In this document: positions 1-64,000 of the stretch, one piece after another
How the letters are laid out: the number at the start of each line of letters is the position of its first letter
Position numbering within the stretch: the stretch's first letter is position 1
Made by a program: the position numbers and the translations under genes
From: Synechococcus sp. CS-1329
GTDB taxonomy: Bacteria; Cyanobacteriota; Cyanobacteriia; PCC-6307; Cyanobiaceae
DNA: 64,000 bases
Direction of reading: 5' to 3'
Assembly: GCF_025128055.1 (NCBI RefSeq)
Contig: NZ_JAHLYS010000036.1
Span: forward strand, 1-64,000
The notes under the pieces: generated by a model
What the model was told of the DNA's origin: nothing
Databases searched by the model: none
Seen by the model: only the letters and a program-made list of their open reading frames with translations

Positions 1-876
1 GCCGCGGCCGTGGTCGGCCACGGCCGCGGCCATGGCCAGCGCATCAGCCGCCGGCTGCAGCCCCTCCAGGGCTTGCCCCATGGCCGCAGCGGTCTCGGCG
101 GGGTGGAGGTGCAGCCCTTCCAGCAGCAGCGGATCGAGGCTGAGGGGACCGTGCACCAGGTCGACTTCAGCGCCCCGCAACCGCGCGGCCTGGGCGAGCA
201 TCACCCCCATCCGGCCACTGCTGGGGTTGGTGAGGCAGCGGGCGGGATCCAGCCATTCGCGGGTGGGGCCAGCGCTCACCAGCAGCCGGCGCCCCCGCCA
301 GTCGCGGCGCCAGCCATGCAACCGCAGGGTTTCAAGCCCCAGCAGCAATTGCTGCGGATCAGCCATCCGGCCGGCCCCCTGGCGGTCGCAGGCCAGCAGG
401 CCGGCGGCGGGGCCCAGGGGCAGCACCCGCTCGAAGCCCTGCAGCTCCTCCCAGTTGCGCCGCACCCCGGGGGAGCGCCACATGGCTGTGTTCATGGCGG
501 CCGCCGCCAGCACCGGAGCTTCCGTGGCCAGCAGCGTGCTGGCCAGCAGGGTGTCACCACAGCCCTGCACCCAGCGGGCCAGGCTGGTGGCACTCAGGGG
601 CGCCAGCAGCACCAGCTCGGCCCACTCGGCCAGTTCCACATGCAGGGGCCGGGGCGCCCGGTGGCTCCACTGGTCCTCGTCGAGGTGACAGGGGGCGCGG
701 CTGAGGCTGGCCAGGGCCACCGGGCTCACCAGCCGGGCGGCGCTGGGGGTGAGCAGGCAGCGAACCTGGGCGCCGCGCTGAACCAGGGCACTGACCAGAG
801 CCGGCAACTTGACGGCGGCGATGCTGCCACTGATGGCCACCAGGATCCGGCAGCCAGCCAGCGGCTCACTCCTCAT
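1..876 (-). CDS. coaBC: Bifunctional phosphopantothenoylcysteine decarboxylase / phosphopantothenate-cysteine ligase (partial)
   Basis: Catalyses two steps of coenzyme A synthesis in the cytosol: ligation of cysteine to 4'-phosphopantothenate, then decarboxylation to phosphopantetheine. The reading frame runs from an ATG at 876 off the left edge, giving 292 codons of roughly 400. The N-terminal flavoprotein (CoaC) part shows SGSIAAVK, AAAMNTAMW (family PxMNxxMW) and LLACDRQGAGRM. The CoaB part begins with SAGPTREWLDP and TNPSSGRMG and reaches AAAVAD at the edge. The ATG overlaps the 3' end of the upstream DUF2555 gene by 11 bases, so the two are probably co-transcribed. The family assignment is firm; only the C-terminal end is unseen. 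Confidence 0.95.
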   Translation of the reverse strand, partial: MRSEPLAGCRILVAISGSIAAVKLPALVSALVQRGAQVRCLLTPSAARLVSPVALASLSRAPCHLDEDQWSHRAPRPLHVELAEWAELVLLAPLSATSLARWVQGCGDTLLASTLLATEAPVLAAAAMNTAMWRSPGVRRNWEELQGFERVLPLGPAAGLLACDRQGAGRMADPQQLLLGLETLRLHGWRRDWRGRRLLVSAGPTREWLDPARCLTNPSSGRMGVMLAQAARLRGAEVDLVHGPLSLDPLLLEGLHLHPAETAAAMGQALEGLQPAADALAMAAAVADHGRG

Positions 877-1078
877 CGAAGGGTTCCTGATCCACCAGAT
901 GCACGTAAGGGCGTGCCAGATCCGGGCGGTGGATGGCCAGGGCCCGGATCAGGTGCCAGTCCTGCAGGGCTTCAAAGGGATTGGGGTAGTCGTCGTCATC
1001 CAGGCGCTGGGCCAGCTCGGCGATGGCGGCCTCGTCGAAGGCGGCCAGTCGCTCAGGCGTGATCGGGGTTGCGGACAC
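866..1078 (-). CDS. DUF2555-like small cyanobacterial protein
   Basis: A 70-residue acidic soluble protein with the core RLDDDDYPNPFEALQDWHL and the tail VHLVDQEPFDEE, which I recognise as the DUF2555 type found across cyanobacteria. Its function is unknown. I chose the GTG at 1078, which gives the usual family length; an upstream GTG at 1099 would add seven residues. It overlaps the start of coaBC and is likely the first gene of that operon. The family name rests on memory of the motif, not on a search. Confidence 0.75.
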   Translation of the reverse strand: MSATPITPERLAAFDEAAIAELAQRLDDDDYPNPFEALQDWHLIRALAIHRPDLARPYVHLVDQEPFDEE

Positions 1079-1216
1079 GGGGCCAGTGGAGCGAAGCACC
1101 CCTCAATTCCAGCGCATCGGCCCCACCCCTGGGCCAGGGCGGGGCGAGATGGGCGGATGCGCCCACGATCATCGGCCAATCGGCGGTGATAAATTGCCCA
1201 AAGGGATACCTCCCCA

Positions 1217-1289
1217 GGGGAATTAGCTCAGCTGGTAGAGCGCTGCGATCGCACCGCAGAGGTCAGGGGTTCGAGTCCCCTATTCTCCA
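1217..1289 (+). tRNA. tRNA-Ala (anticodon CGC)
   Basis: A 73-base cloverleaf. The acceptor pairs GGGGAAT with ATTCTCC and includes the G3-U70 wobble that is the alanine identity element; the discriminator is A. The anticodon stem is CTGCG/CGCAG with loop ATCGCAC, giving anticodon CGC for codon GCG. The T arm AGGGG-TTCGAGT-CCCCT is standard. CCA is not encoded. The octamer GCGATCGC, the cyanobacterial HIP1 sequence, covers bases 1245-1252 of the anticodon arm. Confidence 0.97.
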
Positions 1290-1313
1290 TGCTGACTTCA
1301 TTGCACGCGGCGG

Positions 1314-1475
1314 ATGGAGTGGACCCCCGAGGCGGAAACCAGGCTCAAGGAAGTGCCTTTCTTCGTGCGTCCCGCCGTGCGGCGCCGGATTGAAAGCCTG
1401 GCGCTCGAGGCCTCCCTCACCAGCATCGATCTCGCCTTCTACACCGCCGCCAAGGCCCGCTTCGGCGAGAAGTAG
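1314..1475 (+). CDS. Stand-alone PCP-reductase-domain (light-independent protochlorophyllide reductase C-terminal-like) protein
   Basis: A 53-residue protein beginning MEWTPEAETRLKEVPFFVR and ending in YTAAKARFGEK. It matches the small domain normally found at the C-terminus of ChlB/BchB, the light-independent protochlorophyllide reductase subunit. Here the domain is a complete gene with its own ATG 25 bases after tRNA-Ala. In ChlB this domain helps bind substrate; what the free-standing version does in cyanobacteria is unknown to me. A role near chlorophyll synthesis is inference from homology only. Confidence 0.8.
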   Translation: MEWTPEAETRLKEVPFFVRPAVRRRIESLALEASLTSIDLAFYTAAKARFGEK

Positions 1476-1561
1476 GTGGTCTGGCAGGCCGTTGTGGCCT
1501 GGATGGGGCCGCCGAGGCCGGCCATCAGGTAAAAGGGAGGGCAACAGAGGATGCCCCATCC

Positions 1562-1762
1562 ATGTCGCAATCCAAGCGCGAGCAGGTGGTGAGTCACCTG
1601 CGCTACATCCGCCAGGAACTCCGGGAGATGCACCAGGGGGTGATGGAAGACGGTCTGCTGCCGGAGGCCGGTGAGGTGCGTGGGGTGATGGCCCAGATGG
1701 AGGCGCTGCTGGAGCTGCTGGAAGGCAAGGGCTCGCGCAAGAACAAGGACAGCGAAAGCTGA
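1562..1762 (+). CDS. Small hypothetical protein, helical and charged
   Basis: A 66-residue protein with no cysteine, predicted mostly alpha-helical: an N-terminal helix rich in Arg, Gln and Glu, then MAQMEALLELLEG, then a basic tail KGSRKNKDSES. It starts with ATG and lies between the PCP-reductase domain gene and ycf20 on the same strand. Codon use matches the neighbours. I do not recognise a family; it looks like a conserved picocyanobacterial small protein. Confidence 0.6.
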   Translation: MSQSKREQVVSHLRYIRQELREMHQGVMEDGLLPEAGEVRGVMAQMEALLELLEGKGSRKNKDSES

Positions 1763-1874
1763 ACGGCGGCGCCCGACTGGCAGGGCGCTCTGAACGGGTG
1801 TAAACCTGCGGCAGTCGGCCAGTTGCCCCAGCCTCTGGAGCCAGCAACGGCCCCCACCTTCTTCCATCGGCCCC

Positions 1875-2216
1875 TTGGTGATCCGCCCGCAGCAGACCCG
1901 GTTGCATCGTCAGGTGGCTCTGCAGGGAGAGCGCCTGCGCCATTGGGCGGAGAATCCCTGGCGGCGGCTCTCACTGGTGCTGATCACCGGGTTCGGAGCC
2001 TTCTTTTTCGGCGGCGCCGTGGGGATGCTCACCGGAGCCCTGTCCTATCTCGATCCGCTGGCGGCCCTGATCTGCGTGGTGCCGATCGAGGTCTCGATCC
2101 GCTGCCGCCGCTGGCTGATGCAGCGCCCCCAGGACCGCCTCACCCTGCAGCTGGTGGATGCGGGCCGCATCGGCCTGCTCTACGGCCTGCTGCAGGAGGG
2201 CTTCAAGCTTCTCTGA
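1875..2216 (+). CDS. ycf20: Ycf20 / DUF565 family membrane protein
   Basis: A 113-residue protein (TTG at 1875, or 112 from GTG at 1878) with two hydrophobic segments, about residues 35-55 and 58-72, followed by EVSIRCRRW and a C-terminal QEGFKLL. This is the Ycf20 pattern, a thylakoid-associated protein of algae, plants and cyanobacteria; the plant homologue has been linked to non-photochemical quenching. Its 3' end overlaps the convergent pyrB by 14 bases. Confidence 0.8.
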
Positions 2217-3246
2217 GCTCGTCGCCGCGGGCAGCCAGCAGGTAGAGCAGGGCCATGCGCATGGGGATGCCATTGCGCACCTGCTCGGCCACCAGGCAGC
2301 GCTCGGGGTCATCCAGCAGATCGCCACTCATCTCCACCCCGCGGTTGACCGGGCCCGGGTGCAACACAGGCACCGTCGGCCCGCACAGCTTCAGGCGGGC
2401 CTGGCTGAGACCGAAGCGGCGGTGGTAGCTCTCCAGGCTGGTGAGCAGGTGCTCGTGCATCCGCTCCCGCTGCAGCCGCAGGGTCATCACGGCATCGGCC
2501 CCCGGCAGGGCCCGCTCCAGCTGCCGCTCGATCCGGATCGTGCCGCGCTGCGCCACCGGATCCAAGGCCTGGCCTGGGGGCGGGGCTGCAACGAACTGGG
2601 TGAAGGCCTCGGGCAGCAGCGTGGGCGGGGCGCAGAGCACCACATGGGCGCCGCAGGCGGTGAGCGCCCAGAGGTTGGAGCGCGCCACGCGCGAATGCAG
2701 CACATCACCGACGATCACGATCGTGCGGCCACTCAGCGCCGCCGGGGTGGGCTGCTCCGGCGCAAAGTGACGGGCAAGGGTGAACAGATCCAGCAGCCCC
2801 TGGCTGGGGTGGCTGTGCAGTCCATCCCCACCGTTGAGCACCGCCACCGGCCGGCCACCGCTGCGCCTTTCCCGGTCGAGGTCGCGGGCCAGGGCCGCCG
2901 GAACACCGGCGCAGCGGTGGCGCACCACCAGCACATCGGCGCCCATGGCCACGTAGGTGAGGGCGGTGTCGAGCAGGCTCTCCCCTTTGCTCAGGGAGCT
3001 GGAGGAGGGGGAGAAACTCTGCACATCCGCGGAGAGGCGGCGGGCCGCCAGCTCGAAACTGCTGCGGGTGCGGGTGCTGGGCTCAAAGAAGAGGCTGGTG
3101 ACCTGCCGGCCCTGCAGGGCCGGCAGCTTGCGGGAGCCACTGACGGGCATCACCCGGAAGCGCTGGGCCAGCTCCAGCACGGTGGTGAAATCCTCGAGGC
3201 TGAAGGCCGCCAGATCGATCAGGTGCCGATGGGACCAGCCGCTCAC
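2203..3246 (-). CDS. pyrB: Aspartate carbamoyltransferase catalytic subunit
   Basis: Condenses carbamoyl phosphate with L-aspartate, the committed step of pyrimidine synthesis. The 347-residue protein has the carbamoyl-phosphate site [13 protein letters not shown] (about 53-65), the SLSKGES loop, [12 protein letters not shown] and [12 protein letters not shown] near the C-terminus. It starts at GTG 3246 inside a GTGA overlap with the stop of the upstream glycosylase gene, so translation is probably coupled. No PyrI regulatory subunit is visible here. Length is slightly above the usual 305-340. Confidence 0.96.
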
Positions 3247-3962
3247 GGCTCCAGCTCCGCTGCTACCGCTGCAGGCAGCACGGCGGCGGGCTCGAGGGCC
3301 AGGCCGCGGGCCCAGGTGCGGTCAGCGCGGGCCCGGCGGCTGACGCTGCGGCTGGCCCTGAGGTACCAGCGCCAGGGCAGCTCCAGCGCCTGGCTGATGC
3401 CGATGCGGGTGGTGGTGACCAGCGGGATCTGGCCCTGCAGCTCCTGCTGCTGCCACCAGGTCAGCAGGGCCGGGGGGCGCGGCAGCAGCCACGCTTCGCC
3501 GGTGCCATCCAGCGGCTGGCCGTCGTGACGGCGATCAAGGCCGAAGCGACGGGCCAGCAGGGCGGGACCAGCGGCGGTGCGTTCGGGCTCACCCGCCAGG
3601 GCCACGGCCCTCAGCAGAACACCGTTGGCCCAGCCCTCACGGTCGGTGACCACATTCACGCAGTGATGGATGCCATGACTGACGTAAACGTAGAAGCGCC
3701 CCGGCGGGCCGAACAGGGTTTCGTTCGAGGGCGAACGGCGGCGGTGGCCATGGCAGGCGGGCTCGCTCTGGCAGTAGGCCTCGGTCTCCACCACCAGGCC
3801 CCGGAGCCAGCGCCCATCCTCGAAGCGGCGCAGCAGCTGGCAGCCCACCAGATCCGGACCCACCAGATGGGCGCCCCGCGCAAAGAAGGCGGGCGTCAGC
3901 GGATCGACACCCCCGGCAGCGATGGCGGCCCCGGCGGCGGAAGCCGCCAGACTGAGGTTCAC
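3243..3962 (-). CDS. 3-methyladenine DNA glycosylase (AAG/MPG family)
   Basis: Base-excision repair enzyme that removes alkylated purines. The AAG-fold signatures are [10 protein letters not shown], the catalytic-glutamate stretch [23 protein letters not shown] and NGVLLRA. I placed the start at GTG 3962 (239 residues). An ATG at 4043 in the same frame is possible, but it would add a low-complexity extension and overlap the divergent small gene. The stop overlaps the pyrB start by four bases. Confidence 0.88.
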
Positions 3963-4008
3963 CGCTCCGTCAACGGATCGGTCCCCGGCACTCCCTCGCG
4001 TCTGTTTC

Positions 4009-4152
4009 GTGTCCAACGCTCTCTCCAGCTTCAATCTCGGCACCGTGCTGCTGCTCGGCAGCGGTCTGTTCTGCCTGACGACCCTCTACTTCGGCACCCG
4101 GGGTGGGTACTACGACAGCGACGACTACGACGGCAACGGCACCGCCCACTGA
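4009..4152 (+). CDS. Small single-pass membrane protein
   Basis: A 47-residue protein from GTG 4009: a hydrophobic segment (about 10-28, [19 protein letters not shown]) followed by [16 protein letters not shown]. The Gly/Tyr/Asp-rich tail after one membrane helix is characteristic of a conserved cyanobacterial small protein of unknown function. It is divergent from the glycosylase gene with a 46-base gap. Too short for confident family assignment. Confidence 0.6.
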
Positions 4153-4183
4153 ACTCCATCTCGAGGCTTGCGTGTCGCTGGGC

Positions 4184-4483
4184 TCAACCCTGGCGACGCA
4201 ACTGCTCCGATTCGGGGCAGTCTTCGGCGGTTTCGAGATCCTCAGCCCTGGCGGTGCGGCTGAAGAAAGCCAGGCGGGTGCTCACCGCGCCGATCGAGTC
4301 GAGACGCACGCTCTCCTCCCAGCTGTGCAACTCGTCGTCGTCCTGCTCGTCGTAGCGCAGGGTGACGAGATCACCGGCGATCTCCACCACCAGCGCCTGC
4401 TCGATCCAGCGCTGCTGGTCGCGCAGAAACACCCACACCGGTCGCTTCTCGCTGCAGAACTGATCCAGCTTGCGGTGCAGCAT
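4184..4483 (-). CDS. DUF6679-like cyanobacterial protein
   Basis: A 99-residue soluble protein starting MLHRKLDQFCSEKRPVW, with FLRDQQRWIEQA, DLVTLRYDEQ, and SWEESVRLDSIGAV. The pattern suggests a small beta-barrel-like domain with a conserved WEE-VRL-SIGA segment. I recognise it as a conserved cyanobacterial family (DUF6679 by memory). Function unknown. The ATG at 4483 is preferred because upstream in-frame sequence is low-complexity and overlaps the leader of the divergent creatininase gene. Confidence 0.65.
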   Translation of the reverse strand: MLHRKLDQFCSEKRPVWVFLRDQQRWIEQALVVEIAGDLVTLRYDEQDDDELHSWEESVRLDSIGAVSTRLAFFSRTARAEDLETAEDCPESEQLRRQG

Positions 4484-4593
4484 CCTGAGTTCCGGCTCCA
4501 GTGGGCCGAGTGCGGATCGGGGCCCGGATTCCTCAGATCCTAGGGATACTTCAAGGGATCCCTCGTTTCGGCCCCGTCGCCGAGCTCCCTCCG

Positions 4594-5412
4594 GTGACGA
4601 TCTCCTCGCCCCAGACCACCGCGCCGGCCGGCAGTCCGCTGCCGGGCCCCGCCCAGCATGTGGAGGAGATCCGGCTGCAGCTGCGCAGCTGGCCTGAGGT
4701 GGAGGACTATCTGCGGGGATGCAAGGGGGTGATCGTGCCCCTGGGCTCCACCGAGCAGCACGGCCCCACCGGCGCCATCGGCACCGATGCACTCACCGCC
4801 GAAGCGGTGGCCTTGGAGGTGGGGCGCCGCACCGGTGTGCTGGTCACCCCCGCCCAGGCCTTCGGCATGGCCGAGCATCACCTGGGCTTCGCGGGCACCA
4901 TCAGCCTGCAGCCATCCACGCTGCTGGCCGTGATCCACGACGTGGTGCTCTCGCTGGCTCGCCATGGCTTCGAGCGGATCTTCGTGATCAACGGCCATGG
5001 CGGCAACATCGCCACCACCCGTGCCGCCTTTGCCGAGGCCTACGCCACGGCCGCCAGCCGCGGCCTGGCGGCCGCACCGGGGCTGCGCTGCCAACTGTCC
5101 AACTGGTTCATGGCCGGGCCGGTGATGCGCGAGGCGCGGGAGCGCTACGGCAAGCGCGAAGGGCAGCACGCCACCCCCAGCGAGATCGCTCTCACCCTGC
5201 ACCTGGAGCCGAGCCTGGTGGCCAAGCAGCGGCCCCTGCCGGAGCCGGCCCCTGCCGGGCCGATCCATGGGCCCGAGGATTTCCGCCGCCGCTACCCGGA
5301 CGGGCGCATGGGCTCCGACCCCTTCCTCGCCAGCGCCGAAGACGGCCAACGCTTCCTGGAGCTGGCGGCCGAGGCCCTCAGCGCCGATCTGGAAACGTTC
5401 CTGAGCGAATGA
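4594..5412 (+). CDS. Creatininase family amidohydrolase
   Basis: A metal-dependent hydrolase of the creatininase / mycofactocin MftE-like superfamily. Motifs: [12 protein letters not shown] (metal-binding Glu and His, about residue 50), [26 protein letters not shown], and [10 protein letters not shown]. The start is placed at GTG 4594 (272 residues) because upstream codons read through an apparent promoter region. Substrate cannot be deduced; in cyanobacteria these proteins are usually annotated only by family. gatC follows 58 bases downstream on the same strand. Confidence 0.88.
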
Positions 5413-5470
5413 AGCCGGGGCGCCTGGGCTGCTGCCGCTAGGTTCAGCCCAGACGAGCAACAGCGCTTCG

Positions 5471-5764
5471 ATGGGCAAGATTTCCTCCGACGACGTGCGC
5501 AAGGTGGCCCAGCTGGCCCGCCTGGACCTGCCCGAGGCCAAGATCGCCACCTACACCGGCCAGCTGGAGCGGATCCTTGAGTACGTGGCGCACCTGGAGC
5601 AGGTGGACACCGAGGGGGTTCCCCCCACCACCCGGGCGGTGGAGGTGGTCAATGTGACCCGCGGCGATGCGGTGGAGCCAACGCCCGTGCGCGAGCAATT
5701 GCTGGAGCTGGCGCCCCAGCGCGAGGGTGACTTCTTCCGGGTTCCCCAGATCCTCACCAGCTGA
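5471..5764 (+). CDS. gatC: Aspartyl/glutamyl-tRNA amidotransferase subunit C
   Basis: Small subunit of the GatCAB complex that converts Glu-tRNA(Gln) to Gln-tRNA(Gln). The 97-residue protein has the family N-terminus [17 protein letters not shown], a central coiled region with [12 protein letters not shown], and a C-terminal RVPQIL. Length is typical. It converges with crtR, with 15 bases between stop codons. Confidence 0.95.
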
Positions 5765-5779
5765 AGCGGCTGGCTGGCC

Positions 5780-6820
5780 TCAGCCGGCGGAAGAGCGCGG
5801 CACCGGTGAGACGGCGGTGCGGTGCAGCAGTGAGAGCAGGTGGCGGCGGGAGCGGGCCGTGGGCATCAGCGCGGCAATCGGGCGCAGGCGGCTGCGGCGG
5901 CGTTTGTGGCTGCGGATGCCCAGGAAGATGTCGTAGAGGAAGTTGATGCCGTCGTGGGGGGTTTCGAACAGCCCCAGCCGCTGGGGCGAGCCCTTGGCCT
6001 CCAGCAGCGGCTGGGTGGCCCGGTAGGCCGGTTGATACTCAAACCAGGGAATGGACGGCCAGAGGTGATGGATCAGGTGGTAGTTCTGCCCCATGATCAG
6101 CCAGTTCATCAGCCGACTGGGATAGACCCTGGCGTTATGCCAGCGGTTGCGCGACTTGAACGGGCGGTGGGGCAGGTAATCAAAGAACAGCCCCAGGGTG
6201 ACGCCCACCATGAGCGCCGGTGCAAACCAGCAGTTGAAGATGAACGGCTCAAAATTGAACTTGAAGGCAGCCAGCACAATCGAGATGAAAATCGCGCGGG
6301 CTATGCCCCACTCCAGCAACTCCCATTTGCGCCAGAGGCGATGGCGGAAGAAGAACACTTCGTGATAGAAGAAGCGCGGTGCAATCAGCCACAGCGGCCC
6401 GAAGGTGGAGACGATGTGATCGGGGTCGCGCTTCGGATCATTGACATGGGCGTGGTGCTGCAGGTGCACCCGGGTGAACACCGGAAAGCTGAAGCCCAGC
6501 AGCAGCGCGGCACCATGGCCCATCAGCGCATTCCAGAAGCGGCTGGGGTGGGCGGCGTTGTGGCAGGCGTCGTGGATGACGGTGCCCTCCAGGTGCAGAG
6601 CCAGGAAACCCAGGCCCAGCAGCAGCGGCAGCGGCCACTGGGGCACGAACCAGCCCCAGATGGTGAGCGCCGCCAGCCCGTAGCCGCCAAGGAAAAGGCC
6701 CACGGTGGGGTTCCAGGCCGCGGGGGGATCGAGGAACTCCTTCGGCACCGAGCGCATGGAGGCGCCTGAGGGCGAAGCATCGATGGCAGGTTCCGGCGAC
6801 AGGGCCAACAGTTGGGTCAT
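5780..6820 (-). CDS. crtR: Beta-carotene hydroxylase
   Basis: Membrane di-iron hydroxylase that makes zeaxanthin from beta-carotene. The 346-residue protein carries three histidine boxes, HDACHNAAH, HLQHHAHV and HLIHHLWP, set among hydrophobic helices, as in the CrtR / fatty-acid desaturase fold. It starts at ATG 6820; the frame stays open further upstream but only antisense to the transporter gene. The C-terminal tail is Arg-rich. It lies downstream of arsJ on the same strand, with a 35-base gap, probably by chance. Confidence 0.93.
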   Translation of the reverse strand: MTQLLALSPEPAIDASPSGASMRSVPKEFLDPPAAWNPTVGLFLGGYGLAALTIWGWFVPQWPLPLLLGLGFLALHLEGTVIHDACHNAAHPSRFWNALMGHGAALLLGFSFPVFTRVHLQHHAHVNDPKRDPDHIVSTFGPLWLIAPRFFYHEVFFFRHRLWRKWELLEWGIARAIFISIVLAAFKFNFEPFIFNCWFAPALMVGVTLGLFFDYLPHRPFKSRNRWHNARVYPSRLMNWLIMGQNYHLIHHLWPSIPWFEYQPAYRATQPLLEAKGSPQRLGLFETPHDGINFLYDIFLGIRSHKRRRSRLRPIAALMPTARSRRHLLSLLHRTAVSPVPRSSAG

Positions 6821-6855
6821 CGCCGCAGACCACGCCTCAATAAACGGCTCCCACC

Positions 6856-8112
6856 TTACGGGCACCAGCCGGTCTGCTGCCGGGCCAGCACGGGCAGGCG
6901 CAGGCTCACCAGCCAGGAGAGGCCCACCAGCAGCGCCGAGCACCAGAGGCAGGCCTGCAGGCCGCCCACCAGGAACAGGGCGCCGGAGAGCAAGGTGCCC
7001 AGCAGCCGGCCGGCGGCATTGGCCATGTAATAGAAGCCCACGTTGAGGCTCACCGATTCGGCATCGGTGTAGGCCAGCACCATGTAGCTGTGGATCGAGG
7101 AATTCATCGCGAACACCACCCCGAAGGCCGCCAGGCCCACCACCACGGCGATGCCGGGGTTGCCAACCTCGCGCCACAGGCTGATGGCGATCAGGGCGGG
7201 GATGGCGGTGAGCACGGCGCTCCAGAACTGCACGGCAGACACCCCCGGCGGCGCGCTTTGGCCCCAGCTGCGCCGCAGGGCCGGCACCGAGGCCTGAATG
7301 ATCCCGTAGCCGATCACCCAGAGGCCCATGAAGCCACCGGCTTCCCAGTACTTCCAGCCCAGCACTGATTGCAGGAACACCGGCAGGGCCACCACGAACC
7401 ACACATCACGGGCGCCGAACAGGAAGAAGCGGGCTGTCGAGAGCACGTTGATACCCTTGGATTTGGAGAACAGGGCCGTGATGGCGGGCTTCTCCTTCAT
7501 GCGCCCGATCTCACCAGGCAGCACCAGGGTGATCAGAAAGGAGAGGAACAGGCCGGCGGCCATCGCCCCAACGGCGGCGCTGAAGCCGATCGTGGTGAGC
7601 AGCCATCCCCCCAGGAAGAACCCCACCCCCTTGAGGGCGTTTTTGGAGCCGGTGAGGATCGCCACCCATTTGAACAGCTGGTTTTCGCCCCGGCTGTAGT
7701 CCTCGGGGGTTTCCGGCACCACCGTCTTGATGGCGCTCTTGGCGCTCATCTTGTTGAGGTCCTTGGCGATGCCGCTGATTGCCTGGGCCACCATCACATA
7801 GGCCACACTCCACCAGCGGGGCCAGTCGTCGGCCACCGGAATCAGCATCAGCAGGGCAGCCACCTGCATCAGCGTTCCGGCCCAGAGGGTGAGCCGCAGG
7901 CCGAAGCGGGCCCCCAGCCAGCCGCCGTAGAGGTTGGTGACGATGCCGAAGAATTCGTAGAAGAGAAAGAGAAAAGCGATCTCCAGGGTGGAGTAGCCCA
8001 GCTGGTGGAAGTGGAACACCACGAGCATGCGCAGGGCCCCATCGGTGAGGGTGAAGGCCCAGTAGTTGGCCGTGACGACCGCGTACTGCTGCAATCCCGT
8101 GAGATGTTTCAT
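6856..8112 (-). CDS. arsJ: Organoarsenical efflux MFS transporter ArsJ
   Basis: A 418-residue twelve-helix major-facilitator protein. It begins [20 protein letters not shown] and continues [20 protein letters not shown], the typical ArsJ N-terminus. In the known pathway ArsJ exports 1-arseno-3-phosphoglycerate, which then breaks down to arsenate outside the cell. Its ATG overlaps the stop of the upstream GAPDH gene by four bases (ATGA), so the two proteins should be made together. Context (GAPDH partner, nearby arsR) agrees with the assignment. Confidence 0.92.
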
Positions 8113-9182
8113 CGGGCGGCATCTTCCAGGGCGGCACTTTCCAACGCAGCCACGTGGCAGGCCAGATCCGCCATGCGGCAGCTGTAGCCCCACTCGTTGT
8201 CGTACCAGGCGTAGACCTTGAGCTGGGTGCCGTTCACCACCAGCGTGGAGAGGGCATCAATGATCGAACTGCGCGGATCGTTGACATAATCAATCGACAC
8301 CAGCGGCCGGGTTTCGTAGCCGAGGATTCCCTGCAACGGCCCGTTGGCGGCGACCTCGAAGGCGGCGTTCACCTGCTCGGCGCTCACCTCCTGCTGCAGC
8401 TCGAACACCGCATCGGTGAGCGAGCCATGCAGCAGCGGCACCCGCACGGCGTGGCCGTTGAGCTTGCCCTCCAGTTCTGGGAAGATCATCCCGATCGCCC
8501 GGGCGGATCCGGTGGTGGTGGGGATCAGGGATTGGAGGCAGGAGCGGGCCCGGCGCAGGTCGCTCTTGAAGGCATCCACCACCACCTGGGTGTTGGTGAC
8601 GTCGTGCAGGGTGGTGATCGAACCGTGGCGGATGCCGAAGCTTTCGTGCACCACCTGCACCACGGGCGCCAGGCTGTTGGTGGTGCAGGAAGCGGCCGTC
8701 AGCAGGCGGTGGCGCTGGGGGTCGTAGAGGTGGTGGTTGACGCCGAACACCACGTTCAGGGCTTCCTCGCCGGCCACCACCCCCTTCACGGGGCAGGCCA
8801 CGATCACCCGCTCAAGGCCCAGCTCTCTGAAGTAGGGCTCGAGGGTGTCGGGGGTTTTGAAGCGGCCGCTGCACTCGAGCAGCAGCTCAACACCGGCGGC
8901 CGCCCAGCCCACAGCGGCGGGATCGCTCTGCTGGCTCCAGGCGATGAAGGCGCCGGCCGCGGCCACCCCTCCCGGGAGCAGCGGAACTTTGAACCCGGCG
9001 GCTTCGGCCTGCGGGCTGAAGGGCCAGCGGCCATGCACCGAATCAAACTCCAGCAGGTGGGCCGCGGCGCCCGCGTCAGCGGCCGGATCGTTGAGCAGCA
9101 CCAGCTCGATGCCAGGGCGGCCCCAGAGGGCACGGAACAGCAGGCGGCCAATGCGCCCGAAGCCGTTGATGCCGATCTTCAT
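8109..9182 (-). CDS. ArsJ-associated glyceraldehyde-3-phosphate dehydrogenase
   Basis: A 357-residue type-I GAPDH with INGFGRIGR at the N-terminus (NAD binding), catalytic SCTTN, and WYDNEWGYS at the C-terminus. In arsenic operons this paralogue uses arsenate in place of phosphate to form 1-arseno-3-phosphoglycerate for ArsJ. The operon position (arsJ overlapping downstream, ArsR-like operator upstream) marks it as the detoxification copy rather than the Calvin-cycle Gap2 or glycolytic Gap1. The start ATG at 9182 gives the standard N-terminus. Confidence 0.93.
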
Positions 9183-9213
9183 CGCGCCTGGGGAGGGGAC
9201 CCAGTCAGCTTAG

Positions 9214-9229
9214 ATCAAGTTTGGTTGAT
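9214..9229. promoter_or_regulatory. Candidate ArsR operator
   Basis: ATCAA-GTTTGG-TTGAT, a perfect 5-6-5 inverted repeat 32 bases upstream of the GAPDH-arsJ start. The spacing and arms resemble operators bound by ArsR-family repressors. The position would block the promoter of the operon. Binding by the ArsR encoded at 9942-10262 is inference. Confidence 0.65.
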
Positions 9230-9275
9230 GGATGCAGTCAGTCGCTCTGGCTGGGCTCTTGTTCGCGCGGCCCGC

Positions 9276-9767
9276 TCAGAGGCGCATCCTTGAGAAGAAC
9301 ACGGTTGTTTCGCCGGGGGTGGCGAAGCCATCGGTGTTGGCATCAATCTGGCGAAACCGTTTCCGGGCCGGCCGCTGAAACTCAAAGAGCTCAACTCGCC
9401 CATCATCATTCTCGTCCATGCTGTCGATGAACAGAACGGACAGGTCGTCAACCCCCCGCTCTTTCAAGCTTTGTGATGCCGTGTCAGGGACGACTTCAGA
9501 GAACAGGGCACGAACTTCTTCCAGGGTAATGGCGCCATCCCCATCGACATCGAGCTTCTTGAATTTCTCGCCACGATCTTGCAGCACTTCAACTTCCGTG
9601 ACCCTGCCATCGGCATTGGCGTCCAATTCAAAATACTGCTTGACAGCATCATTGATCGCCGGAGCATTGGCCCCACCAGGAGCGGCAAGCGCTGAGCCGG
9701 CAGAGGCCATACCAAAGCAAGCCGTCATGGCAATGAACAGCAACTTTGCCGAGGGGAGAGAATGCAT
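9276..9767 (-). CDS. Exported four-EF-hand calcium-binding protein
   Basis: A 163-residue protein with a signal peptide (residues 1-29, ending GSALA-AP) followed by four canonical EF-hand loops: DANADGRVTEVE (49-60), DVDGDGAITLEE (73-84), DENDDGRVELFE (118-129) and DANTDGFATPGE (142-153). It should be periplasmic or secreted and bind calcium. It lies between the GAPDH-arsJ operon and arsR, transcribed toward arsJ with its own upstream region. A link to arsenic is not evident from the protein. The start ATG at 9767 is set by the signal peptide. Confidence 0.85.
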   Translation of the reverse strand: MHSLPSAKLLFIAMTACFGMASAGSALAAPGGANAPAINDAVKQYFELDANADGRVTEVEVLQDRGEKFKKLDVDGDGAITLEEVRALFSEVVPDTASQSLKERGVDDLSVLFIDSMDENDDGRVELFEFQRPARKRFRQIDANTDGFATPGETTVFFSRMRL

Positions 9768-9792
9768 CAGTTCGGTCTTGAGGGGATCAATG

Positions 9793-9810
9793 CGTTGCAG
9801 GCATGCAACG
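9793..9810. promoter_or_regulatory. Inverted repeat upstream of the EF-hand gene
   Basis: CGTTGCA-GGCA-TGCAACG, a perfect 7-4-7 inverted repeat 25 bases upstream of the EF-hand start and about 130 bases upstream of arsR. It could be an operator or part of a leader hairpin. It differs from the ATCAA/TTGAT site, so a different regulator is likely if it is functional. Confidence 0.4.
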
Positions 9811-9941
9811 TCCTCACCATAGGGACCTGAGTTAGAACGAGGTCCGAGCTGAACGTCGGCCGGGCAGGCGACAGGAGTGCCATGCTGCGCCGAAACTTCC
9901 AGCAATCAACTACAACAGCTGCATTGATCCAGGTCGATCCC

Positions 9942-10262
9942 ATGAGCGTGGCCATGGCGCCCCTGCAGGTCGAGCAGGCCCGCCAGCTGCTCAAGGCCCT
10001 CGCCGATCCGCTGCGCCTGCGGGTGATCGAGGCCCTCGGCGACGGCGAGCGTTGCGTCTGCGATCTCACCACTGATCTGGGCCTGAGCCAGTCGAAGCTC
10101 TCCTTTCACCTCAAGGTGCTCAAGCAGGCCGGATTGCTGGCTGATCGGCAGGAGGGCCGCTGGATCTACTACCGCCTGCGCCCCGAGGCCCTCGGCGCCC
10201 TGCAGGGCTGGATCGCCGATCTGGCTGGCCACTGCAGCACTCCCGCCCAACCCTGCCCCTGA
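9942..10262 (+). CDS. arsR: ArsR/SmtB family metalloregulator
   Basis: A 106-residue winged-helix repressor. The alpha-3 motif ERCVCDL carries Cys38 and Cys40, the classical As(III)/Sb(III) site of ArsR; two further cysteines (98 and 105) sit at the C-terminus. The recognition helix is around LSQSKLSFHLKVLKQAG. I chose ATG 9942; an ATG at 9882 would add 20 residues without family similarity, and that stretch holds a split inverted repeat (ATCAA at 9905, TTGAT at 9924). Likely represses the GAPDH-arsJ operon. Confidence 0.9.
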   Translation: MSVAMAPLQVEQARQLLKALADPLRLRVIEALGDGERCVCDLTTDLGLSQSKLSFHLKVLKQAGLLADRQEGRWIYYRLRPEALGALQGWIADLAGHCSTPAQPCP

Positions 10263-10268
10263 GGCCGC

Positions 10269-11366
10269 TCAGACCCCCTTCGGCAGCACCATCTCGATCG
10301 CGGCGCCGCCGTCGGGATGGTTGCGGGCCTGCACCCGGCCCCCGTGGGTGAGGGCGATCTGCTCCACAATCGCCAGGCCCAGGCCACTGCCGGCCTGCTG
10401 GCTGCGCACCCGCGACGGGTCACCCCGGTAGAAGCGCTCGAACAGATGGGCCAGGTCCTGCTGGCTGAGGCCAGGTCCGTGGTCGCGCACCTCCAGCTCC
10501 CACCAGAGGCCGCTGCTGCCCACGCTCAGCTCCACCACGGCGCCATCGGGGCTGTAGCGCAGGGCATTTTCAAACAGGTTGAGCAGGGCGCGGTGCAGCC
10601 GTGAGGCATCAGCCCAGAGCAGGCTGGCCTGGCGCTGACCGGTGACCAGCCGGACGCCGCGGCTTTCGGCGAGGGGCCTGAGGCTGCTCCAGGCCTCATC
10701 GGCCAGCTCCCAGAGGTCGAGCACCTCGTAGCGGCTCTCATCCAGAGGAAGGCTGTTCTCCAGGCGGGAGAGCTCCAGCAGATCGCCCACCAGTTCCTGC
10801 AGCCGCTTGAGCTCCCGCTGCAGGCGATCCACCAGCAGAGCACTGCTGCCACCGCCGGAGCCGCCGGCCTCTTGGCCCGTCTCCGTCGCCAGCCGCTCCC
10901 CCACCAGCATCAGGGCCGTGAGGGGGGTCTTGAGCTCGTGGGCCACGTCACTCACCCAGCGGCTCTGCTGATCCAGCTGGGATTCCATGGATCGGCGGCT
11001 GTTGATCCAGAGCGCCACCCAGCCCTCGCCGCCCGCCAGCAGCACGGCCTCCAGCGGCTCGTTGCCCTGCCACCACTCCAGCCGCTGGGGCCTGCCCCGA
11101 CGACCCACCAGCCGGATCGCCTCCTCGAGATCCATCTGTTGAATCACGGCGCGCAGGGACTGGCCCCGCACCAATCGATCGGCGGGGAGCTGCAGCAGCC
11201 GCTCCGCCCGCGGGTTGATCGCCTGAATGCGCTGCTGAGCGTCGAGCACCAGCCAGCCCTGGGGTGCCCCCTCCAGCCAGGCCAGCAACTGCAGACGGCC
11301 CAGCTCCCGGCAGGGGTGACCGGGTGCTGCTCTCATCGGCGCCGGCCCGGCCCCAGCGGGGCCCAC
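10269..11366 (-). CDS. phoR: Phosphate-sensing histidine kinase PhoR (SphS-like), N-terminus uncertain
   Basis: Sensor kinase partner of the upstream PhoB. From GTG 11366 it has 365 residues: a PAS-like domain (about 25-125), the HisKA box VSDVAHELKTPLTAL with phospho-acceptor His143, and an HATPase domain with NLFENALRYSP, DHGPGLS, LFERFYRGD and GSGLGLAIVEQI. The usual N-terminal membrane helix is missing in this frame; it is encoded just upstream in another frame (11367-11427). Either a frameshift or sequencing error has split the gene, or the kinase is truly soluble. Confidence 0.88.
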   Translation of the reverse strand: MGPAGAGPAPMRAAPGHPCRELGRLQLLAWLEGAPQGWLVLDAQQRIQAINPRAERLLQLPADRLVRGQSLRAVIQQMDLEEAIRLVGRRGRPQRLEWWQGNEPLEAVLLAGGEGWVALWINSRRSMESQLDQQSRWVSDVAHELKTPLTALMLVGERLATETGQEAGGSGGGSSALLVDRLQRELKRLQELVGDLLELSRLENSLPLDESRYEVLDLWELADEAWSSLRPLAESRGVRLVTGQRQASLLWADASRLHRALLNLFENALRYSPDGAVVELSVGSSGLWWELEVRDHGPGLSQQDLAHLFERFYRGDPSRVRSQQAGSGLGLAIVEQIALTHGGRVQARNHPDGGAAIEMVLPKGV

Positions 11367-11427
11367 GGCCCCGGGCGATCAGCCAGCCGAGCAGCACGCC
11401 AAGGCCCAGGGCCAGCAGCAGGGTCAT
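11367..11427 (-). other. Out-of-frame N-terminal membrane anchor of phoR
   Basis: An ATG at 11427 opens MTLLLALGLGVLLGWLIARG, a clean membrane helix followed by basic residues, 10 bases after the phoB stop. This is where the phoR start is expected, but the frame differs by one base from the kinase frame. The crossover must lie in the G/C-homopolymer stretch around 11350-11375, because the kinase frame hits a TGA at about 11379-11381. This looks like a single-base indel. Confidence 0.7.
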
Positions 11428-11437
11428 GGGCTTTGGC

Positions 11438-12142
11438 TCAACCGAAGCGGTAGCCGAAGCCCCGCACCGTCAGGATGTGCTCAGGCGCGGAGGGATTGAT
11501 CTCGAGTTTCTCGCGCAGCCAGCGGATGTGCACATCCACGGTCTTGGTGTCAACCACGTAGTCGGTGCCCCAGACCTGATCGATCAGCTGATTGCGGCTC
11601 CAGACCCGACCCGGGTTCTGCATGAAGAACTCCGCCAGCCGGTATTCCTTCGGGGAGAGGTTCACCGCTGCCCCGCCGCGGGTGACGCGGAACTCATCGG
11701 GGTAAAGACTCAGCTCCCCGTGGTGAATGATCTCGCCGACGGGGAAGCGCTCCAATGTCTGCTGACTGCGGCGCAGCAGGGCACGGCAACGGGCCACCAG
11801 CTCGCGCAGCCCGAACGGCTTGACCAGATAGTCGTCGGCGCCCAGCTCAAGGCCCAGCACCCGATCCGTTTCCGTGTCGCGGGCGCTCACCATCAAAATG
11901 GGCGTGTGGGCATCACCGCGGCGCAGGTGGCGGCAGACATCCAGCCCGCCGACCCCCGGCAGCATCAGATCGAGCAGCACCAGATCGAAGCTGGCTGAAC
12001 CCGGGCGCTGGGACGCGTCGATCTGCCGGATCGCCTGACGGCCATCAGCGGCACAGGCCACCTCAAAACCTTCCTGTGCCAGTGCCTCTTCAAGCGTGGT
12101 GCGGATGCCGTCGTCGTCATCGACGATGAGCAGGCGGGGCAT
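11438..12142 (-). CDS. phoB: Phosphate response regulator PhoB (SphR-like)
   Basis: A 234-residue OmpR-family regulator: receiver domain with IVDDDDGIR, LVLLDLMLPG (phospho-acceptor Asp) and LVKPFG, then a winged-helix DNA-binding domain with RNQLIDQVWG and RGFGYRFG. It activates phosphate-scavenging genes through Pho boxes. It lies between ptrA (34-base gap) and phoR (10-base gap to its anchor start) on one strand, so the three form an operon. ATG 12142 gives the family N-terminus MPRLLIVDD. Confidence 0.94.
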   Translation of the reverse strand: MPRLLIVDDDDGIRTTLEEALAQEGFEVACAADGRQAIRQIDASQRPGSASFDLVLLDLMLPGVGGLDVCRHLRRGDAHTPILMVSARDTETDRVLGLELGADDYLVKPFGLRELVARCRALLRRSQQTLERFPVGEIIHHGELSLYPDEFRVTRGGAAVNLSPKEYRLAEFFMQNPGRVWSRNQLIDQVWGTDYVVDTKTVDVHIRWLREKLEINPSAPEHILTVRGFGYRFG

Positions 12143-12176
12143 GGGAGCGTCCGGGCCCACGAGCAGAACACTCAAA

Positions 12177-12812
12177 TTAAGTCATCCGTGGCAGGTGGCT
12201 GATCACCAGGTGGCGCTGGCCATCAATCGTGAGCCAGCCCTGATCGCGCAGCTGACCGATCACCCGCGTGACCGTGACGCGAGTGGTGGAGAGGGCACTG
12301 GCCAGCTCCTGGTGGGTGAGACGCAGGTTGAGGCGCAGACCGTCCTGGCAGGGCTGGCCGTAGTCCTGGGCCAGCAACTCCAGGAAGCCGCGCACCCGCT
12401 CCTCCACCCGCCGCAGCCCCAGCAGGGAGAGCAGGGTTTCCGCCTGGCGGTGACGACTGATCACCGCCTGCATCACCGCCATGGCCAGGTGGGGCGCCTG
12501 CTCGATCTCGGCGCAGGAGAGGCAGAGCAGGTCGGAATCGGTGAGGGTGCTGGCTTCATAGGCCTGCACACTGGTGAGGGGTTCGCCGAAGGGCTCATTC
12601 GGCCCGGCCAGGCCGAGCAGCAGCGGATCACCGTGAATGGTGATGGCTTCGAGTTTGACCATGCCGCGCACCACCAGCCAGATGGTGTTCTTCAGCAGCG
12701 GAACCGCGCTGCCGGCTGCGATGTGCAGGAGCTGCCGCTGCCGGTAACTGGTTTCCAGCACCTCACGGATCGCATCGCTGCGGCCCGCATCGCGAAAGGG
12801 AGTTGAAACCAT
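12177..12812 (-). CDS. ptrA: CRP/FNR family regulator, PtrA-like
   Basis: A 211-residue protein with a cyclic-nucleotide-binding-like domain (about 20-130) and a C-terminal CRP-type helix-turn-helix, LTHQELASALSTTRVTVTRVIGQLR. The nucleotide-binding residues of CRP are not evident, as in PtrA of marine Synechococcus, a second-tier activator of the phosphate response encoded beside pstS. Here it sits between pstS and phoB, which supports the name. The start is ATG 12812. Confidence 0.8.
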   Translation of the reverse strand: MVSTPFRDAGRSDAIREVLETSYRQRQLLHIAAGSAVPLLKNTIWLVVRGMVKLEAITIHGDPLLLGLAGPNEPFGEPLTSVQAYEASTLTDSDLLCLSCAEIEQAPHLAMAVMQAVISRHRQAETLLSLLGLRRVEERVRGFLELLAQDYGQPCQDGLRLNLRLTHQELASALSTTRVTVTRVIGQLRDQGWLTIDGQRHLVISHLPRMT

Positions 12813-12873
12813 GGCTGATCTCCGCTGACACCCCGGAGTGTATGGACGACAACCGACAGGCAAGCAAAGACAA

Positions 12874-12916
12874 GAAAAGGGGGCGGTTAACCCTTGGCTA
12901 AGGATTCACCGCCCCC
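12874..12916 (-). terminator. Rho-independent terminator after pstS
   Basis: On the minus strand GGGGGCGGT and ACCGCCCCC pair (12908-12916 with 12879-12887) around a loop that itself contains CCTT/AAGG, followed by TTTTC. It lies 22 bases past the pstS stop and would separate pstS from ptrA-phoB-phoR. Confidence 0.85.
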
Positions 12917-12937
12917 GGCCCCCGAGGGGCCATGGCT

Positions 12938-13918
12938 TCAGGAGCCGATGTTGCCCACGGCCTTCTTGGCCGAATTGAGCACCGTGCCGCGCAGGGGAAC
13001 ATAACCGAGGTCATCGGCTTTGTCCTGGGCCTTGGGGCTCAGCAGGAAGGCAATCGCCTGGCGAATACGCGGAGCTTTGGCGCCGTTGCCGCTCTTGTAC
13101 GCCAGCACCCAGGTGAGGGTGGAGATGGGATAGCTGTCGGCACCGGCGGGGTTGGGATCCTCACCGGCCAGATTGGAGTCGAGGCGGATGTTGTTCAGGG
13201 CCGCCGCGCCACTCTTCAAGTTGGGCATCACGAACTTGCCCGCCTTGTTCTGCAGAGCCGCCGCCTTGATCGATCCCTTGACGAAGGCCTGATTGAGGTA
13301 ACCGATGGAGCCCGAGGTGTTCTGAAGCACACCGGCCACACCCTCATTGCCCTTGCCGCCCACGCCCACAGGCCACTTCACCGACTTGCCCTCGCCCACC
13401 CTGCTCTTCCAGGTCGGCGAGAAGGCGGAGAGGGAGTTGGTGAACGCGAAGGTGGTGCCGGAGCCATCGGAGCGATGCACCACCGTGATCTTGCCGGGGG
13501 CACACTTGAGTTGCTTCCAGTCGTTGATCACCCCCAGGAAGATCTCAGCCGCCTGCTTCTGGGTGAGCTTGAGAGCACAACCCGGCTTGTTGTAAGCGAT
13601 GGCAATCGTGCCACCCACCGTGGGGAGTTGCACCACACCACGCTTCACCTTGGCGGCATCGGCGGAGCTGATCGGCTCATCGGTGGCGCCGAAATCAACG
13701 GTGCCGGCAATGAACTGACGCACGCCGGCGCCGGAGCCCACCGATTGATAGTTGACCCGAGGGCCACCGCCACTGGCCAGATCGGAGAAAGCCCGTTGAT
13801 AGAACGGGGATGGGAAAGAGGCTCCTGCACCATTGAGGGCGCTCTGAGCTGTGGCGGCAGCGCCAGCAGTCATGGCGGTCAGGACACTGAAGACAAAGGC
13901 CTTCTTCGCGAAGGTCAT
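12938..13918 (-). CDS. pstS: Phosphate ABC transporter substrate-binding protein
   Basis: A 326-residue periplasmic phosphate-binding protein. A signal peptide (about residues 1-25, TAGAAATAQS) precedes NGAGASFPSPFYQRAF, SVGSGAGVRQF, DFGATDEP and RSDGSGTTFAFT, all PstS phosphate-contact motifs. The C-terminus has the usual FLLSPKAQ. No pstCAB follows, so this is an orphan PstS, common in picocyanobacteria. Expression is probably under PhoB/PtrA through the repeats at 13981-14020. Start ATG 13918 is chosen by the signal peptide. Confidence 0.95.
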   Translation of the reverse strand: MTFAKKAFVFSVLTAMTAGAAATAQSALNGAGASFPSPFYQRAFSDLASGGGPRVNYQSVGSGAGVRQFIAGTVDFGATDEPISSADAAKVKRGVVQLPTVGGTIAIAYNKPGCALKLTQKQAAEIFLGVINDWKQLKCAPGKITVVHRSDGSGTTFAFTNSLSAFSPTWKSRVGEGKSVKWPVGVGGKGNEGVAGVLQNTSGSIGYLNQAFVKGSIKAAALQNKAGKFVMPNLKSGAAALNNIRLDSNLAGEDPNPAGADSYPISTLTWVLAYKSGNGAKAPRIRQAIAFLLSPKAQDKADDLGYVPLRGTVLNSAKKAVGNIGS

Positions 13919-13980
13919 CACAGGCGCCAAAGGAGTGCGATTCCTGCTTAGCAACGAACTCAGCCTGAGGAATTTATGGC

Positions 13981-14020
13981 CTGATTAAGCTTGTTTCAAG
14001 ATCAGATTATTTCAAGATCT
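13981..14020 (-). promoter_or_regulatory. Candidate Pho box / regulator repeats upstream of pstS
   Basis: Reading the minus strand, GATCTTGAAA occurs twice 16 bases apart, and the second copy continues CTTGAAAC-AAG-CTTAATCA, two repeats 11 bases apart resembling the cyanobacterial Pho box (tandem CTTAACCT-like octamers with 3-base gaps). The block lies 63-102 bases upstream of the pstS start in an AT-rich stretch. PhoB or PtrA binding is inference. Confidence 0.5.
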
Positions 14021-14127
14021 GAATTCACGCTCAGTAGCAGGCTGCCCCAGCCGCAGACCGTCCCAACCGTCGGGCGGTCAACCGCCAGCCGGGGTGGAGA
14101 GTGGAACTGCCGAATCCACTGCAGGTC

Positions 14128-14379
14128 ATGAGCCAGGACCGCGACGACGTCTTTGCCTTCCTTGCCCAAATCAACTCCGACAGGGAGTTGCGCGATGCGC
14201 TGAACCTGGTGGAGTCAGCCGAGGAGGTGGCTCAGCTGGCCCAGGAGCGGGGGCACAGCTTCTCCGCCACTGCCCTGGTGGAGCTGTTCAGCCGCTGCAA
14301 CGAGGCCCCCAGGGCCCGGATCGGGCTGATGGATGAAAAGCTGATCAGAGTTCACCTCAAGCGTGATCAGCTGCGCTGA
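14128..14379 (+). CDS. Nif11-domain protein
   Basis: An 83-residue protein (from ATG 14128; GTG 14101 would give 92). It has the Nif11 leader-like pattern: MSQDRDDVFAFLAQI, then ELRDALNLVESAEEVAQLAQERGH and FSATALVELF. Nif11 domains occur as leader peptides of nitrile-hydratase-like (NHLP) ribosomal peptides and as small nif-cluster proteins. Here no double-glycine core peptide follows, so it is a free-standing domain of unknown role. The ParB-like gene starts 12 bases after its stop. Confidence 0.78.
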   Translation: MSQDRDDVFAFLAQINSDRELRDALNLVESAEEVAQLAQERGHSFSATALVELFSRCNEAPRARIGLMDEKLIRVHLKRDQLR

Positions 14380-14391
14380 GCCACAGCTGCC

Positions 14392-15045
14392 ATGGCGTTG
14401 CAACTCCCCCCCTACGACCCCCTGCCCCCGCCCCCCGACGGGACCGGCGGCCTGCTGCAGGTGGCGGTGGCCGAGCTGCGACCCTCCCAGCTCTGCATCG
14501 GCCTGGCCGAAATCCGTCAACGCCAGGCTGAGTTCGCTGCTGAATCACGCAAGAACCGTCAGCGCTACCTGCGCCGCAAGCCGGTCCCCCTGGTGCGCGA
14601 CGCCAGGGGCGCGCTCTGGATGGTGGATCGCCACCACCGCCTGCGTGGCCTGCTGGAGATCGAGCCCGACGCCATGGCCTTCGGCTACGTGATCCTGCAG
14701 CTCTCCAGCGAAGACCCCAGCGCCGCGCTGGAGGCGATGGCCCAGCGCGGCTGGCTCTACCTGCACGACGGCCGCGGCCAGGGGCCCTGGCCGCCCGAGC
14801 GACTGCCCCGGAGCCTGCTGGGCCTCGACGACGACCCCTACCGCAGCCTGGTCTGGAAGCTGAAGCAGGAGAGGGTGATCGCACCGGCGCCGCTGATCCC
14901 CTTTCACGAATTCCGCTGGGGGGCCTGGCTGCGCAGCCGCTGCCTGCCGCCCTTCAGCTCCCTCTGCCTGGAGCCGGCCCTGCCGGCGGCCCGGGCCCTG
15001 GCCCGCTCCGCAGCGGCCTCACGCCTGGCGGGCTGGAAGGGCTGA
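14392..15045 (+). CDS. ParB-like (ParBc_2 / putative ParB-Srx) family protein
   Basis: A 217-residue protein with the ParB/sulfiredoxin-fold signature: VAVAELRPSQLCIGLAEI near the N-terminus, RKPVPLVRDARGALWMVDRHHRLRG-type motif (VDRHHR about residue 82), and a C-terminal tryptophan-rich WGAWLRSR segment. This resembles the ParBc_2 proteins found outside chromosome partition systems. No helix-turn-helix of a true ParB is visible. Function unknown; Nif11-like gene immediately upstream. Confidence 0.75.
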   Translation: MALQLPPYDPLPPPPDGTGGLLQVAVAELRPSQLCIGLAEIRQRQAEFAAESRKNRQRYLRRKPVPLVRDARGALWMVDRHHRLRGLLEIEPDAMAFGYVILQLSSEDPSAALEAMAQRGWLYLHDGRGQGPWPPERLPRSLLGLDDDPYRSLVWKLKQERVIAPAPLIPFHEFRWGAWLRSRCLPPFSSLCLEPALPAARALARSAAASRLAGWKG

Positions 15046-15124
15046 ACGGCACAGGCCCGAGCCTGCCTAGGCTAGAAAGGCTCGCCCCCCTTAGCGGAGA
15101 CCGCTGGTATCCCCGCTTCGATCT

Positions 15125-15138
15125 GGTCCGAGCGGACC
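15125..15138. promoter_or_regulatory. Inverted repeat in the leader of the DUF1611 operon
   Basis: GGTCCG-AG-CGGACC, a perfect 6-2-6 repeat 43 bases before the operon start. A second one, AGCCT-GCCT-AGGCT, lies near 15062-15075. The 136-base gap 15046-15181 is otherwise featureless. These could be an operator or leader hairpins; no known riboswitch consensus was recognised. Confidence 0.35.
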
Positions 15139-15181
15139 ATTCGGTCGCCTCCTCTGAGCCCGATTTCAGGAGTGCCATCGA

Positions 15182-16303
15182 ATGACCAACGCTCGACGAG
15201 CGGGAGTCGGCCTGCCGCCGCATCCCACGGCGATCATTTATTGCGAAGGCAACTTCGGCCGCATTGACGGCAAGACCGCCAACGGTCTGGTGCGCCACTC
15301 GGAGCACTACCGCATCCTGGCGGTGATTGACAGCCAGATGGCCGGCCATGACGCCGGCATGGTGCTCGATGGCGTGGCCCGCGGCATTCCCGTCTGCGCC
15401 AATTTGAGCGAAGCCCTGGCCCAGTGCGGAGGCCAGGTCGATCTGATGATCGTCGGCATGGCCCCGGCCAGCGGCAGGCTGACGCCAGAGCAGAAGCACG
15501 TGTTGCTCAGCGCCATCCGCGCCGGGCTGCATCTCATTAATGGGCTGCACGAATTCCTCAACGACGATGCCGAATTCGCCCGGGCGGCAGCGGATCATCA
15601 CGTCAGCATCAGCGACATCCGGCGGCCGCCGAGTCTGAGCGATCTGCGCATGTTCAGCGGCCGCATCTCCTCCCTGCCCTGCCGCCGCATCGCCGTGCTC
15701 GGCACCGATGGGGCAGTGGGAAAACGCACCACCGCCGTGATCCTGACGCGGGCCCTGAACGACGCCGGCATCAAGACGGTGATGGTGGGCACCGGTCAGA
15801 CCGGACTGATGCAGGGGGCCCGCCATGGCCTCGCCCTTGATGCCATCCCCTGCCAGTACGCCTCCGGCGAGGTGGAGGCCGCGGTGGTGGAGGCTTGGGA
15901 GGCGGAACATCCCGAGGTGATCGTGATCGAAGGCCAGGGGGCGCTCAGTCACCCGGCCTACCTCAGTTCGGCCTACATCCTGCGGGGATCACAGCCCCAG
16001 GCCGTGCTCCTGCAGCACGCACCGATGCGCCACTGGCTGAGCGATTTTCCCCAGATCCCGATGCCGACGCCGGCCAGCGAGATCGCCCTGATCGAAACCT
16101 TCGCCTCCACGCGGGTGATCGGTCTCTGCCTCAACCACGAAGGCATGGGCGAAGCGGAAGTGACCGCAGCGATCGCCCTCTACGGGATCGAACTGGGCCT
16201 GCCCGCCACCGATGCCCTCAGGCGCTCCCCGCAACGCCTGGTGGAGATGGTGATCGGCGCCTTCCCCGAACTGCAAGCCACTGCCGCCCGCCTCGGCTCT
16301 TGA
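15182..16303 (+). CDS. DUF1611 family P-loop protein (DgcN-like)
   Basis: A 373-residue protein. The N-terminal Rossmann-like part contains YCEGNFGRIDGKTANGLVRH; the C-terminal part is a P-loop domain with Walker A GTDGAVGKRTT (about residues 178-188) and VIVIEGQGALSHP. This is the DUF1611 architecture. A member, DgcN, has been described as an N-acyltransferase for D-glutamate working with the epimerase DgcA. Here the next gene, overlapping by four bases, is a PLP racemase instead, which suggests a D-amino-acid or acyl-amino-acid pathway. Exact reaction unknown. Confidence 0.82.
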   Translation: MTNARRAGVGLPPHPTAIIYCEGNFGRIDGKTANGLVRHSEHYRILAVIDSQMAGHDAGMVLDGVARGIPVCANLSEALAQCGGQVDLMIVGMAPASGRLTPEQKHVLLSAIRAGLHLINGLHEFLNDDAEFARAAADHHVSISDIRRPPSLSDLRMFSGRISSLPCRRIAVLGTDGAVGKRTTAVILTRALNDAGIKTVMVGTGQTGLMQGARHGLALDAIPCQYASGEVEAAVVEAWEAEHPEVIVIEGQGALSHPAYLSSAYILRGSQPQAVLLQHAPMRHWLSDFPQIPMPTPASEIALIETFASTRVIGLCLNHEGMGEAEVTAAIALYGIELGLPATDALRRSPQRLVEMVIGAFPELQATAARLGS

Positions 16304-17427
16304 GCGCCCCGAGGCTGGAGATCCGCCTCGACCGCATCGCCCACAACGCCCGCAGCCTGGTGGCTCGCCTCACCGCCAGGGGGCTGTCTGTCACGGCCGT
16401 GACCAAAGCCACCCTGGGGCTGCCCCAGGTGGCGGCGGTGCTGGCGGCGGCCGGAGTGAGCGGGATCGGCGAGCCGCGCATCGAAACCCTGGCGGCCCTG
16501 CGGCGCAGCGGCCTGACCCTGCCGCTGACCCTGATCCGCTCGCCCATGCCCAGCCAGGTGGCCCAGGTGGTGGCCCAGGCGGATATCAGCTTGAACACCG
16601 AGCCGGCGGTGCTGGCCCTGCTCTCGGCGGCGGCGATCGACCAGGACCATCGCCACGGCGTGGTGCTGATGGTGGAACTGGGCGATCTGCGCGAGGGGAT
16701 CCTGCCGGAGCGGCTGGAGGGGATCGCAGCGGGCCTGCTGCGCCTGCCCGGCCTCGACCTGATCGGCATCGGCGCCAACCTGGCCTGCCAGAACGGCGTG
16801 GTGCCCTCCCAGGCCTCGATGGCCCAGCTCTCGTCGTTGGCCACGGGCCTGGAGAACCGCTTCGGCCTCGTGCTGCCGCTGGTGTCGGGGGGAAACTCCG
16901 CCAATCTCCCCTGGCTGTTTGCCGGGGGGAGCCCCGGGAGAATCAACAACCTGCGCCTCGGCGAGGCGCTCCTGCTGGGCCGCGAACCGCTGCAGCGCCG
17001 CCCGATCCCCGGCCTGCGCACCGATGCCTTCCGCCTGGTGGCCGAGGTGATCGAAGCCAATCTCAAACCCACCCTGCCCTGGGGCCACTGCCAGCAGGGG
17101 GCCTTCGGTGCGCCGCCCACGCGGGTGGATCGGGGCGAGCGCTGGCGGGCGTTGCTGGCCCTGGGCCTTCAGGATGTGGATGCCGCAGGCCTCACCCTGC
17201 CGGCGGGCATGACCCTGCTGGGGGCCAGCAGTGACCATCTGGTGCTCGACACCGGCTCCGTGGCGGTGGCGGTGGGAGCGGAACTGAGCTTCGATCTCAA
17301 CTACAGCGCCCTGCTGCGGGCGATGACCTCACCCTTCGTGGCCCGCACCCTGATCGAGGCACCGATCCAGGCAACGGCGGAGGGCCGTCAGCGGTTGGCC
17401 TCCAACCCCGCTGGGGTCAAGGCCTGA
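16300..17427 (+). CDS. Alanine/ornithine racemase family PLP enzyme (Orr-like)
   Basis: A 375-residue fold-III PLP enzyme from TTG 16300, which overlaps the DUF1611 stop (TTGA). It starts with LEIRLDRIAHNARSL; the PLP lysine is K36 in VTAVTKATLG, followed by GIGEPRIETL, VSGGNSANLPWL (phosphate-binding loop) and RINNLRLGEALLLGR. These are features of the ornithine/alanine racemase group rather than of the cell-wall Alr. Substrate is unproven. The overlap argues for joint function with the DUF1611 protein. Confidence 0.8.
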   Translation: MSAPRLEIRLDRIAHNARSLVARLTARGLSVTAVTKATLGLPQVAAVLAAAGVSGIGEPRIETLAALRRSGLTLPLTLIRSPMPSQVAQVVAQADISLNTEPAVLALLSAAAIDQDHRHGVVLMVELGDLREGILPERLEGIAAGLLRLPGLDLIGIGANLACQNGVVPSQASMAQLSSLATGLENRFGLVLPLVSGGNSANLPWLFAGGSPGRINNLRLGEALLLGREPLQRRPIPGLRTDAFRLVAEVIEANLKPTLPWGHCQQGAFGAPPTRVDRGERWRALLALGLQDVDAAGLTLPAGMTLLGASSDHLVLDTGSVAVAVGAELSFDLNYSALLRAMTSPFVARTLIEAPIQATAEGRQRLASNPAGVKA

Positions 17428-17591
17428 GCGGCGCCGAGGGCCGGGTCCAGGCTGGCCAGGTAGCGCTTGCGTTGCCCCGACGCCCAGGGCTCATCGATGC
17501 AGACCCCGAGGGGGAGCAACGGGATCGGCTCAGGTGCGGCGCCGTGAGCCGTAGTCAAAGACGTGTCCATGGCTTGGAAGCTAGGCAGCAA
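17388..17591 (-). CDS. Doubtful small ORF, hypothetical
   Basis: A 67-codon frame on the minus strand (or 60 codons from the ATG at 17570) with no recognised motif; it encodes LGVCIDEPWASGQRKRYLASL in the middle. It overlaps the 3' end of the racemase by 40 bases and faces away from the riboswitch. It fills an otherwise empty 180-base gap, which is the only reason to list it. Confidence 0.25.
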   Translation of the reverse strand: MLPSFQAMDTSLTTAHGAAPEPIPLLPLGVCIDEPWASGQRKRYLASLDPALGAAQALTPAGLEANR

Positions 17592-17605
17592 GCCCGTTGG
17601 CGACT

Positions 17606-17639
17606 GTGCGCTGCATGGCCAAGGTCAGTGCCAGCGCAC
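17606..17639. terminator. Inverted repeat, possible terminator or structure
   Basis: GTGCGCTG (17606-17613) and CAGCGCAC (17632-17639) form a perfect 8-bp stem with an 18-base loop. No T-run follows on either strand. It lies between the racemase stop and the cobalamin riboswitch and may mark the end of the upstream transcript. Confidence 0.4.
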
Positions 17640-17713
17640 ACGACAGACGCCGGCGCACGGGTAGATCAGGCCAGGAACAGCCAGGCCGGCCAGCAAGGTT
17701 CAGAATGCAGCCG

Positions 17714-17860
17714 ACGGTTCCAGTGGCTCACACCCTGGAGGCAACGAGGAAAGACCGGTGTGCTGTGGTCCTGTGGTCTCCAGCGAATCCGGCACTGTCC
17801 CGCAGCTGTGATTGGGTCCCCTCTCCGGGTTTCCCCTCAGTCAGAACGCTCGCCGTCTCA
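17714..17860 (+). promoter_or_regulatory. Cobalamin (B12) riboswitch
   Basis: The region contains the conserved blocks of the B12 aptamer in order: GGTTCCAGTGGCTCACACC, GAGGCAACGAGGAAAGACCGG, and CCGGCACTGTCCCGCAGCTGTGA (the hallmark box, about 17789-17811). A pyrimidine-rich hairpin region follows before the hupE start at 17898. By analogy it lowers expression of the downstream transporter when adenosyl- or related cobalamins are abundant. Confidence 0.85.
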
Positions 17861-17897
17861 GTTCCCCAACCCACCGGCGCGGACCGTTCCCCCCTTG

Positions 17898-18512
17898 ATG
17901 AACCGAGCTCCCAGCACCAGCACCACGTCCCGGGCCCTCTACACCGGCCTGGCGGTGGTGGCCTTCGCCCTGGCCGCCCAGCCGGCCCAGGCCCACGGTT
18001 TCGCCCACGGAGGCCTCAGCTCCGGCTTCCTTCACCCCCTCACCGGCCTTGACCACCTGCTGCTGCTGATCGGTGTGGGCGCCGCCTCCGCCGCCATCTC
18101 CTCCACCCTGCTGCTCTGGGCCCTGGCAGGTGCCGTGGGCGGTGGTGTGTTCGGAGCGATGGGCGGCAGCCTGCCCTTCGGAGAACTGCTCGCGGCCCTG
18201 GCCATCTCCGCGGTGGCCGGCTCGATCCTGTGGTCCGAGCGCCAGGGCTCCAGCCCGCAGCTCAGCCTCTGGGGGGGGCTGGTGGCCGCCGCCGTGGCCG
18301 TGCACGCCATGCTGCACGGGCTGGAAGCCCCCAGCGACCAGACCTCCCTCTCCTGGTGGCTGGGGGCGTTCGTGGGCTCCCTGCTGGTGAGCGGTGGCAC
18401 GCTGCTGGTGCTGCGCCGTCTCCCCTGCAGCGTCACCACCCGGCTGGCGGTGGCCCTGGCGCTCTGCGGTGGCCTGGTGGCCTTCGCTCCACTGGCTGTG
18501 CTCCTGCGCTGA
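17898..18512 (+). CDS. HupE/UreJ family metal transporter (probable cobalt uptake)
   Basis: A 204-residue membrane protein with a signal-like first helix ending PAQAHGFAHGG, then HPLTGLDHLLLLIGVG, the His-rich HupE signature, and five to six further helices including HAMLHGLEAP. HupE/UreJ proteins move nickel or cobalt. Control by a cobalamin riboswitch directly upstream points to cobalt. The start ATG 17898 lies 37 bases past the riboswitch. Confidence 0.9.
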   Translation: MNRAPSTSTTSRALYTGLAVVAFALAAQPAQAHGFAHGGLSSGFLHPLTGLDHLLLLIGVGAASAAISSTLLLWALAGAVGGGVFGAMGGSLPFGELLAALAISAVAGSILWSERQGSSPQLSLWGGLVAAAVAVHAMLHGLEAPSDQTSLSWWLGAFVGSLLVSGGTLLVLRRLPCSVTTRLAVALALCGGLVAFAPLAVLLR

Positions 18513-18521
18513 ACCCAGCCA

Positions 18522-18603
18522 TGCCCACCGGGGGACTTGAACCCCCACGACCGAAGCCACTGGTACCTAAAACCAGCGCGTCTACCAATTCCGCCAGGTG
18601 GGC
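18522..18603 (-). tRNA. tRNA-Leu (anticodon UAG)
   Basis: An 82-base class II tRNA on the minus strand. The acceptor pairs GCCCACC with GGTGGGC, discriminator A. The anticodon stem CTGGT/ACCAG encloses TTTAGGT, anticodon UAG. A long variable arm (TGGCTTCGGTCG) and T arm GGGGGTTCAAGTCCCCC follow. CCA is not encoded. Confidence 0.96.
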
Positions 18604-18657
18604 GTGGGCCGACTGTATCGAGCGGCTCAGAATGGCCACACCGCCGCTTCTGTCACC

Positions 18658-19377
18658 ATGCTCGCCACCCTGGGTGGATCCCTGGCACTCCTTGCCGGTC
18701 TGCTGGTGCTGCTGCTGCCGCTGCTGGTGCCGGAGCTCAGCCGCCCCCGCGATTCGGTCTGGGGAGCCCTGGTGCTGGTGCTGGGTCTGGTGCTGGTCAC
18801 CAGCGCCGAGCGCCTCAGCGGGGCACCGATGCTGGCCGTGCTCTGCGGCGGTCTGCTGATCGGCCGGCTGAGCTCGGAGGTGGGTCTGGGTCGCTGGCGC
18901 CAGCTCAGCCGCGCTGAACAGGTGCGCCTCACCGGTGTGGAGCGCTGGCGCACCAGCCTGCAGCAACTGGGCGCCGCCCTGACGGGGCTGGTCGGCCTGG
19001 CGGGATCGAAGCTGGGGGGAGTGGGCACCTGGCTGAAGGAGCGGCGCGAGGCCAGTGCCAAAGCCCAGACCAGCACCAAGCGCTGGGTTCGCCCCGAGCC
19101 TGAAGCGAGCGAAACCGCTGAAACCGCCGAAGCTGCTGAATCCAAGGAAGCTGCTGAATCCAAAGAAGCTGCTGAAACCGCGGAAACCCCTCCAGCTGAA
19201 CCGAGCGCTGATGCGGCGCCAGCCGAGGAGCCGCTGCTGAATCAGCAGACCATCGACCACGACGTGACCACGGTGGAATCGTTCGCCGAGATTGAGCAGC
19301 TGATCGAGCAGGCCGCAGCAGCCGGCGATGGGGGAGCCGACGCCGAGCCGACGGCCGATGACGACGACAGGCCCTGA
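18658..19377 (+). CDS. ycf66: Ycf66 family membrane protein
   Basis: A 239-residue protein starting MLATLGGSLALLAGLLVLLLP: three hydrophobic segments in the first 80 residues, including GGLLIGRLSSE, which fits the Ycf66 N-terminal domain found in cyanobacteria and some plastids. The rest is a charged, Ala/Glu-rich tail with a short repeat (AESKEA twice) and a final acidic DDDD. ATG 18658 is preferred because upstream codons run into tRNA-Leu. Function unknown. Confidence 0.8.
   Translation: MLATLGGSLALLAGLLVLLLPLLVPELSRPRDSVWGALVLVLGLVLVTSAERLSGAPMLAVLCGGLLIGRLSSEVGLGRWRQLSRAEQVRLTGVERWRTSLQQLGAALTGLVGLAGSKLGGVGTWLKERREASAKAQTSTKRWVRPEPEASETAETAEAAESKEAAESKEAAETAETPPAEPSADAAPAEEPLLNQQTIDHDVTTVESFAEIEQLIEQAAAAGDGGADAEPTADDDDRP
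19108..19190 (+). repeat. Imperfect 15-bp tandem repeats inside ycf66
   Basis: The units GCTGAATCCAAGGAA, GCTGAATCCAAAGAA and related GCTGAAACCGC units encode AETAEAAESKEAAESKEAAETAE-like sequence. Slippage here would change tail length in frame. Confidence 0.7.
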
Positions 19378-19419
19378 GGGCTGGGGTCGATAATTCGCTC
19401 TTGCTGCCCTCCCGGAGCC

Positions 19420-22437
<3,018 letters not shown>

Positions 22438-22469
22438 GAGCGGCTTGCGAGGTCTTGAAATGGTCCCAG

Positions 22470-22781
22470 TCAGGACCCAGGACGAGATCCCGTGGTCTGC
22501 TCCCGATCAGAACAACCAACCTGATCGGGAGCGGACGGGTGGTTCAGCATCGGCACTCCAGCAGATGAGGGATGCCCCTCAGATGAAGTCCGATGGAGAA
22601 TCAACTGGCAATTCTGTTCTTCTGAGAGGGCCCACTCCAGCAGATAGGCCGCCAGATTGCTGAGGGATCGCCCCTGTTCGTTGGCAATCTGAGCCAATCC
22701 CTCATGAACGCTGTCTGGGATGGTGATACTGATGCGAACGGGAGACCGAAAAGGAGAGGGACCCTGATGTTCAGTTCTCAT
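22470..22781 (-). CDS. Ribbon-helix-helix (CopG-like) protein
   Basis: A 103-residue protein whose residues about 14-52 form an RHH domain: VRISITIPDSVHEGLAQIA then EQGRSLSNLAAYLLEWAL. The tail after residue 60 is low-complexity and polar. The ATG at 22781 has GGAGG upstream. RHH proteins bind DNA as dimers, often as antitoxins or autorepressors. No toxin gene is adjacent. It marks the left end of the lower-GC block. Confidence 0.72.
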   Translation of the reverse strand: MRTEHQGPSPFRSPVRISITIPDSVHEGLAQIANEQGRSLSNLAAYLLEWALSEEQNCQLILHRTSSEGHPSSAGVPMLNHPSAPDQVGCSDREQTTGSRPGS

Positions 22782-23146
22782 GGCCACCTCCTCTCCCTGA
22801 CTCAATCAAAAGAAACGATCGGTTCATGCATGCGACCAGCAGAGCAGGCCAATTGAGCATCAATGGAATGGGACTCCTCACAGTCTCAACCTAACGCTGT
22901 TGCGCCATGGCGGCATGCCAGTGGCGAGCCAAGGACCAGGTGGGCGGATCCCATTGCTGCAGATTAGGAACAGATCTGCTGCAGTACTGCTGCAATGCCC
23001 ATCAACGCCGGGCCGAAACGCAACAGTGCCCAGAATCGGCAGACCTGAGGGGAGCGTCCTGCAGATCAGCCACGCATCGACAGCAGATCGACGGCATCCC
23101 TGCCACAGCTCTGTGCCTACCCTGAAGAAGAAGGCAAGGAAACGGC
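22782..23146. other. 365-bp intergenic region with repeated CAGAT/CTGCAG motifs
   Basis: No convincing gene. The stretch is lower in GC than its surroundings and holds several copies of CTGCAG and CAGAT. One set forms GCAGAT-N9-ATCTGC (22959-22979). Further GCAGATC copies lie near 23060 and 23083. It should contain the divergent promoters of the RHH gene and of the small gene at 23147. Confidence 0.5.
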
Positions 23147-23365
23147 ATGGATAAATTAATTGTTGAACTCAGCCTTTCCCCAGGCACGGCCGACGTGATC
23201 CAGCGCGTTGCGGAAGCACTGGGAACCAGTGTTGAAGACATTCTGTCTGTTCACCTGGAAACCCTCCGTACAGCGGTCAACTACACCCCTTCCAGATATG
23301 GCCACAAGATAAGCTCCACCCCCATGCAAGTCATCATTTCCGAGGAGCTCATGACCGCAGCCTGA
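23147..23365 (+). CDS. Small hypothetical protein
   Basis: A 72-residue protein with MDKLIVELSLSPGTADVIQR and a helix VEDILSVHLETLRTAV. The opening beta-strand followed by two helices superficially resembles a ribbon-helix-helix fold, though no family is recognised. A purine-rich AAGGAAAC precedes the ATG. An 8-bp hairpin 27 bases after the stop may end the transcript. Confidence 0.5.
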   Translation: MDKLIVELSLSPGTADVIQRVAEALGTSVEDILSVHLETLRTAVNYTPSRYGHKISSTPMQVIISEELMTAA

Positions 23366-23392
23366 TCAGATCGAAGGCTTGAAGCTCCCGAG

Positions 23393-23416
23393 TGAGTCTC
23401 GCTGCAAAGAGACTCA
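23393..23416. terminator. Perfect 8-bp inverted repeat, possible terminator
   Basis: TGAGTCTC-GCTGCAAA-GAGACTCA, then AATTACAAC. The stem is perfect but no T-run follows, so it may be a weak terminator or an operator between two small genes. Confidence 0.45.
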
Positions 23417-23475
23417 ATTACAACAGTGCTGTGCAGCGCCAGTCTGCTGCTACTACAGCTCTGAATATCGCTTGA

Positions 23476-23751
23476 ATGATGACCGAGAGACGACGCAGTC
23501 AACTCAATGAACTCAATCCCAGGAGTTATGTCTTGTATCGTGTCATCTGTGGCGCCCTGGAAGACTTGCAGCAAGAAATCCTGGCCGGCTCCGCAATCAC
23601 ATCTGACCTCTCGCCCTTGGCCTCAGCCATGCAGGATCGGCGTCTGCTGGTGGAATGGCTGCGAGATCTGGGATTCCCGCCAGCATCGACCTACAACGAT
23701 TGCGGGATCACCGCAGAAGTTGAGGATGTCTTGATGCTGGGCTCAGCCTGA
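23476..23751 (+). CDS. Small hypothetical protein
   Basis: A 91-residue acidic protein starting MMTERRRSQLNELNPRSY. It appears all-helical, with DRRLLVEWLRDLGFPP followed by an acidic stretch around EVEDVLMLGSA. No family is recognised. It sits between an orphan small gene and the sigma factor gene, in the lower-GC block. Confidence 0.5.
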   Translation: MMTERRRSQLNELNPRSYVLYRVICGALEDLQQEILAGSAITSDLSPLASAMQDRRLLVEWLRDLGFPPASTYNDCGITAEVEDVLMLGSA

Positions 23752-23956
23752 ACTAGCGAAGGGCCATCTCAGGGGGAAAGTGACCAAAAGCTATCCCGAC
23801 CCCGGCTCAATGGCGCGGCCTGAAAAGCGCATATTTCACATAAACGTGCTGACAAGCTATGGCGATCCTCGGATCAAGCGCATACGTTCTAGATTGAATC
23901 AATGAATGAGACGCCTGACAACCAGAAGCCGACGAGTCAAATTCATCTGAGGACAT

Positions 23957-24865
23957 ATGCATACAACCCGCCCAAGCAAGAACGCCGCCGGTGATGGTCT
24001 CAACGACTATCTGAGACTGATTAAGCGCACGACACTTTTAACTCCTGATGAAGAACTGCACCTGGCCGGAATCGTGCAGGAGTGGCTCAACCATACCAAT
24101 CCGCCAAAGGCTCTAATAAAAAGTGGCATTAGGGCTAAGAACCGCATGGTATCCGCCAACCTCAGGCTGGTGGCACTGATCGGCCTCAAGTATAAGGACC
24201 GGATCGGTAGCCTCCAACTGGAGATGCTTGACCTCCTGCAGGCCGGCAATCTTGGCTTGATCCGAGCCGTCGAACTGTTCGACCCCACTCGCGGCTACAA
24301 GTTTTCCACCTATGCCTTCTGGTGGATCCGCGAGGCGGTCACGAATGCGATGCGCGAAGGTGGCAGTGGCATCAGGATTCCAAAGACGATACTCAGTCTC
24401 GCCTTCCGCGCTGAGCGCCTGCAAGCCTCCTCCGACCAAGTTCTCTCCACCAGCATGGTTGCGAAGCGTCTCGGAGAATCAGAACGACGTGTGGAGAATT
24501 CATTGCGCACTGTACGGGAATGCCGCACCACTTCACTCGACCGAAAGATTGGAATCATAAGCGAAGACATCTGCCTGATGGATTTAATACGCGACGAAAA
24601 GAGTCTGATTATGCAGGACGACTACCAATGGCTTCTTATGCATGTTCAGACTCTCGATAGCCGTGAAAAGCATCTGCTCCAACTGCGCTTTGGTGCCGAA
24701 AAGAGCCGTTCCTATGCCGAGGTGGCTGATTCGATGGGGATGAGCAAGGGTCAAGTGCAGAGTCTCGAACGGAGAGTGCTGCGCAAGCTCCGTCATCGGC
24801 TCACCCCCGTGCCCCATCCTCGCGAGGCTGGAGCTCCATTGACCGAATTCAGCGCAGCCAGTTGA
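23957..24865 (+). CDS. RNA polymerase sigma factor, group 2-like (RpoD/SigA superfamily)
   Basis: A 302-residue alternative sigma factor. Region 1.2 is at 15-45 (NDYLRLIKRTTLLTPDEEL), regions 2.1-2.4 at 60-143 including LLQAGNLGLIRAVELFDPTRG, FSTYAFWWIREAVTNAM and SGIRIP, and region 4 at 225-285 with RSYAEVADSMGMSKGQVQSLERRVLRKL split over the helix-turn-helix. TGAGGA precedes ATG 23957. In cyanobacteria group 2 sigma factors steer stress and diel transcription. Codon use has more TTA, ATA and AAA than flanking core genes, suggesting an accessory copy. Confidence 0.9.
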   Translation: MHTTRPSKNAAGDGLNDYLRLIKRTTLLTPDEELHLAGIVQEWLNHTNPPKALIKSGIRAKNRMVSANLRLVALIGLKYKDRIGSLQLEMLDLLQAGNLGLIRAVELFDPTRGYKFSTYAFWWIREAVTNAMREGGSGIRIPKTILSLAFRAERLQASSDQVLSTSMVAKRLGESERRVENSLRTVRECRTTSLDRKIGIISEDICLMDLIRDEKSLIMQDDYQWLLMHVQTLDSREKHLLQLRFGAEKSRSYAEVADSMGMSKGQVQSLERRVLRKLRHRLTPVPHPREAGAPLTEFSAAS

Positions 24866-24993
24866 TCGAGGCCAAGCGGGGCTGCACGTCTGCCGTTGAT
24901 CCGGTCCGCCGACAAGCTCAGCCGATGGCTTGAGTGTTTCAATCAGAAGCACAAGGATGAACTTCTAGCACCCTCAACTGGATGGAGGAATCA

Positions 24994-25512
24994 ATGAAAC
25001 ACCCCATGAATCGAAGAAATCAGTATTGGATTGCGGGGCTCTCCGCTGTGGTGGTGGTGGGTGCTCTCGCCTTCCTGAATCAGCAGCAACAGCAGCGTCT
25101 TCAGGCCCAGGCCCTCCAGGATCAATCCACCCGGGAGGCACTGCAACGTGAGCAGAGGGAGCTGACGCTCAGGAACAACCTGCAGTCCGCCTCGCAGCGG
25201 GAAGCCGCACTTCAGTTGCAGCTGAGGGAAATGGATGTGGCCACCAGCCGGCAACTTGCCGATGCTGCCAACACTGAAGCGGGAGCGAGCCTGCGCCAGG
25301 CTGTGATGGCCCAGCAGGAGACCAAGCGTCAGAAGGCGGAAGAGGAACTGGAGGATCTCAGAGCACAACGAATCCAGCTCGAAAAACAGGTCGATTGTGA
25401 GCGGATTCAGTTGTCGGTAAATCAACTGAAGTCCAGAGGGGAAACTGATCAAGTGCTCAAACTGCTGAAGCTCTGGAACGCACCATGCCCGAACCTCCAG
25501 GCTGCTCGGTAG
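24994..25512 (+). CDS. Membrane-anchored coiled-coil protein
   Basis: A 172-residue protein from ATG 24994, chosen because GGAGG stands five bases upstream. One membrane helix (about 13-30, AGLSAVVVVGALAFL) is followed by a long Gln/Glu/Arg-rich coiled coil (30-145) and a C-terminus with two cysteines (CERIQLSV and NAPCPNL). It should project a helical stalk into the periplasm or lumen. No named family. Confidence 0.65.
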   Translation: MKHPMNRRNQYWIAGLSAVVVVGALAFLNQQQQQRLQAQALQDQSTREALQREQRELTLRNNLQSASQREAALQLQLREMDVATSRQLADAANTEAGASLRQAVMAQQETKRQKAEEELEDLRAQRIQLEKQVDCERIQLSVNQLKSRGETDQVLKLLKLWNAPCPNLQAAR

Positions 25513-25700
25513 CGAGCTCGTTCACAGGCTCACGCCCAACCACAGCATGACCCGCTGCTGATGGCTTCTTTTGATCGTGGCCTTAGCAGTGGCTGGCCAG
25601 CTTCGGCGATGAGCCAGAAGATCAAGGGGATCGAGGTCGTCGATTCCGGGATCACCCAATGGATTTCAGCGGGTTTTCAGATGGTCACCAAGTCCATTCC

Positions 25701-27821
25701 TTACTTGGTGACCATCACATCAACACCAGGCGTGCGCCGCCGTACCAAGACGCCGGTGTCGTGCTCGCTGCGATGCAGCTGCAGGTCGATCTCCTCCTCG
25801 CCAAGGCGCAGCCCGTTGACTTCCAGCAGGTTGATGCCTTTCGGGAGCGCCGGCTTCCGGAACAGCACCTGCACCCGGCCTGTCTCGGCGTCGCGTCCGA
25901 TGCCCATTCCGGTGATCGCTTCCAGCAAACCGAACACCGTGCCGCTGGCCCAGGCTTGGGGGCTGCAAGCCACCGGGTAAAGAGTGGGGTCATCGTCGTC
26001 GCGACGCGGGAATCCACAGAACAATTCGGGCAGCCGGTATTGCGGCAGCGCTTGGGCCGTGTCGAACAAGCCGGTGAGGATTCGCATCGCCTCTGGCATG
26101 TGGCCGTAGCGGGCCAGGCCCAGGGCGATCAAGGCGTTGTCGTGGGGCCAGACCGAGCCGTTGTGATAGCTCATCGGGTTGTATCTCGCCTCTCGTTCAT
26201 CGAGTGTGCGCACGCCCCAGCCGTTGAAACTGGTGGGTGCAATCAGCTGGCGGGCCACCGACGCCGCTGCGTTGCGGCTGGCGATGCCGGTCCAGAGACA
26301 GTGGCCCGCGTTGGAGCTGCGCACAGCACAGGGGGTGCCCTCTCCGTCGAGCGCCAGGGCATAGGTGCCGATGGCATCGCACCAGAAGGCCGCATTGAAG
26401 CGACTGCGCAGTTGATGGGCTTCCTCCAGCAACTGCTCAGCTTGGGCGGCACGCCCGAAGCGATGCTCGATGCCCGCCATGGCGCGGCGGGCCCCGTAGG
26501 CATAGGCCTGCACCTCGCAAAGGGCGATTGAACCCTCGGCCAGGCGGCCGTCGGCGTGGTGGATGGCATCGTCGGAATCCTTCCAACCCTGGTTGCGAAG
26601 GCCGCCTTGGGCCGCGCACTGATAGCGCAGAAATCCGTCCTGGCTACTCGCTTCGGCGGTCCTGATCCAGTCCAGAGCCAGGTCCAGCGCCGGCCGCAGG
26701 TGCTGGATGAACGACTGGTCATCGCTGCGCAGGAGATAGTCGCCCGCCAGGATCAGGAACAGAGGCGTGGCATCCACGGAGCCGTAGTAGCGGGCAAAGG
26801 GCACCTCCCCCAGGGCCGCCATTTCGCCCAGACGGGCTTCATGCAGGATCTTGCCGGGTTCGGCATCGACGGCCGGGTCGAGGTGGCTGGCTTGATGATC
26901 CGCCAGGAAGCCAAGTACGCCTCGGGCCAGGCGCGGCTCCACCAGGAGCATCTGGCGGGCGGCGATCAGCCCATCACGGCCGAAGGGGCAGCTGAACCAG
27001 GGAACACCGGCGTAGGGGTAGAGGCCGTGCTCGAGCTGGCTGGAGAGCAGATGCACATCCGACATGGAGCGGGCCACCCAACAGTTGAATGCCTGGTTGT
27101 CGGTGGCGATGGAGGCCGCCTGGCGATGACTGTCACGCAACCGCTCGTTCGCCGCCGCCAGTGCGGCATCAAAGGCATCTTCAAACGCGACACAATCTCC
27201 TGCGGGATGGAAATCCAGCAGGAGATGGACGCGACGGGTGCAGCGAGGTTCCAGCTGCAGGACCAAGGTGATGTGGGTCTCACCCACCTCCGCCGCCAGA
27301 CCTCCCACCCGCAGGAGCGTGCGTCGATCCTCCCCATCGAGCCCGCCATAGGCCACTTCCAGAAAGTCCTGGGTGTGCCGACGGACCGTGCGGCCGCGCT
27401 GGGGTCGCTTGTGTCCGCGGATCTCGAAGATGTCGCGAAAATCGGCGTCGAAGCGCAGGGTCAACGGCAGCAACACCGCACCGCCGAGGTAACTGGTGAA
27501 ATCGAGAGCCTGCAAACAGCTCGTGGGGGTGAGAACAGTGCTGCGCTTCAGGTGCACGGACCCGGGCGGGGGCGAACCGGTTCCGTCGATGTCGTTGCTG
27601 AGATGGCTCACATGAAGCCCCATCTCCCCACTCTCGGCGGAGCTCAGCACAATCGGGGACTGATCCCAGAGAAGGAGTTCCAGGCGGCTCACATGGCGAG
27701 TGCCACGGTGATAGATGCCGGAATCGGGATGGGTCTCGGGGCAGATTTCACCGCGGCGATCGAGCATCGCGAAGGTTTCCCCGTCCTTGAGAACGAACGG
27801 GGGGAGCAGATCATGCGGCAT
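25701..27821 (-). CDS. Glycogen-debranching-enzyme-like glycosidase (amylo-alpha-1,6-glucosidase family)
   Basis: A 706-residue protein. The N-terminal debranching-enzyme-type domain (about 8-200) starts FVLKDGETFAMLDRRGEI and has YHRGTRHVSRLELLL. The C-terminal (alpha/alpha)6 glycosidase domain has PWFSCPFGRDGLIAARQ, HEARLGEMAALGEVPFARYYGSVDATPLF and NGSVWPHDNALIALGLARYG, the usual catalytic-face motifs. Start ATG 27821 overlaps the GT4 gene by 11 bases; upstream in-frame codons run deep into that gene. It acts on a glucan or glucoside, possibly with the adjacent glycosyltransferase; substrate unproven. Confidence 0.85.
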   Translation of the reverse strand: MPHDLLPPFVLKDGETFAMLDRRGEICPETHPDSGIYHRGTRHVSRLELLLWDQSPIVLSSAESGEMGLHVSHLSNDIDGTGSPPPGSVHLKRSTVLTPTSCLQALDFTSYLGGAVLLPLTLRFDADFRDIFEIRGHKRPQRGRTVRRHTQDFLEVAYGGLDGEDRRTLLRVGGLAAEVGETHITLVLQLEPRCTRRVHLLLDFHPAGDCVAFEDAFDAALAAANERLRDSHRQAASIATDNQAFNCWVARSMSDVHLLSSQLEHGLYPYAGVPWFSCPFGRDGLIAARQMLLVEPRLARGVLGFLADHQASHLDPAVDAEPGKILHEARLGEMAALGEVPFARYYGSVDATPLFLILAGDYLLRSDDQSFIQHLRPALDLALDWIRTAEASSQDGFLRYQCAAQGGLRNQGWKDSDDAIHHADGRLAEGSIALCEVQAYAYGARRAMAGIEHRFGRAAQAEQLLEEAHQLRSRFNAAFWCDAIGTYALALDGEGTPCAVRSSNAGHCLWTGIASRNAAASVARQLIAPTSFNGWGVRTLDEREARYNPMSYHNGSVWPHDNALIALGLARYGHMPEAMRILTGLFDTAQALPQYRLPELFCGFPRRDDDDPTLYPVACSPQAWASGTVFGLLEAITGMGIGRDAETGRVQVLFRKPALPKGINLLEVNGLRLGEEEIDLQLHRSEHDTGVLVRRRTPGVDVMVTK

Positions 27822-28890
27822 GGGAACACGCGGCAAGGAGCCTGGCTGGGGAGGGGCGGCGACGGGTCTCGATCTGGCGTTGGAAGAGACGTTCGTAGTC
27901 GGCCGCCTGCCGGGCGACTGTGAAACGCCGCTCGAACTCATGGCGAACCCGCCGGCGATCCAGCTGCTCGATTCCCCGCACCGCCATCACGGCCTCCTCG
28001 ATTGTTTCCACCAGCACGCCATTGCGGCCGGGCCGAATCACCTCGGGGGTGGAGCCGTTACGCCAGGCAATCACGGGCGTGCCGCAGGCGTTGGCTTCGA
28101 TCATCACCAAGCCGAAGGGTTCGGGCCAGTCGATCGGGAACAGCAGTGCCAGGGCGTTGCCGAGCAGCTCCTGCTTGCCGACATCATCGACCTCCCCGAT
28201 GAACTCCACAAGTGGATTTTCATGCAAGAGCGGTTCAATGGCGGCGTGGAAATAATCCAAATCAACAGGATCGATCTTGGCGGCCACCTTGAGAGGCAGG
28301 CCCACAGCGTTGGCAATAGCGATGGCACGATCAAGACGCTTCTCGGGTGAGATCCGCCCCACGAAGGCCAGGTACTCAGAGGGTGACGGCTCGAAGCGGT
28401 AGAGATCGGTGGGCAGACCATGGGGAATGGTGCCGAGCCAGTGAGCACCGGGGTGAGGGGCCCGCTGAGACTCCGAGATCGACACCAGGGGCACCGGATC
28501 AAAATCCCTGTGGAGTCGGTCCACCTCCGGACCAGTCAGGGGCCCGTGCAGGGTATGGAGTTGGGCCACCGGCAGGCGGGCGAGGCCGGGGCGGAGGCCA
28601 AGGCCGGTATGGAAATGGAGAAGATCGAAGCGGTCGAGCTGACCGATCACCTGATCCAGCTGGCGACCTTCTGACACCCGTGGATTGCCCCGATAGCCCG
28701 CCTGCCTTAGGGCTCGCGGCACGCAGGGGAAGAGCTCGGCGCTGGTGAGTGAGTCACCGCTGGCAAACAGAACCACCTCATGGCCACGGTTGACGAGTTC
28801 TTCCGTGAGATAGTGCACAACTCGTTCCGTTCCGCCATATCGCAGCGGCGGCACACTTTCAAACAGTGGCGAGATCTGGGCAATACGCAT
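27811..28890 (-). CDS. Glycosyltransferase family 4 protein
   Basis: A 359-residue GT-B glycosyltransferase. The N-terminus MRIAQISPLFESVPPLRYGG precedes TERVVHYLTEELVNRGHEV (acceptor domain); the donor domain has FVGRISPEKRLDRAI, WPEPFGLVMIEANACGTPVIAW and GRNGVLV. Donor and acceptor are unknown. It is first in a two-gene operon with the debranching-like enzyme, which suggests coordinated building and trimming of an alpha-glucan or compatible-solute glycoside. An upstream nested hairpin lies in its leader. Confidence 0.88.
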   Translation of the reverse strand: MRIAQISPLFESVPPLRYGGTERVVHYLTEELVNRGHEVVLFASGDSLTSAELFPCVPRALRQAGYRGNPRVSEGRQLDQVIGQLDRFDLLHFHTGLGLRPGLARLPVAQLHTLHGPLTGPEVDRLHRDFDPVPLVSISESQRAPHPGAHWLGTIPHGLPTDLYRFEPSPSEYLAFVGRISPEKRLDRAIAIANAVGLPLKVAAKIDPVDLDYFHAAIEPLLHENPLVEFIGEVDDVGKQELLGNALALLFPIDWPEPFGLVMIEANACGTPVIAWRNGSTPEVIRPGRNGVLVETIEEAVMAVRGIEQLDRRRVRHEFERRFTVARQAADYERLFQRQIETRRRPSPARLLAACSHAA

Positions 28891-29282
28891 CGGCTTGCTC
28901 TCGAAGAATCAACTGGCAACACATCCCCTGCAAGCCCAGCATGCACATCTGCGGACATCGAGGTGCCGCAGCAGGGGTGTAGCAGCAACCTGCTCGTAGT
29001 TGAAACGTAGGCAGGAACCAGTGGCGATGCACCAAGCCAGGGGAATGACCGACACAGAACACAACCTCACTGAATCAAGACAGCACAGCCGCGTCAGCTC
29101 TCAACGTTGACTGTTGATGGTGCTGTGGATAGGGGGCATATCTACAGCAGTCAAACACCAGGTTCAGCCCCATAGTGAAAGGAGAGGAGCCAAGGTGTGA
29201 CAAGCCAAAGGATTTGCCCTTGCAGCGATCCGACCGGCTCCATAGGCTCTGGCATTGATCTCAAAGCCTTGCGGACCTGATC
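28891..29282. other. 392-bp divergent intergenic region with a nested hairpin
   Basis: No gene recognised. It holds the divergent promoters for GT4 and csbD. A nested inverted repeat lies at 28925-28977: CCCCTGC ... TGCGG-N11-CCGCA directly followed by GCAGGGG. It is 35 bases upstream of the GT4 start and could fold in that leader RNA. Confidence 0.45.
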
Positions 29283-29468
29283 ATGAATAAGCTCCAGTTC
29301 AAAGGTGAATGGCACGAAATGAAAGGGAAACTCAGGCAGAAGTTCGCCGAGCTCACTGATGACGATTTGGCCTACACCGAAGGCCAGGAAGAGGAAATGC
29401 TTGGCCATCTGCAAAAGAAGCTCGGCAAGAGCCAGCAAGAGATTTCCCAGCTGATCAACACTCCTTAG
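29283..29468 (+). CDS. CsbD family stress protein
   Basis: A 61-residue protein with the CsbD signature: [21 protein letters not shown], then [27 protein letters not shown]. CsbD proteins are small, charged and often induced by general stress, with unclear molecular role. It is followed closely by a DUF1328 membrane protein (10-base gap) and a second, exported CsbD, so the three probably form one stress-induced unit. Confidence 0.9.
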
Positions 29469-29478
29469 GAGCCCTGTC

Positions 29479-29643
29479 ATGCTTAACTACGCCATATCTT
29501 TTTTTGTCATTGCGATCATCGCTGCCGTCCTTGGCTTCAGTGGTATCGCCGGATCAGCCGCGAGCATCGCCCAAATTCTGTTTCTTGTGTTTCTTGTGCT
29601 TGCCGTGCTCTCTTTCCTCACCGGCCGGCGTGGCGTGATGTGA
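29479..29643 (+). CDS. DUF1328 (YtjA-type) small membrane protein
   Basis: A 54-residue protein with two membrane helices: [20 protein letters not shown], then [24 protein letters not shown], ending TGRRGVM. This is the DUF1328/YtjA pattern. These tiny inner-membrane proteins commonly accompany CsbD genes and respond to osmotic or envelope stress. Function unknown. Confidence 0.85.
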
Positions 29644-29724
29644 ATGGCGGTGAGGCATTTTGCATGAGCCGCATCAAGTTCAACCACAGCGCCAAACCTC
29701 GTTATCCCATCATCTAGACCACTC

Positions 29725-30033
29725 ATGAATCACCAATTTCGCCTTCTGCGCCAGCTGGCCTCCACTTGCCTTGGCCTGGTCTTCAGCCTGCTGCTGTTGG
29801 CCGCTCCCGCCCAGGCTTCAGGAGCCTTCAGCCTCAGCGCCTCAGCCTTGCCCGTGGCCGCCATCGCCGGCCGCCTTAAGGCTGACGCCAAGGACTTCGA
29901 GGGCAAGACCCAGGAATCGATTGGCAACGTAATTGGCAGCCAAGGAGATCGTATCGCCGGCAAGGCGAAGCAGGCCGAGGCCAAAGTGAGGAATGCCGTC
30001 GAAGACGTTAAGGACAAGGCCGGAATGGGCTGA
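29725..30033 (+). CDS. Exported CsbD-like protein
   Basis: A 102-residue protein with a signal peptide (1-32, LLLLAAPAQA-SG), then a short linker and a CsbD-like domain: RLKADAKDFEGKTQESIGNVIGS, GKAKQAEAKVRNAVEDVKDKAG. The amphipathic KAK/EAK repeats resemble late-embryogenesis-abundant proteins. Export of a CsbD domain suggests protection of the periplasm or lumen, by inference. Confidence 0.82.
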   Translation: MNHQFRLLRQLASTCLGLVFSLLLLAAPAQASGAFSLSASALPVAAIAGRLKADAKDFEGKTQESIGNVIGSQGDRIAGKAKQAEAKVRNAVEDVKDKAGMG

Positions 30034-30052
30034 GCCAGCATCAGCCGAACAC

Positions 30053-30084
30053 CCCGGCATCACGTCTGAAGATGCCATGCCGGG
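30053..30084 (+). terminator. Inverted repeat after the CsbD operon
   Basis: CCCGGCAT (30053-30060) pairs with ATGCCGGG (30077-30084) over a 16-base loop, 20 bases past the exported CsbD stop. No T-run follows. Probable transcript end. Confidence 0.55.
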
Positions 30085-30427
30085 ACCTTGAAAATTCGAA
30101 TTGATTCGAGCCTGGCGCCAGAGAAGAAGCATGTTCCGCTCCTGGCATTCTCCAAAACAATGACCCCTTGACACTTTAGTCCTCGCCACTCCAGCGCTCG
30201 CCGAAGTGAGTTGATCATTTGTGACAACCAGCGCACCAACATCTCTGCACTACTGCCACAAGCATCAACTCAACAGCCAGAAATATGACGACGATGGCAG
30301 CCGCGACGACAGCGGCAATGCTCCATATCAAAATAAAGAACTAGCCTTAAAATCTCTTCGGGCTGGCTTATTGGCTTTCCCGTCTACAGACCCAATCGCG
30401 GAAGCTCGCATCCCCCGTCATCGGGTA
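30085..30427. other. Intergenic region without a supported gene
   Basis: About 340 bases, relatively AT-rich. A short open frame at 30221-30445 exists, but its composition is unlike a protein and its last codons lie in the inverted repeat that mirrors the next gene. Nothing else recognised. Confidence 0.5.
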
Positions 30428-30470
30428 GATCCTGAGCGCTGGTGAGTTTCGTTCACCAGCGCTCAGGATC
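30428..30470 (-). repeat. 18-bp perfect inverted repeat covering a stop codon
   Basis: Arms 30428-30445 and 30453-30470 are perfect reverse complements, separated by GTTTCGT. The right arm is the last six codons of the minus-strand DUF7734-like gene, with its TGA at the loop edge. In the mRNA this is a very stable 18-bp hairpin immediately at the stop codon. No T-run follows, so it may act as a processing or stability element rather than a classical terminator. Confidence 0.85.
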
Positions 30471-30776
30471 CAGGAATCTCTCCGCCGGTTCTGGTCCAGC
30501 CAGCACCACCTCAGACTCTGGGTTCATGGGCCCCTGCAGAAGCTCGGCGCTCCCCAGCCTCGCCCCCTCCGGCAGCGCCGGCTGATCGGGATCGAAGGCG
30601 GTGGGATGGGTCACGCTGCTCGAAAAGCCACGAAAGATCAGCAGTTCAAACTCCTCCTCTGCCCCTTCTTCCCCCCCTGGACCCATCAACGAGGGCAGCG
30701 TGCCCCGCAGGCGCAGCACCCGGTCGGGCCGGCCGCGGCTGATCTCCTCAAGCTGGGCCAGCCAAGCAACCACCAT
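30453..30776 (-). CDS. DUF7734-like conserved cyanobacterial protein
   Basis: A 107-residue acidic protein starting MVVAWLAQLEEISRG, with RVLRLRGTLPSL, EEFELLIFRGFSSSVTHPT, FDPDQPALPEGA and SAELLQGPMNPE. The FELLIFRGFSSS-HPTAFDPD core is strongly conserved in picocyanobacteria and plants' plastid proteins by memory. Function unknown. Its ATG shares one base with the stop of the upstream DUF3177 gene (TGATG). Confidence 0.72.
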   Translation of the reverse strand: MVVAWLAQLEEISRGRPDRVLRLRGTLPSLMGPGGEEGAEEEFELLIFRGFSSSVTHPTAFDPDQPALPEGARLGSAELLQGPMNPESEVVLAGPEPAERFLDPERW

Positions 30777-31426
30777 CAGAACCCTCCCGCCACCCGCCCC
30801 TGGCGGGGCAGACGCACCAGGATCCACTGCAGCAGACCCACCACATAGGCCACCAGGGCCAGGTAGCCGAAAAAGGCGGTGAGGGTGGGGGTGAGGTCGG
30901 CGCCGAACACGAAGGAAAACACCTGGGCGGCACCAGTGTGCAGGCGACGTGGTGCCTCCAGCCAGGTCTGGCAGAGGACGCTGCCCGCCGCGCCCAGGCC
31001 GCAACCCATGGCACCCGCGCCCAGACCGGCCCCCAGCAGGCCAAAGGCCGTGAGCGCCCAGCGCCAGCTGCGCAGGGTGAGCGGCAGCGGGCGCCAGGGG
31101 GGCAGATCAGCCAGTTCCTCGTTCAGATCCACCCAGAACCAGAGCGAGGCCACCATCAGCAGCCTGGCCACGATCATCAACGGATAGGCCAGGGGTCGGG
31201 CATCGACGAACAACAGCACCGCGATCGCCAGCAGGCTGGCCACCTTCCAATAAATGCCCATCAGCCGCAGCAGCGCCCCCTCCCGCCGCCACGCCGCCCA
31301 GACCAGCAGCACCAGAGGCAGAGCCAGGGTGAAGACCACCGCCAGGCGGAAGTCGAGCCACACCAGGGTGCGGTACAGCAGGTCGGGCACAGCTTGGGTA
31401 CGGGAAGGCGCCATTATCCGCGCCAT
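30776..31426 (-). CDS. DUF3177 family membrane protein
   Basis: A 216-residue protein with about five membrane helices; motifs LLYRTLVWLDFRLAVVFT, RREGALLRLMGIYWKVASLL and a C-terminal LPRQGRVAGGF. This is the DUF3177 type, limited to cyanobacteria. ATG at 31414 is an alternative start. It is divergent from the FIST gene with 22 bases between them, and coupled to the downstream DUF7734 gene. Confidence 0.75.
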   Translation of the reverse strand: MARIMAPSRTQAVPDLLYRTLVWLDFRLAVVFTLALPLVLLVWAAWRREGALLRLMGIYWKVASLLAIAVLLFVDARPLAYPLMIVARLLMVASLWFWVDLNEELADLPPWRPLPLTLRSWRWALTAFGLLGAGLGAGAMGCGLGAAGSVLCQTWLEAPRRLHTGAAQVFSFVFGADLTPTLTAFFGYLALVAYVVGLLQWILVRLPRQGRVAGGF

Positions 31427-31448
31427 GCTTCACCAGTAGGTTCTTTTG

Positions 31449-32756
31449 ATGCCTGCGACTCCCCTGTTCTCCTGGCTCCGCCGCGGTGATGAGCAGGCGT
31501 CGTGCCGAACGGCACTCTCGCGTCTGCCCTCCCTCGAAGACGCCGTCAGCGAGGTGGTGCAGCAGCTCCATGCCAAGGGCTTCGGCGCCGCGGTCCGGGG
31601 CGAGGCGGACCTGGCCCTGGTGTTCTGCTCCACCAGCTACGCCAGCGACCTGCAGCGGCTGATGCCCCTGTTGCGCTCCCGTCTGAAGGCCCGCCACTGG
31701 CTGGGCGCCGCCGGTGGTGGCGTGGTGGGCACCGGGGCGGGCGGCAGTGCCCATGAAGTGGAGCAGGAGCCAGCCCTGAGCGTGATGCTGCTGCGCCTGC
31801 CCGGGGCGGAGCTGCAACTGTTCGGGCTCGACACCGATCAGCTGCCCGACCTCGACGGCGACAGCCGCGCCTGGATCGACTGGGTGGGGGCTGATCCGGA
31901 GCGGGCCGACGCCATGGTGCTGCTGGTGGATCCCACCTGTCAGGCCATCAACGACCTGATCAGCGGCCTGGATTACGCCTTCCCGGACCTGGCCAAGGTG
32001 GGGGGCATCGCCGGCCCCCACAGCGCCAGCCATGGATCCCTGCTGCTCGACGACCGGGTGGTGACCGGAGCCGTGGGCTGCCTGATCGGCGGCAGCTGGA
32101 CCATCGATCCGGTGGTGGCCCAGGGCTGCCGGCCAATCGGCCCGGTGTTCGAGATCGAGCAGGCCGAGCGCAATGTGGTGCTGCAGCTCAGCCGCGGCGA
32201 CCAGCAGAACACCCCGGTCAACTGCCTGCAGACGATCCTGCAGACCCTCAACCCGGCGGAGCGGGAACTGGTGCGCCACTCGCTCTTCCTCGGCGTGGCC
32301 CGCAACAACTTCAGCCTGGGCGGCACTGACGACGGCGGCGAGAGCACGGCCTTCCTGGTGAGAAATCTGATCGGCGTGGATCCCCGCAACGGGGCGGTGG
32401 CGGTGGCCGAGCGCCTGCGGGTGGGTCAGCAGGTGCAGTTCCAGCTCCGTGATGCCGACGCCTCCCGCCAGGAGCTGCGGCAGCTGCTGCGCAGCCAGGC
32501 CAGAGGATCCGAACCGCCCCTGGCCGGTCTGCTCTTCGCCTGCCTGGGCCGCGGCAAGGGGCTCTACGGCGAAGCCGATGGCGACGTGAGGATTGCCCAG
32601 GGGGAGTTTCCGGAGCTGCCCATGGCGGGGGCCTTCTGCAACGGCGAGATCGGTCCGGTGGCGGGCAGCACCTATCTGCATGGCTACACCGCCAGCTGGG
32701 GCTTCCTGGTGCCACGCCCGGGCGCCGCGGCGTCAGCAGAGCCGCCGGAGGCCTGA
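31449..32756 (+). CDS. FIST N/C domain sensory protein
   Basis: A 435-residue soluble protein with a FIST N-terminal domain (about 30-220; ALVFCSTSYAS, GAAGGGVVGTG) and a FIST C-terminal domain (about 230-420; LLFACLGRGKGLYGE, GAFCNGEIGPV, YTASWGFL). FIST domains are thought to sense small ligands such as amino acids. No kinase or effector domain is attached. ATG 31449 follows an in-frame TTG. Confidence 0.85.
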   Translation: MPATPLFSWLRRGDEQASCRTALSRLPSLEDAVSEVVQQLHAKGFGAAVRGEADLALVFCSTSYASDLQRLMPLLRSRLKARHWLGAAGGGVVGTGAGGSAHEVEQEPALSVMLLRLPGAELQLFGLDTDQLPDLDGDSRAWIDWVGADPERADAMVLLVDPTCQAINDLISGLDYAFPDLAKVGGIAGPHSASHGSLLLDDRVVTGAVGCLIGGSWTIDPVVAQGCRPIGPVFEIEQAERNVVLQLSRGDQQNTPVNCLQTILQTLNPAERELVRHSLFLGVARNNFSLGGTDDGGESTAFLVRNLIGVDPRNGAVAVAERLRVGQQVQFQLRDADASRQELRQLLRSQARGSEPPLAGLLFACLGRGKGLYGEADGDVRIAQGEFPELPMAGAFCNGEIGPVAGSTYLHGYTASWGFLVPRPGAAASAEPPEA

Positions 32757-32759
32757 GCG

Positions 32760-33431
32760 GTGGTGCGCCAGCACGTCAATCCCCTCTCGCGGGTGCACCA
32801 GCAGCCGCTTGAGCTGCCAGCACCGGCGGACCTGTTCGAGCGGCCACAGCAGCCACTCCACCTCGACATCGGCAGTGCCCGCGGCCGCTTCCTGCTGGCG
32901 ATGGCGCCGCTCCAGCCTGAGTGGAACTTCCTGGGGGTCGAGATCCGCCGGCCGCTGGTGGAGGCCGCCGAGCGCGACCGCCTGGCGCTGGCCAGCGGCA
33001 ATCTGCGCTTCCTGTTCTGCAACGCCAATGTGAGCCTGCTGGGCTGGCTTGGGGCCCTGCCGGCCGGGCGACTGCAACGGGTGACGATTCAGTTCCCCGA
33101 CCCCTGGTTCAAGAACCGACACCACAAGCGGCGGGTGCTGCAGAGCGATCTGCTGGAGGCCCTGGCCGCGGCCCTGCCGGCCGGGGGCGAGCTGTTCCTG
33201 CAGAGCGACGTGACCGCGGTGATCGAGCCGATGGTGGCCCTCAGCGAAGCCAGTGGCTGGTTCCTGCGTCCGCCGGAGGATGGGCGCCCCTGGCGGGCTG
33301 ACAACCCTCTGCCGGTGGCAACGGAACGGGAGCGGATCGTGCTCGCCCAGGGGCTGCCGGTGTACCGGGTGCTCTACCGGCGCAGGGCCGAGGCCGCCCA
33401 TAATCCGTCGGCCAGCCACGCCGGCCACTGA
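32760..33431 (+). CDS. trmB: tRNA (guanine-N7-)-methyltransferase
   Basis: Methylates G46 in the variable loop of tRNAs with S-adenosylmethionine. The 223-residue protein has [17 protein letters not shown] (SAM binding), [11 protein letters not shown] and [18 protein letters not shown], the TrmB catalytic signature. GTG start three bases after the FIST stop; its stop overlaps the ictB ATG by one base (TGATG). Confidence 0.94.
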
Positions 33432-34825
33432 TGTCCACCCCCACCGCCCACGCCATCGCCTCAGCGGAGCGCGAGGGGCAGGTGCCATGGCTGCTGCGTT
33501 GGCAGGGTCTGTTCGCCCGATCCGCGGCCGGGCCCCTGGCCAGGAATCTGCCGCTGCTCTCCGGGCTGGTGCTCTGCGCCTTGATGGCGGGGCTGCCGCT
33601 GGTCACCCGGGCCGGACTGAGCCTGCTGATCCTCTCCAGTGGCCTGCTCTGGCTGATCTGGGCCCTGTGCACCCCCGCCGGACGCCTCGGCCGGATCAGC
33701 GGCTGGCTGTTGGTGATGCTGGCGTTGGCGGTGATCTCCACCGGCTTCTCGCCCGTGCCCGTCGCTGCCGCCAAGGGCCTGCTCAAACTGCTCAGCTACC
33801 TGGGCGTCTACGCCCTGATGCGTCAGCTGCTGGCCAGCGCTCCCCTCTGGTGGGACAGGATCGTGGCGGCCCTGCTGGGAGGGCAGCTGATCACAGCGGT
33901 GATCGGCATCCGCCAGCTCTACGGCGACAGCTCCGCCCTGGCCCGCTGGTCGGATCCGAACTCGGTGGCCGAGGGCACGGTGCGGATCTACAGCACCCTC
34001 GACAACCCCAACCTGCTGGCGGGCTATCTGCTGCCGATCCTGCCCCTGGCGGCGGTGGCGCTGCTGCGCTGGCAACGCCCGATGGCCCGCCTCTATGCCC
34101 TCTCAGCACTGCTGATCGGTGCGGTGGCCCTGCTGCTCACCTACAGCCGTGGGGGCTGGCTGGGCATGGTGGGGGCCCTGGGCAGCCTGGCCCTGCTGCT
34201 GGCTCTGCGGGCCAGCCGCCACTGGTCACCCCTGCTGCGCCGGCTGTTTCCCCTGCTGCTGCTGCTGGGGGGCGGCCTGGCGCTGGTGCTGGCGGTGAGT
34301 CAGATCGAGCCGCTGCGGGTACGGGTGCTGAGCCTGGTGGCGGGCCGGGAGGACAGCTCCAACAACTTCCGCATCAACGTCTGGATGGCGGCACTGCAGA
34401 TGGTCCAGGACCGGCCCTGGCTGGGCATCGGCCCCGGCAACGCGATCTTCAACCTGATCTATCCGCTCTATCAGCAGCCGAAGTTCAACGCCCTCAGCGC
34501 CTACTCGATCCCGCTGGAGCTGGCGGTGGAAGGGGGCATTCCCGGCCTGCTGGCGGGCCTGGGTCTGCTGCAGAGCAGCCTGCGCCAGGGCCTGGCCCAG
34601 CTGCGGCGTGAGCATCCCCAGGCGTTGCCGGCCCTGGGGGCCGTGGCAACAATCGTGGGCCTCTGCGTGCAGGGCCTCACCGACACGATCTTTTTCCGCC
34701 CCGAGGTGCAGCTCACCGGCTGGTTCTGCCTCGCCACCCTGGCCACCCTGCCGCCGACAGCGGCAGCAGCAGCTTCAACAACGACAACAACAACAACAAC
34801 AACGACGACAACGGTCGATGGCTGA
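33431..34825 (+). CDS. ictB: IctB family protein (O-antigen-ligase-like membrane protein)
   Basis: A 464-residue polytopic membrane protein with about ten helices. The IctB/Wzy_C pattern is visible: STLDNPNLLAGYLLPILPL, LLTYSRGGWLGM, NNFRINVWMAAL, WLGIGPGNAIFNLIYP. IctB was once proposed as a bicarbonate transporter; its similarity is to O-antigen ligases and the true role is unsettled. The C-terminus ends in twelve threonines encoded by an ACA/ACG microsatellite, and the last eight bases overlap the kinase gene. Confidence 0.88.
   Translation: MSTPTAHAIASAEREGQVPWLLRWQGLFARSAAGPLARNLPLLSGLVLCALMAGLPLVTRAGLSLLILSSGLLWLIWALCTPAGRLGRISGWLLVMLALAVISTGFSPVPVAAAKGLLKLLSYLGVYALMRQLLASAPLWWDRIVAALLGGQLITAVIGIRQLYGDSSALARWSDPNSVAEGTVRIYSTLDNPNLLAGYLLPILPLAAVALLRWQRPMARLYALSALLIGAVALLLTYSRGGWLGMVGALGSLALLLALRASRHWSPLLRRLFPLLLLLGGGLALVLAVSQIEPLRVRVLSLVAGREDSSNNFRINVWMAALQMVQDRPWLGIGPGNAIFNLIYPLYQQPKFNALSAYSIPLELAVEGGIPGLLAGLGLLQSSLRQGLAQLRREHPQALPALGAVATIVGLCVQGLTDTIFFRPEVQLTGWFCLATLATLPPTAAAAASTTTTTTTTTTTTVDG
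34776..34813 (+). repeat. ACA/ACG trinucleotide microsatellite at the ictB 3' end
   Basis: About twelve tandem ACA/ACG units encode a Thr tract at the C-terminus of IctB, ending five bases before the next gene's ATG. Changes in unit number would stay in frame and vary the tail. Confidence 0.85.
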
Positions 34826-35846
34826 GCCGCTCCTGCTGGCGGGCTTCGATGCCGGCCAGACCCACACCATCTGCCGCCTGGCCCAGCGCGGCAGCGATGG
34901 CAGCCTGCGGGTGCTGGGCGAAGGCGATGGCCCGGGTGTCAGCCACCTGGCCGCCGCCGGCGGCCAGGAGCGCTTCAGTGCCGCTCTGCGCCTCAGCCTG
35001 GAGCGGGCCTGCGCCGCTGCCGCCGGCAAGGGTGAGCGGGGTGGCGCTGAGGAGCCGCCCCAGGGCTTCTCCATGGCCCCGCAGGCCGCCGTTGTTGGCG
35101 CCAGCGGCATCGAGCAGGGCAGCTCGGTGCAGCGCCTCGGCACGACCCTGGCCGCCGCTGCGCTCGGGTTGGGGCTGGAGCGGGTGCTGGTGAACGGAGA
35201 TGAGCGCACAGCCCTGCACGGAGCCTTCGGCGGCGGCCCGGGGATCGTGGTGATCAGCGGCACCGGCTGCATCGCCCTGGGGCGCAACCCGAGGGGGGAG
35301 GAACATCGCTGCGGTGGCTGGGGCTGGCTGCTGGATCAGGCCGGCTCCGCCTGCGACATCGGCCGCGATGCGCTGATCCTCTCGCTGGAGATGGCCGACG
35401 GCCGCCGGCCCGAGAGCGACTTTCGCCGCCGCCTCTGGGCGGACCTGGGAAACGGCCCCATCACCCCCCAGCGGATCAAGGCGATGGTGGTGGAGCCGGA
35501 GTTCGGCGCCGCCGGCTTCGCGCGCCTGGCCCCGGCGGTGCAGGCCCTGGCGCAAGCGGGCCAGGGCGACGCCACTGCCGTGCTGGAGCGGTCGGCCCAG
35601 GGCCTGGCGGAGCTGGTGGCAGGCGTGGCCCAGACCCTGGGCCTGGAGGACGGCGAGGTTTGCGGCCTGGGCGGAGCTCTGGAGCATCTCAGCCTGTTCA
35701 GGGCCGCCTATCAGCGGCGGCTGAAACTGGTCTTACCGCAGGCGCGGCTGGTCTCCCCCCGCGGAGATGCCTGCCAGGGAGCCCTGCAGCTGGCTGAGCA
35801 GCTTCTGAGCCAGGAGCTCAACTCCGCTGCGCTCAGGCCCGGTTGA
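34818..35846 (+). CDS. BadF/BadG/BcrA/BcrD-type ATPase, N-acetylglucosamine kinase-like
   Basis: A 342-residue protein of the ASKHA kinase superfamily: LLAGFDAGQTHTICRL (phosphate 1), VNGDERTALHGAF (GDE-type motif), IVVISGTGCIALG (phosphate 2), and GGWGWLLDQAGSACDIGRDAL, typical of eukaryote-like GlcNAc kinases. It likely phosphorylates an amino sugar. glmM lies convergently downstream with a 14-base overlap; a shared hexosamine role is plausible inference. Confidence 0.85.
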   Translation: MAEPLLLAGFDAGQTHTICRLAQRGSDGSLRVLGEGDGPGVSHLAAAGGQERFSAALRLSLERACAAAAGKGERGGAEEPPQGFSMAPQAAVVGASGIEQGSSVQRLGTTLAAAALGLGLERVLVNGDERTALHGAFGGGPGIVVISGTGCIALGRNPRGEEHRCGGWGWLLDQAGSACDIGRDALILSLEMADGRRPESDFRRRLWADLGNGPITPQRIKAMVVEPEFGAAGFARLAPAVQALAQAGQGDATAVLERSAQGLAELVAGVAQTLGLEDGEVCGLGGALEHLSLFRAAYQRRLKLVLPQARLVSPRGDACQGALQLAEQLLSQELNSAALRPG

Positions 35847-37242
35847 GGTGAGCCGCGGCCAGGGCCGCCAGATGCGATGACCAGTGATCCACCGCCTCCT
35901 GCTCCGCCGCCTCCACCATCACCCGCAGCAGCGGTTCAGTGCCGCTGGCGCGCACCAGCACCCGGCCGCTGCCAGCCATGGCCGTCTCGGCCTGCTCAAC
36001 GGCCTGGCGCAGGGGGTCGCAGCGCTGCCACTGCTGGCGGGAGCTGCGATCGGGCACGGTGACGTTGACCAGAGCCTGGGGGTAGGGCCTGAAGCTGGCC
36101 TCCATCCAGTCGGCCAGCGAGCCGGCGCCGTTGTGGATCAGCGTGGCCACCTGCAGGGCGGTGAGCAGCCCATCGCCGCTCATGCCATGCCGGGCCGAGA
36201 GGATATGACCCGACTGCTCACCACCGAGGCCGGCTCCGCTCGCGGCCATGGCCGCATGCACGTGCTGATCGCCCACATCGGTGCGCTGCAGCAGCCCGCC
36301 CCGGGCCTGCCAGGCCCGCTCGAAGCCCAGGTTCGACATCACGGTGGCCACCAGCAACTGGCCGGGAAGGTCGCCGCTCTCCAGCAGGGCACCGCCCCAG
36401 AGGTAGAGCACCTGGTCGCCATCGACGACCCGGCCCTTGCCATCGACCGCCATCATCCGATCGGCATCGCCATCGAAGGCGAAGCCCATCTGGGCGCCCG
36501 ATTGCAGCACCGCCTGGCGCAGGGCCTCCAGGTGGGTGCTGCCGCAGGAGACATTGATCCGCTGTCCGTCGGGTTCGCCGTGCAGCACGGTCAGGTCAGC
36601 CCCAAGGGCCCGGAACACCTCGGCCCCGCAGGCGGTGGCTGAGCCCCAGCAGAGATCCAGCACGATGCGGCAGCCATCCAGGCGCCGCCCGCCCACGCTG
36701 GCGATCAGCGTCTCGCGGTACTCCGCTAGCAGATCCTCTCGCTGGTGGGCCGGGCCACAGCCACGGGGGCCGCTGAGGCCCGTGGACTGGATGGTGACGG
36801 CCTCCTCGCCGCGCAGCCCCGCTTCGATCGCCGCCTGCAGGGTTCGATCGATCTTGTCGCCCGTAGGCCCGAACACCTTGATGCCGTTGTCACCGGGGGG
36901 GTTGTGGCTGGCGGAGACCATCAGGCCGCCGGCAGCCCCACTCCTGCGGATCGTGCCGGGCACCGCCGGAGTGGGACACAGCCCCAGGCTCCACACCTCC
37001 CGCCCGGCGGCCGTCAGCCCGGCGGTGAGGGCAGCGACCAGCATCGGACCGCTGTTACGGGAGTCCATGCCGATCAGCACCGGGCGCTGGGGCGGCAGCA
37101 CCCGGCCGCACCAGTAGCCCACCTGCAGGGCCAACAGCGGTGTGATCAGGCTGCCCACCTGCCCCCGGATGCCATCGGTGCCGAAACCGGTGCAGCCCTC
37201 CCCGAGGGGTGCACCGATGGGGGAAGAAGCCAGCTCCAGCAT
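35833..37242 (-). CDS. glmM: Phosphoglucosamine mutase
   Basis: Converts glucosamine-6-phosphate to glucosamine-1-phosphate for UDP-GlcNAc and peptidoglycan. The 469-residue protein has GFGTDGIRG near the N-terminus, the active-site phosphoserine loop MVSASHNPPGDNGIKVF, the metal loop FDGDADRM, GGEQSGHI and RASGTEPLLRVM. Start ATG 37242 gives the usual N-terminus; upstream codons are low-complexity. Confidence 0.95.
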   Translation of the reverse strand: MLELASSPIGAPLGEGCTGFGTDGIRGQVGSLITPLLALQVGYWCGRVLPPQRPVLIGMDSRNSGPMLVAALTAGLTAAGREVWSLGLCPTPAVPGTIRRSGAAGGLMVSASHNPPGDNGIKVFGPTGDKIDRTLQAAIEAGLRGEEAVTIQSTGLSGPRGCGPAHQREDLLAEYRETLIASVGGRRLDGCRIVLDLCWGSATACGAEVFRALGADLTVLHGEPDGQRINVSCGSTHLEALRQAVLQSGAQMGFAFDGDADRMMAVDGKGRVVDGDQVLYLWGGALLESGDLPGQLLVATVMSNLGFERAWQARGGLLQRTDVGDQHVHAAMAASGAGLGGEQSGHILSARHGMSGDGLLTALQVATLIHNGAGSLADWMEASFRPYPQALVNVTVPDRSSRQQWQRCDPLRQAVEQAETAMAGSGRVLVRASGTEPLLRVMVEAAEQEAVDHWSSHLAALAAAHLNRA

Positions 37243-37297
37243 CAGCGGGGGAAGGAAGGAAATCAGGCTAAGCCGATCGGCAGCCACGGCCACAAGC

Positions 37298-37546
37298 TCA
37301 GCGCCAGCGCCTCGGCCACCAGGCCCAGCACAGCAGCTCGACCACCGCCCAGAGCAACAGGCCACCCACCACCCATCCCGGCAACCAGAGCAGGGGCATC
37401 AGCGGCCGCAGCAGGTAGATCGCCAACGCCACCGCGAGCACCAGCAGGGCCCGGCGGCGGCCTGTGGCGCCGGGGGGTTTGGCCGGCCAGCGGGGCCAGG
37501 GCAGAGGCACAGGCCTGAGCGGAAGAGGCAAACCCCAGAATGCCAA
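37298..37546 (-). CDS. Small hydrophobic membrane protein (possible)
   Basis: From TTG 37546, 82 residues: a proline/tryptophan-rich start LAFWGLPLPLRPVPLPWPRW, then two hydrophobic segments (ALLVLAVALAIYLL and WVVGGLLLWAVVELLCW) and a basic end PRRWR. It fills the gap between glmM and the divergent transglycosylase and points toward glmM. The start is not certain and no family is recognised. Confidence 0.45.
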   Translation of the reverse strand: MAFWGLPLPLRPVPLPWPRWPAKPPGATGRRRALLVLAVALAIYLLRPLMPLLWLPGWVVGGLLLWAVVELLCWAWWPRRWR

Positions 37547-37574
37547 AGCCCCAGCGGCCTGCCCCGCCCTGCCT

Positions 37575-39587
37575 GTGCCGAACCCCTCTCCAGCTGGCCG
37601 CCGCAGGCCCCTGATCCTGGCCTTCACCGTGGCGGGCACCGCCGCAGTCCTGGTGCTGGGGCGTCTGCTGCTGTTGCAGCGCCCCCTGCTCTCCCCCGAC
37701 AGCTCAGCCCTCAGCCTGGAGCGCATCCGCCGCTGGGATCCCGATCCCGAGCGGCGCCGGGAGGCCAGCCTGCTGCTGCTGCCCGCCAGCAGCAGCGACG
37801 ATCCCACCCGCCAGCGCCAGTTGCTGCAGGGGCAGGGCTGGGGACCAGGCCCACTGGCCGCTGTGGCCCTGAAGCGAAACGCCCTGGCTCTGGAAGCCCA
37901 GGGCGTTTCGGCCGCATCGGAGTGGAGGGAATTGCTGCGGCGATTCCCCCAGGCGCCCCCCAGCGCCGATGCGCTCTATTCCCTTGGCCGCGAGGACCCG
38001 GGCCAGCGCCAGGAGCTGCTGCGCCGTTTCCCAGCCCACCCGGCCGCCCTGGCCGCCGCCCTGGAGCTGGGGCCCAGAGCCGACCAGCGCCAGCAGGGGG
38101 CCCTTCACCTCGCCCGCTGGGGTCCGCGCTGGCCCGGGGCGGGCGCGCGCCTGCGTCAGGTCTGTGCCCGGCCAGTCACGCCCCTGAACGCCGCCCAGCG
38201 CAGCACGCTGGCCGCAGGACTGGCCCGACTCGGGGATGGACGCAGGGCCCTGAGCTGCCTCGGCTCAGAGCGGGCCGAGCCCGACCAGGAGCTGGAGATC
38301 GCGCGCGCCCTGCTGCGGGGAGGCCCCGCCGAGGCCAGCGCTGGGGTGTTGCGCCTGCTGGCGCTGAGCCAGGACCAGAACCAGCCGCCGGAGGCCCCAG
38401 AAGCCCTGCGCCTGCTGGCCGAGACCCCCGCCCCCACGGTCACCCCGACCCTGTTGCAGCAGCTGCCGGAGCCCCTGCGCCTGAGCGCGCCGGTTCAGGC
38501 CCGCCTGGCGCTGGACGGCGGCGGCGACTGGCGGCCGGTGCTGCAGCGCTGGCCTGAAGATCCCGCCAGCTGGGACCTGCAGTGGGACCTGGCCCGCGCC
38601 GCCCTGCTCAAGGGCCAGACCGGTGAGGCCCTGGCACTGCTGCAGGCCCTCCCGCCCGACAGCCTGCCGCCGGTGCTGGCGGTGCGCCAGCTGTTCTGGC
38701 TGGGCATGGCCCAGCAACAACTGGGGGAGCAGCCCGCCGCCCGCCGCAGCTGGCAGGCGGTGCTGCAGCGCTTGCCCTGGAGTTACTACGCCTGGCGCAG
38801 CCGGGTGCAGCTGGGCGAGCGCCCCGAGCTGCGGCTGAGGGCCAGTAGTGGCCCCACAGCCCTGGCGGCCGAACCCTGGCGGCCCCTGCAGAGCGGCCAG
38901 CCGGCCCTCGATCAGCTCTGGCGTCTGGCCCTCAATCTGGAGGCCTGGGAGCACTGGCGGCAGGAGCGCCCATCGGCTAGCCCCAGCTCCCCCGAGGAGC
39001 TGACCCTGGAGGGGCGGCTGAGGCAGGGGGTGGGTGACGACTGGACCGGCCTGGGCCAGCTGGATGAAGCGAGTCTGCGCTGGGCCGGCGCCGACTGCCC
39101 CACCACCCTGCCCCTGCAGCGGGCGCAGCTGCCCGTGCGCCACAGCGATGCCTTCAGTGCGGCGGCGGCCCGCCATGGGCTGGATCCCACCCTGTTGCTG
39201 GCGGTGGCCAGGCAGGAATCCCGTTTCACCCCCGGGGTGGAATCGGTGGCGGGCGCCATCGGCCTGCTGCAGCTGATGCCAGCAACGGCGGCGGAGCTGG
39301 CCGGGGAGCCGCTCAGCGGCGATCAGCTGCGCGAGCCCGCCTTGAATGCCGAGCTGGGGGCGATGTATCTCAACCAGCTGCTCAGCCTCTGGCAGGGCAA
39401 TCCCTTTCTGGCGGTCGCCAGCTACAACGCCGGTCCAGGGGCGGTGGCCGGCTGGCGCGATGCCAGGCTCCAGAACGAGCCGGAGCTCTGGGTGGAGGCC
39501 ATCCCCTTCCCGGAAACCCGGCTCTACGTCAAGAAGGTGCTGGGCAATCTCTGGGGCTACCAGGAGAAGCCCAGACGAGCCTGCTGA
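37575..39587 (+). CDS. Lytic transglycosylase (Slt-like, SLT domain with helical superstructure)
   Basis: Cleaves peptidoglycan glycan strands with formation of 1,6-anhydro ends. From GTG 37575 it has 670 residues: an N-terminal membrane anchor (about 15-35), a long helical repeat region (60-490) like the Slt70 doughnut, and a C-terminal SLT domain with LLLAVARQESRFTPGVESVAGAIGLLQLMPATA-type motifs (catalytic Glu in RQESRF) and ASYNAGPGAVAGW. It is anchored at the inner membrane facing the periplasm. Confidence 0.9.
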   Translation: MPNPSPAGRRRPLILAFTVAGTAAVLVLGRLLLLQRPLLSPDSSALSLERIRRWDPDPERRREASLLLLPASSSDDPTRQRQLLQGQGWGPGPLAAVALKRNALALEAQGVSAASEWRELLRRFPQAPPSADALYSLGREDPGQRQELLRRFPAHPAALAAALELGPRADQRQQGALHLARWGPRWPGAGARLRQVCARPVTPLNAAQRSTLAAGLARLGDGRRALSCLGSERAEPDQELEIARALLRGGPAEASAGVLRLLALSQDQNQPPEAPEALRLLAETPAPTVTPTLLQQLPEPLRLSAPVQARLALDGGGDWRPVLQRWPEDPASWDLQWDLARAALLKGQTGEALALLQALPPDSLPPVLAVRQLFWLGMAQQQLGEQPAARRSWQAVLQRLPWSYYAWRSRVQLGERPELRLRASSGPTALAAEPWRPLQSGQPALDQLWRLALNLEAWEHWRQERPSASPSSPEELTLEGRLRQGVGDDWTGLGQLDEASLRWAGADCPTTLPLQRAQLPVRHSDAFSAAAARHGLDPTLLLAVARQESRFTPGVESVAGAIGLLQLMPATAAELAGEPLSGDQLREPALNAELGAMYLNQLLSLWQGNPFLAVASYNAGPGAVAGWRDARLQNEPELWVEAIPFPETRLYVKKVLGNLWGYQEKPRRAC

Positions 39588-39614
39588 TCGGTCTCAGTCG
39601 GGCGGCCTCGGGCC

Positions 39615-40142
39615 TCAGCTGACGCCCTTGATCGCTACCGCTCCCAGCAGCCCGCCCAGCTGCAGCTCCCGGCCGATCCAGACCCCGATCATCACGTAGC
39701 CCGAAAGCGCGAGGGCCGTGAGCAGGGGAGCCGGCACCACCCGGATGCGGATCAGATCCAGGCGGGCGAGCAGCACGGCCGTGGCCAGGATCACCACATC
39801 GGCCAGGGCGCTGAGGTGCAGCAGGTAGAGGCCGCCGATGGTGACCAGCAGCAGGCTGATGATCAGGGTGATCACCCGGCTGGCGGCCATCAGCGCCGAG
39901 AGCTGGCTCAACAGCAGGTCGGGCACCGAAGCCACCACCACCACCAACACCGCCTGCAGGCACTCCACCGTCCAATACAGACCGTGGACCGGATCCTGCT
40001 CCGAATGCAGCAGGCCCTGCACTGGAGCATTCACCACCCAGTGGACGCCCAGATAGATGCTCACCAGCAGCAGCAACAGCAGAAACGGCGCCCTCAGGGG
40101 CAGCAGCGCCAGGCGCAGGATGCCGTTGATCACACCGCTCAT
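39615..40142 (-). CDS. Conserved membrane protein, partner of the NIL-ferredoxin
   Basis: A 175-residue protein with four or five membrane helices: LLPLRAPFLLLLLLVSIYLG, LQAVLVVVVASVPDLLLSQL, VITLIISLLLVTIGGLYLL and LLTALALSGYVMIGVWIG. Its ATG overlaps the stop of the iron-sulfur protein gene by four bases (ATGA), implying coupled synthesis. No family name is recognised; a small electron-transfer membrane partner is possible but unproven. Confidence 0.65.
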   Translation of the reverse strand: MSGVINGILRLALLPLRAPFLLLLLLVSIYLGVHWVVNAPVQGLLHSEQDPVHGLYWTVECLQAVLVVVVASVPDLLLSQLSALMAASRVITLIISLLLVTIGGLYLLHLSALADVVILATAVLLARLDLIRIRVVPAPLLTALALSGYVMIGVWIGRELQLGGLLGAVAIKGVS

Positions 40143-40552
40143 CGGACCTCCAGCACCAGATCGATGGCGTCCACGGGACAGCTGGGGATGCACTGCTCGC
40201 ACACCAGACAGTGCTGGGCCCTGAACTCCAGTCGCCAGGTGGGCGGCAGGCTGCGCAGGGCACCACTGGGGCAGACGCTGGAGCAGATGCCGCAGTCGAC
40301 GCAACGGTCGCGGTCGATGCGGATCTCACCAGGGGCGCGATCCAGGCCCAGGCCCAGATCCTCCAGCCACTGCTCGGCGGCATCGAGCTCATCGATGTCG
40401 CCCGAGAGCTCCACCACCATGGTGCCGCTCTGGTTGGGAGCGATCTGGGCCCGCAGGATCTTGGCGGCGATGTCGAAATCCACGGCGAGCCGGTAGGTGA
40501 TCGGGTGATGCACCGTTTCACGCGGGAAGTGGATGGTGAGGCGACGCTTCAC
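40139..40552 (-). CDS. NIL domain and two-[4Fe-4S] ferredoxin protein
   Basis: A 137-residue protein: an N-terminal NIL domain (about 1-75, ITYRLAVDFDIAAKILRAQI and GTMVVELSGD) fused to a bacterial-type ferredoxin with two Cys motifs, CVDCGICSSVCPSGAL and CLVCEQCIPSCPVDAI, each CxxCxxCxxxCP. NIL-ferredoxins are linked to sulfur or methionine metabolism in other bacteria. Overlap with the downstream membrane protein suggests membrane-associated electron transfer. Confidence 0.88.
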   Translation of the reverse strand: MKRRLTIHFPRETVHHPITYRLAVDFDIAAKILRAQIAPNQSGTMVVELSGDIDELDAAEQWLEDLGLGLDRAPGEIRIDRDRCVDCGICSSVCPSGALRSLPPTWRLEFRAQHCLVCEQCIPSCPVDAIDLVLEVR

Positions 40553-40643
40553 CGCAACCGGGAGGGGAATCCCAGGCTATCGACCCTTTTCAAACGGGCA
40601 AAGCTGCCAGAGTGCCCGCGGTCCAGGTTCCCTGCCCGCCACG

Positions 40644-41222
40644 ATGACCCTGCCCAAACCCGCAGCTGAGGCCAGTGCCCCCCTGGGGCGACGTGAGCGG
40701 ATGCTGCTGGCGGCCATTGCCGCCGCCCTGGCGCTGCTGCTGTTCGGCCTGCGTGGGGGCCTGCAGCCCCAGGCTCCCATGGAGCAGCTGGCCCGGCGTT
40801 CGCCGGAGCTGCCGCTGGCCCTGGCCAGCGGGCGACCCACGATCGTGGAGTTCTACGCCGACTGGTGCGAAGCCTGCCGTTCGATGGCGCCGGCGATGGC
40901 GGCCCTCGAGAACGAGCACCGCGGCGAGCTCAACGTGGTGCTGCTGAATGTGGACAATCCACGCTGGAGCCCGGAGATCGATCGCTACGCGGTGAACGGG
41001 ATTCCCCAGCTGGAGCTCTTCGACCGCAGCGGCCGCTCGATCGGGCGTTCCCTCGGGGCCCGCAGCCGCCCTGAGCTGGCCTCGATCATGACCGCGTTGA
41101 TCGAGGCAACGCCCCTGCCGCTGCTGGCTGGCGTCGGCAACCTCTCGCCCCTCAGCGGCGGCGAGGCCCAGGGCTCAGACCAGGCCGCAGCAGCCCAGGC
41201 CGGCCCCCGCAGCCACGGCTGA
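40644..41222 (+). CDS. txlA: Membrane-anchored thioredoxin-like protein (TxlA/HCF164-like)
   Basis: A 192-residue protein with one N-terminal membrane helix (about 22-40, MLLAAIAAALALLLFGL) and a thioredoxin domain with the redox site FYADWCEACRSMAP and the cis-proline GIPQLELFD. It should face the lumen or periplasm and handle disulfides during photosystem or cytochrome assembly, by analogy with HCF164. ATG 40644 keeps the anchor near the start. Confidence 0.85.
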   Translation: MTLPKPAAEASAPLGRRERMLLAAIAAALALLLFGLRGGLQPQAPMEQLARRSPELPLALASGRPTIVEFYADWCEACRSMAPAMAALENEHRGELNVVLLNVDNPRWSPEIDRYAVNGIPQLELFDRSGRSIGRSLGARSRPELASIMTALIEATPLPLLAGVGNLSPLSGGEAQGSDQAAAAQAGPRSHG

Positions 41223-41286
41223 TTCCGCCGCCACCCTTCAGCGCCGCCCTTCAGCGCCATCCTTCCCCTATCCGCCCTGCTGAGCC

Positions 41287-42009
41287 ATGGACCGTTTCCG
41301 GGTCGAGCTGATCGCCGCCACCCCCAACCCCCAGCAGTGCGTCTATGCCGCCATGCACCAGGACTACAGCGAGGGGTTCGTGGCGGCTGACCGCAGCGGG
41401 TGGCCCGATGAACGCACGGCGGGTGAGGTGTGTGTCAAGCGACTGCTCTCCGGTGAACGCGGCCACTACGGCCCGCTGGAACATGCCCAGATCGTGCTCA
41501 ACGTGGGCTGGTTTCCCCACTCCGTGATGCAACAGGCCCGCACCCACCGGGTGGGGGTGAGTTTCGATGTGCAATCCATGCGCTACACCGGCGATCGCAT
41601 CTGCAAGGCCGCCGATGGGAGCCTTGATCTCGAAGAGGTGTTCTATCTCCGGCCGATCGGCGATTACAGCGATCGCCAGGGCAAGAAGTACAGCTACGAC
41701 GGGACGCAGCGCGCCCTGGATCTGGAGCTCTGCCGCAGGGCCGCCGAGCGCTACCGCGACCTGCTGGCTGCCGGATTCGCCGAGGAACACGCCCGCGGCA
41801 TCCTCCCCTTCGACTACCGCCAGCATTTTGTGGTGAGCTTCAGCCTGCGGGCGTTTCTGCACTTTCTCGACCTGCGCGCCAAGTTGGACGCCCAGCTGGA
41901 GATCCGCCAGCTCTGTGATCTGATGTGGCCACACCTCGAGGCCTGGGCGCCGGAGATCGCGGCCTGGTACAGCCGCGCCCGCCTGCACAAAGCACGCCTG
42001 GCCCCCTGA
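41287..42009 (+). CDS. thyX: FAD-dependent thymidylate synthase
   Basis: Makes dTMP from dUMP using methylenetetrahydrofolate and FADH2. The 240-residue protein has the ThyX motif in its cyanobacterial form, RTHRVGVSFDVQSMRYT (about 95-111), and LEHAQIVLNVGW and LPFDYRQHFVVSFSLRAFLHFL. dcd lies convergently downstream, placing two dTTP-supply genes together. Confidence 0.95.
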   Translation: MDRFRVELIAATPNPQQCVYAAMHQDYSEGFVAADRSGWPDERTAGEVCVKRLLSGERGHYGPLEHAQIVLNVGWFPHSVMQQARTHRVGVSFDVQSMRYTGDRICKAADGSLDLEEVFYLRPIGDYSDRQGKKYSYDGTQRALDLELCRRAAERYRDLLAAGFAEEHARGILPFDYRQHFVVSFSLRAFLHFLDLRAKLDAQLEIRQLCDLMWPHLEAWAPEIAAWYSRARLHKARLAP

Positions 42010-42046
42010 TCAGCCTCCCCCAGCCGGGCCTGCGGGCCCCGCCCGC

Positions 42047-42640
42047 TCAGACCCTGGCCAGGGTGACCCGCTCCGGCTGATGCTGATACTTGCCGGCGCG
42101 GTCCTGATAGGTGGTGTCACAGGGATCGCCTTCGAAGAACAGCAACTGGGTGATGCCTTCATTGGCATAGATCCGGCAGTCGGCGCCGGAGGAATTGCTG
42201 AACTCGAGGGTGAGATGGCCCTCCCAGCCGGCCTCCGCCGGGGTGGTGTTGACGATGATGCCCAGCCGGGCGTAGGTGCTCTTGCCCAGACAGATGACGG
42301 TGATCGTGGGCGGGACCTTCAGCTTCTCAAGGGCCACTCCCAGACCATAGGAATGGGCCGGCAGGATGAAGTACTCACCATCGTCGTCGTGATGGAGGGG
42401 GGCAGGCTCGAGGTTGTCTGGATTGAACCGCTTCGGGTTCATCACCGTGCCGGGCACGTGGCGGAAGATCAGGAATTCCCGCGGCGAGAGGCGCAGGTCG
42501 TAGCCGTAGGAGGAGCAGCCGAAGCTCAGCACCGGCCGGGAGGCGGTCTCCGGCTCCAGATGCCGCACCAGGGTGGGCTGGAAGGGCTGGATCATCCCAT
42601 CGGCGGCCAGGGCGTTGATCCAGCGGTCGTTCTTCAGCAC
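42047..42640 (-). CDS. dcd: dCTP deaminase
   Basis: Deaminates dCTP to dUTP. The 197-residue trimeric enzyme has SFGCSSYGYDLRL, YFILPAHSYGLGVALEKLKVP, VICLGKSTYARLGI (catalytic) and PAEAGWEGHLTLEFSN. Its start overlaps the end of the CobO-like gene by seven bases. No separate dut is visible here. Confidence 0.96.
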   Translation of the reverse strand: MLKNDRWINALAADGMIQPFQPTLVRHLEPETASRPVLSFGCSSYGYDLRLSPREFLIFRHVPGTVMNPKRFNPDNLEPAPLHHDDDGEYFILPAHSYGLGVALEKLKVPPTITVICLGKSTYARLGIIVNTTPAEAGWEGHLTLEFSNSSGADCRIYANEGITQLLFFEGDPCDTTYQDRAGKYQHQPERVTLARV

Positions 42641-43227
42641 GGGGCACCTCCGCGCCGCAGCTGGGTGACCTGATCCGCCATGGCCAGCAGCTCCAGGGGA
42701 ATGGACGGGCCCGTGAGGATCACATCGAGATGGGCGGGCCGCTGCTCCAGGGTGCTGATCACCTCCTGGGGAGCGAGGAAACCCAGCTCGATCGCCAGCC
42801 CCAGCTCATCGAGCACCATCAGCTCCACCGCAGCCCCCAGCAGCTGTTGACGGCTGAAGGCCCACACCTCCTGCACAGCGGCGCGCACCGGCTCAGGCTC
42901 CTGGCCAGCTGGCCGGGTGAGGCAGGAGGCCACGGCAGGGCGCAGCCACTGCAGCCGGCCGCAGAGCCTGAGGCTGTGCTCGGGCCCCTGCTCCACCCCG
43001 CCCTTGAGAAACTGGCTGATCAACACGCGGCTGCCCAGCCCGGCGCTGCGCAGGGCCTGGCTGAACACCCCACCGAAACTGCCGCGGAAGGGAGCCGTGT
43101 GCACCTGCAGCAGACCTTCGGGCCTGGCGGGCGCCGGCCGGGGCCGCGGCGGCACGGGCCGGGATGGGCCCACGGCGCGCAGGGGATGGCGCGACTCGGT
43201 GGAGGCGTTGCGCAGGCTGGTCGTCAT
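42634..43227 (-). CDS. CobO/BtuR-like P-loop-fold protein lacking the Walker A motif
   Basis: A 197-residue protein related to cob(I)yrinic acid a,c-diamide adenosyltransferase: GLLQVHTAPFRGSFGGVF (41-56), RSAGLGSRVLISQFLKGGVEQGP and VELMVLDELGLAIELGF (Walker B position, 134-150). The Walker A that should read TGxGKGKST is HTAPFRGS, so the ATP-binding lysine is missing. It may be a non-catalytic or repurposed paralogue. It is upstream of, and overlaps, dcd. Confidence 0.75.
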   Translation of the reverse strand: MTTSLRNASTESRHPLRAVGPSRPVPPRPRPAPARPEGLLQVHTAPFRGSFGGVFSQALRSAGLGSRVLISQFLKGGVEQGPEHSLRLCGRLQWLRPAVASCLTRPAGQEPEPVRAAVQEVWAFSRQQLLGAAVELMVLDELGLAIELGFLAPQEVISTLEQRPAHLDVILTGPSIPLELLAMADQVTQLRRGGAPC

Positions 43228-43366
43228 CAACACCCCAAGGAAAGCGCGAACCTGAATGTAGCGGTGTACGGACCGCCAGCAAGGTTCAGCCACCATCCCT
43301 AGCGCGAACACCTGTACTGCAGCCCGGAGCAAAGCTGGGCCGGGCCTGGATGGATGCGATTCATTG

Positions 43367-43408
43367 GTGTCCGTCACTACATGGCGCGCCATGGGCGATC
43401 CTTACGGT
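43367..43408 (+). promoter_or_regulatory. NtcA-activated-type promoter of ntcA
   Basis: GTG-N8-TAC (43367-43380) differs by one base from the NtcA consensus GTA-N8-TAC. Exactly 22 bases later stands TAcggT (43403-43408), matching the TAN3T -10 element of class II NtcA promoters. Transcription would start near 43415, just before the chosen ntcA start. This fits the known positive autoregulation of ntcA. Confidence 0.65.
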
Positions 43409-43446
43409 CCATCTCACACCTGCTCCGCCGAAACATGGTTGGCGCG

Positions 43447-44163
43447 ATGCGCGGATTCAGTCGCACCGGCGGCCCATCAACACCGGCCCCCGTTGGCCTC
43501 GCCGCGGCCGCCAACGGAGCGAGCACGCTGCTGGATGTGATGCGTGGCCTCAGTGGCTGCGTGATCGAAACGGTGGAGCGGGGCAAGACCATCTTTTTCC
43601 CCGGCGATCCGGCCGAGCGGGTCTATTTGCTGCGCCGCGGGGCCGTGCGCCTCTCGCGCGTGTACGAATCAGGCGAAGAGATCACCGTGGCCCTGCTACG
43701 GGAAAACAGTCTGTTCGGGGTGCTCTCGCTGCTCACCGGCCAGCGCTCGGACCGCTTCTATCACGCGGTGGCCTTCACCCGGGTGGAGCTGGTGGCGGCA
43801 CCGGCGGGTTCGGTGCGCCGGGCCATCGAGCAGGACTCCGCTGTGGGGCTGCTGCTGCTGCAGGGTCTCTCCTCGCGCATCCTGCAGACCGAAACCATGA
43901 TCGAAACCCTCACCCACCGGGACATGTCGTCGCGGCTGGTGAGTTTTCTGCTGGTGCTTTGCCGTGATTTCGGCGTGCCCGGCAGCGAAGGCATCACCAT
44001 CGATCTGCGCCTCTCCCATCAGGCGATCGCCGAAGCGATCGGCTCCACCCGGGTGACGATCACGCGCCTGCTGGGCGATCTGCGCCAGGCCGGTCTGGTG
44101 CAGATCGACCGCAAGAAGATCACGGTCTTCGATCCGGTCGCCCTGGCCAAGCGCTTCAGCTGA
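43447..44163 (+). CDS. ntcA: Global nitrogen regulator NtcA
   Basis: CRP-family activator of nitrogen assimilation genes, responding to 2-oxoglutarate. The 238-residue protein is highly conserved: [72 protein letters not shown] and the helix-turn-helix [23 protein letters not shown] chose ATG 43447 (ATG 43435 is close); earlier in-frame starts would lie upstream of the predicted promoter. Confidence 0.95.
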
Positions 44164-44208
44164 ACCGGTAGCGGCCGCGACTGATACTGGACCTTCACGC
44201 ACAGCGCT

Positions 44209-45471
44209 GTGTCCGGCTGGCTGCTGATTCTGGCCCTCCTGGCCCTGGGAGGGGTGCTGGCCACGCTGGGGGACCGGCTCGGCAGCCGGGTGGGCAAGGC
44301 CAGGCTCAGCCTGTTCAACCTGCGGCCACGCAAGACGGCCGTCTTGATCACCGTGCTCACGGGCAGCCTGATCAGTGCCGTCTCGCTCGGGCTGATGCTG
44401 GCGGTGAGCGAACGCCTGCGCGTTGGGCTGTTTGAGCTCGACGCCCTCGAGGCCAGATTGCTGGAGAGCCGCAACACGCTGCGCCGCAGTGAGAAGAACC
44501 TGCGCCGCAGCCGCCAGGAGCAGGCGCGGGTGGAGACAGCCCTGCAGCAGGCCCGTCGCGACCGGGAGCAGACCCGCCGTCAGCTCACCGCCGCCGAGAT
44601 CCAGGCGCGTCAGTTGCGCGGCGAACTCAAGCCCCTGCAGGCCCAGCGGCAGCAACTGCTGGCCCAACGACAGCAGTTGCTGGGCCAGCGCGATCGCCTC
44701 AATCAGGACATCCGCGCCAGGGACCAGGACATCCGCACAACCGAGGCGGAGCTGGCCCGGGTGCGTGGCCTGATCACAGCCGGCGAAACCGAGCTCAAGG
44801 GACTGGAGGAGAAACTGATCGCCCTGCGCCGCGGCGATGTGGTGATCAGCAGCGGACAACCCCTCGCCAGCGCCAAGGTGAACCCCCGCAACGCCAGCGA
44901 GGCCAGCGCGGCAGTCGTGGCGCTGCTGCGTCAGGCCAATCTCAATGCCTTTCAGCGGGTGCTGCCCGCAGAGGCCCCCAACCGCCAGATCCTGCTGGTG
45001 CCTCGCCAGGACATCGCCACCCTTGAAGCGCGCCTCTCCCGCGGTGGGCCCTGGGTGGTGAGCATCCTCTCGGCCGCCAATGTGCTCCGCGGTGAGGACC
45101 AGGTGCTGGGCTTCCCTGACCTCAGACCCAACCGCCAGGTGCTGCGCCGGGGTGATCTGATGGCCTCCACGGTGCTGGAGGGCAATGAACGCTCCAGCGA
45201 GCAGGTGCGCAACCGTCTCAACCTGCTGTTGGCGGCCTCCTTCGCCAAGGCCCAGCGCCAGGGCTCGATCGCCGATGGTGTCCAGTTCGATGTGGCCACC
45301 TTCAACCGGCTGGGACGGGAACTGAGCGAGCGCCCCCTCGGCCAGACCGTCACCCTTGAGGCCGTGGCAGTGCGCGATGCCGAAACCCCCGACCCGCTGG
45401 TGCTGGAACTGCGCCTGGCTGGGGGGGCCAGCGAGCCAGGGCTGGAGCGGCAGGGTCCGGGGCGGCCATGA
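44209..45471 (+). CDS. DUF3084 family membrane coiled-coil protein
   Basis: A 420-residue protein from GTG 44209: two membrane helices in the first 70 residues (LILALLALGGVLATLG, VLITVLTGSLISAVSLGLML), a long Arg/Gln-rich coiled coil (75-205), and a globular C-terminal domain with VNPRNASEASAAVVALLRQ and GPWVVSILSAANVLRGE. This is DUF3084, a cyanobacterial family of unknown function. The following RuvX-like gene overlaps by four bases (ATGA). Confidence 0.85.
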   Translation: MSGWLLILALLALGGVLATLGDRLGSRVGKARLSLFNLRPRKTAVLITVLTGSLISAVSLGLMLAVSERLRVGLFELDALEARLLESRNTLRRSEKNLRRSRQEQARVETALQQARRDREQTRRQLTAAEIQARQLRGELKPLQAQRQQLLAQRQQLLGQRDRLNQDIRARDQDIRTTEAELARVRGLITAGETELKGLEEKLIALRRGDVVISSGQPLASAKVNPRNASEASAAVVALLRQANLNAFQRVLPAEAPNRQILLVPRQDIATLEARLSRGGPWVVSILSAANVLRGEDQVLGFPDLRPNRQVLRRGDLMASTVLEGNERSSEQVRNRLNLLLAASFAKAQRQGSIADGVQFDVATFNRLGRELSERPLGQTVTLEAVAVRDAETPDPLVLELRLAGGASEPGLERQGPGRP

Positions 45472-45917
45472 CCCACCTCAGCGCGCCGGATCTGCCGCGC
45501 CAGGGCGCCCTGGCCGGCCTCGACCCGGGGCGCAGCAAATGTGGGCTGGTGCGCACCGACCGAGAGCGGCAGCAGCTGCTCGACTCCCTGGTGATCCCTC
45601 CTGAGCAGGCCTGGGACCGGCTGGAGGGCTGGCTGCGGCAGGGCGACGTGGCGGCGGTCATCCTCGGCAATGGCACCGGCAGCGCCCTCTGGCACCAGCG
45701 GCTGCAGCCGCTGGTGCCGGTGCTGCTGGTGGAGGAGCGTGGCTCAACCCTGGCCGCCAGGGAGCGTTTCTGGCAGCTTCACCCTGCCCGTGGCTGGCGC
45801 CGGCTGTTGCCGCACGGTCTGCGCCAGCCGCCCCGTGACTGGGATGACGTGGTGGCCCAGCTGCTGCTGGAGCGGCTGCTGGGCCACCCCCTGGCCCTGG
45901 CGAGAGAAACGCGCTGA
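45468..45917 (+). CDS. RuvX/YqgF-like RNase H-fold nuclease
   Basis: A 149-residue protein with the YqgF-type start LAGLDPGRSKCGLVRTD (first catalytic Asp), VAAVILGNGTGS and a C-terminal DWDDVVAQLLLERLL. It resembles the RNase H-fold YqgF/RuvX group that trims pre-16S rRNA in other bacteria, though it diverges from classical RuvX. It is coupled to DUF3084 by overlap. Role in cyanobacteria unproven. Confidence 0.75.
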   Translation: MTHLSAPDLPRQGALAGLDPGRSKCGLVRTDRERQQLLDSLVIPPEQAWDRLEGWLRQGDVAAVILGNGTGSALWHQRLQPLVPVLLVEERGSTLAARERFWQLHPARGWRRLLPHGLRQPPRDWDDVVAQLLLERLLGHPLALARETR

Positions 45918-45924
45918 AGCAGCC

Positions 45925-46182
45925 CTAGAACTTGGCCCGCACGGTGAAGGCATAGTCGCCGCCGGGCTCCAGCTGATAGTCCACCTGGAGCAGAAAGCGC
46001 AGCAGGGCGTCCTGAATCAGGGCACGGCCCAGGGAGGGCTCCACCGTCAGCTCGCCCCGGCCAAAGGCCCAGCGGAAGGTCCAGTGGAAACCGCCGGCGG
46101 CCACCTCCCCCTCCAGCAGCTGATGACTGAAGCTCTGATGCAGCACCCGCAGCTGGGCGGTGGTGGCGGGCAGGCGGCTCAA
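45925..46182 (-). CDS. DUF3146 family protein
   Basis: An 85-residue soluble protein with SHQLLEGEVAAGGFHWTFRW and ALIQDALLRFLLQVDYQLEPGGDYAFTVRAKF. This is the DUF3146 pattern, a cyanobacteria-only family of unknown function. It converges with the RuvX-like gene and lies downstream of pth. Confidence 0.8.
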   Translation of the reverse strand: MSRLPATTAQLRVLHQSFSHQLLEGEVAAGGFHWTFRWAFGRGELTVEPSLGRALIQDALLRFLLQVDYQLEPGGDYAFTVRAKF

Positions 46183-46217
46183 GGGTCAGCTCACGGGGCG
46201 TCGGGGCGATTCCAGCG

Positions 46218-46844
46218 TCAGACAGAGGTGGGCTGAAAACTGTTCAGGCGCGTGCCAGCCCGTTCATAACCCCAGCGGCCGATGAAGCTGACACCATCGA
46301 GCACCTCGATCAGCACCTGCTGCAGCAGGGGCAGTTCGTCGACCTCGAAGCGGCCCAGCACATGGGAGATCGTACGGGCTTTGCGCAGGGCTGGGTCCAG
46401 GGCCGGGGCGCCGATGCCAATGCGCAGGCGGGCAAAATCCTGGCTGCCCAGGTGGCTGATGGCACTGCGCAGGCCGTTATGGCCGCCGGCGCTGCCGGAG
46501 CGGCGCAGGCGCAGGCGCCCCAGGGGCAGGTCCATGTCATCCACCAGCACCAGCATCTGGTCGGGGCGCAGTCCGAACCAGTCGAGCGTGGCCCGGATCG
46601 AGCGACCGCTGTCATTCATGAAGGTGCTGGGCTTCAGCAGCCGCAGGCGAGTGGAGCCCTGGCCCAGGTCAGCGAGGCTTCCCTGCAGCTTGCCGTTGGC
46701 CCGAAAGGAGGCCCCCTCACGCCGGGCGAGCTGATCGAGAGCCATGAAACCCACGTTGTGGCGGGTCTGGGCGTACTTCTCGCCGGGATTACCGAGCCCG
46801 ACCAGCAGCTGCAGGTCAGGCAAGGGTGCAGCGGAGGAGCTCAT
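46218..46844 (-). CDS. pth: Peptidyl-tRNA hydrolase
   Basis: Releases peptides from prematurely dropped peptidyl-tRNA. The 208-residue protein has LLVGLGNPGEKYAQTRHNVGFMALD (catalytic His after TR), KPSTFMNDSG, LVLVDDMDLPLGRLRLRRSGSAGGHNGL-type motif and FARLRIGIG. Start ATG 46844 (a GTG precedes it). Confidence 0.96.
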   Translation of the reverse strand: MSSSAAPLPDLQLLVGLGNPGEKYAQTRHNVGFMALDQLARREGASFRANGKLQGSLADLGQGSTRLRLLKPSTFMNDSGRSIRATLDWFGLRPDQMLVLVDDMDLPLGRLRLRRSGSAGGHNGLRSAISHLGSQDFARLRIGIGAPALDPALRKARTISHVLGRFEVDELPLLQQVLIEVLDGVSFIGRWGYERAGTRLNSFQPTSV

Positions 46845-46894
46845 CACGGGCGCCCGCCAAGGAGGAGGCAGGCCTTGAAGGGCGGCAACAACGC

Positions 46895-47263
46895 TCAGCT
46901 GGTGGGAGAGGAGGCGCTGGGCTCTGGTTGGCCGGCATCAGAACCAGCGGCAGGCTCAGTCGCCGGCGCTGCAACAGGAGGTTCTGCAGCAAGGGGTTCT
47001 GCAGCAGCAGCCAACGGTTCTGCGGCCGCAGGAGCCAGGGTTTCAGCCGCGATGGGCTCTGCGCCGAGGCTGCTGGCGGACACGGTTTCGGTGTCGACAG
47101 CGTTGCGAAACTCCTGCTCGAACTCCTTGGATGCCGACTGGAATCCTTTGAGGGTGCGGCCCAGCGTGCGGCCCAGCTCAGGCAAACGCTTGGGCCCGAA
47201 CACCAAGAGGCCGATGGCGGCGATCACCGCCATCTCCGGAAGACCGATCCCGAAGAAGTTCAT
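46895..47263 (-). CDS. tatA: Twin-arginine translocase TatA/TatE family subunit
   Basis: A 122-residue protein: one membrane helix (about 6-22, GLPEMAVIAAIGLLVFG), the hinge PKRLPELGRTLGRTLKGF and an amphipathic helix with EFEQEFRNAV. The tail is Ala/Pro/Glu-rich with several PLAAE-type near-repeats. TatA forms the protein-conducting oligomer of the Tat pathway in thylakoid and plasma membranes. Confidence 0.93.
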   Translation of the reverse strand: MNFFGIGLPEMAVIAAIGLLVFGPKRLPELGRTLGRTLKGFQSASKEFEQEFRNAVDTETVSASSLGAEPIAAETLAPAAAEPLAAAAEPLAAEPPVAAPATEPAAGSDAGQPEPSASSPTS

Positions 47264-47314
47264 GGAAGGAGGGGTCTCAGGTGAGGTTCAGCGGCGAGGG
47301 GGCGATCCCGGCGA

Positions 47315-47515
47315 TCAGCCCATGCCGTTCCAGTTGACGGTGATGCCGTCGAGGAGCAGGGAACGGTTGTAGAGCTGCAGGATCACCAGCAGGAAGACCA
47401 GGAACAACGCCATGAAGACGCCCATGACCGGTGTGGTGCCCCAGCCGGGCACGACCTTGCCGTACTCCGAGTTCAGGGGACGCAGCAGGTTTCCCAGGGG
47501 GGTGCGTTGGGCCAT
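47315..47515 (-). CDS. psbH: Photosystem II reaction centre protein H
   Basis: A 66-residue single-helix PSII subunit: [20 protein letters not shown] at the cytosolic side, [24 protein letters not shown] membrane span, and [15 protein letters not shown] in the lumen. PsbH stabilises PSII assembly and the QB site. It is divergent from psbN, the conserved cyanobacterial and plastid arrangement. Confidence 0.97.
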
Positions 47516-47706
47516 GGCTGTGGTGTCCTCTCTGGCACAAGGGTTGAGCCCGTTACTGTAAGGGTCGAGCGGCGGCAGGCGCAGCCCTCGTCGAGAGTTG
47601 TGACGGACCGGCGGCCCCTCGGGGCTCCGCCTGCCGCCAGCGCCGCCCCAACGCCGCCTCGCCGCACCCCGGGTTGAGCCGGACCTGTCCTCCACCAGCA
47701 CCACCC

Positions 47707-47847
47707 TTGAGCGAAACCTCCCCAGCCATCTCCGTGGCAATCACCGTTCTGGTGGCACTCCTCGCCCTTACCGGGTTCGGCGTTTACACCGCCTTCGGTC
47801 CCCCCTCCAAACAGCTCACGGATCCCTTCGACGACCACGACGACTGA
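47707..47847 (+). CDS. psbN: Photosystem II assembly protein PsbN
   Basis: A 46-residue protein from TTG 47707: [20 protein letters not shown] membrane span, then [20 protein letters not shown] and an acidic end DDHDD. PsbN is not a PSII subunit but helps early assembly. It is divergent from psbH. Its last 32 bases overlap the 3' end of the alpha-mannosidase gene on the other strand. Confidence 0.93.
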
Positions 47848-50824
47848 TCCGCCAGCTGGCCAGTTGCCAGGGCGCCACCCAGGTGAGCGTTGGGCCGCCA
47901 GGGCTGGCGGCCGCCGCTTCCGGTGGAACTGTGGTCGCCTCTCCCAGCCCGTCAATGCGCTCCAGCGGCTCCCACCCGCCCGCCAGCTCCAGCCAGCGGC
48001 GACAGGGGGAGAGGTTCTGCACGGTCAGCCGGGCCAGGCCCTGACCTTCGCTGATGCAGCTGATCAGGCGCAGGTCGGGGTGACCCAGCTGCAGCGCTGA
48101 TCCCGGCACGGCTGCGGTCCAACCCTTGGCCGGCCGCAGCCAGCAGGGTTCGCGGAAGCGCCGCGCCGCCACCGTCACGCCGGCCTGGCGCCAGCCCTGG
48201 GCACAGGGCATCAGAGCCAGACGCAGGCGCTGGGGCCCGTTATCGGCGCCGGGGTCGGGCCAGGTGGGCCCGCGCAGCAGCGAAACACCGAGGGCCTCAG
48301 GGCTGCCGGACACTCCCTGGGGCCCATCGAGCAGCACCGCCAGGCCGCCGCCTGGGGCCTGGCTCGCCAGCCAGCTGATGGCCGGCACCTCCCAGCGGCT
48401 GGCTTCCCGTGCCGTGGCGGCCGCTGCGACCCGCTCGATCACGCCCGCACTGGTGTCGGCCGCCCAGCGCACGGCCTGGTGCTGCAGCGGCAGCTCCAGG
48501 CGCAGCAGTTCATGGCGCTGGCGCCAGTCGACCCGCAGGTTGAGCTCCAGCCAGGGGCAACCGGCCCGCAGCTGCAGGTCGAGGCGCAGGGCGCTGACGC
48601 CGCAGCGGCCGCGCCAGACCAGGCGGCTGCAGAGCGGACCCACTTCTGCCAGCACCGGGCCCGGCTCCCAGTCCAGAGGCAGGGGGTGCTGGCGGTAGTC
48701 GGCGGCCAGATCCCAGGCATCCCAGAATTCACCGCGATCGATCCAGCGCCGCCACTGCAGCGGCTTGGCCAGCTGGGGACTGTGGTCGGCGCCCCAGAGC
48801 TGCTCAAGGCCGAGGGGACCGAGCTGGGCCCAGAGCAGGCCATTGCCCAGCCGCCAGCGCCCACCGGCCCCAAGGCTCTCCAGCCGCACCGGATGGGCGA
48901 TCGAGGCCTCAGCGTCAGCGGCCAGGGGCGGCAGTGCCCCAGGCCGCTGACGCTGACGGCTGAGCTGGAGGGCCGCCACACCGCCGGGAGAGGGCAACTG
49001 CAGCCAGTGGCCGCCCGCTGGGGCGGGCTGCGAGGGCAGGGGTTGCCCCCCCAGGGTCCAGTGGCCCGACGGCAGGCGCAGGGTGAGGGGGGCCGGCGGC
49101 AGGGGCTGCAGCTGAACCCACCACCACGGTTCCGCCTCGCCTCCCGGCTCAACCTCAGAGCCCTGCTCCTGGGCCTTGGCCCCAGCGGGCTCCAGCCAGG
49201 CCCGCAGCGCCCGGTCACGGCGGCGGGAGGCCTGGCGGCGCGCTGCCCGCCACTGGGGTTCAGCCTGCTCGAACACCTCCGGGATGGAGGTGCCCGGCAG
49301 GATGTCGTGAAATTGCTGGAACAGCAGCTCTCGCCAGCCATTCGGATCCGCAGGATCAGCGGGCTCCCCGAGCAGGACAGCGGCGAGGTCAGCCTCGCGC
49401 AGCAGCCGCTCCAGGCTGCGGTTGTGGCGCTTCTGGTCGGGGCGGCTGGTGGCGCAGCCCCGGTGCAGCTCCAGGTAGAGCTCATCACGCCAGACGGGCA
49501 GCTGGGCGCCCAGGGGCTCCAGCCGCTGCAGGTAGTCGCGCAGGCTGCCGTGCCGCTGGGGCGCCGTGGCCACGTCGTCACGCCAGAGGTCCAGCTGTTC
49601 CAGCATTTCGCGGGTCGGCCCGCCACCGTGGTCCCCCACCCCCGGCAGCCACAGGGCCTCGGCGTCGCCCGTGGCCGCCTGCCACTCCAGGCGGTAGCGC
49701 TCCATCGCCAGGGGATCGCCATCGGTGCCGATCGGGGCACTCATCAGGGCCAGCACCTCGGCGCCACAGCGGCTGCGCCAGCGGAAGAGCCTGTGGGGAA
49801 AAGGGTTCGTGGCGTTCCAGGCCAGCTTGTGGGTGCAGAACCAGCGCACACCGGTGGCCGCCGCCACCGCCGGCAGGCCGGCGGCGAAGCCGAAGCTGTC
49901 GGGCAGCCAGGCCAGCTGGTGCTCCCACTCGGGGAAGGTCCGGCGGCTGTAGGCCTGACCCTCCTGGAACTGCCTCAGCAGCGAGGCCGAATCGAGCAGC
50001 ACGCAATCGCTCTCCACCCAGGGGCCATTGATCGGCTCCCAGCGGCCGGCGCGCATGGCGGCACGGATCCGCTCGAACAGTTCAGGCCGGTGACGCTCCA
50101 GCCAGGCGTAGAGCGCCGGCGTGGAGTGGCCGAAATGAAGATCCCGGTGCTGCTCGATCAGATCGAGGGCCGAGCGGAACGTGCGCTCAGCGGCCTGCCA
50201 GGTGTCGGCCACCGGCCAGAGCCAGGCCAGGTCGAGGTGGGCGTGGCCGAGCAGATGGAAGGAGCCGAGCGGTCCAGCAGGCGCGGCCTGGCGCAGCTGC
50301 TCCAGCTCCAGCCGCGTGGCCACCAGCAGACCGTCCGGGTCAGCCGGATCCAGGGGCTCCGCCTCGATCCGGCTGAGCATCAGGGCGCCGTCGTCGTGGA
50401 GGGGGCTGCGCAACTCCAGCTCCAGGCGCAGGGGTGCCCCCTCCCACCAGCGCTGCGGCAGGGCCCAGCGGCAGGAGCTGTCAAAGAGATCACCGCGGTG
50501 AACGGTGCGGCCGTCGACCCGGAGTTCGGCGGCGTCAGCCCACCAGCGCAGGGCCAGGCGGGCCAGCGCTGGAGCCCGCCCGCGCCAGCTGGGGGGGCAG
50601 CTTAGCTCCTGCACCAGCCGCCGGGTCTGCCCACCCCGCGGCCAGGCGATCAGCCCGCGGGCGTGCCAGTCGGGACGATGAAGTCGGGCCCAGGGGTCGG
50701 CCAGGGCTCCCTGCCAGCAGCCATCAGCTCCCTGCCGCTGCCAGGCGGAGAGCAGGTCAAGTTTCGAACGTGATCGAAACGTTTCAATCTCAGGGGGAAG
50801 CTGGGGGTCCAGGGCCTGCGTCAT
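47816..50824 (-). CDS. Glycoside hydrolase family 38 alpha-mannosidase
   Basis: A 1002-residue GH38 enzyme. The catalytic domain has the zinc motif HLLGHAHLDLAWLWP (H196, D198), FGHSTPALYAWLERH, GRWEPINGPWVESD and WLPDSFGFAAGLP (nucleophile D309); the C-terminal half is a beta-rich mannosidase domain. Such enzymes trim alpha-mannosides in glycan turnover. In a picocyanobacterium the substrate is unclear: envelope or storage mannans are candidates. Its last codons overlap psbN. Confidence 0.9.
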   Translation of the reverse strand: MTQALDPQLPPEIETFRSRSKLDLLSAWQRQGADGCWQGALADPWARLHRPDWHARGLIAWPRGGQTRRLVQELSCPPSWRGRAPALARLALRWWADAAELRVDGRTVHRGDLFDSSCRWALPQRWWEGAPLRLELELRSPLHDDGALMLSRIEAEPLDPADPDGLLVATRLELEQLRQAAPAGPLGSFHLLGHAHLDLAWLWPVADTWQAAERTFRSALDLIEQHRDLHFGHSTPALYAWLERHRPELFERIRAAMRAGRWEPINGPWVESDCVLLDSASLLRQFQEGQAYSRRTFPEWEHQLAWLPDSFGFAAGLPAVAAATGVRWFCTHKLAWNATNPFPHRLFRWRSRCGAEVLALMSAPIGTDGDPLAMERYRLEWQAATGDAEALWLPGVGDHGGGPTREMLEQLDLWRDDVATAPQRHGSLRDYLQRLEPLGAQLPVWRDELYLELHRGCATSRPDQKRHNRSLERLLREADLAAVLLGEPADPADPNGWRELLFQQFHDILPGTSIPEVFEQAEPQWRAARRQASRRRDRALRAWLEPAGAKAQEQGSEVEPGGEAEPWWWVQLQPLPPAPLTLRLPSGHWTLGGQPLPSQPAPAGGHWLQLPSPGGVAALQLSRQRQRPGALPPLAADAEASIAHPVRLESLGAGGRWRLGNGLLWAQLGPLGLEQLWGADHSPQLAKPLQWRRWIDRGEFWDAWDLAADYRQHPLPLDWEPGPVLAEVGPLCSRLVWRGRCGVSALRLDLQLRAGCPWLELNLRVDWRQRHELLRLELPLQHQAVRWAADTSAGVIERVAAAATAREASRWEVPAISWLASQAPGGGLAVLLDGPQGVSGSPEALGVSLLRGPTWPDPGADNGPQRLRLALMPCAQGWRQAGVTVAARRFREPCWLRPAKGWTAAVPGSALQLGHPDLRLISCISEGQGLARLTVQNLSPCRRWLELAGGWEPLERIDGLGEATTVPPEAAAASPGGPTLTWVAPWQLASWRISRRGRRRDP

Positions 50825-50925
50825 CGATCCCGGCCATCAGTGACCCATAGGATGATGCGGCTGCCGCGGGGTCGTTCTGACCCAACCTGGCGCCTGTCAC
50901 TCCCTGTCACCCGCCGGACGGAACC

Positions 50926-51045
50926 ATGCTCGCCCTCAAGATCTCCGTTTACTCGGTCGTTTTCTTTTTCATCGGCATCTTCGTCTTCGGCTTCCTGGCC
51001 AGCGATCCCAGCCGCACCCCCAGCCGCAAGGACCTCGAAGACTGA
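50926..51045 (+). CDS. psbI: Photosystem II reaction centre protein I
   Basis: A 39-residue single-helix subunit: [20 protein letters not shown] then [19 protein letters not shown], matching PsbI in length and in the SDPxRxPxRKDLE tail. It lies next to D1 in PSII. It is divergent from the mannosidase gene with 101 bases between. A weak GGTGGG/CCCACC stem follows at 51061-51085. Confidence 0.96.
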
Positions 51046-51142
51046 ATCTCGTCCGCTCACGGTGGGGTCAGTGCACTAACCCACCTGAGCCGAGCAGCTG
51101 CAGCTACAGGGGCATGGCAGGATCGGCCGCGGTCCTGGAGAT

Positions 51143-54100
51143 GTGGTGCCCCCAGCAAGGCTTATCCGGTGGACCATCGGGCTTGTGGGCGCGGCAACCC
51201 TGGCAACACCGGCGCTGAGCCGGGCTCAGGACCTGGGCTCCGAGTCGCCGCCGGCGCGCCAGGCTGAAGCTGATCTCAGCGACAGTGAGCCCTCAGCACC
51301 TGAGGCACAGCCCACCCAGCCCGCAGAGGGAGCAGGTCCGGCCTCCGCTGCACCGGCTCGCAGCGAAGCGGCCACCACCAGCCCAGCCGCTGCCACGCAG
51401 CAACCGTCTGCGCCGATCGCCAGTCCGGCCGAAGCCCCTGGCCCTGCGTTGCCTGGGGTTGAACCGGCTGGGGGCCAGCCGCCGGGTCCCGCAGGGGCCC
51501 GTGAAGCCGTTCCTGCAGGCACTCCTTCAACGATCCCGCCCAAGGAGCTGAAGATCAGCGCCGATCAGCAGGGGTTCGACGTGGTGATCAACCGCTTCGT
51601 GGCCAGCGGCAATGTCAAGGCCGTGCTGGCCGGCGGCCGGTTGATGGCCGATCGCCTCGAATACGACACCACCACCCGAACCCTCTACGCCACGGGCAGC
51701 GTGCGTTTCTGGCGTGGCCGGCAGTACGTGCAGGGCAGCCTGCTGCGCTACGGCCTGATCGAAGGAGAAGGGGAGATGGAGGACGTCTACGGCGTTCTCG
51801 ACCTCGAGACCAGCCTGGAGGATCTCGATGTGGAGCAGCCGGCCTCCCTACCGCTCCCCAAACCCGAGCCGATCGCCTGCCCCACGGTGCTGCCCGAAAT
51901 TCCCGACTGGCACCCGCACCCCTGGAGCGCCACCCTCTGGGGCGGGCAGATGTTCCACTCCGATTTCGGCGAGACCTTCTTCGGTCAGGGTGTCTTCCGA
52001 CCGGAGCGGGTGCTGGGCGTTGGCCTGCAGAAGCGACTGATCAAGGCCGGCCCCTTCGCCCTTGAACTCGATTTCAATGCCCTCGGCCACTGGGCCTCCG
52101 CCCAGCGGGGTGGGCGTTTCACCGGCCCCTTCTCCTCCTCCGAAGTGGCCAACCTCTCCACGTCCGCCCAGACCTTCGGCGAATTCACCGGTGGCATCGG
52201 GCTGAGGGCCTGGCTGCAACCCTGGTTGAGCCTGGGTTTCGTGCAGGGGGTGAGCCTCAACACCAACCTCAGCAACTACGAGGACACCTATCGGGAGAGG
52301 TCGGCCCGCCTCCTCAATTACCTGGGCTTCGAGATCGAGGGATCTCTCTCACCCCAGTGGTCGATGGTGGGCAGGATTCATCACCGCTCCGGCGCCTTCG
52401 GCACCTACAACGGCGTCAGAGAGGGCAGTAACGCCTACCTGCTGGGCCTGCGCTATCACTTCGGTGGAGATCCACCGCCTCAGGAGGATCCCCAGGCCAC
52501 GCTGCGCCCTGCCAAGGGCTGCCCCAACCGTGGCGCCGAGCCTCCGGAGCGCCCCCGCTCTCTGCCCGAAGCTCTCGAGCAGACAGCCATGGGTGGCGAG
52601 GCCCCGCTGCCGGCAGCAGAGCCCCCATCCCTCCCTGCGGCCACGACGGCAGCGGCTGATCGCCCGACCTCGTTCCGCGCCATGCGCGAGCAGGAGCGCC
52701 AGCGGGCCGCCGCCGCTGCAGCCATCGAGCAACGCATCTCCGATGTGCAGCAGCGGGAAGGGCTGCAGATCGAGCGCCGCCGGGGAACTGGAACCAGCAA
52801 TGATGTGGCCACCGACCAGGACAGCGACTTCGGACCGTCGCTGCCACCGCAGGTGCGGCGATTGCGTTCGGAGAACAATCGCCAGGCCGTGCAGGGCACC
52901 CTCACCCATCTGCGCTATCAGGCGGCAAGGATCGTGCTCACCGCCGACGGCTGGCGCAGCGACCGCGCCAGCTTCAGCAACGATCCCTTCACACCCTCGC
53001 AGTCGTGGATGGACGCGGATCAGGTGGTGGTCAAGCAGGACGACAACGGTGATCTGCTGATCACCTCCAAGCGCAACCGACTGATCCTGGAAGACCGTCT
53101 CCCCATTCCGGTGACCTCCAGCACTCGCATCAGCAAGCAGCAGGAGGTGGAGAACCGCTGGGTGCTGGGAGTGGATCAGGAGGACCGCGACGGCTTCTAC
53201 GTGGGCCGGCGCCTGCGACCGATCCGGATCGGTCAGAAGGGGATCCTCGAACTGGAGCCGCAGTTCATGCTGGAGCGTGCCTACCAAGGCACCACCGACA
53301 GCTATCCCATCCCCGGCGGCCAGGCCGGCGGTCCCTCGGTCAGCCAGGACAACACCCTGGGCGATCTCTTCGGCCTGGAGGCGCGGCTGGAAACACCGTT
53401 GCTGGGTTTCAACACCAGCTTGAACCTGGATATCTCCACCTTCAATCCCGAGAACCTCGCCAATGGCACCCGCAGCTGGGGCCAGATGAATCGCAACATC
53501 AACCTTCCCCTGGTGGGCGCCACCACGGCCCGGCTCTTCGGGGCCTATCGCTTCAGGATCTGGAATGGATCCCTGGGCGAGCAGGACATCTATTCGGCTT
53601 ATGGCGTCTCCCTGGAGCAAAAAGAGACCCTGCCGAAGTGGGGCAGGCTCAGCAACCGCTACTTCTGGCGGGTGGGTGTAGGCAACTACCAGAGCAATGA
53701 ATTCCTCAGCAGCGGAGAGGAATCCAGGAATCTCGCCCAGCTCTGGCGGGCCAACGCGGTGGCCTCGCTGAACAGCAGCCTGCAGCTCTGGCGGGGAAGG
53801 GCCCTGCCCTCCACACCCGATGGCGCCCTGCGCTACTCGCCCGAACCGATCGTGCCCGGCCTGGCCCTGAACACGAATCTGACCGGCAATCTGGCCTATT
53901 TCGGCGATGGCACCTACCAGAACACCTTCTCAATCTCCGGTGGTCCCACCCTCACCCTGGGGCACTTCAACAAGCGCTTCTTTGATTTCACCCAGCTCAC
54001 GATCACCGGCGGCATCACCCTGCGCGATGGCCTCAGCCCCTTCGGCTTCGATGCAGCGGTGGATCTGGGCACGGTGGGGATCGGCCTCACCCAGCAGATC

Positions 54101-54364
54101 GCCGGACCGCTGCTGTTCAACGGAGGGATCGGCCTCAATGTGGATCCCTCCTCGCCGAATTACGGCGAATTGACCGGGTCCTACGTGGAGCTGCGCTGGC
54201 AGCGCCGTGCCTATGCCTTCAGCGTGTTCTACAGCCCCTTTGAGGGCATCGGCGGAGTGCGGATCCGCCTCAACGACTTCAGCTTCAAGGGAACGGGAGT
54301 ACCGTTCGCTCCCTACCGGCCCGAGTTTGATGCGGTTGGCGGGCCGCGTCAGACCCTGTTCTGA
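51143..54364 (+). CDS. LptD homologue (DUF3769) with an inserted PagL-like beta-barrel
   Basis: A 1073-residue outer-membrane protein. A signal peptide and a 100-residue Ala/Pro linker precede an OstA/LptA-like segment (136-225, GNVKAVLAGGRLMADRLEYD). Residues about 245-442 form an extra barrel-like domain with WSATLWGGQMFHSDFGETFF, RIHHRSGAFG and NAYLLGLRYHFG, resembling lipid A 3-O-deacylase PagL; H414-R415-S416 fits the PagL HxS pair. After a charged linker (445-575), a second OstA-like part and the LptD C-terminal barrel follow. It should insert lipopolysaccharide into the outer membrane. The catalytic status of the insert is unknown. Confidence 0.82.
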   Translation: MVPPARLIRWTIGLVGAATLATPALSRAQDLGSESPPARQAEADLSDSEPSAPEAQPTQPAEGAGPASAAPARSEAATTSPAAATQQPSAPIASPAEAPGPALPGVEPAGGQPPGPAGAREAVPAGTPSTIPPKELKISADQQGFDVVINRFVASGNVKAVLAGGRLMADRLEYDTTTRTLYATGSVRFWRGRQYVQGSLLRYGLIEGEGEMEDVYGVLDLETSLEDLDVEQPASLPLPKPEPIACPTVLPEIPDWHPHPWSATLWGGQMFHSDFGETFFGQGVFRPERVLGVGLQKRLIKAGPFALELDFNALGHWASAQRGGRFTGPFSSSEVANLSTSAQTFGEFTGGIGLRAWLQPWLSLGFVQGVSLNTNLSNYEDTYRERSARLLNYLGFEIEGSLSPQWSMVGRIHHRSGAFGTYNGVREGSNAYLLGLRYHFGGDPPPQEDPQATLRPAKGCPNRGAEPPERPRSLPEALEQTAMGGEAPLPAAEPPSLPAATTAAADRPTSFRAMREQERQRAAAAAAIEQRISDVQQREGLQIERRRGTGTSNDVATDQDSDFGPSLPPQVRRLRSENNRQAVQGTLTHLRYQAARIVLTADGWRSDRASFSNDPFTPSQSWMDADQVVVKQDDNGDLLITSKRNRLILEDRLPIPVTSSTRISKQQEVENRWVLGVDQEDRDGFYVGRRLRPIRIGQKGILELEPQFMLERAYQGTTDSYPIPGGQAGGPSVSQDNTLGDLFGLEARLETPLLGFNTSLNLDISTFNPENLANGTRSWGQMNRNINLPLVGATTARLFGAYRFRIWNGSLGEQDIYSAYGVSLEQKETLPKWGRLSNRYFWRVGVGNYQSNEFLSSGEESRNLAQLWRANAVASLNSSLQLWRGRALPSTPDGALRYSPEPIVPGLALNTNLTGNLAYFGDGTYQNTFSISGGPTLTLGHFNKRFFDFTQLTITGGITLRDGLSPFGFDAAVDLGTVGIGLTQQIAGPLLFNGGIGLNVDPSSPNYGELTGSYVELRWQRRAYAFSVFYSPFEGIGGVRIRLNDFSFKGTGVPFAPYRPEFDAVGGPRQTLF

Positions 54365-54399
54365 TCAACCTCAGGCCTGGGCACCGCTGACCAGCTCGC

Positions 54400-55026
54400 T
54401 CAGTGAAAGCCGTTGGCGTAGGGCAGGGCCGCCAGGGTGCGGCTGAGTTCGGCGTGGTGGGAGAGCAGCTGGCCGGTGGCATCCCACTGGCCCGTGGTCA
54501 GCATCTGCAGCGGCCCGGCGGGAAGTTCCAGAGGCCAGCGCTGGCCGTAGCCCTCGAGGCTGGCCTCGGCCAGGGTCAAGCTGAGGGGCTCGGTGGGGGC
54601 GGCCAGGGCCGCCTCCTGCAGGGCGCGCATGGTGTCGTGACCGGCCGTCAGGCAGGGCAGGCCCAGGGCGAGGCAGTTGCCATAGAAAATCTCGGCGAAG
54701 CTTTCGCCCACCAGAGCCCGGATGCCCCAGCGCATCAACGCCTGGGGAGCATGTTCGCGGCTGGAGCCACAGCCGAAGTTGCGGTTGACCAGCAGCAGCG
54801 AGGCCCCCTGGTGCTCCGCCCGGTCGAAGGGATGGGCCCCGGCCAGCTCGGTGCGGTCATCGGCAAAGGCCCCTTCAGCCAGGCCCTCGAAGCTGACGCA
54901 CTTGAGAAAACGGGCCGGGATGATCCGGTCGGTGTCGATGTCATCGCCGCGCACCACCACAGCGGTGCCGGTGATGCTGGCGATCGGGCCGGCCGGGAAG
55001 GGCCGGGGGGGCAGGGAGCTGCTCAT
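54400..55026 (-). CDS. leuD: 3-isopropylmalate dehydratase small subunit
   Basis: Swivel subunit of isopropylmalate isomerase in leucine synthesis. The 208-residue protein has GDDIDTDRIIPARFL, LVNRNFGCGSSREHAPQAL and FAEIFYGNCLALGLP. It follows leuC on the same strand after 63 bases. Length is normal. Confidence 0.96.
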   Translation of the reverse strand: MSSSLPPRPFPAGPIASITGTAVVVRGDDIDTDRIIPARFLKCVSFEGLAEGAFADDRTELAGAHPFDRAEHQGASLLLVNRNFGCGSSREHAPQALMRWGIRALVGESFAEIFYGNCLALGLPCLTAGHDTMRALQEAALAAPTEPLSLTLAEASLEGYGQRWPLELPAGPLQMLTTGQWDATGQLLSHHAELSRTLAALPYANGFH

Positions 55027-55089
55027 GGCAGGAGGCGGGGCACGGAACGGGGCAAGGGGGCGGATCGAGGCGGAGACCGGCGGCGGCGC

Positions 55090-56523
55090 TCAGCCCACCG
55101 GCACCTGCAGCGGCACGAGGGCCAGCAGCTCGCGCACATCGCTCACCCGGCCGGTGACGGCGGCGGCGGCCACCATGGCGGGGCTCATCAGCAGGGTGCG
55201 GCCGGAGGCGGAACCCTGGCGGCCCTTGAAGTTGCGGTTGCTGGAGCTGGCGCTGATCTGGCGACCTTCGAGGCGGTCGGGATTCATCGCCAGGCACATC
55301 GAGCAACCCGGCTCGCGCCACTCGAAGCCGGCCGCCGTGAACACGGCATCGAGGCCCTCGGCCTCGGCGGCGGCCGCCACCTGCTCCGAGCCCGGCACCA
55401 CAAAGGCCTTGAGGCCCGGGGCCACCTGACGGCCCCGGGCCACGGCCGCCGCCGCCTGCAGATCACTGAGGCGACCGTTGGTGCAGCTGCCGATGAAGCA
55501 GACATCGACCGGAACTCCAGCGATCGGCATGCCGGGCTGGAGGTCCATGTAGCGGTAGGCCTCCTCCGCCAGCGGACGCTCATCCACCGGGGTATCGGCC
55601 AGGCTGGGCACCGACTCATCGACGCCGATGCCCTGACCCGGGGTGATGCCCCAGGTGACGGTGGGGGCAATCGTGCCGGCCTCAAAGACCACCTCGTCGT
55701 CGAATACGGCGTCAGCCCCGCTGGCCAGGCTGCTCCACCAGGCCACGGCCCGATCCCAGGCCTCGCCCTCGGGCGCGAAAGGCCTGCCCTGGATGTAAGC
55801 GAAGGTGGTGGCATCGGGGTTGACATAGCCACAGCGGGCGCCCCCTTCAATGGCCATGTTGCACAGGGTCATGCGCTCCTCCATCGAGAGGGCCTCGATG
55901 CAGGATCCAGCGAATTCATAGGCGTAGCCCACACCGCCCTTCACCCCCAGGCTGCGGATGATGTGCAGCACCAGATCCTTGGCGAACACGCCCGGCTGCA
56001 GGCGACCCTCCACCAGGATCCGCCGCACCTTGAGCTTGTTCATCGCCAGGCTCTGGCTGGCGAGCACATCCCGCACCTGGCTGGTGCCGATGCCGAAGGC
56101 GATCGCGCCGAAGGCCCCGTGGGTGGAGGTGTGCGAGTCGCCGCAGGCGACGGTCATACCGGGCTGGGTGAGGCCCAGTTCCGGGGCGATCACGTGGACG
56201 ATGCCCTGACGACCACTGCCGAGGCCGTGCAGGGTGATGGCGTGCTCGGCGCAGTTGCGCTCCAGGGTGGCGAGCATCTCCTCGGCCAGGGGATCGGCGA
56301 AGGGCCGCGCCTGGGAGGTGGTGGGCACGATGTGATCCACCGTGGCCACGGTGCGCTCGGGGTGGCGCACCCCCAGGCCCAGATCGCGCAGGGCCGCGAA
56401 AGCCTGAGGGCTGGTCACCTCGTGGATCAGGTGCAGGCCGATGAACAGCTGGGTGGAGCCGCCCGGCAGCTCGGCCACGCGGTGCCGGTCCCAGACCTTG
56501 TCGTACAGCGTGCCGGCGCTCAC
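55090..56523 (-). CDS. leuC: 3-isopropylmalate dehydratase large subunit
   Basis: Aconitase-type subunit that carries the [4Fe-4S] cluster. The 477-residue protein has [41 protein letters not shown], the first cluster cysteine in [13 protein letters not shown], the remaining two in [13 protein letters not shown], and [12 protein letters not shown]. It forms an operon with leuD. Confidence 0.97.
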
Positions 56524-56550
56524 CGTGCCCCCGAGTCAAGACAGGCCAGC

Positions 56551-57858
56551 CTAGGTCGGGGGGGCCTGGCCTTCGCTCTGGGTCTGGGCAAGCAGACGCA
56601 GCCGCAGGCGGTTGAGGGCCTCACCGGCGCTGACCGCCTGGATCCAGTCGCGGCTGCGGCCAGCGCCGAAACGCACCCCCTCACTGGTGCTGCCCTGGGG
56701 CCCAGCCAGGGCGATATGCACGAGCCCCACAGGCTTTTCGGCGCTGCCACCGCCCGGGCCGGCGACGCCCGTGAGGGCCAGGGCCCAGGTGCTGCCGGTG
56801 ACCCGCCGCGCCCCTTCGGCCATGGCGATCGCCACCGGGTCACTCACCGCTCCATGGGCCTCAAGCGTGGCGGCAGGCACCCCCAGCAGCCCCTGCTTGA
56901 CGGAATTGGCATAGGCGATCACACCGCCGAGGAAAGCCTCGGAAGATCCGGGCACCGCCGCCAGGGCCGCACCCAGCCCACCACCGGTGCAGGATTCCGC
57001 CACCGCCAGGGTCTCCCGCCGCCGCCGCAGCAGCTCCAGGCAACAGGACGCCTGGCTGTCGTCGTCGACTCCGTAGAACCAGGCCCCCAGCCGCTGGCGC
57101 AGCTCAGCCTCCAGCGGGGCCAGGAGCTCCTCGGCCTGAAGGAGTGTGGGGCCCTGGGCCGTGATCCGCAGCTTCACCTCACCGGTGCCGGCATAGGGGG
57201 CCACGGTGGGATTGGCCAGCTCCAGCAGGTCGGCCACCTGCTCCGCCAGGCGCGATTCCCCCGCCCCCCAGAAGCGCAGGATCCGACTGAGGAACACCCC
57301 CTCGGCCAGGCCCTGCCCCCGCAGCCAGGGGGCCGCCGTGGCGGCCCACATCGCCCGCAACTCGGAGGGCACTCCGGGGAAGGTGAGCAGGCTGAAACCC
57401 GGCTTGGGGGTCCAGATCATTCCGGGAGCCGTGCCCAGCGGGTTGGCCAGCACGGCCGCTCCGACAGGCAGCAGAGCCTGCTTGCGGTTGCTTGGCGAAG
57501 GGGTGCGGCCCAGGGCCGCGAACTTGGCCTGGATGTCGCTCCACACCTCAGGGCACTCCTGAAGCGGAGTGGTGAAGGCGGCGGCCAGGGCCTCGGTGGT
57601 GAGGTCGTCGGGGGTGGGTCCGAGCCCACCGGTGCAGATCAGCACCCGGCAGCGGCTGGAGGCCTCCCGCACCATGGCGATCAGTCGCTCACGGTTGTCC
57701 CCCACCACCGACTGGCGGTAGTGGGGCAGCCCCAGGCCCGCCAGCTGCTCCCCCAGCCAGCGGGCATTGCTGTTGAGGATGTTGCCCAGCAGCAGCTCGG
57801 TGCCGATGCAGAGAATCTCGCAGCCGCCGCTCTCAGGGCTTCGGGTCACACTCGGCAT
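56551..57858 (-). CDS. cinA: CinA-like protein (nicotinamide-nucleotide amidase / competence-damage domain)
   Basis: A 435-residue two-domain protein: an N-terminal MoCF-like domain (about 10-180, [40 protein letters not shown]) and a C-terminal CinA amidase domain (about 265-430, [37 protein letters not shown]). It recycles NMN and ADP-ribose pyrophosphate in other bacteria. Start ATG 57858 overlaps the upstream WecA-like gene by 26 bases. Confidence 0.93.
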
Positions 57859-58960
57859 CACAGGGGATGGTGTTGGAGGCGGAATCGCCCAGCAGCCTGC
57901 GCTGGCGACGGGATCCCATCACCGCGCCGATCAGCACGGCCGTGGCCAGGGCCAGCCAGAGGAAGCGCAGCTCCACATTGGCCGCCACCAGCGCCAGAGC
58001 TGCCAGCCACTGGGTGAAGGCATAGATCAGCAGCACCGTGCGGCGATGGCTGAACCCGGCCCGCAGCAGCCGGTGATGCAGATGGCGCCGATCGGGATAA
58101 AAAGGCGAGTGCCCCTCGCTGAGTCGGCCCATGATCACCGCTGACATGTCGGCCAGGGGCAGCGAGAGGATCAGCAGCGGGAACAGCAGGCTGACGGTGG
58201 TGAGCCCCTTGGCCGGGCCGACGATGCTGATGGCCGCCAGGGCAAAACCGAGGAAATAGGAGCCGCCGTCGCCCATGAAGATGCGGGCGGGGTTGAAGTT
58301 GTGGCGAAGGAAGCCGAGGCAGGCACCGGCCAGGGCGGCGGCCAGCAGGCCGGCGGCGCTCTGCTGGAGGCTGAAGCTCACCGAAAGCAGACCCACCGCG
58401 GCGATGCCACCCACACCGGCCGCCAGGCCGTCGAGGCCATCGATCCAGTTGATGGCGTTGGTGATGCCCACCAGCCAGATCACCGTGGCCAGCAGGCTGA
58501 GGCTGTCGGGCAGGGGAAAGGCCAGCGACGGCAGACCGAACCATCCCAGGGGCAGATCGATCGCTCCGATGCGCACTCCTTCACTCCAGACCACCACCGC
58601 CACAGCCACCTGGCCGGCCAGGCGGGGCAGAGGCGGCAGGGCAAACAGGTCGTCGGCCAAGCCGATCACGAAATAGCAGAGCGCACCGGCCAGGGTGGTC
58701 CAGATCAGCTGGTCCCGATCCGGCGCCAGGGTGCCGAAGCCCCCCCGGGCCCAGGTGAAGGCCAGGGCCAGGGAGAAGCCGGCCACCATGCCGATGCCCC
58801 CCAGCCGCACCATCGGCACATCGTGCTGCTTGCGCGAATCCGGGGGATCGAAGAGGCCGTAATGCAGCCCCACCCTGCGCACCAGCGGCACGATCAGAGC
58901 CGTGAGCAGGGCCGCGATCACCAAGGTGATGAGGGCCGAGGTGAGCGGAGTGGCGGCCAT
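57833..58960 (-). CDS. WecA/MraY-type polyprenyl-phosphate sugar-1-phosphate transferase
   Basis: A 375-residue membrane protein with about eleven helices. Motifs: [21 protein letters not shown] (N-terminal loop), [49 protein letters not shown] and [11 protein letters not shown] (His-rich loop). These mark the WecA/TagO group, which starts O-antigen, teichoic or capsular glycan synthesis by moving HexNAc-1-phosphate to undecaprenyl phosphate. Confidence 0.9.
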
Positions 58961-59073
58961 GCTCACGAGCAAGGGGCGGTGCTCAGGTCACCAGGGAATG
59001 GCAACGCTGGTGGCAACGTCGCGGAGACAGCCATGCAGGGACCAGATCGAGGCCAAAGCTTAGGCAGTGAGGG

Positions 59074-60363
59074 TCAGGCCGGCTGGGGGATCCGACTCGG
59101 TCCGTAGAGCGGATGGCGGTCGCAGAGGGCCCGCACGCGCTCGCGGCAGCGCAGCTCGATCACGCTGTCCTCGGGATGGAGCAGTCGGTCGGCGATCACA
59201 TCGGCCACCTCGACGAAGTCGTCGGCATCGAAGCCGCGGGTGGTGAGGGCGGCGGTACCCAGGCGCAGGCCGCTGGTGACAAAGGGCGATTCCGGATCAA
59301 ACGGCACGGTGTTCTTGTTCGCCGTGATGTTCACCTCGCTGACCAGCAGGTCGGCCACCTTGCCGGTGAGACCGACAGAGCGCAGGTCAAGCAGCACCAG
59401 GTGGTTGTCGGTGCCACCTGACACCACGGCGATGCCCCGCTCCTGGATCCGGGTGGCCAGGGCCTGGGCATTGCGGATCACCTGCTGGCTGTAGAGGCGG
59501 AAGGAGGGCTGCAGGGCCTCACCGAAGGCCACGGCCTTGGCGGCCACCACATGCTCCAGGGGGCCGCCCTGGCTGCCGGGGAAGACAGCCTTGTCGAAAC
59601 GCTTGCCGAACTCGGCGTCATTGCAGAGGATCAGCCCGCCGCGGGGGCCCCGCAGGGTCTTGTGGGTGGTGGTGGTGACCACATGGCAATGGGGGACGGG
59701 ACTGGGATGGGCCCCTGCGGCCACCAGGCCGGCGATGTGGGCCATGTCGGCCAGCAGGAAGGCATCGACGGAATCAGCGATGGAGCGGAAGGCCGCAAAA
59801 TCGATCGTGCGGGGGTAAGCGGAGTAACCGCAGATGATCATCCGGGGGCGGTGCTGCTCGGCCAGGGCCCGGATGGCGTCGTAGTCGAGCTGCTGGGTGT
59901 CGGGATCGACGCCGTAATGGACGGCCTTGAACCACTTGCCCGAGACATTCACCGGCGAGCCATGGGTGAGGTGACCCCCATGGGAGAGGTCCATGCCCAG
60001 GATCGTGTCGCCGGGCTGGAGCAGGGCCAGAAACACGGCGAAGTTGGCCTGGGCACCGCTGTGGGGCTGCACGTTCGCCCAGGCGGCCCCGAACAGCTGG
60101 CGGGCCCGGGCGATCGCCAGCTCCTCGATCGCATCGACGTGCTCACAGCCGCCGTAATAGCGCTTGTGGGGCAGACCTTCGGCGTACTTGTTGGTGAGCA
60201 CCGAACCCTGGGCCTCCATCACCGCCCTGGAGGTGAAGTTTTCGCTGGCGATCAGCTCCAGGTGGCTCTGCTGACGCTCCAGCTCACGGCCGATCAGGGC
60301 GGCGATGGCGGGGTCCCCGGCCGCCAGGGACTGGTTCAGGGGCGTACCGGTGGCATCCACCAT
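59074..60363 (-). CDS. glyA: Serine hydroxymethyltransferase
   Basis: PLP enzyme that interconverts serine and glycine with tetrahydrofolate. The 429-residue protein has [45 protein letters not shown] and the PLP-lysine motif [16 protein letters not shown]. Start ATG 60363; an ATG ten codons earlier is less likely. Confidence 0.96.
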
Positions 60364-60473
60364 GGAATCGAGGGCAAGGCGCGAGACCCGCATCGTAAGA
60401 AATCATGCCGGCGCTTCAGCTGGACCCACGGCCAGCGGCCGGGAGGTGCCAGGGGGGCTGCCGAGGCCGTGCC

Positions 60474-60502
60474 ATAAAAAAACCGCCCGGTGAAGGGCGG
60501 TT
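60474..60502 (-). terminator. Rho-independent terminator after tRNA-Arg
   Basis: On the minus strand AACCGCCC-TTCACC-GGGCGGTT is followed by seven T. It begins 7 bases past the tRNA 3' end and would stop transcription before glyA. Confidence 0.92.
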
Positions 60503-60509
60503 AAGCAAG

Positions 60510-60583
60510 CGCGCCTGGAGAGATTCGAACTCCCGACCCTCTGATCCGTAGTCAGATGCTCTAATCCGCTGAGCTACAAGCGC
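60510..60583 (-). tRNA. tRNA-Arg (anticodon ACG)
   Basis: A 74-base tRNA on the minus strand. The acceptor pairs GCGCTTG with CAGGCGC (one G-U), discriminator G. The anticodon stem TCTGA/TCAGA holds CTACGGA, anticodon ACG, which becomes ICG after deamination and reads CGU/CGC/CGA. CCA is not encoded. Confidence 0.96.
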
Positions 60584-60679
60584 ATGCCTGTGCATTCTCA
60601 CCGCACGGGGGTGCCATTCGTCAACTGTCGCCGGGTCACAATCGAGCCAGCCACCGCAGGCGCTGCGGCCCCCCTCCCC

Positions 60680-60937
60680 ATGCCGATCCGCTGGTACGGC
60701 CCCGCCGACCCCGCCGACCCCACCTATTGCCACTACGAGCGGGTGGTGAACCTCTGCCTGCACGGTGGCCTGTTCGCCGCCGTGAACACAGGCCTCTGGT
60801 TTGTCCAGGGCCTGCGCCATCCCTGGTCGCACCTGGGTTGGCTGAGCCTGACCTGGGGAGCGTTCTGGCTGTTGCACCTCATCATCGTGTTGCGACTGCG
60901 GCCACGAACCGAGGTGCTCGACCAAGGTGAGGGTTGA
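60680..60937 (+). CDS. 2TM-domain protein
   Basis: An 85-residue protein from ATG 60680 with IRWYGPADPADPTYCHYERVV-type start (shortened here), two hydrophobic helices (LHGGLFAAVNTGLWFV and WLSLTWGAFWLLHLIIVL) joined by GLRHPWSHLG, and a basic end. This matches the 2TM domain, a small helical-hairpin membrane module of unknown function. The DUF3181 gene follows after 15 bases. Confidence 0.8.
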   Translation: MPIRWYGPADPADPTYCHYERVVNLCLHGGLFAAVNTGLWFVQGLRHPWSHLGWLSLTWGAFWLLHLIIVLRLRPRTEVLDQGEG

Positions 60938-60952
60938 GCCTGCACCACTCCA

Positions 60953-61243
60953 GTGAGCCTGACGGCAAGTGAACTTGAGGAGCTGAGCCTGGCCCTGGCT
61001 GACCGCCTCTACATCCAGGTGGCCAGCTGGCACCTGTACCTCGGCGACGCCGGGCTGGCGATGACCCTGGCGATCGAATGCGCCGCCCGGCTCGATCAGG
61101 GGGCCGGGATCTGCGCCCGTCAGGCCCTGGAAGCCGTTCAGGTGCCGATCGGAGGAGGCTCCAGCCGCCTACCCCTGGCCCGGCTGCTCCCCCCCGGGCA
61201 GCTGAGCGACCTCGAGGACATCCTCGACAACCTGGGCGGCTGA
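60953..61243 (+). CDS. DUF3181 family protein
   Basis: A 96-residue soluble helical protein from GTG 60953, with LADRLYIQVASWHLYLGDAG, LAIECAARLDQG and a C-terminal SDLEDILDNLGG. This is the DUF3181 pattern, found only in cyanobacteria. It probably shares a transcript with the upstream 2TM gene. Confidence 0.78.
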   Translation: MSLTASELEELSLALADRLYIQVASWHLYLGDAGLAMTLAIECAARLDQGAGICARQALEAVQVPIGGGSSRLPLARLLPPGQLSDLEDILDNLGG

Positions 61244-61338
61244 GCCCCCCGGGCCGCGCTGTGGCGGCTGAAGAAGCACGACAGTGCGGGCCTGGGCGTT
61301 GGGCTGCGAATAGGGTTCAAACCCGTTGCAGGCGTTGG

Positions 61339-61605
61339 ATGCTGGTCATCGAGGTCACCAATGCCCGAGAGGTGGTCCGGCAGCGCATCGGCCCCCTGGG
61401 GGGCCGCTTGATCGGCAAGGTGGTCGACGCCGAAGCCCAGGTGGAGAAGGCACTGATTCAGGAACTGGAGACCGCCTTCCGGGAGTTCGGCATCGAAGCG
61501 CGGATCTTCTCGGTGGATGGACCGAAAATGTTGGGGCGCAGCCACCTGGAGATTCCGGTCCAGGTGCGCGAGGAGCGCCGGGTCACCCTCCGGAACCCCG
61601 GCTGA
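61339..61605 (+). CDS. Small conserved hypothetical protein
   Basis: An 88-residue protein starting MLVIEVTNAREVVRQRIGPL, with GGRLIGKVVDAEAQVEKAL, an amphipathic helix ALIQELETAFREFGIEARI and a final strand VQVREERRVTLRNPG. It looks like a mixed alpha/beta domain. No family recalled with certainty; its end overlaps the murJ stop by 23 bases on the other strand. Confidence 0.6.
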   Translation: MLVIEVTNAREVVRQRIGPLGGRLIGKVVDAEAQVEKALIQELETAFREFGIEARIFSVDGPKMLGRSHLEIPVQVREERRVTLRNPG

Positions 61606-63202
61606 AGCGCCCTCGCACCTGGCGTAGCAGGTCCCGGGCTTCCGGCACACCCGCCCAGCTGGCGATCAGGCCGTAGAGCGTCAGCCCCAGGCCGGAGCTC
61701 AGGGCGCACTGCAGCAGCTGGCCCGGCAGACCCCCTGGCCAGCCCACGAAGCTGGAGAGCACCCAGGCGGCCAGCCCGCCGGCCACCGCGGCCAGCAGCA
61801 GCCAGAGGCTGTCCCGCCCCCAGATCCTCAGGGGCAGGCCCCCCAGGCGCCGTTGCAGGGCCAGCAGCAAGGCCGCACAGGTGAGCAGGTTGACGGCCAC
61901 CGTGGCCAGCACCAGGCCAGGGGCACCGAAGTTGAGTCCCGGCAGCTGCAGTCCCCAGGGCGTGGGACCGCCCACCAGCACCCAGTCGAAGATCACGTTG
62001 AAGCCGATGCCGGCCACGGAAAAGCGAAAGGGGGTCGTGCCGTCACCGAGGGCATAGAACACCCGCACCAGCACATCGCGGCCCAGGTAGGCCGGCATGC
62101 CCACGCCGTAGGCCATCAGCAGGCTGGCCACCAGCAGCGCCGCACCCTGATCGAAGGCCCCCCGCTCGTAGACCAGGGCCACGATCGGATAGGCCAGCGC
62201 CACGAACAGAGCCCCCAAGGGCATCATGCTGGCGGTGGAGAGCATCAGCCCCTGGCGGATCCGGTCCACCAGAGCCGGGCGATCCGCCGGGGCCGTGAGC
62301 CGGGCGAACACCGGCAGCAGGGGCACCAGCAGCACATTGGAGAGCAGGCCCAGTGGTGTCTGCACCAGCAGGTTGGAATAGCCCAGGCCAGCGGCGGCGC
62401 CGACGATGCCACTGGCAAAGAACAGATCGGTGAAGACATTGATCTGCAGCATCCCCGAGGAGAGCGTGGCGGGGCCCATCACGTGCATCACCTCGCGCAC
62501 ACCGGCGTGCTTCCAGTCCCAGACAAGCTGGAAGCGGTGCAGGCCCTGCTTGGCCAGGGCGGGCAGCTGGATCAACCACTGCAGCACCGCCCCCAGGGTG
62601 GTGCTGCCGGCCAGCACGATGCCCCCCAGCGCCGCCGTGGCCGGCAGGGCGATCTCCGCTCCGAGCTGAAACCAGAGCAGGCCGATGCCGGCGATCATCG
62701 CCACGCTCGACACCAGCGGGCTCACCGACGGCAGCCAGAACACATCAGCCGCATTCAGCGCCCCGAAACCGAGCCCGATCAGGCCGGCGAACAGGGCCAT
62801 CGGCGCCATCCAGCGCAACTGCAGCACGGCGATGGCGTGACGCTCCGGGTCGAGCCCAGGGCCCACCAGGGTGATCAGGGGATCGGCGGCCAGCAGCAGC
62901 AACACGGTCACCGCCAGCAGGCCCACCCCCACCAGGGTGTTGATCGCCGCCAGCACGTGGGCGCCTTCCTCGCGGGGGCGGCGGGCCAGAACGCTCACCA
63001 TGGCGCTGTGAAACGGCCCGTTGATGCCCCCCAGCAGGATCAGCAGGAAGCCCGGCAGCACGTAGGCGTAGTTGTAAGCGTCGTAGGCGGCGCCCACACC
63101 GAAGGCGGCGGCGATCACCTGCTGACGCAGCAGACCGGCCACCTTGCTCAGGGCCGTGGCCACCGCCACGATCAAGGCGATGCGCCGCAGGGATTTCGCC
63201 AT
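61583..63202 (-). CDS. murJ: Lipid II flippase MurJ
   Basis: Flips lipid-linked peptidoglycan precursors across the inner membrane. The 539-residue protein has about fourteen helices and MurJ/MOP motifs: SKVAGLLRQQVIAAAFGVG, PGFLLILLGGINGPFHSA, FGALNAADVFWLPSVSPL, and RDVLVRVFYALGDGTTPF. ATG 63202 starts MAKSLRRI; an earlier in-frame start is possible but has poor similarity. Confidence 0.93.
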   Translation of the reverse strand: MAKSLRRIALIVAVATALSKVAGLLRQQVIAAAFGVGAAYDAYNYAYVLPGFLLILLGGINGPFHSAMVSVLARRPREEGAHVLAAINTLVGVGLLAVTVLLLLAADPLITLVGPGLDPERHAIAVLQLRWMAPMALFAGLIGLGFGALNAADVFWLPSVSPLVSSVAMIAGIGLLWFQLGAEIALPATAALGGIVLAGSTTLGAVLQWLIQLPALAKQGLHRFQLVWDWKHAGVREVMHVMGPATLSSGMLQINVFTDLFFASGIVGAAAGLGYSNLLVQTPLGLLSNVLLVPLLPVFARLTAPADRPALVDRIRQGLMLSTASMMPLGALFVALAYPIVALVYERGAFDQGAALLVASLLMAYGVGMPAYLGRDVLVRVFYALGDGTTPFRFSVAGIGFNVIFDWVLVGGPTPWGLQLPGLNFGAPGLVLATVAVNLLTCAALLLALQRRLGGLPLRIWGRDSLWLLLAAVAGGLAAWVLSSFVGWPGGLPGQLLQCALSSGLGLTLYGLIASWAGVPEARDLLRQVRGRFSRGSGG

Positions 63203-63325
63203 CCAGTCAGGCCGCTGGGCCCCATCCACCGGGGGATTCTCCACCCCGTGGCCGACAGCGAGGTCAACGGGCCGGGCGGCAGCATGGACATCTGAGCCAT
63301 CACGCCCTGGCCAGCCCCTGAGTTG

Positions 63326-64000
63326 ATGCCGGATTCCAAGCCTTGCTCCAGCCCCACCGGCACGCTGATCCTGCCGTTGCAGAACCTCGTGGAGGGGGTG
63401 CTGCTGCGCCGCTACAAGCGCTTCCTGGCGGATGTGGAGCTGGCCGACGGCCAGGTGGTGACAGCCCATTGCCCCAACACCGGCCCCATGACCGGGGTGC
63501 TGCTCCCGGGGGGCAGGGTGCGCCTGCGCCACGACCCCCGGCCGGAGCGCAAGCTGGCCTGGACCTGGGAGCAGGCCCAGGTGCCCGGCAGTGACGGGAC
63601 GCCCTGCTGGGTGGGAGTGAACACGATGCTGCCCAACCGGCTGGTGCGGGCCACGATCGAGGCGGGCTGCCTGGAGCCCTGGATCGGGCCGATCGGCTCG
63701 ATCCGCGCCGAGGTGGCCTATGGCCAGGGCCGCCGCAGCCGGATCGATCTGCTGCTGAGCCCGGCCGCGGGGGCCGCCGACCCGCGCCCCATCTACCTGG
63801 AGGTGAAGAACACCACCTGGAGCCGGGGGGAGCTGGCCCTCTTTCCCGACACCGTCACGGAGAGGGGGCAGAAGCACCTGCAGGAGCTGATGGCCGTTGG
63901 GCCCGAAGCCCGCGGCCTGCTGGTGCCCTGCCTGAGCCGCGCCGATGTGACGAGCTTCGCCCCAGGGGATTCGGCCGATCCCCGCTATGGCGAGCTGTTC
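63326..64000 (+). CDS. sfsA: SfsA-family DNA/RNA nuclease (partial)
   Basis: From ATG 63326 the frame runs off the right edge after 225 codons. It has LVEGVLLRRYKRFLADVELADG-type start, AHCPNTGPMTG, PNRLVRATIEAG, EVKNTTW (catalytic PD-(D/E)xK-type residues E and K) and FPDTVTERGQKHLQELM. SfsA was named for sugar fermentation and later shown to bind and cleave nucleic acid. Only the last few residues are missing. Confidence 0.92.
   Translation, partial: MPDSKPCSSPTGTLILPLQNLVEGVLLRRYKRFLADVELADGQVVTAHCPNTGPMTGVLLPGGRVRLRHDPRPERKLAWTWEQAQVPGSDGTPCWVGVNTMLPNRLVRATIEAGCLEPWIGPIGSIRAEVAYGQGRRSRIDLLLSPAAGAADPRPIYLEVKNTTWSRGELALFPDTVTERGQKHLQELMAVGPEARGLLVPCLSRADVTSFAPGDSADPRYGELF

Follow-up and report, generated by a model that had tools for sequence, protein, structure and literature searches.

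LptD has, to our knowledge, been regarded as a transporter only. An LptD-type gene of Synechococcus sp. CS-1329 raises the question of whether such a protein could also edit the lipid that it inserts. The gene lies in a stretch of 64,000 nucleotides that was analyzed as a whole (here called the window), and the initial annotation, made from the letters of this DNA, described it as an LptD homolog with an inserted PagL-like lipid A deacylase domain, in which H414 and S416 would fit an HxS pair and E427 would lie at nearly the right distance for the catalytic Glu.

To place this domain, we examined its host gene (Table 1). A translation check confirmed a genuine open reading frame of 1,073 amino acids with a GTG start, which is backed by an upstream GGAG and by an N terminus common to relatives. 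In a Pfam scan, the C-terminal half matched PF12600 (DUF3769) with an E value of 3.1e-127 (425.6 bits versus a cut-off of 20.5), while PF03968 (LptD_N) scored 18.1 bits at residues 149 to 205 versus a cut-off of 20.4; strands were modeled there. LptD structures made up the best 13 Foldseek matches of a full-length model (residues 131 to 1073; pLDDT 79.6), with a best E value of 3.5e-11 and a poor global superposition (TM 0.14 to 0.19), and DUF3769 is used in the literature for cyanobacterial LptD (PMC4365693). By these computations, the encoded protein is a cyanobacterial LptD. Two further long frames in the neighborhood, one of 1,204 amino acids opposite leuD/leuC/cinA-like genes (54403-58017, +) and one of 708 amino acids opposite an alpha-mannosidase-like gene (48479-50605, +), are most likely by-products of high G+C.

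Table 1 Features of the LptD-type gene, with positions in the window
Feature	Residues	Position	Strand	Basis
lptD-type gene	1-1073	51143..54364	+	PF12600 match; LptD structures top in Foldseek with full-length model
Sec-type signal peptide, then Pro/Ala-rich disordered stretch	~1-28, then ~29-130	within 51143..54364	+	
OstA/LptA-like periplasmic jellyroll part	136-225	51548..51817	+	PF03968 score below cut-off; strands in model
Predicted inserted 8-stranded PagL-like β-barrel, ending in an internal OMP-type β-signal (..GLRYHF)	242-442	51866..52468	+	AlphaFold2 model, re-alignment, homologs
Cys246, first of the two mature-protein cysteines, immediately preceding the barrel	246	51878..51880	+	pair in 52/52 insert-bearing LptDs
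Asn392, conserved polar residue, lipid side of strand 6	392	52316..52318	+	84/85; parity
His414-x-Ser416, proposed general base and nucleophile (compare PagL His126/Ser128), strand 7	414-416	52382..52390	+	84/85, 85/85; parity; profile-alignment register
Asn430 and Tyr432, strand 8; Asn430 in place of PagL Glu140	430-432	52430..52438	+	84/85, 85/85; profile-alignment register
Cys460, second mature-protein cysteine, immediately following the barrel	460	52520..52522	+	spacing 205-214 in 52/52
DUF3769: remaining periplasmic domain and LptD barrel	585-1046	52895..54280	+	PF12600; full-length model

The insert, residues 242 to 442, lies between the OstA-like part and DUF3769 and has no match of its own in Pfam or NCBIfam scans or in phmmer and hmmsearch searches of PDB sequences. 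Using 48 homologs, AlphaFold2 predicted exactly eight strands for this segment alone (pLDDT 88.3, pTM 0.82), and the eight strands are also present in the full-length model, in agreement with the separate barrel-like domain described earlier. These computations delimit the domain and its eight predicted strands, and the conservation of residues 242 to 442 as a separate domain is far beyond chance. In Foldseek, the top ranks for the barrel model went to the small outer-membrane barrels Ail, OmpA, and OmpX, and PagL was not among the best 50 PDB matches listed. PagL came first only upon re-alignment of 999 Foldseek-matched PDB chains (2erv_B; Z 16.1, root mean square deviation 2.1 Å, 135/146 residues), followed by a designed barrel (Z 15.2), OprF (Z 15.0 at 2.9 Å), and OmpA (Z 14.6); the lead of PagL over generic 8-stranded barrels in this model-based comparison is modest, about 1 Z unit. 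A viral structure library searched with the barrel returned generic phage barrels only. A comparable small outer-membrane barrel fold is found in proteins of Synechococcus phages S-PM2 and S-CBWM1 (BFVD Q5GQG9 and A0A3G1L3F6).

To assess the proposed active site, we counted conservation across 85 distinct homolog sequences of the insert. The residue numbers first given are correct: HHRSGAFG starts at 413, so that H414, S416, and E427 are as stated, and NAYLLGLRYHFG stands at 430. H413, R415, S416, G417, and Y432 are each conserved in all 85 sequences, N392, H414, and N430 in 84, and E427 in just 68; N392, H414, S416, N430, and Y432 occur together in 83. In one of the two exceptions (L086, from genome G165), H414 is changed to Q together with N430 to T, and the active site of this version may be dead. 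Facing was assigned independently of model coordinates, by splitting each strand by parity and taking the more hydrophobic side as lipid-facing. On this basis, conservation on the lipid side is highest for Y432, S416, N430, H414, L394, and N392, all in strands 6 to 8, and H414 and S416 would point toward the lipid from strand 7, as their PagL counterparts do. Asn392 is a possible oxyanion partner. The suggested HxS pair is thus borne out, whereas E427 as the catalytic Glu is ruled out by its count and by the lack of a Glu in any stand-alone homolog; N430 is the better candidate for the third triad residue.

The PagL triad, His126-Ser128-Glu140, reportedly described by Rutten and colleagues in 2006, lies on the outer wall of its barrel. 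When the insert was aligned by profile (hhalign) with a PagL query sequence identical to chain 2erv_A, PagL R123, H126, S128, and E140 paired with R411, H414, S416, and N430, at a score that is not significant (P 0.29 and 0.47). Across 13 PagL-family sequences, the place of E140 is taken by E, D, or N, and Asn129, which follows the Ser, is invariant; this Asn of the PagL HxSN is absent from the insert, where Gly417 stands in 85 of 85 sequences. The PagL profile (PF09411) matched neither the window's insert nor the stand-alone barrel copies, and the best of 48 insert members reached an E value of 0.62, short of the cut-off. As sequence proof of homology to PagL, searches by phmmer and hmmsearch against PDB sequences, Pfam and NCBIfam scans, and hhalign gave nothing significant. 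The resemblance to PagL suggested by the initial annotation therefore stands for the fold and for H414 and S416 but does not extend to Asn129 or to the profile. Because both the HxSN motif and the profile cut-off fail, we do not claim membership in the PagL family; the best reading is that the insert would work like PagL without being filed as PagL.

A separate PagL gene was searched for in the window's genome and gave no match; among 194 cyanobacterial genomes searched, just one had a true PagL. A minus-strand frame of 314 amino acids (L141, genome G011) is a genuine cyanobacterial PagL (PF09411, E value of 2e-16); its sequence WHHISN has two His residues ahead of the Ser, a feature shared with the insert.

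All 52 distinct LptDs examined with the insert have a Cys on each side of the barrel, 205 to 214 residues apart, and 51 of them have no other cysteine in the mature part. Several insert-less LptDs of Cyanobiaceae have the pair at a spacing of 24 to 32 residues; it is absent from LptDs of some small-genome Cyanobiaceae and from those read outside the family. Alignment of LptDs with and without the insert reveals a clean insertion between the two cysteines, the insert-less proteins of several genera reading ...ACP-(short linker)-GCP.... We infer that C246 and C460 form a disulfide across the barrel base.

To determine how widespread the insert is, we surveyed 201 Cyanobiaceae genomes, as had been suggested. 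LptD was found in 188, including all 130 of good quality, and the insert in 117; LptDs without it are mostly ~660 to 910 amino acids long and those with it mostly ~950 to 1,230. A sequencing or assembly artifact was ruled out, since these 117 genomes and named isolates carry the insert. Unfused barrel proteins occur in one Cyanobiaceae genus (G172, G295, G332, and probably G308) whose LptD is without the barrel, and genome G248 has a second, stand-alone copy beside its fused LptD, in pieces at contig ends (L096 and L097). Two other families also have stand-alone barrels (G350, G506, and G507; G588); those outside Cyanobiaceae are secreted, and some end exactly at a C-terminal Phe, as ordinary outer-membrane proteins do. 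HHRSG and the N-x-Y pair are kept in all stand-alone copies. In a tree of the LptD core, clades without the insert are nested among insert-bearing clades, and insert presence requires five changes, at least three of them forced by well-supported branches; in the barrel tree, the stand-alone copies of Cyanobiaceae sit on long branches. Counts alone fit gain or loss, and the simplest reading is one early gain followed by several losses.

Export and lipid trimming may thus sit in one protein, because a PagL-shaped barrel inside LptD keeps most of the active-site pattern. The protein would be a two-barrel LptD, with a complete 8-stranded outer-membrane barrel between its first jellyroll part and DUF3769. 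On balance, we think it probable that this barrel is a serine esterase of the PagL/OMPLA type that acts on lipid A at the LptD release site, with His414-x-Ser416 of strand 7 and Asn430 of strand 8 on its lipid-facing wall near the outer leaflet. Most likely, it would cleave an ester-linked acyl chain off lipid A at the point of release from LptD; one example is the 3-O-acyl group, which is placed by LpxA. LpxA is present in the window's genome, and this chain is therefore presumably installed. Alternatively, the esterase could act on an acyl lipid of the outer leaflet other than lipid A. According to a review (PMC4515613), two marine Synechococcus strains have lipid A with four acyl chains, a number that neither requires nor excludes a deacylase and by itself is no pointer to deacylation.

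The same conserved residue cluster would suit a different substrate equally well. As an OMPLA-like phospholipase or glycolipase, the barrel would be a serine esterase whose substrates are phospholipids or galactolipids arriving in the outer leaflet near LptD, and it would guard membrane asymmetry, not edit lipid A. We judge this improbable: the insert is predicted to have 8 strands, not 12, it reads HxSG versus HxSNG in OMPLA, and PagL is the top fold on re-alignment. The Asn as third residue does speak for such an enzyme, as the OMPLA triad, His142-Ser144-Asn156, lies on the outside of the barrel (PMC5043575). A barrel that cleaves nothing is rather unlikely. It would serve to steady LptD as a membrane anchor or as a platform for LPS binding, with the His/Ser/Asn cluster binding lipid, and it would accord with the missing PagL Asn129, the nonsignificant PagL profile score, the generic barrels that score nearly as high as PagL, and the apparent loss of the barrel several times. 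For a mere anchor, however, one would not expect a lipid-side His-x-Ser-Asn to be almost perfectly conserved, both in unfused proteins and among homologs as distant as ~40% identity.

With a lipid A esterase as the preferred reading, a broader picture is possible, and we advance it tentatively: across the lineage, the LPS inserter would be fused to a PagL-like editing enzyme of its own, fastened to it by the cysteine pair, and lipid A would be remodeled during insertion in many Synechococcus/Cyanobium-type cyanobacteria. If true, this widespread group of aquatic cyanobacteria would be able to couple the editing of lipid A to its insertion, and the fused barrel could partly account for the simplicity of their lipid A. 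A two-barrel LptD with an internal β-signal is also a natural protein for the study of barrel assembly, and the stand-alone copies allow the enzyme question to be addressed without touching LptD.

Among known systems, the window protein shares the jellyroll and the DUF3769 (PF12600) barrel with other cyanobacterial LptDs, but those outside Cyanobiaceae, in the samples read, have neither the insert nor its flanking cysteines. Its DUF3769 barrel has about 16 strands in the full-length model, far below the 26 of proteobacterial LptD. The insert and PagL (PF09411; 2erv) are alike in an 8-stranded barrel, predicted for the insert, with His-x-Ser where strand 7 ends, an Arg three residues before the His, and a third polar residue where strand 8 begins. 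They differ in that PagL stands alone and the insert lies inside LptD, in Gly for the invariant Asn after the Ser, in Asn for Glu as the third residue (a place where PagL relatives can also have Asn or Asp), and in a last loop that is longer in the insert. OMPLA/PldA likewise has a His-x-Ser ... Asn arrangement on the barrel exterior, where parity places that of the insert, but forms a 12-stranded barrel with HxSNG, versus 8 predicted strands with HxSG; OMPLA is also known for dimerization and calcium dependence. That a single protein can contain multiple membrane barrels is already known; GfcD (Solan et al. 2021, as cited in PMC11494523) resembles the window LptD in having more than one such barrel per chain, is predicted with 12 + 13 strands, and has a different role.
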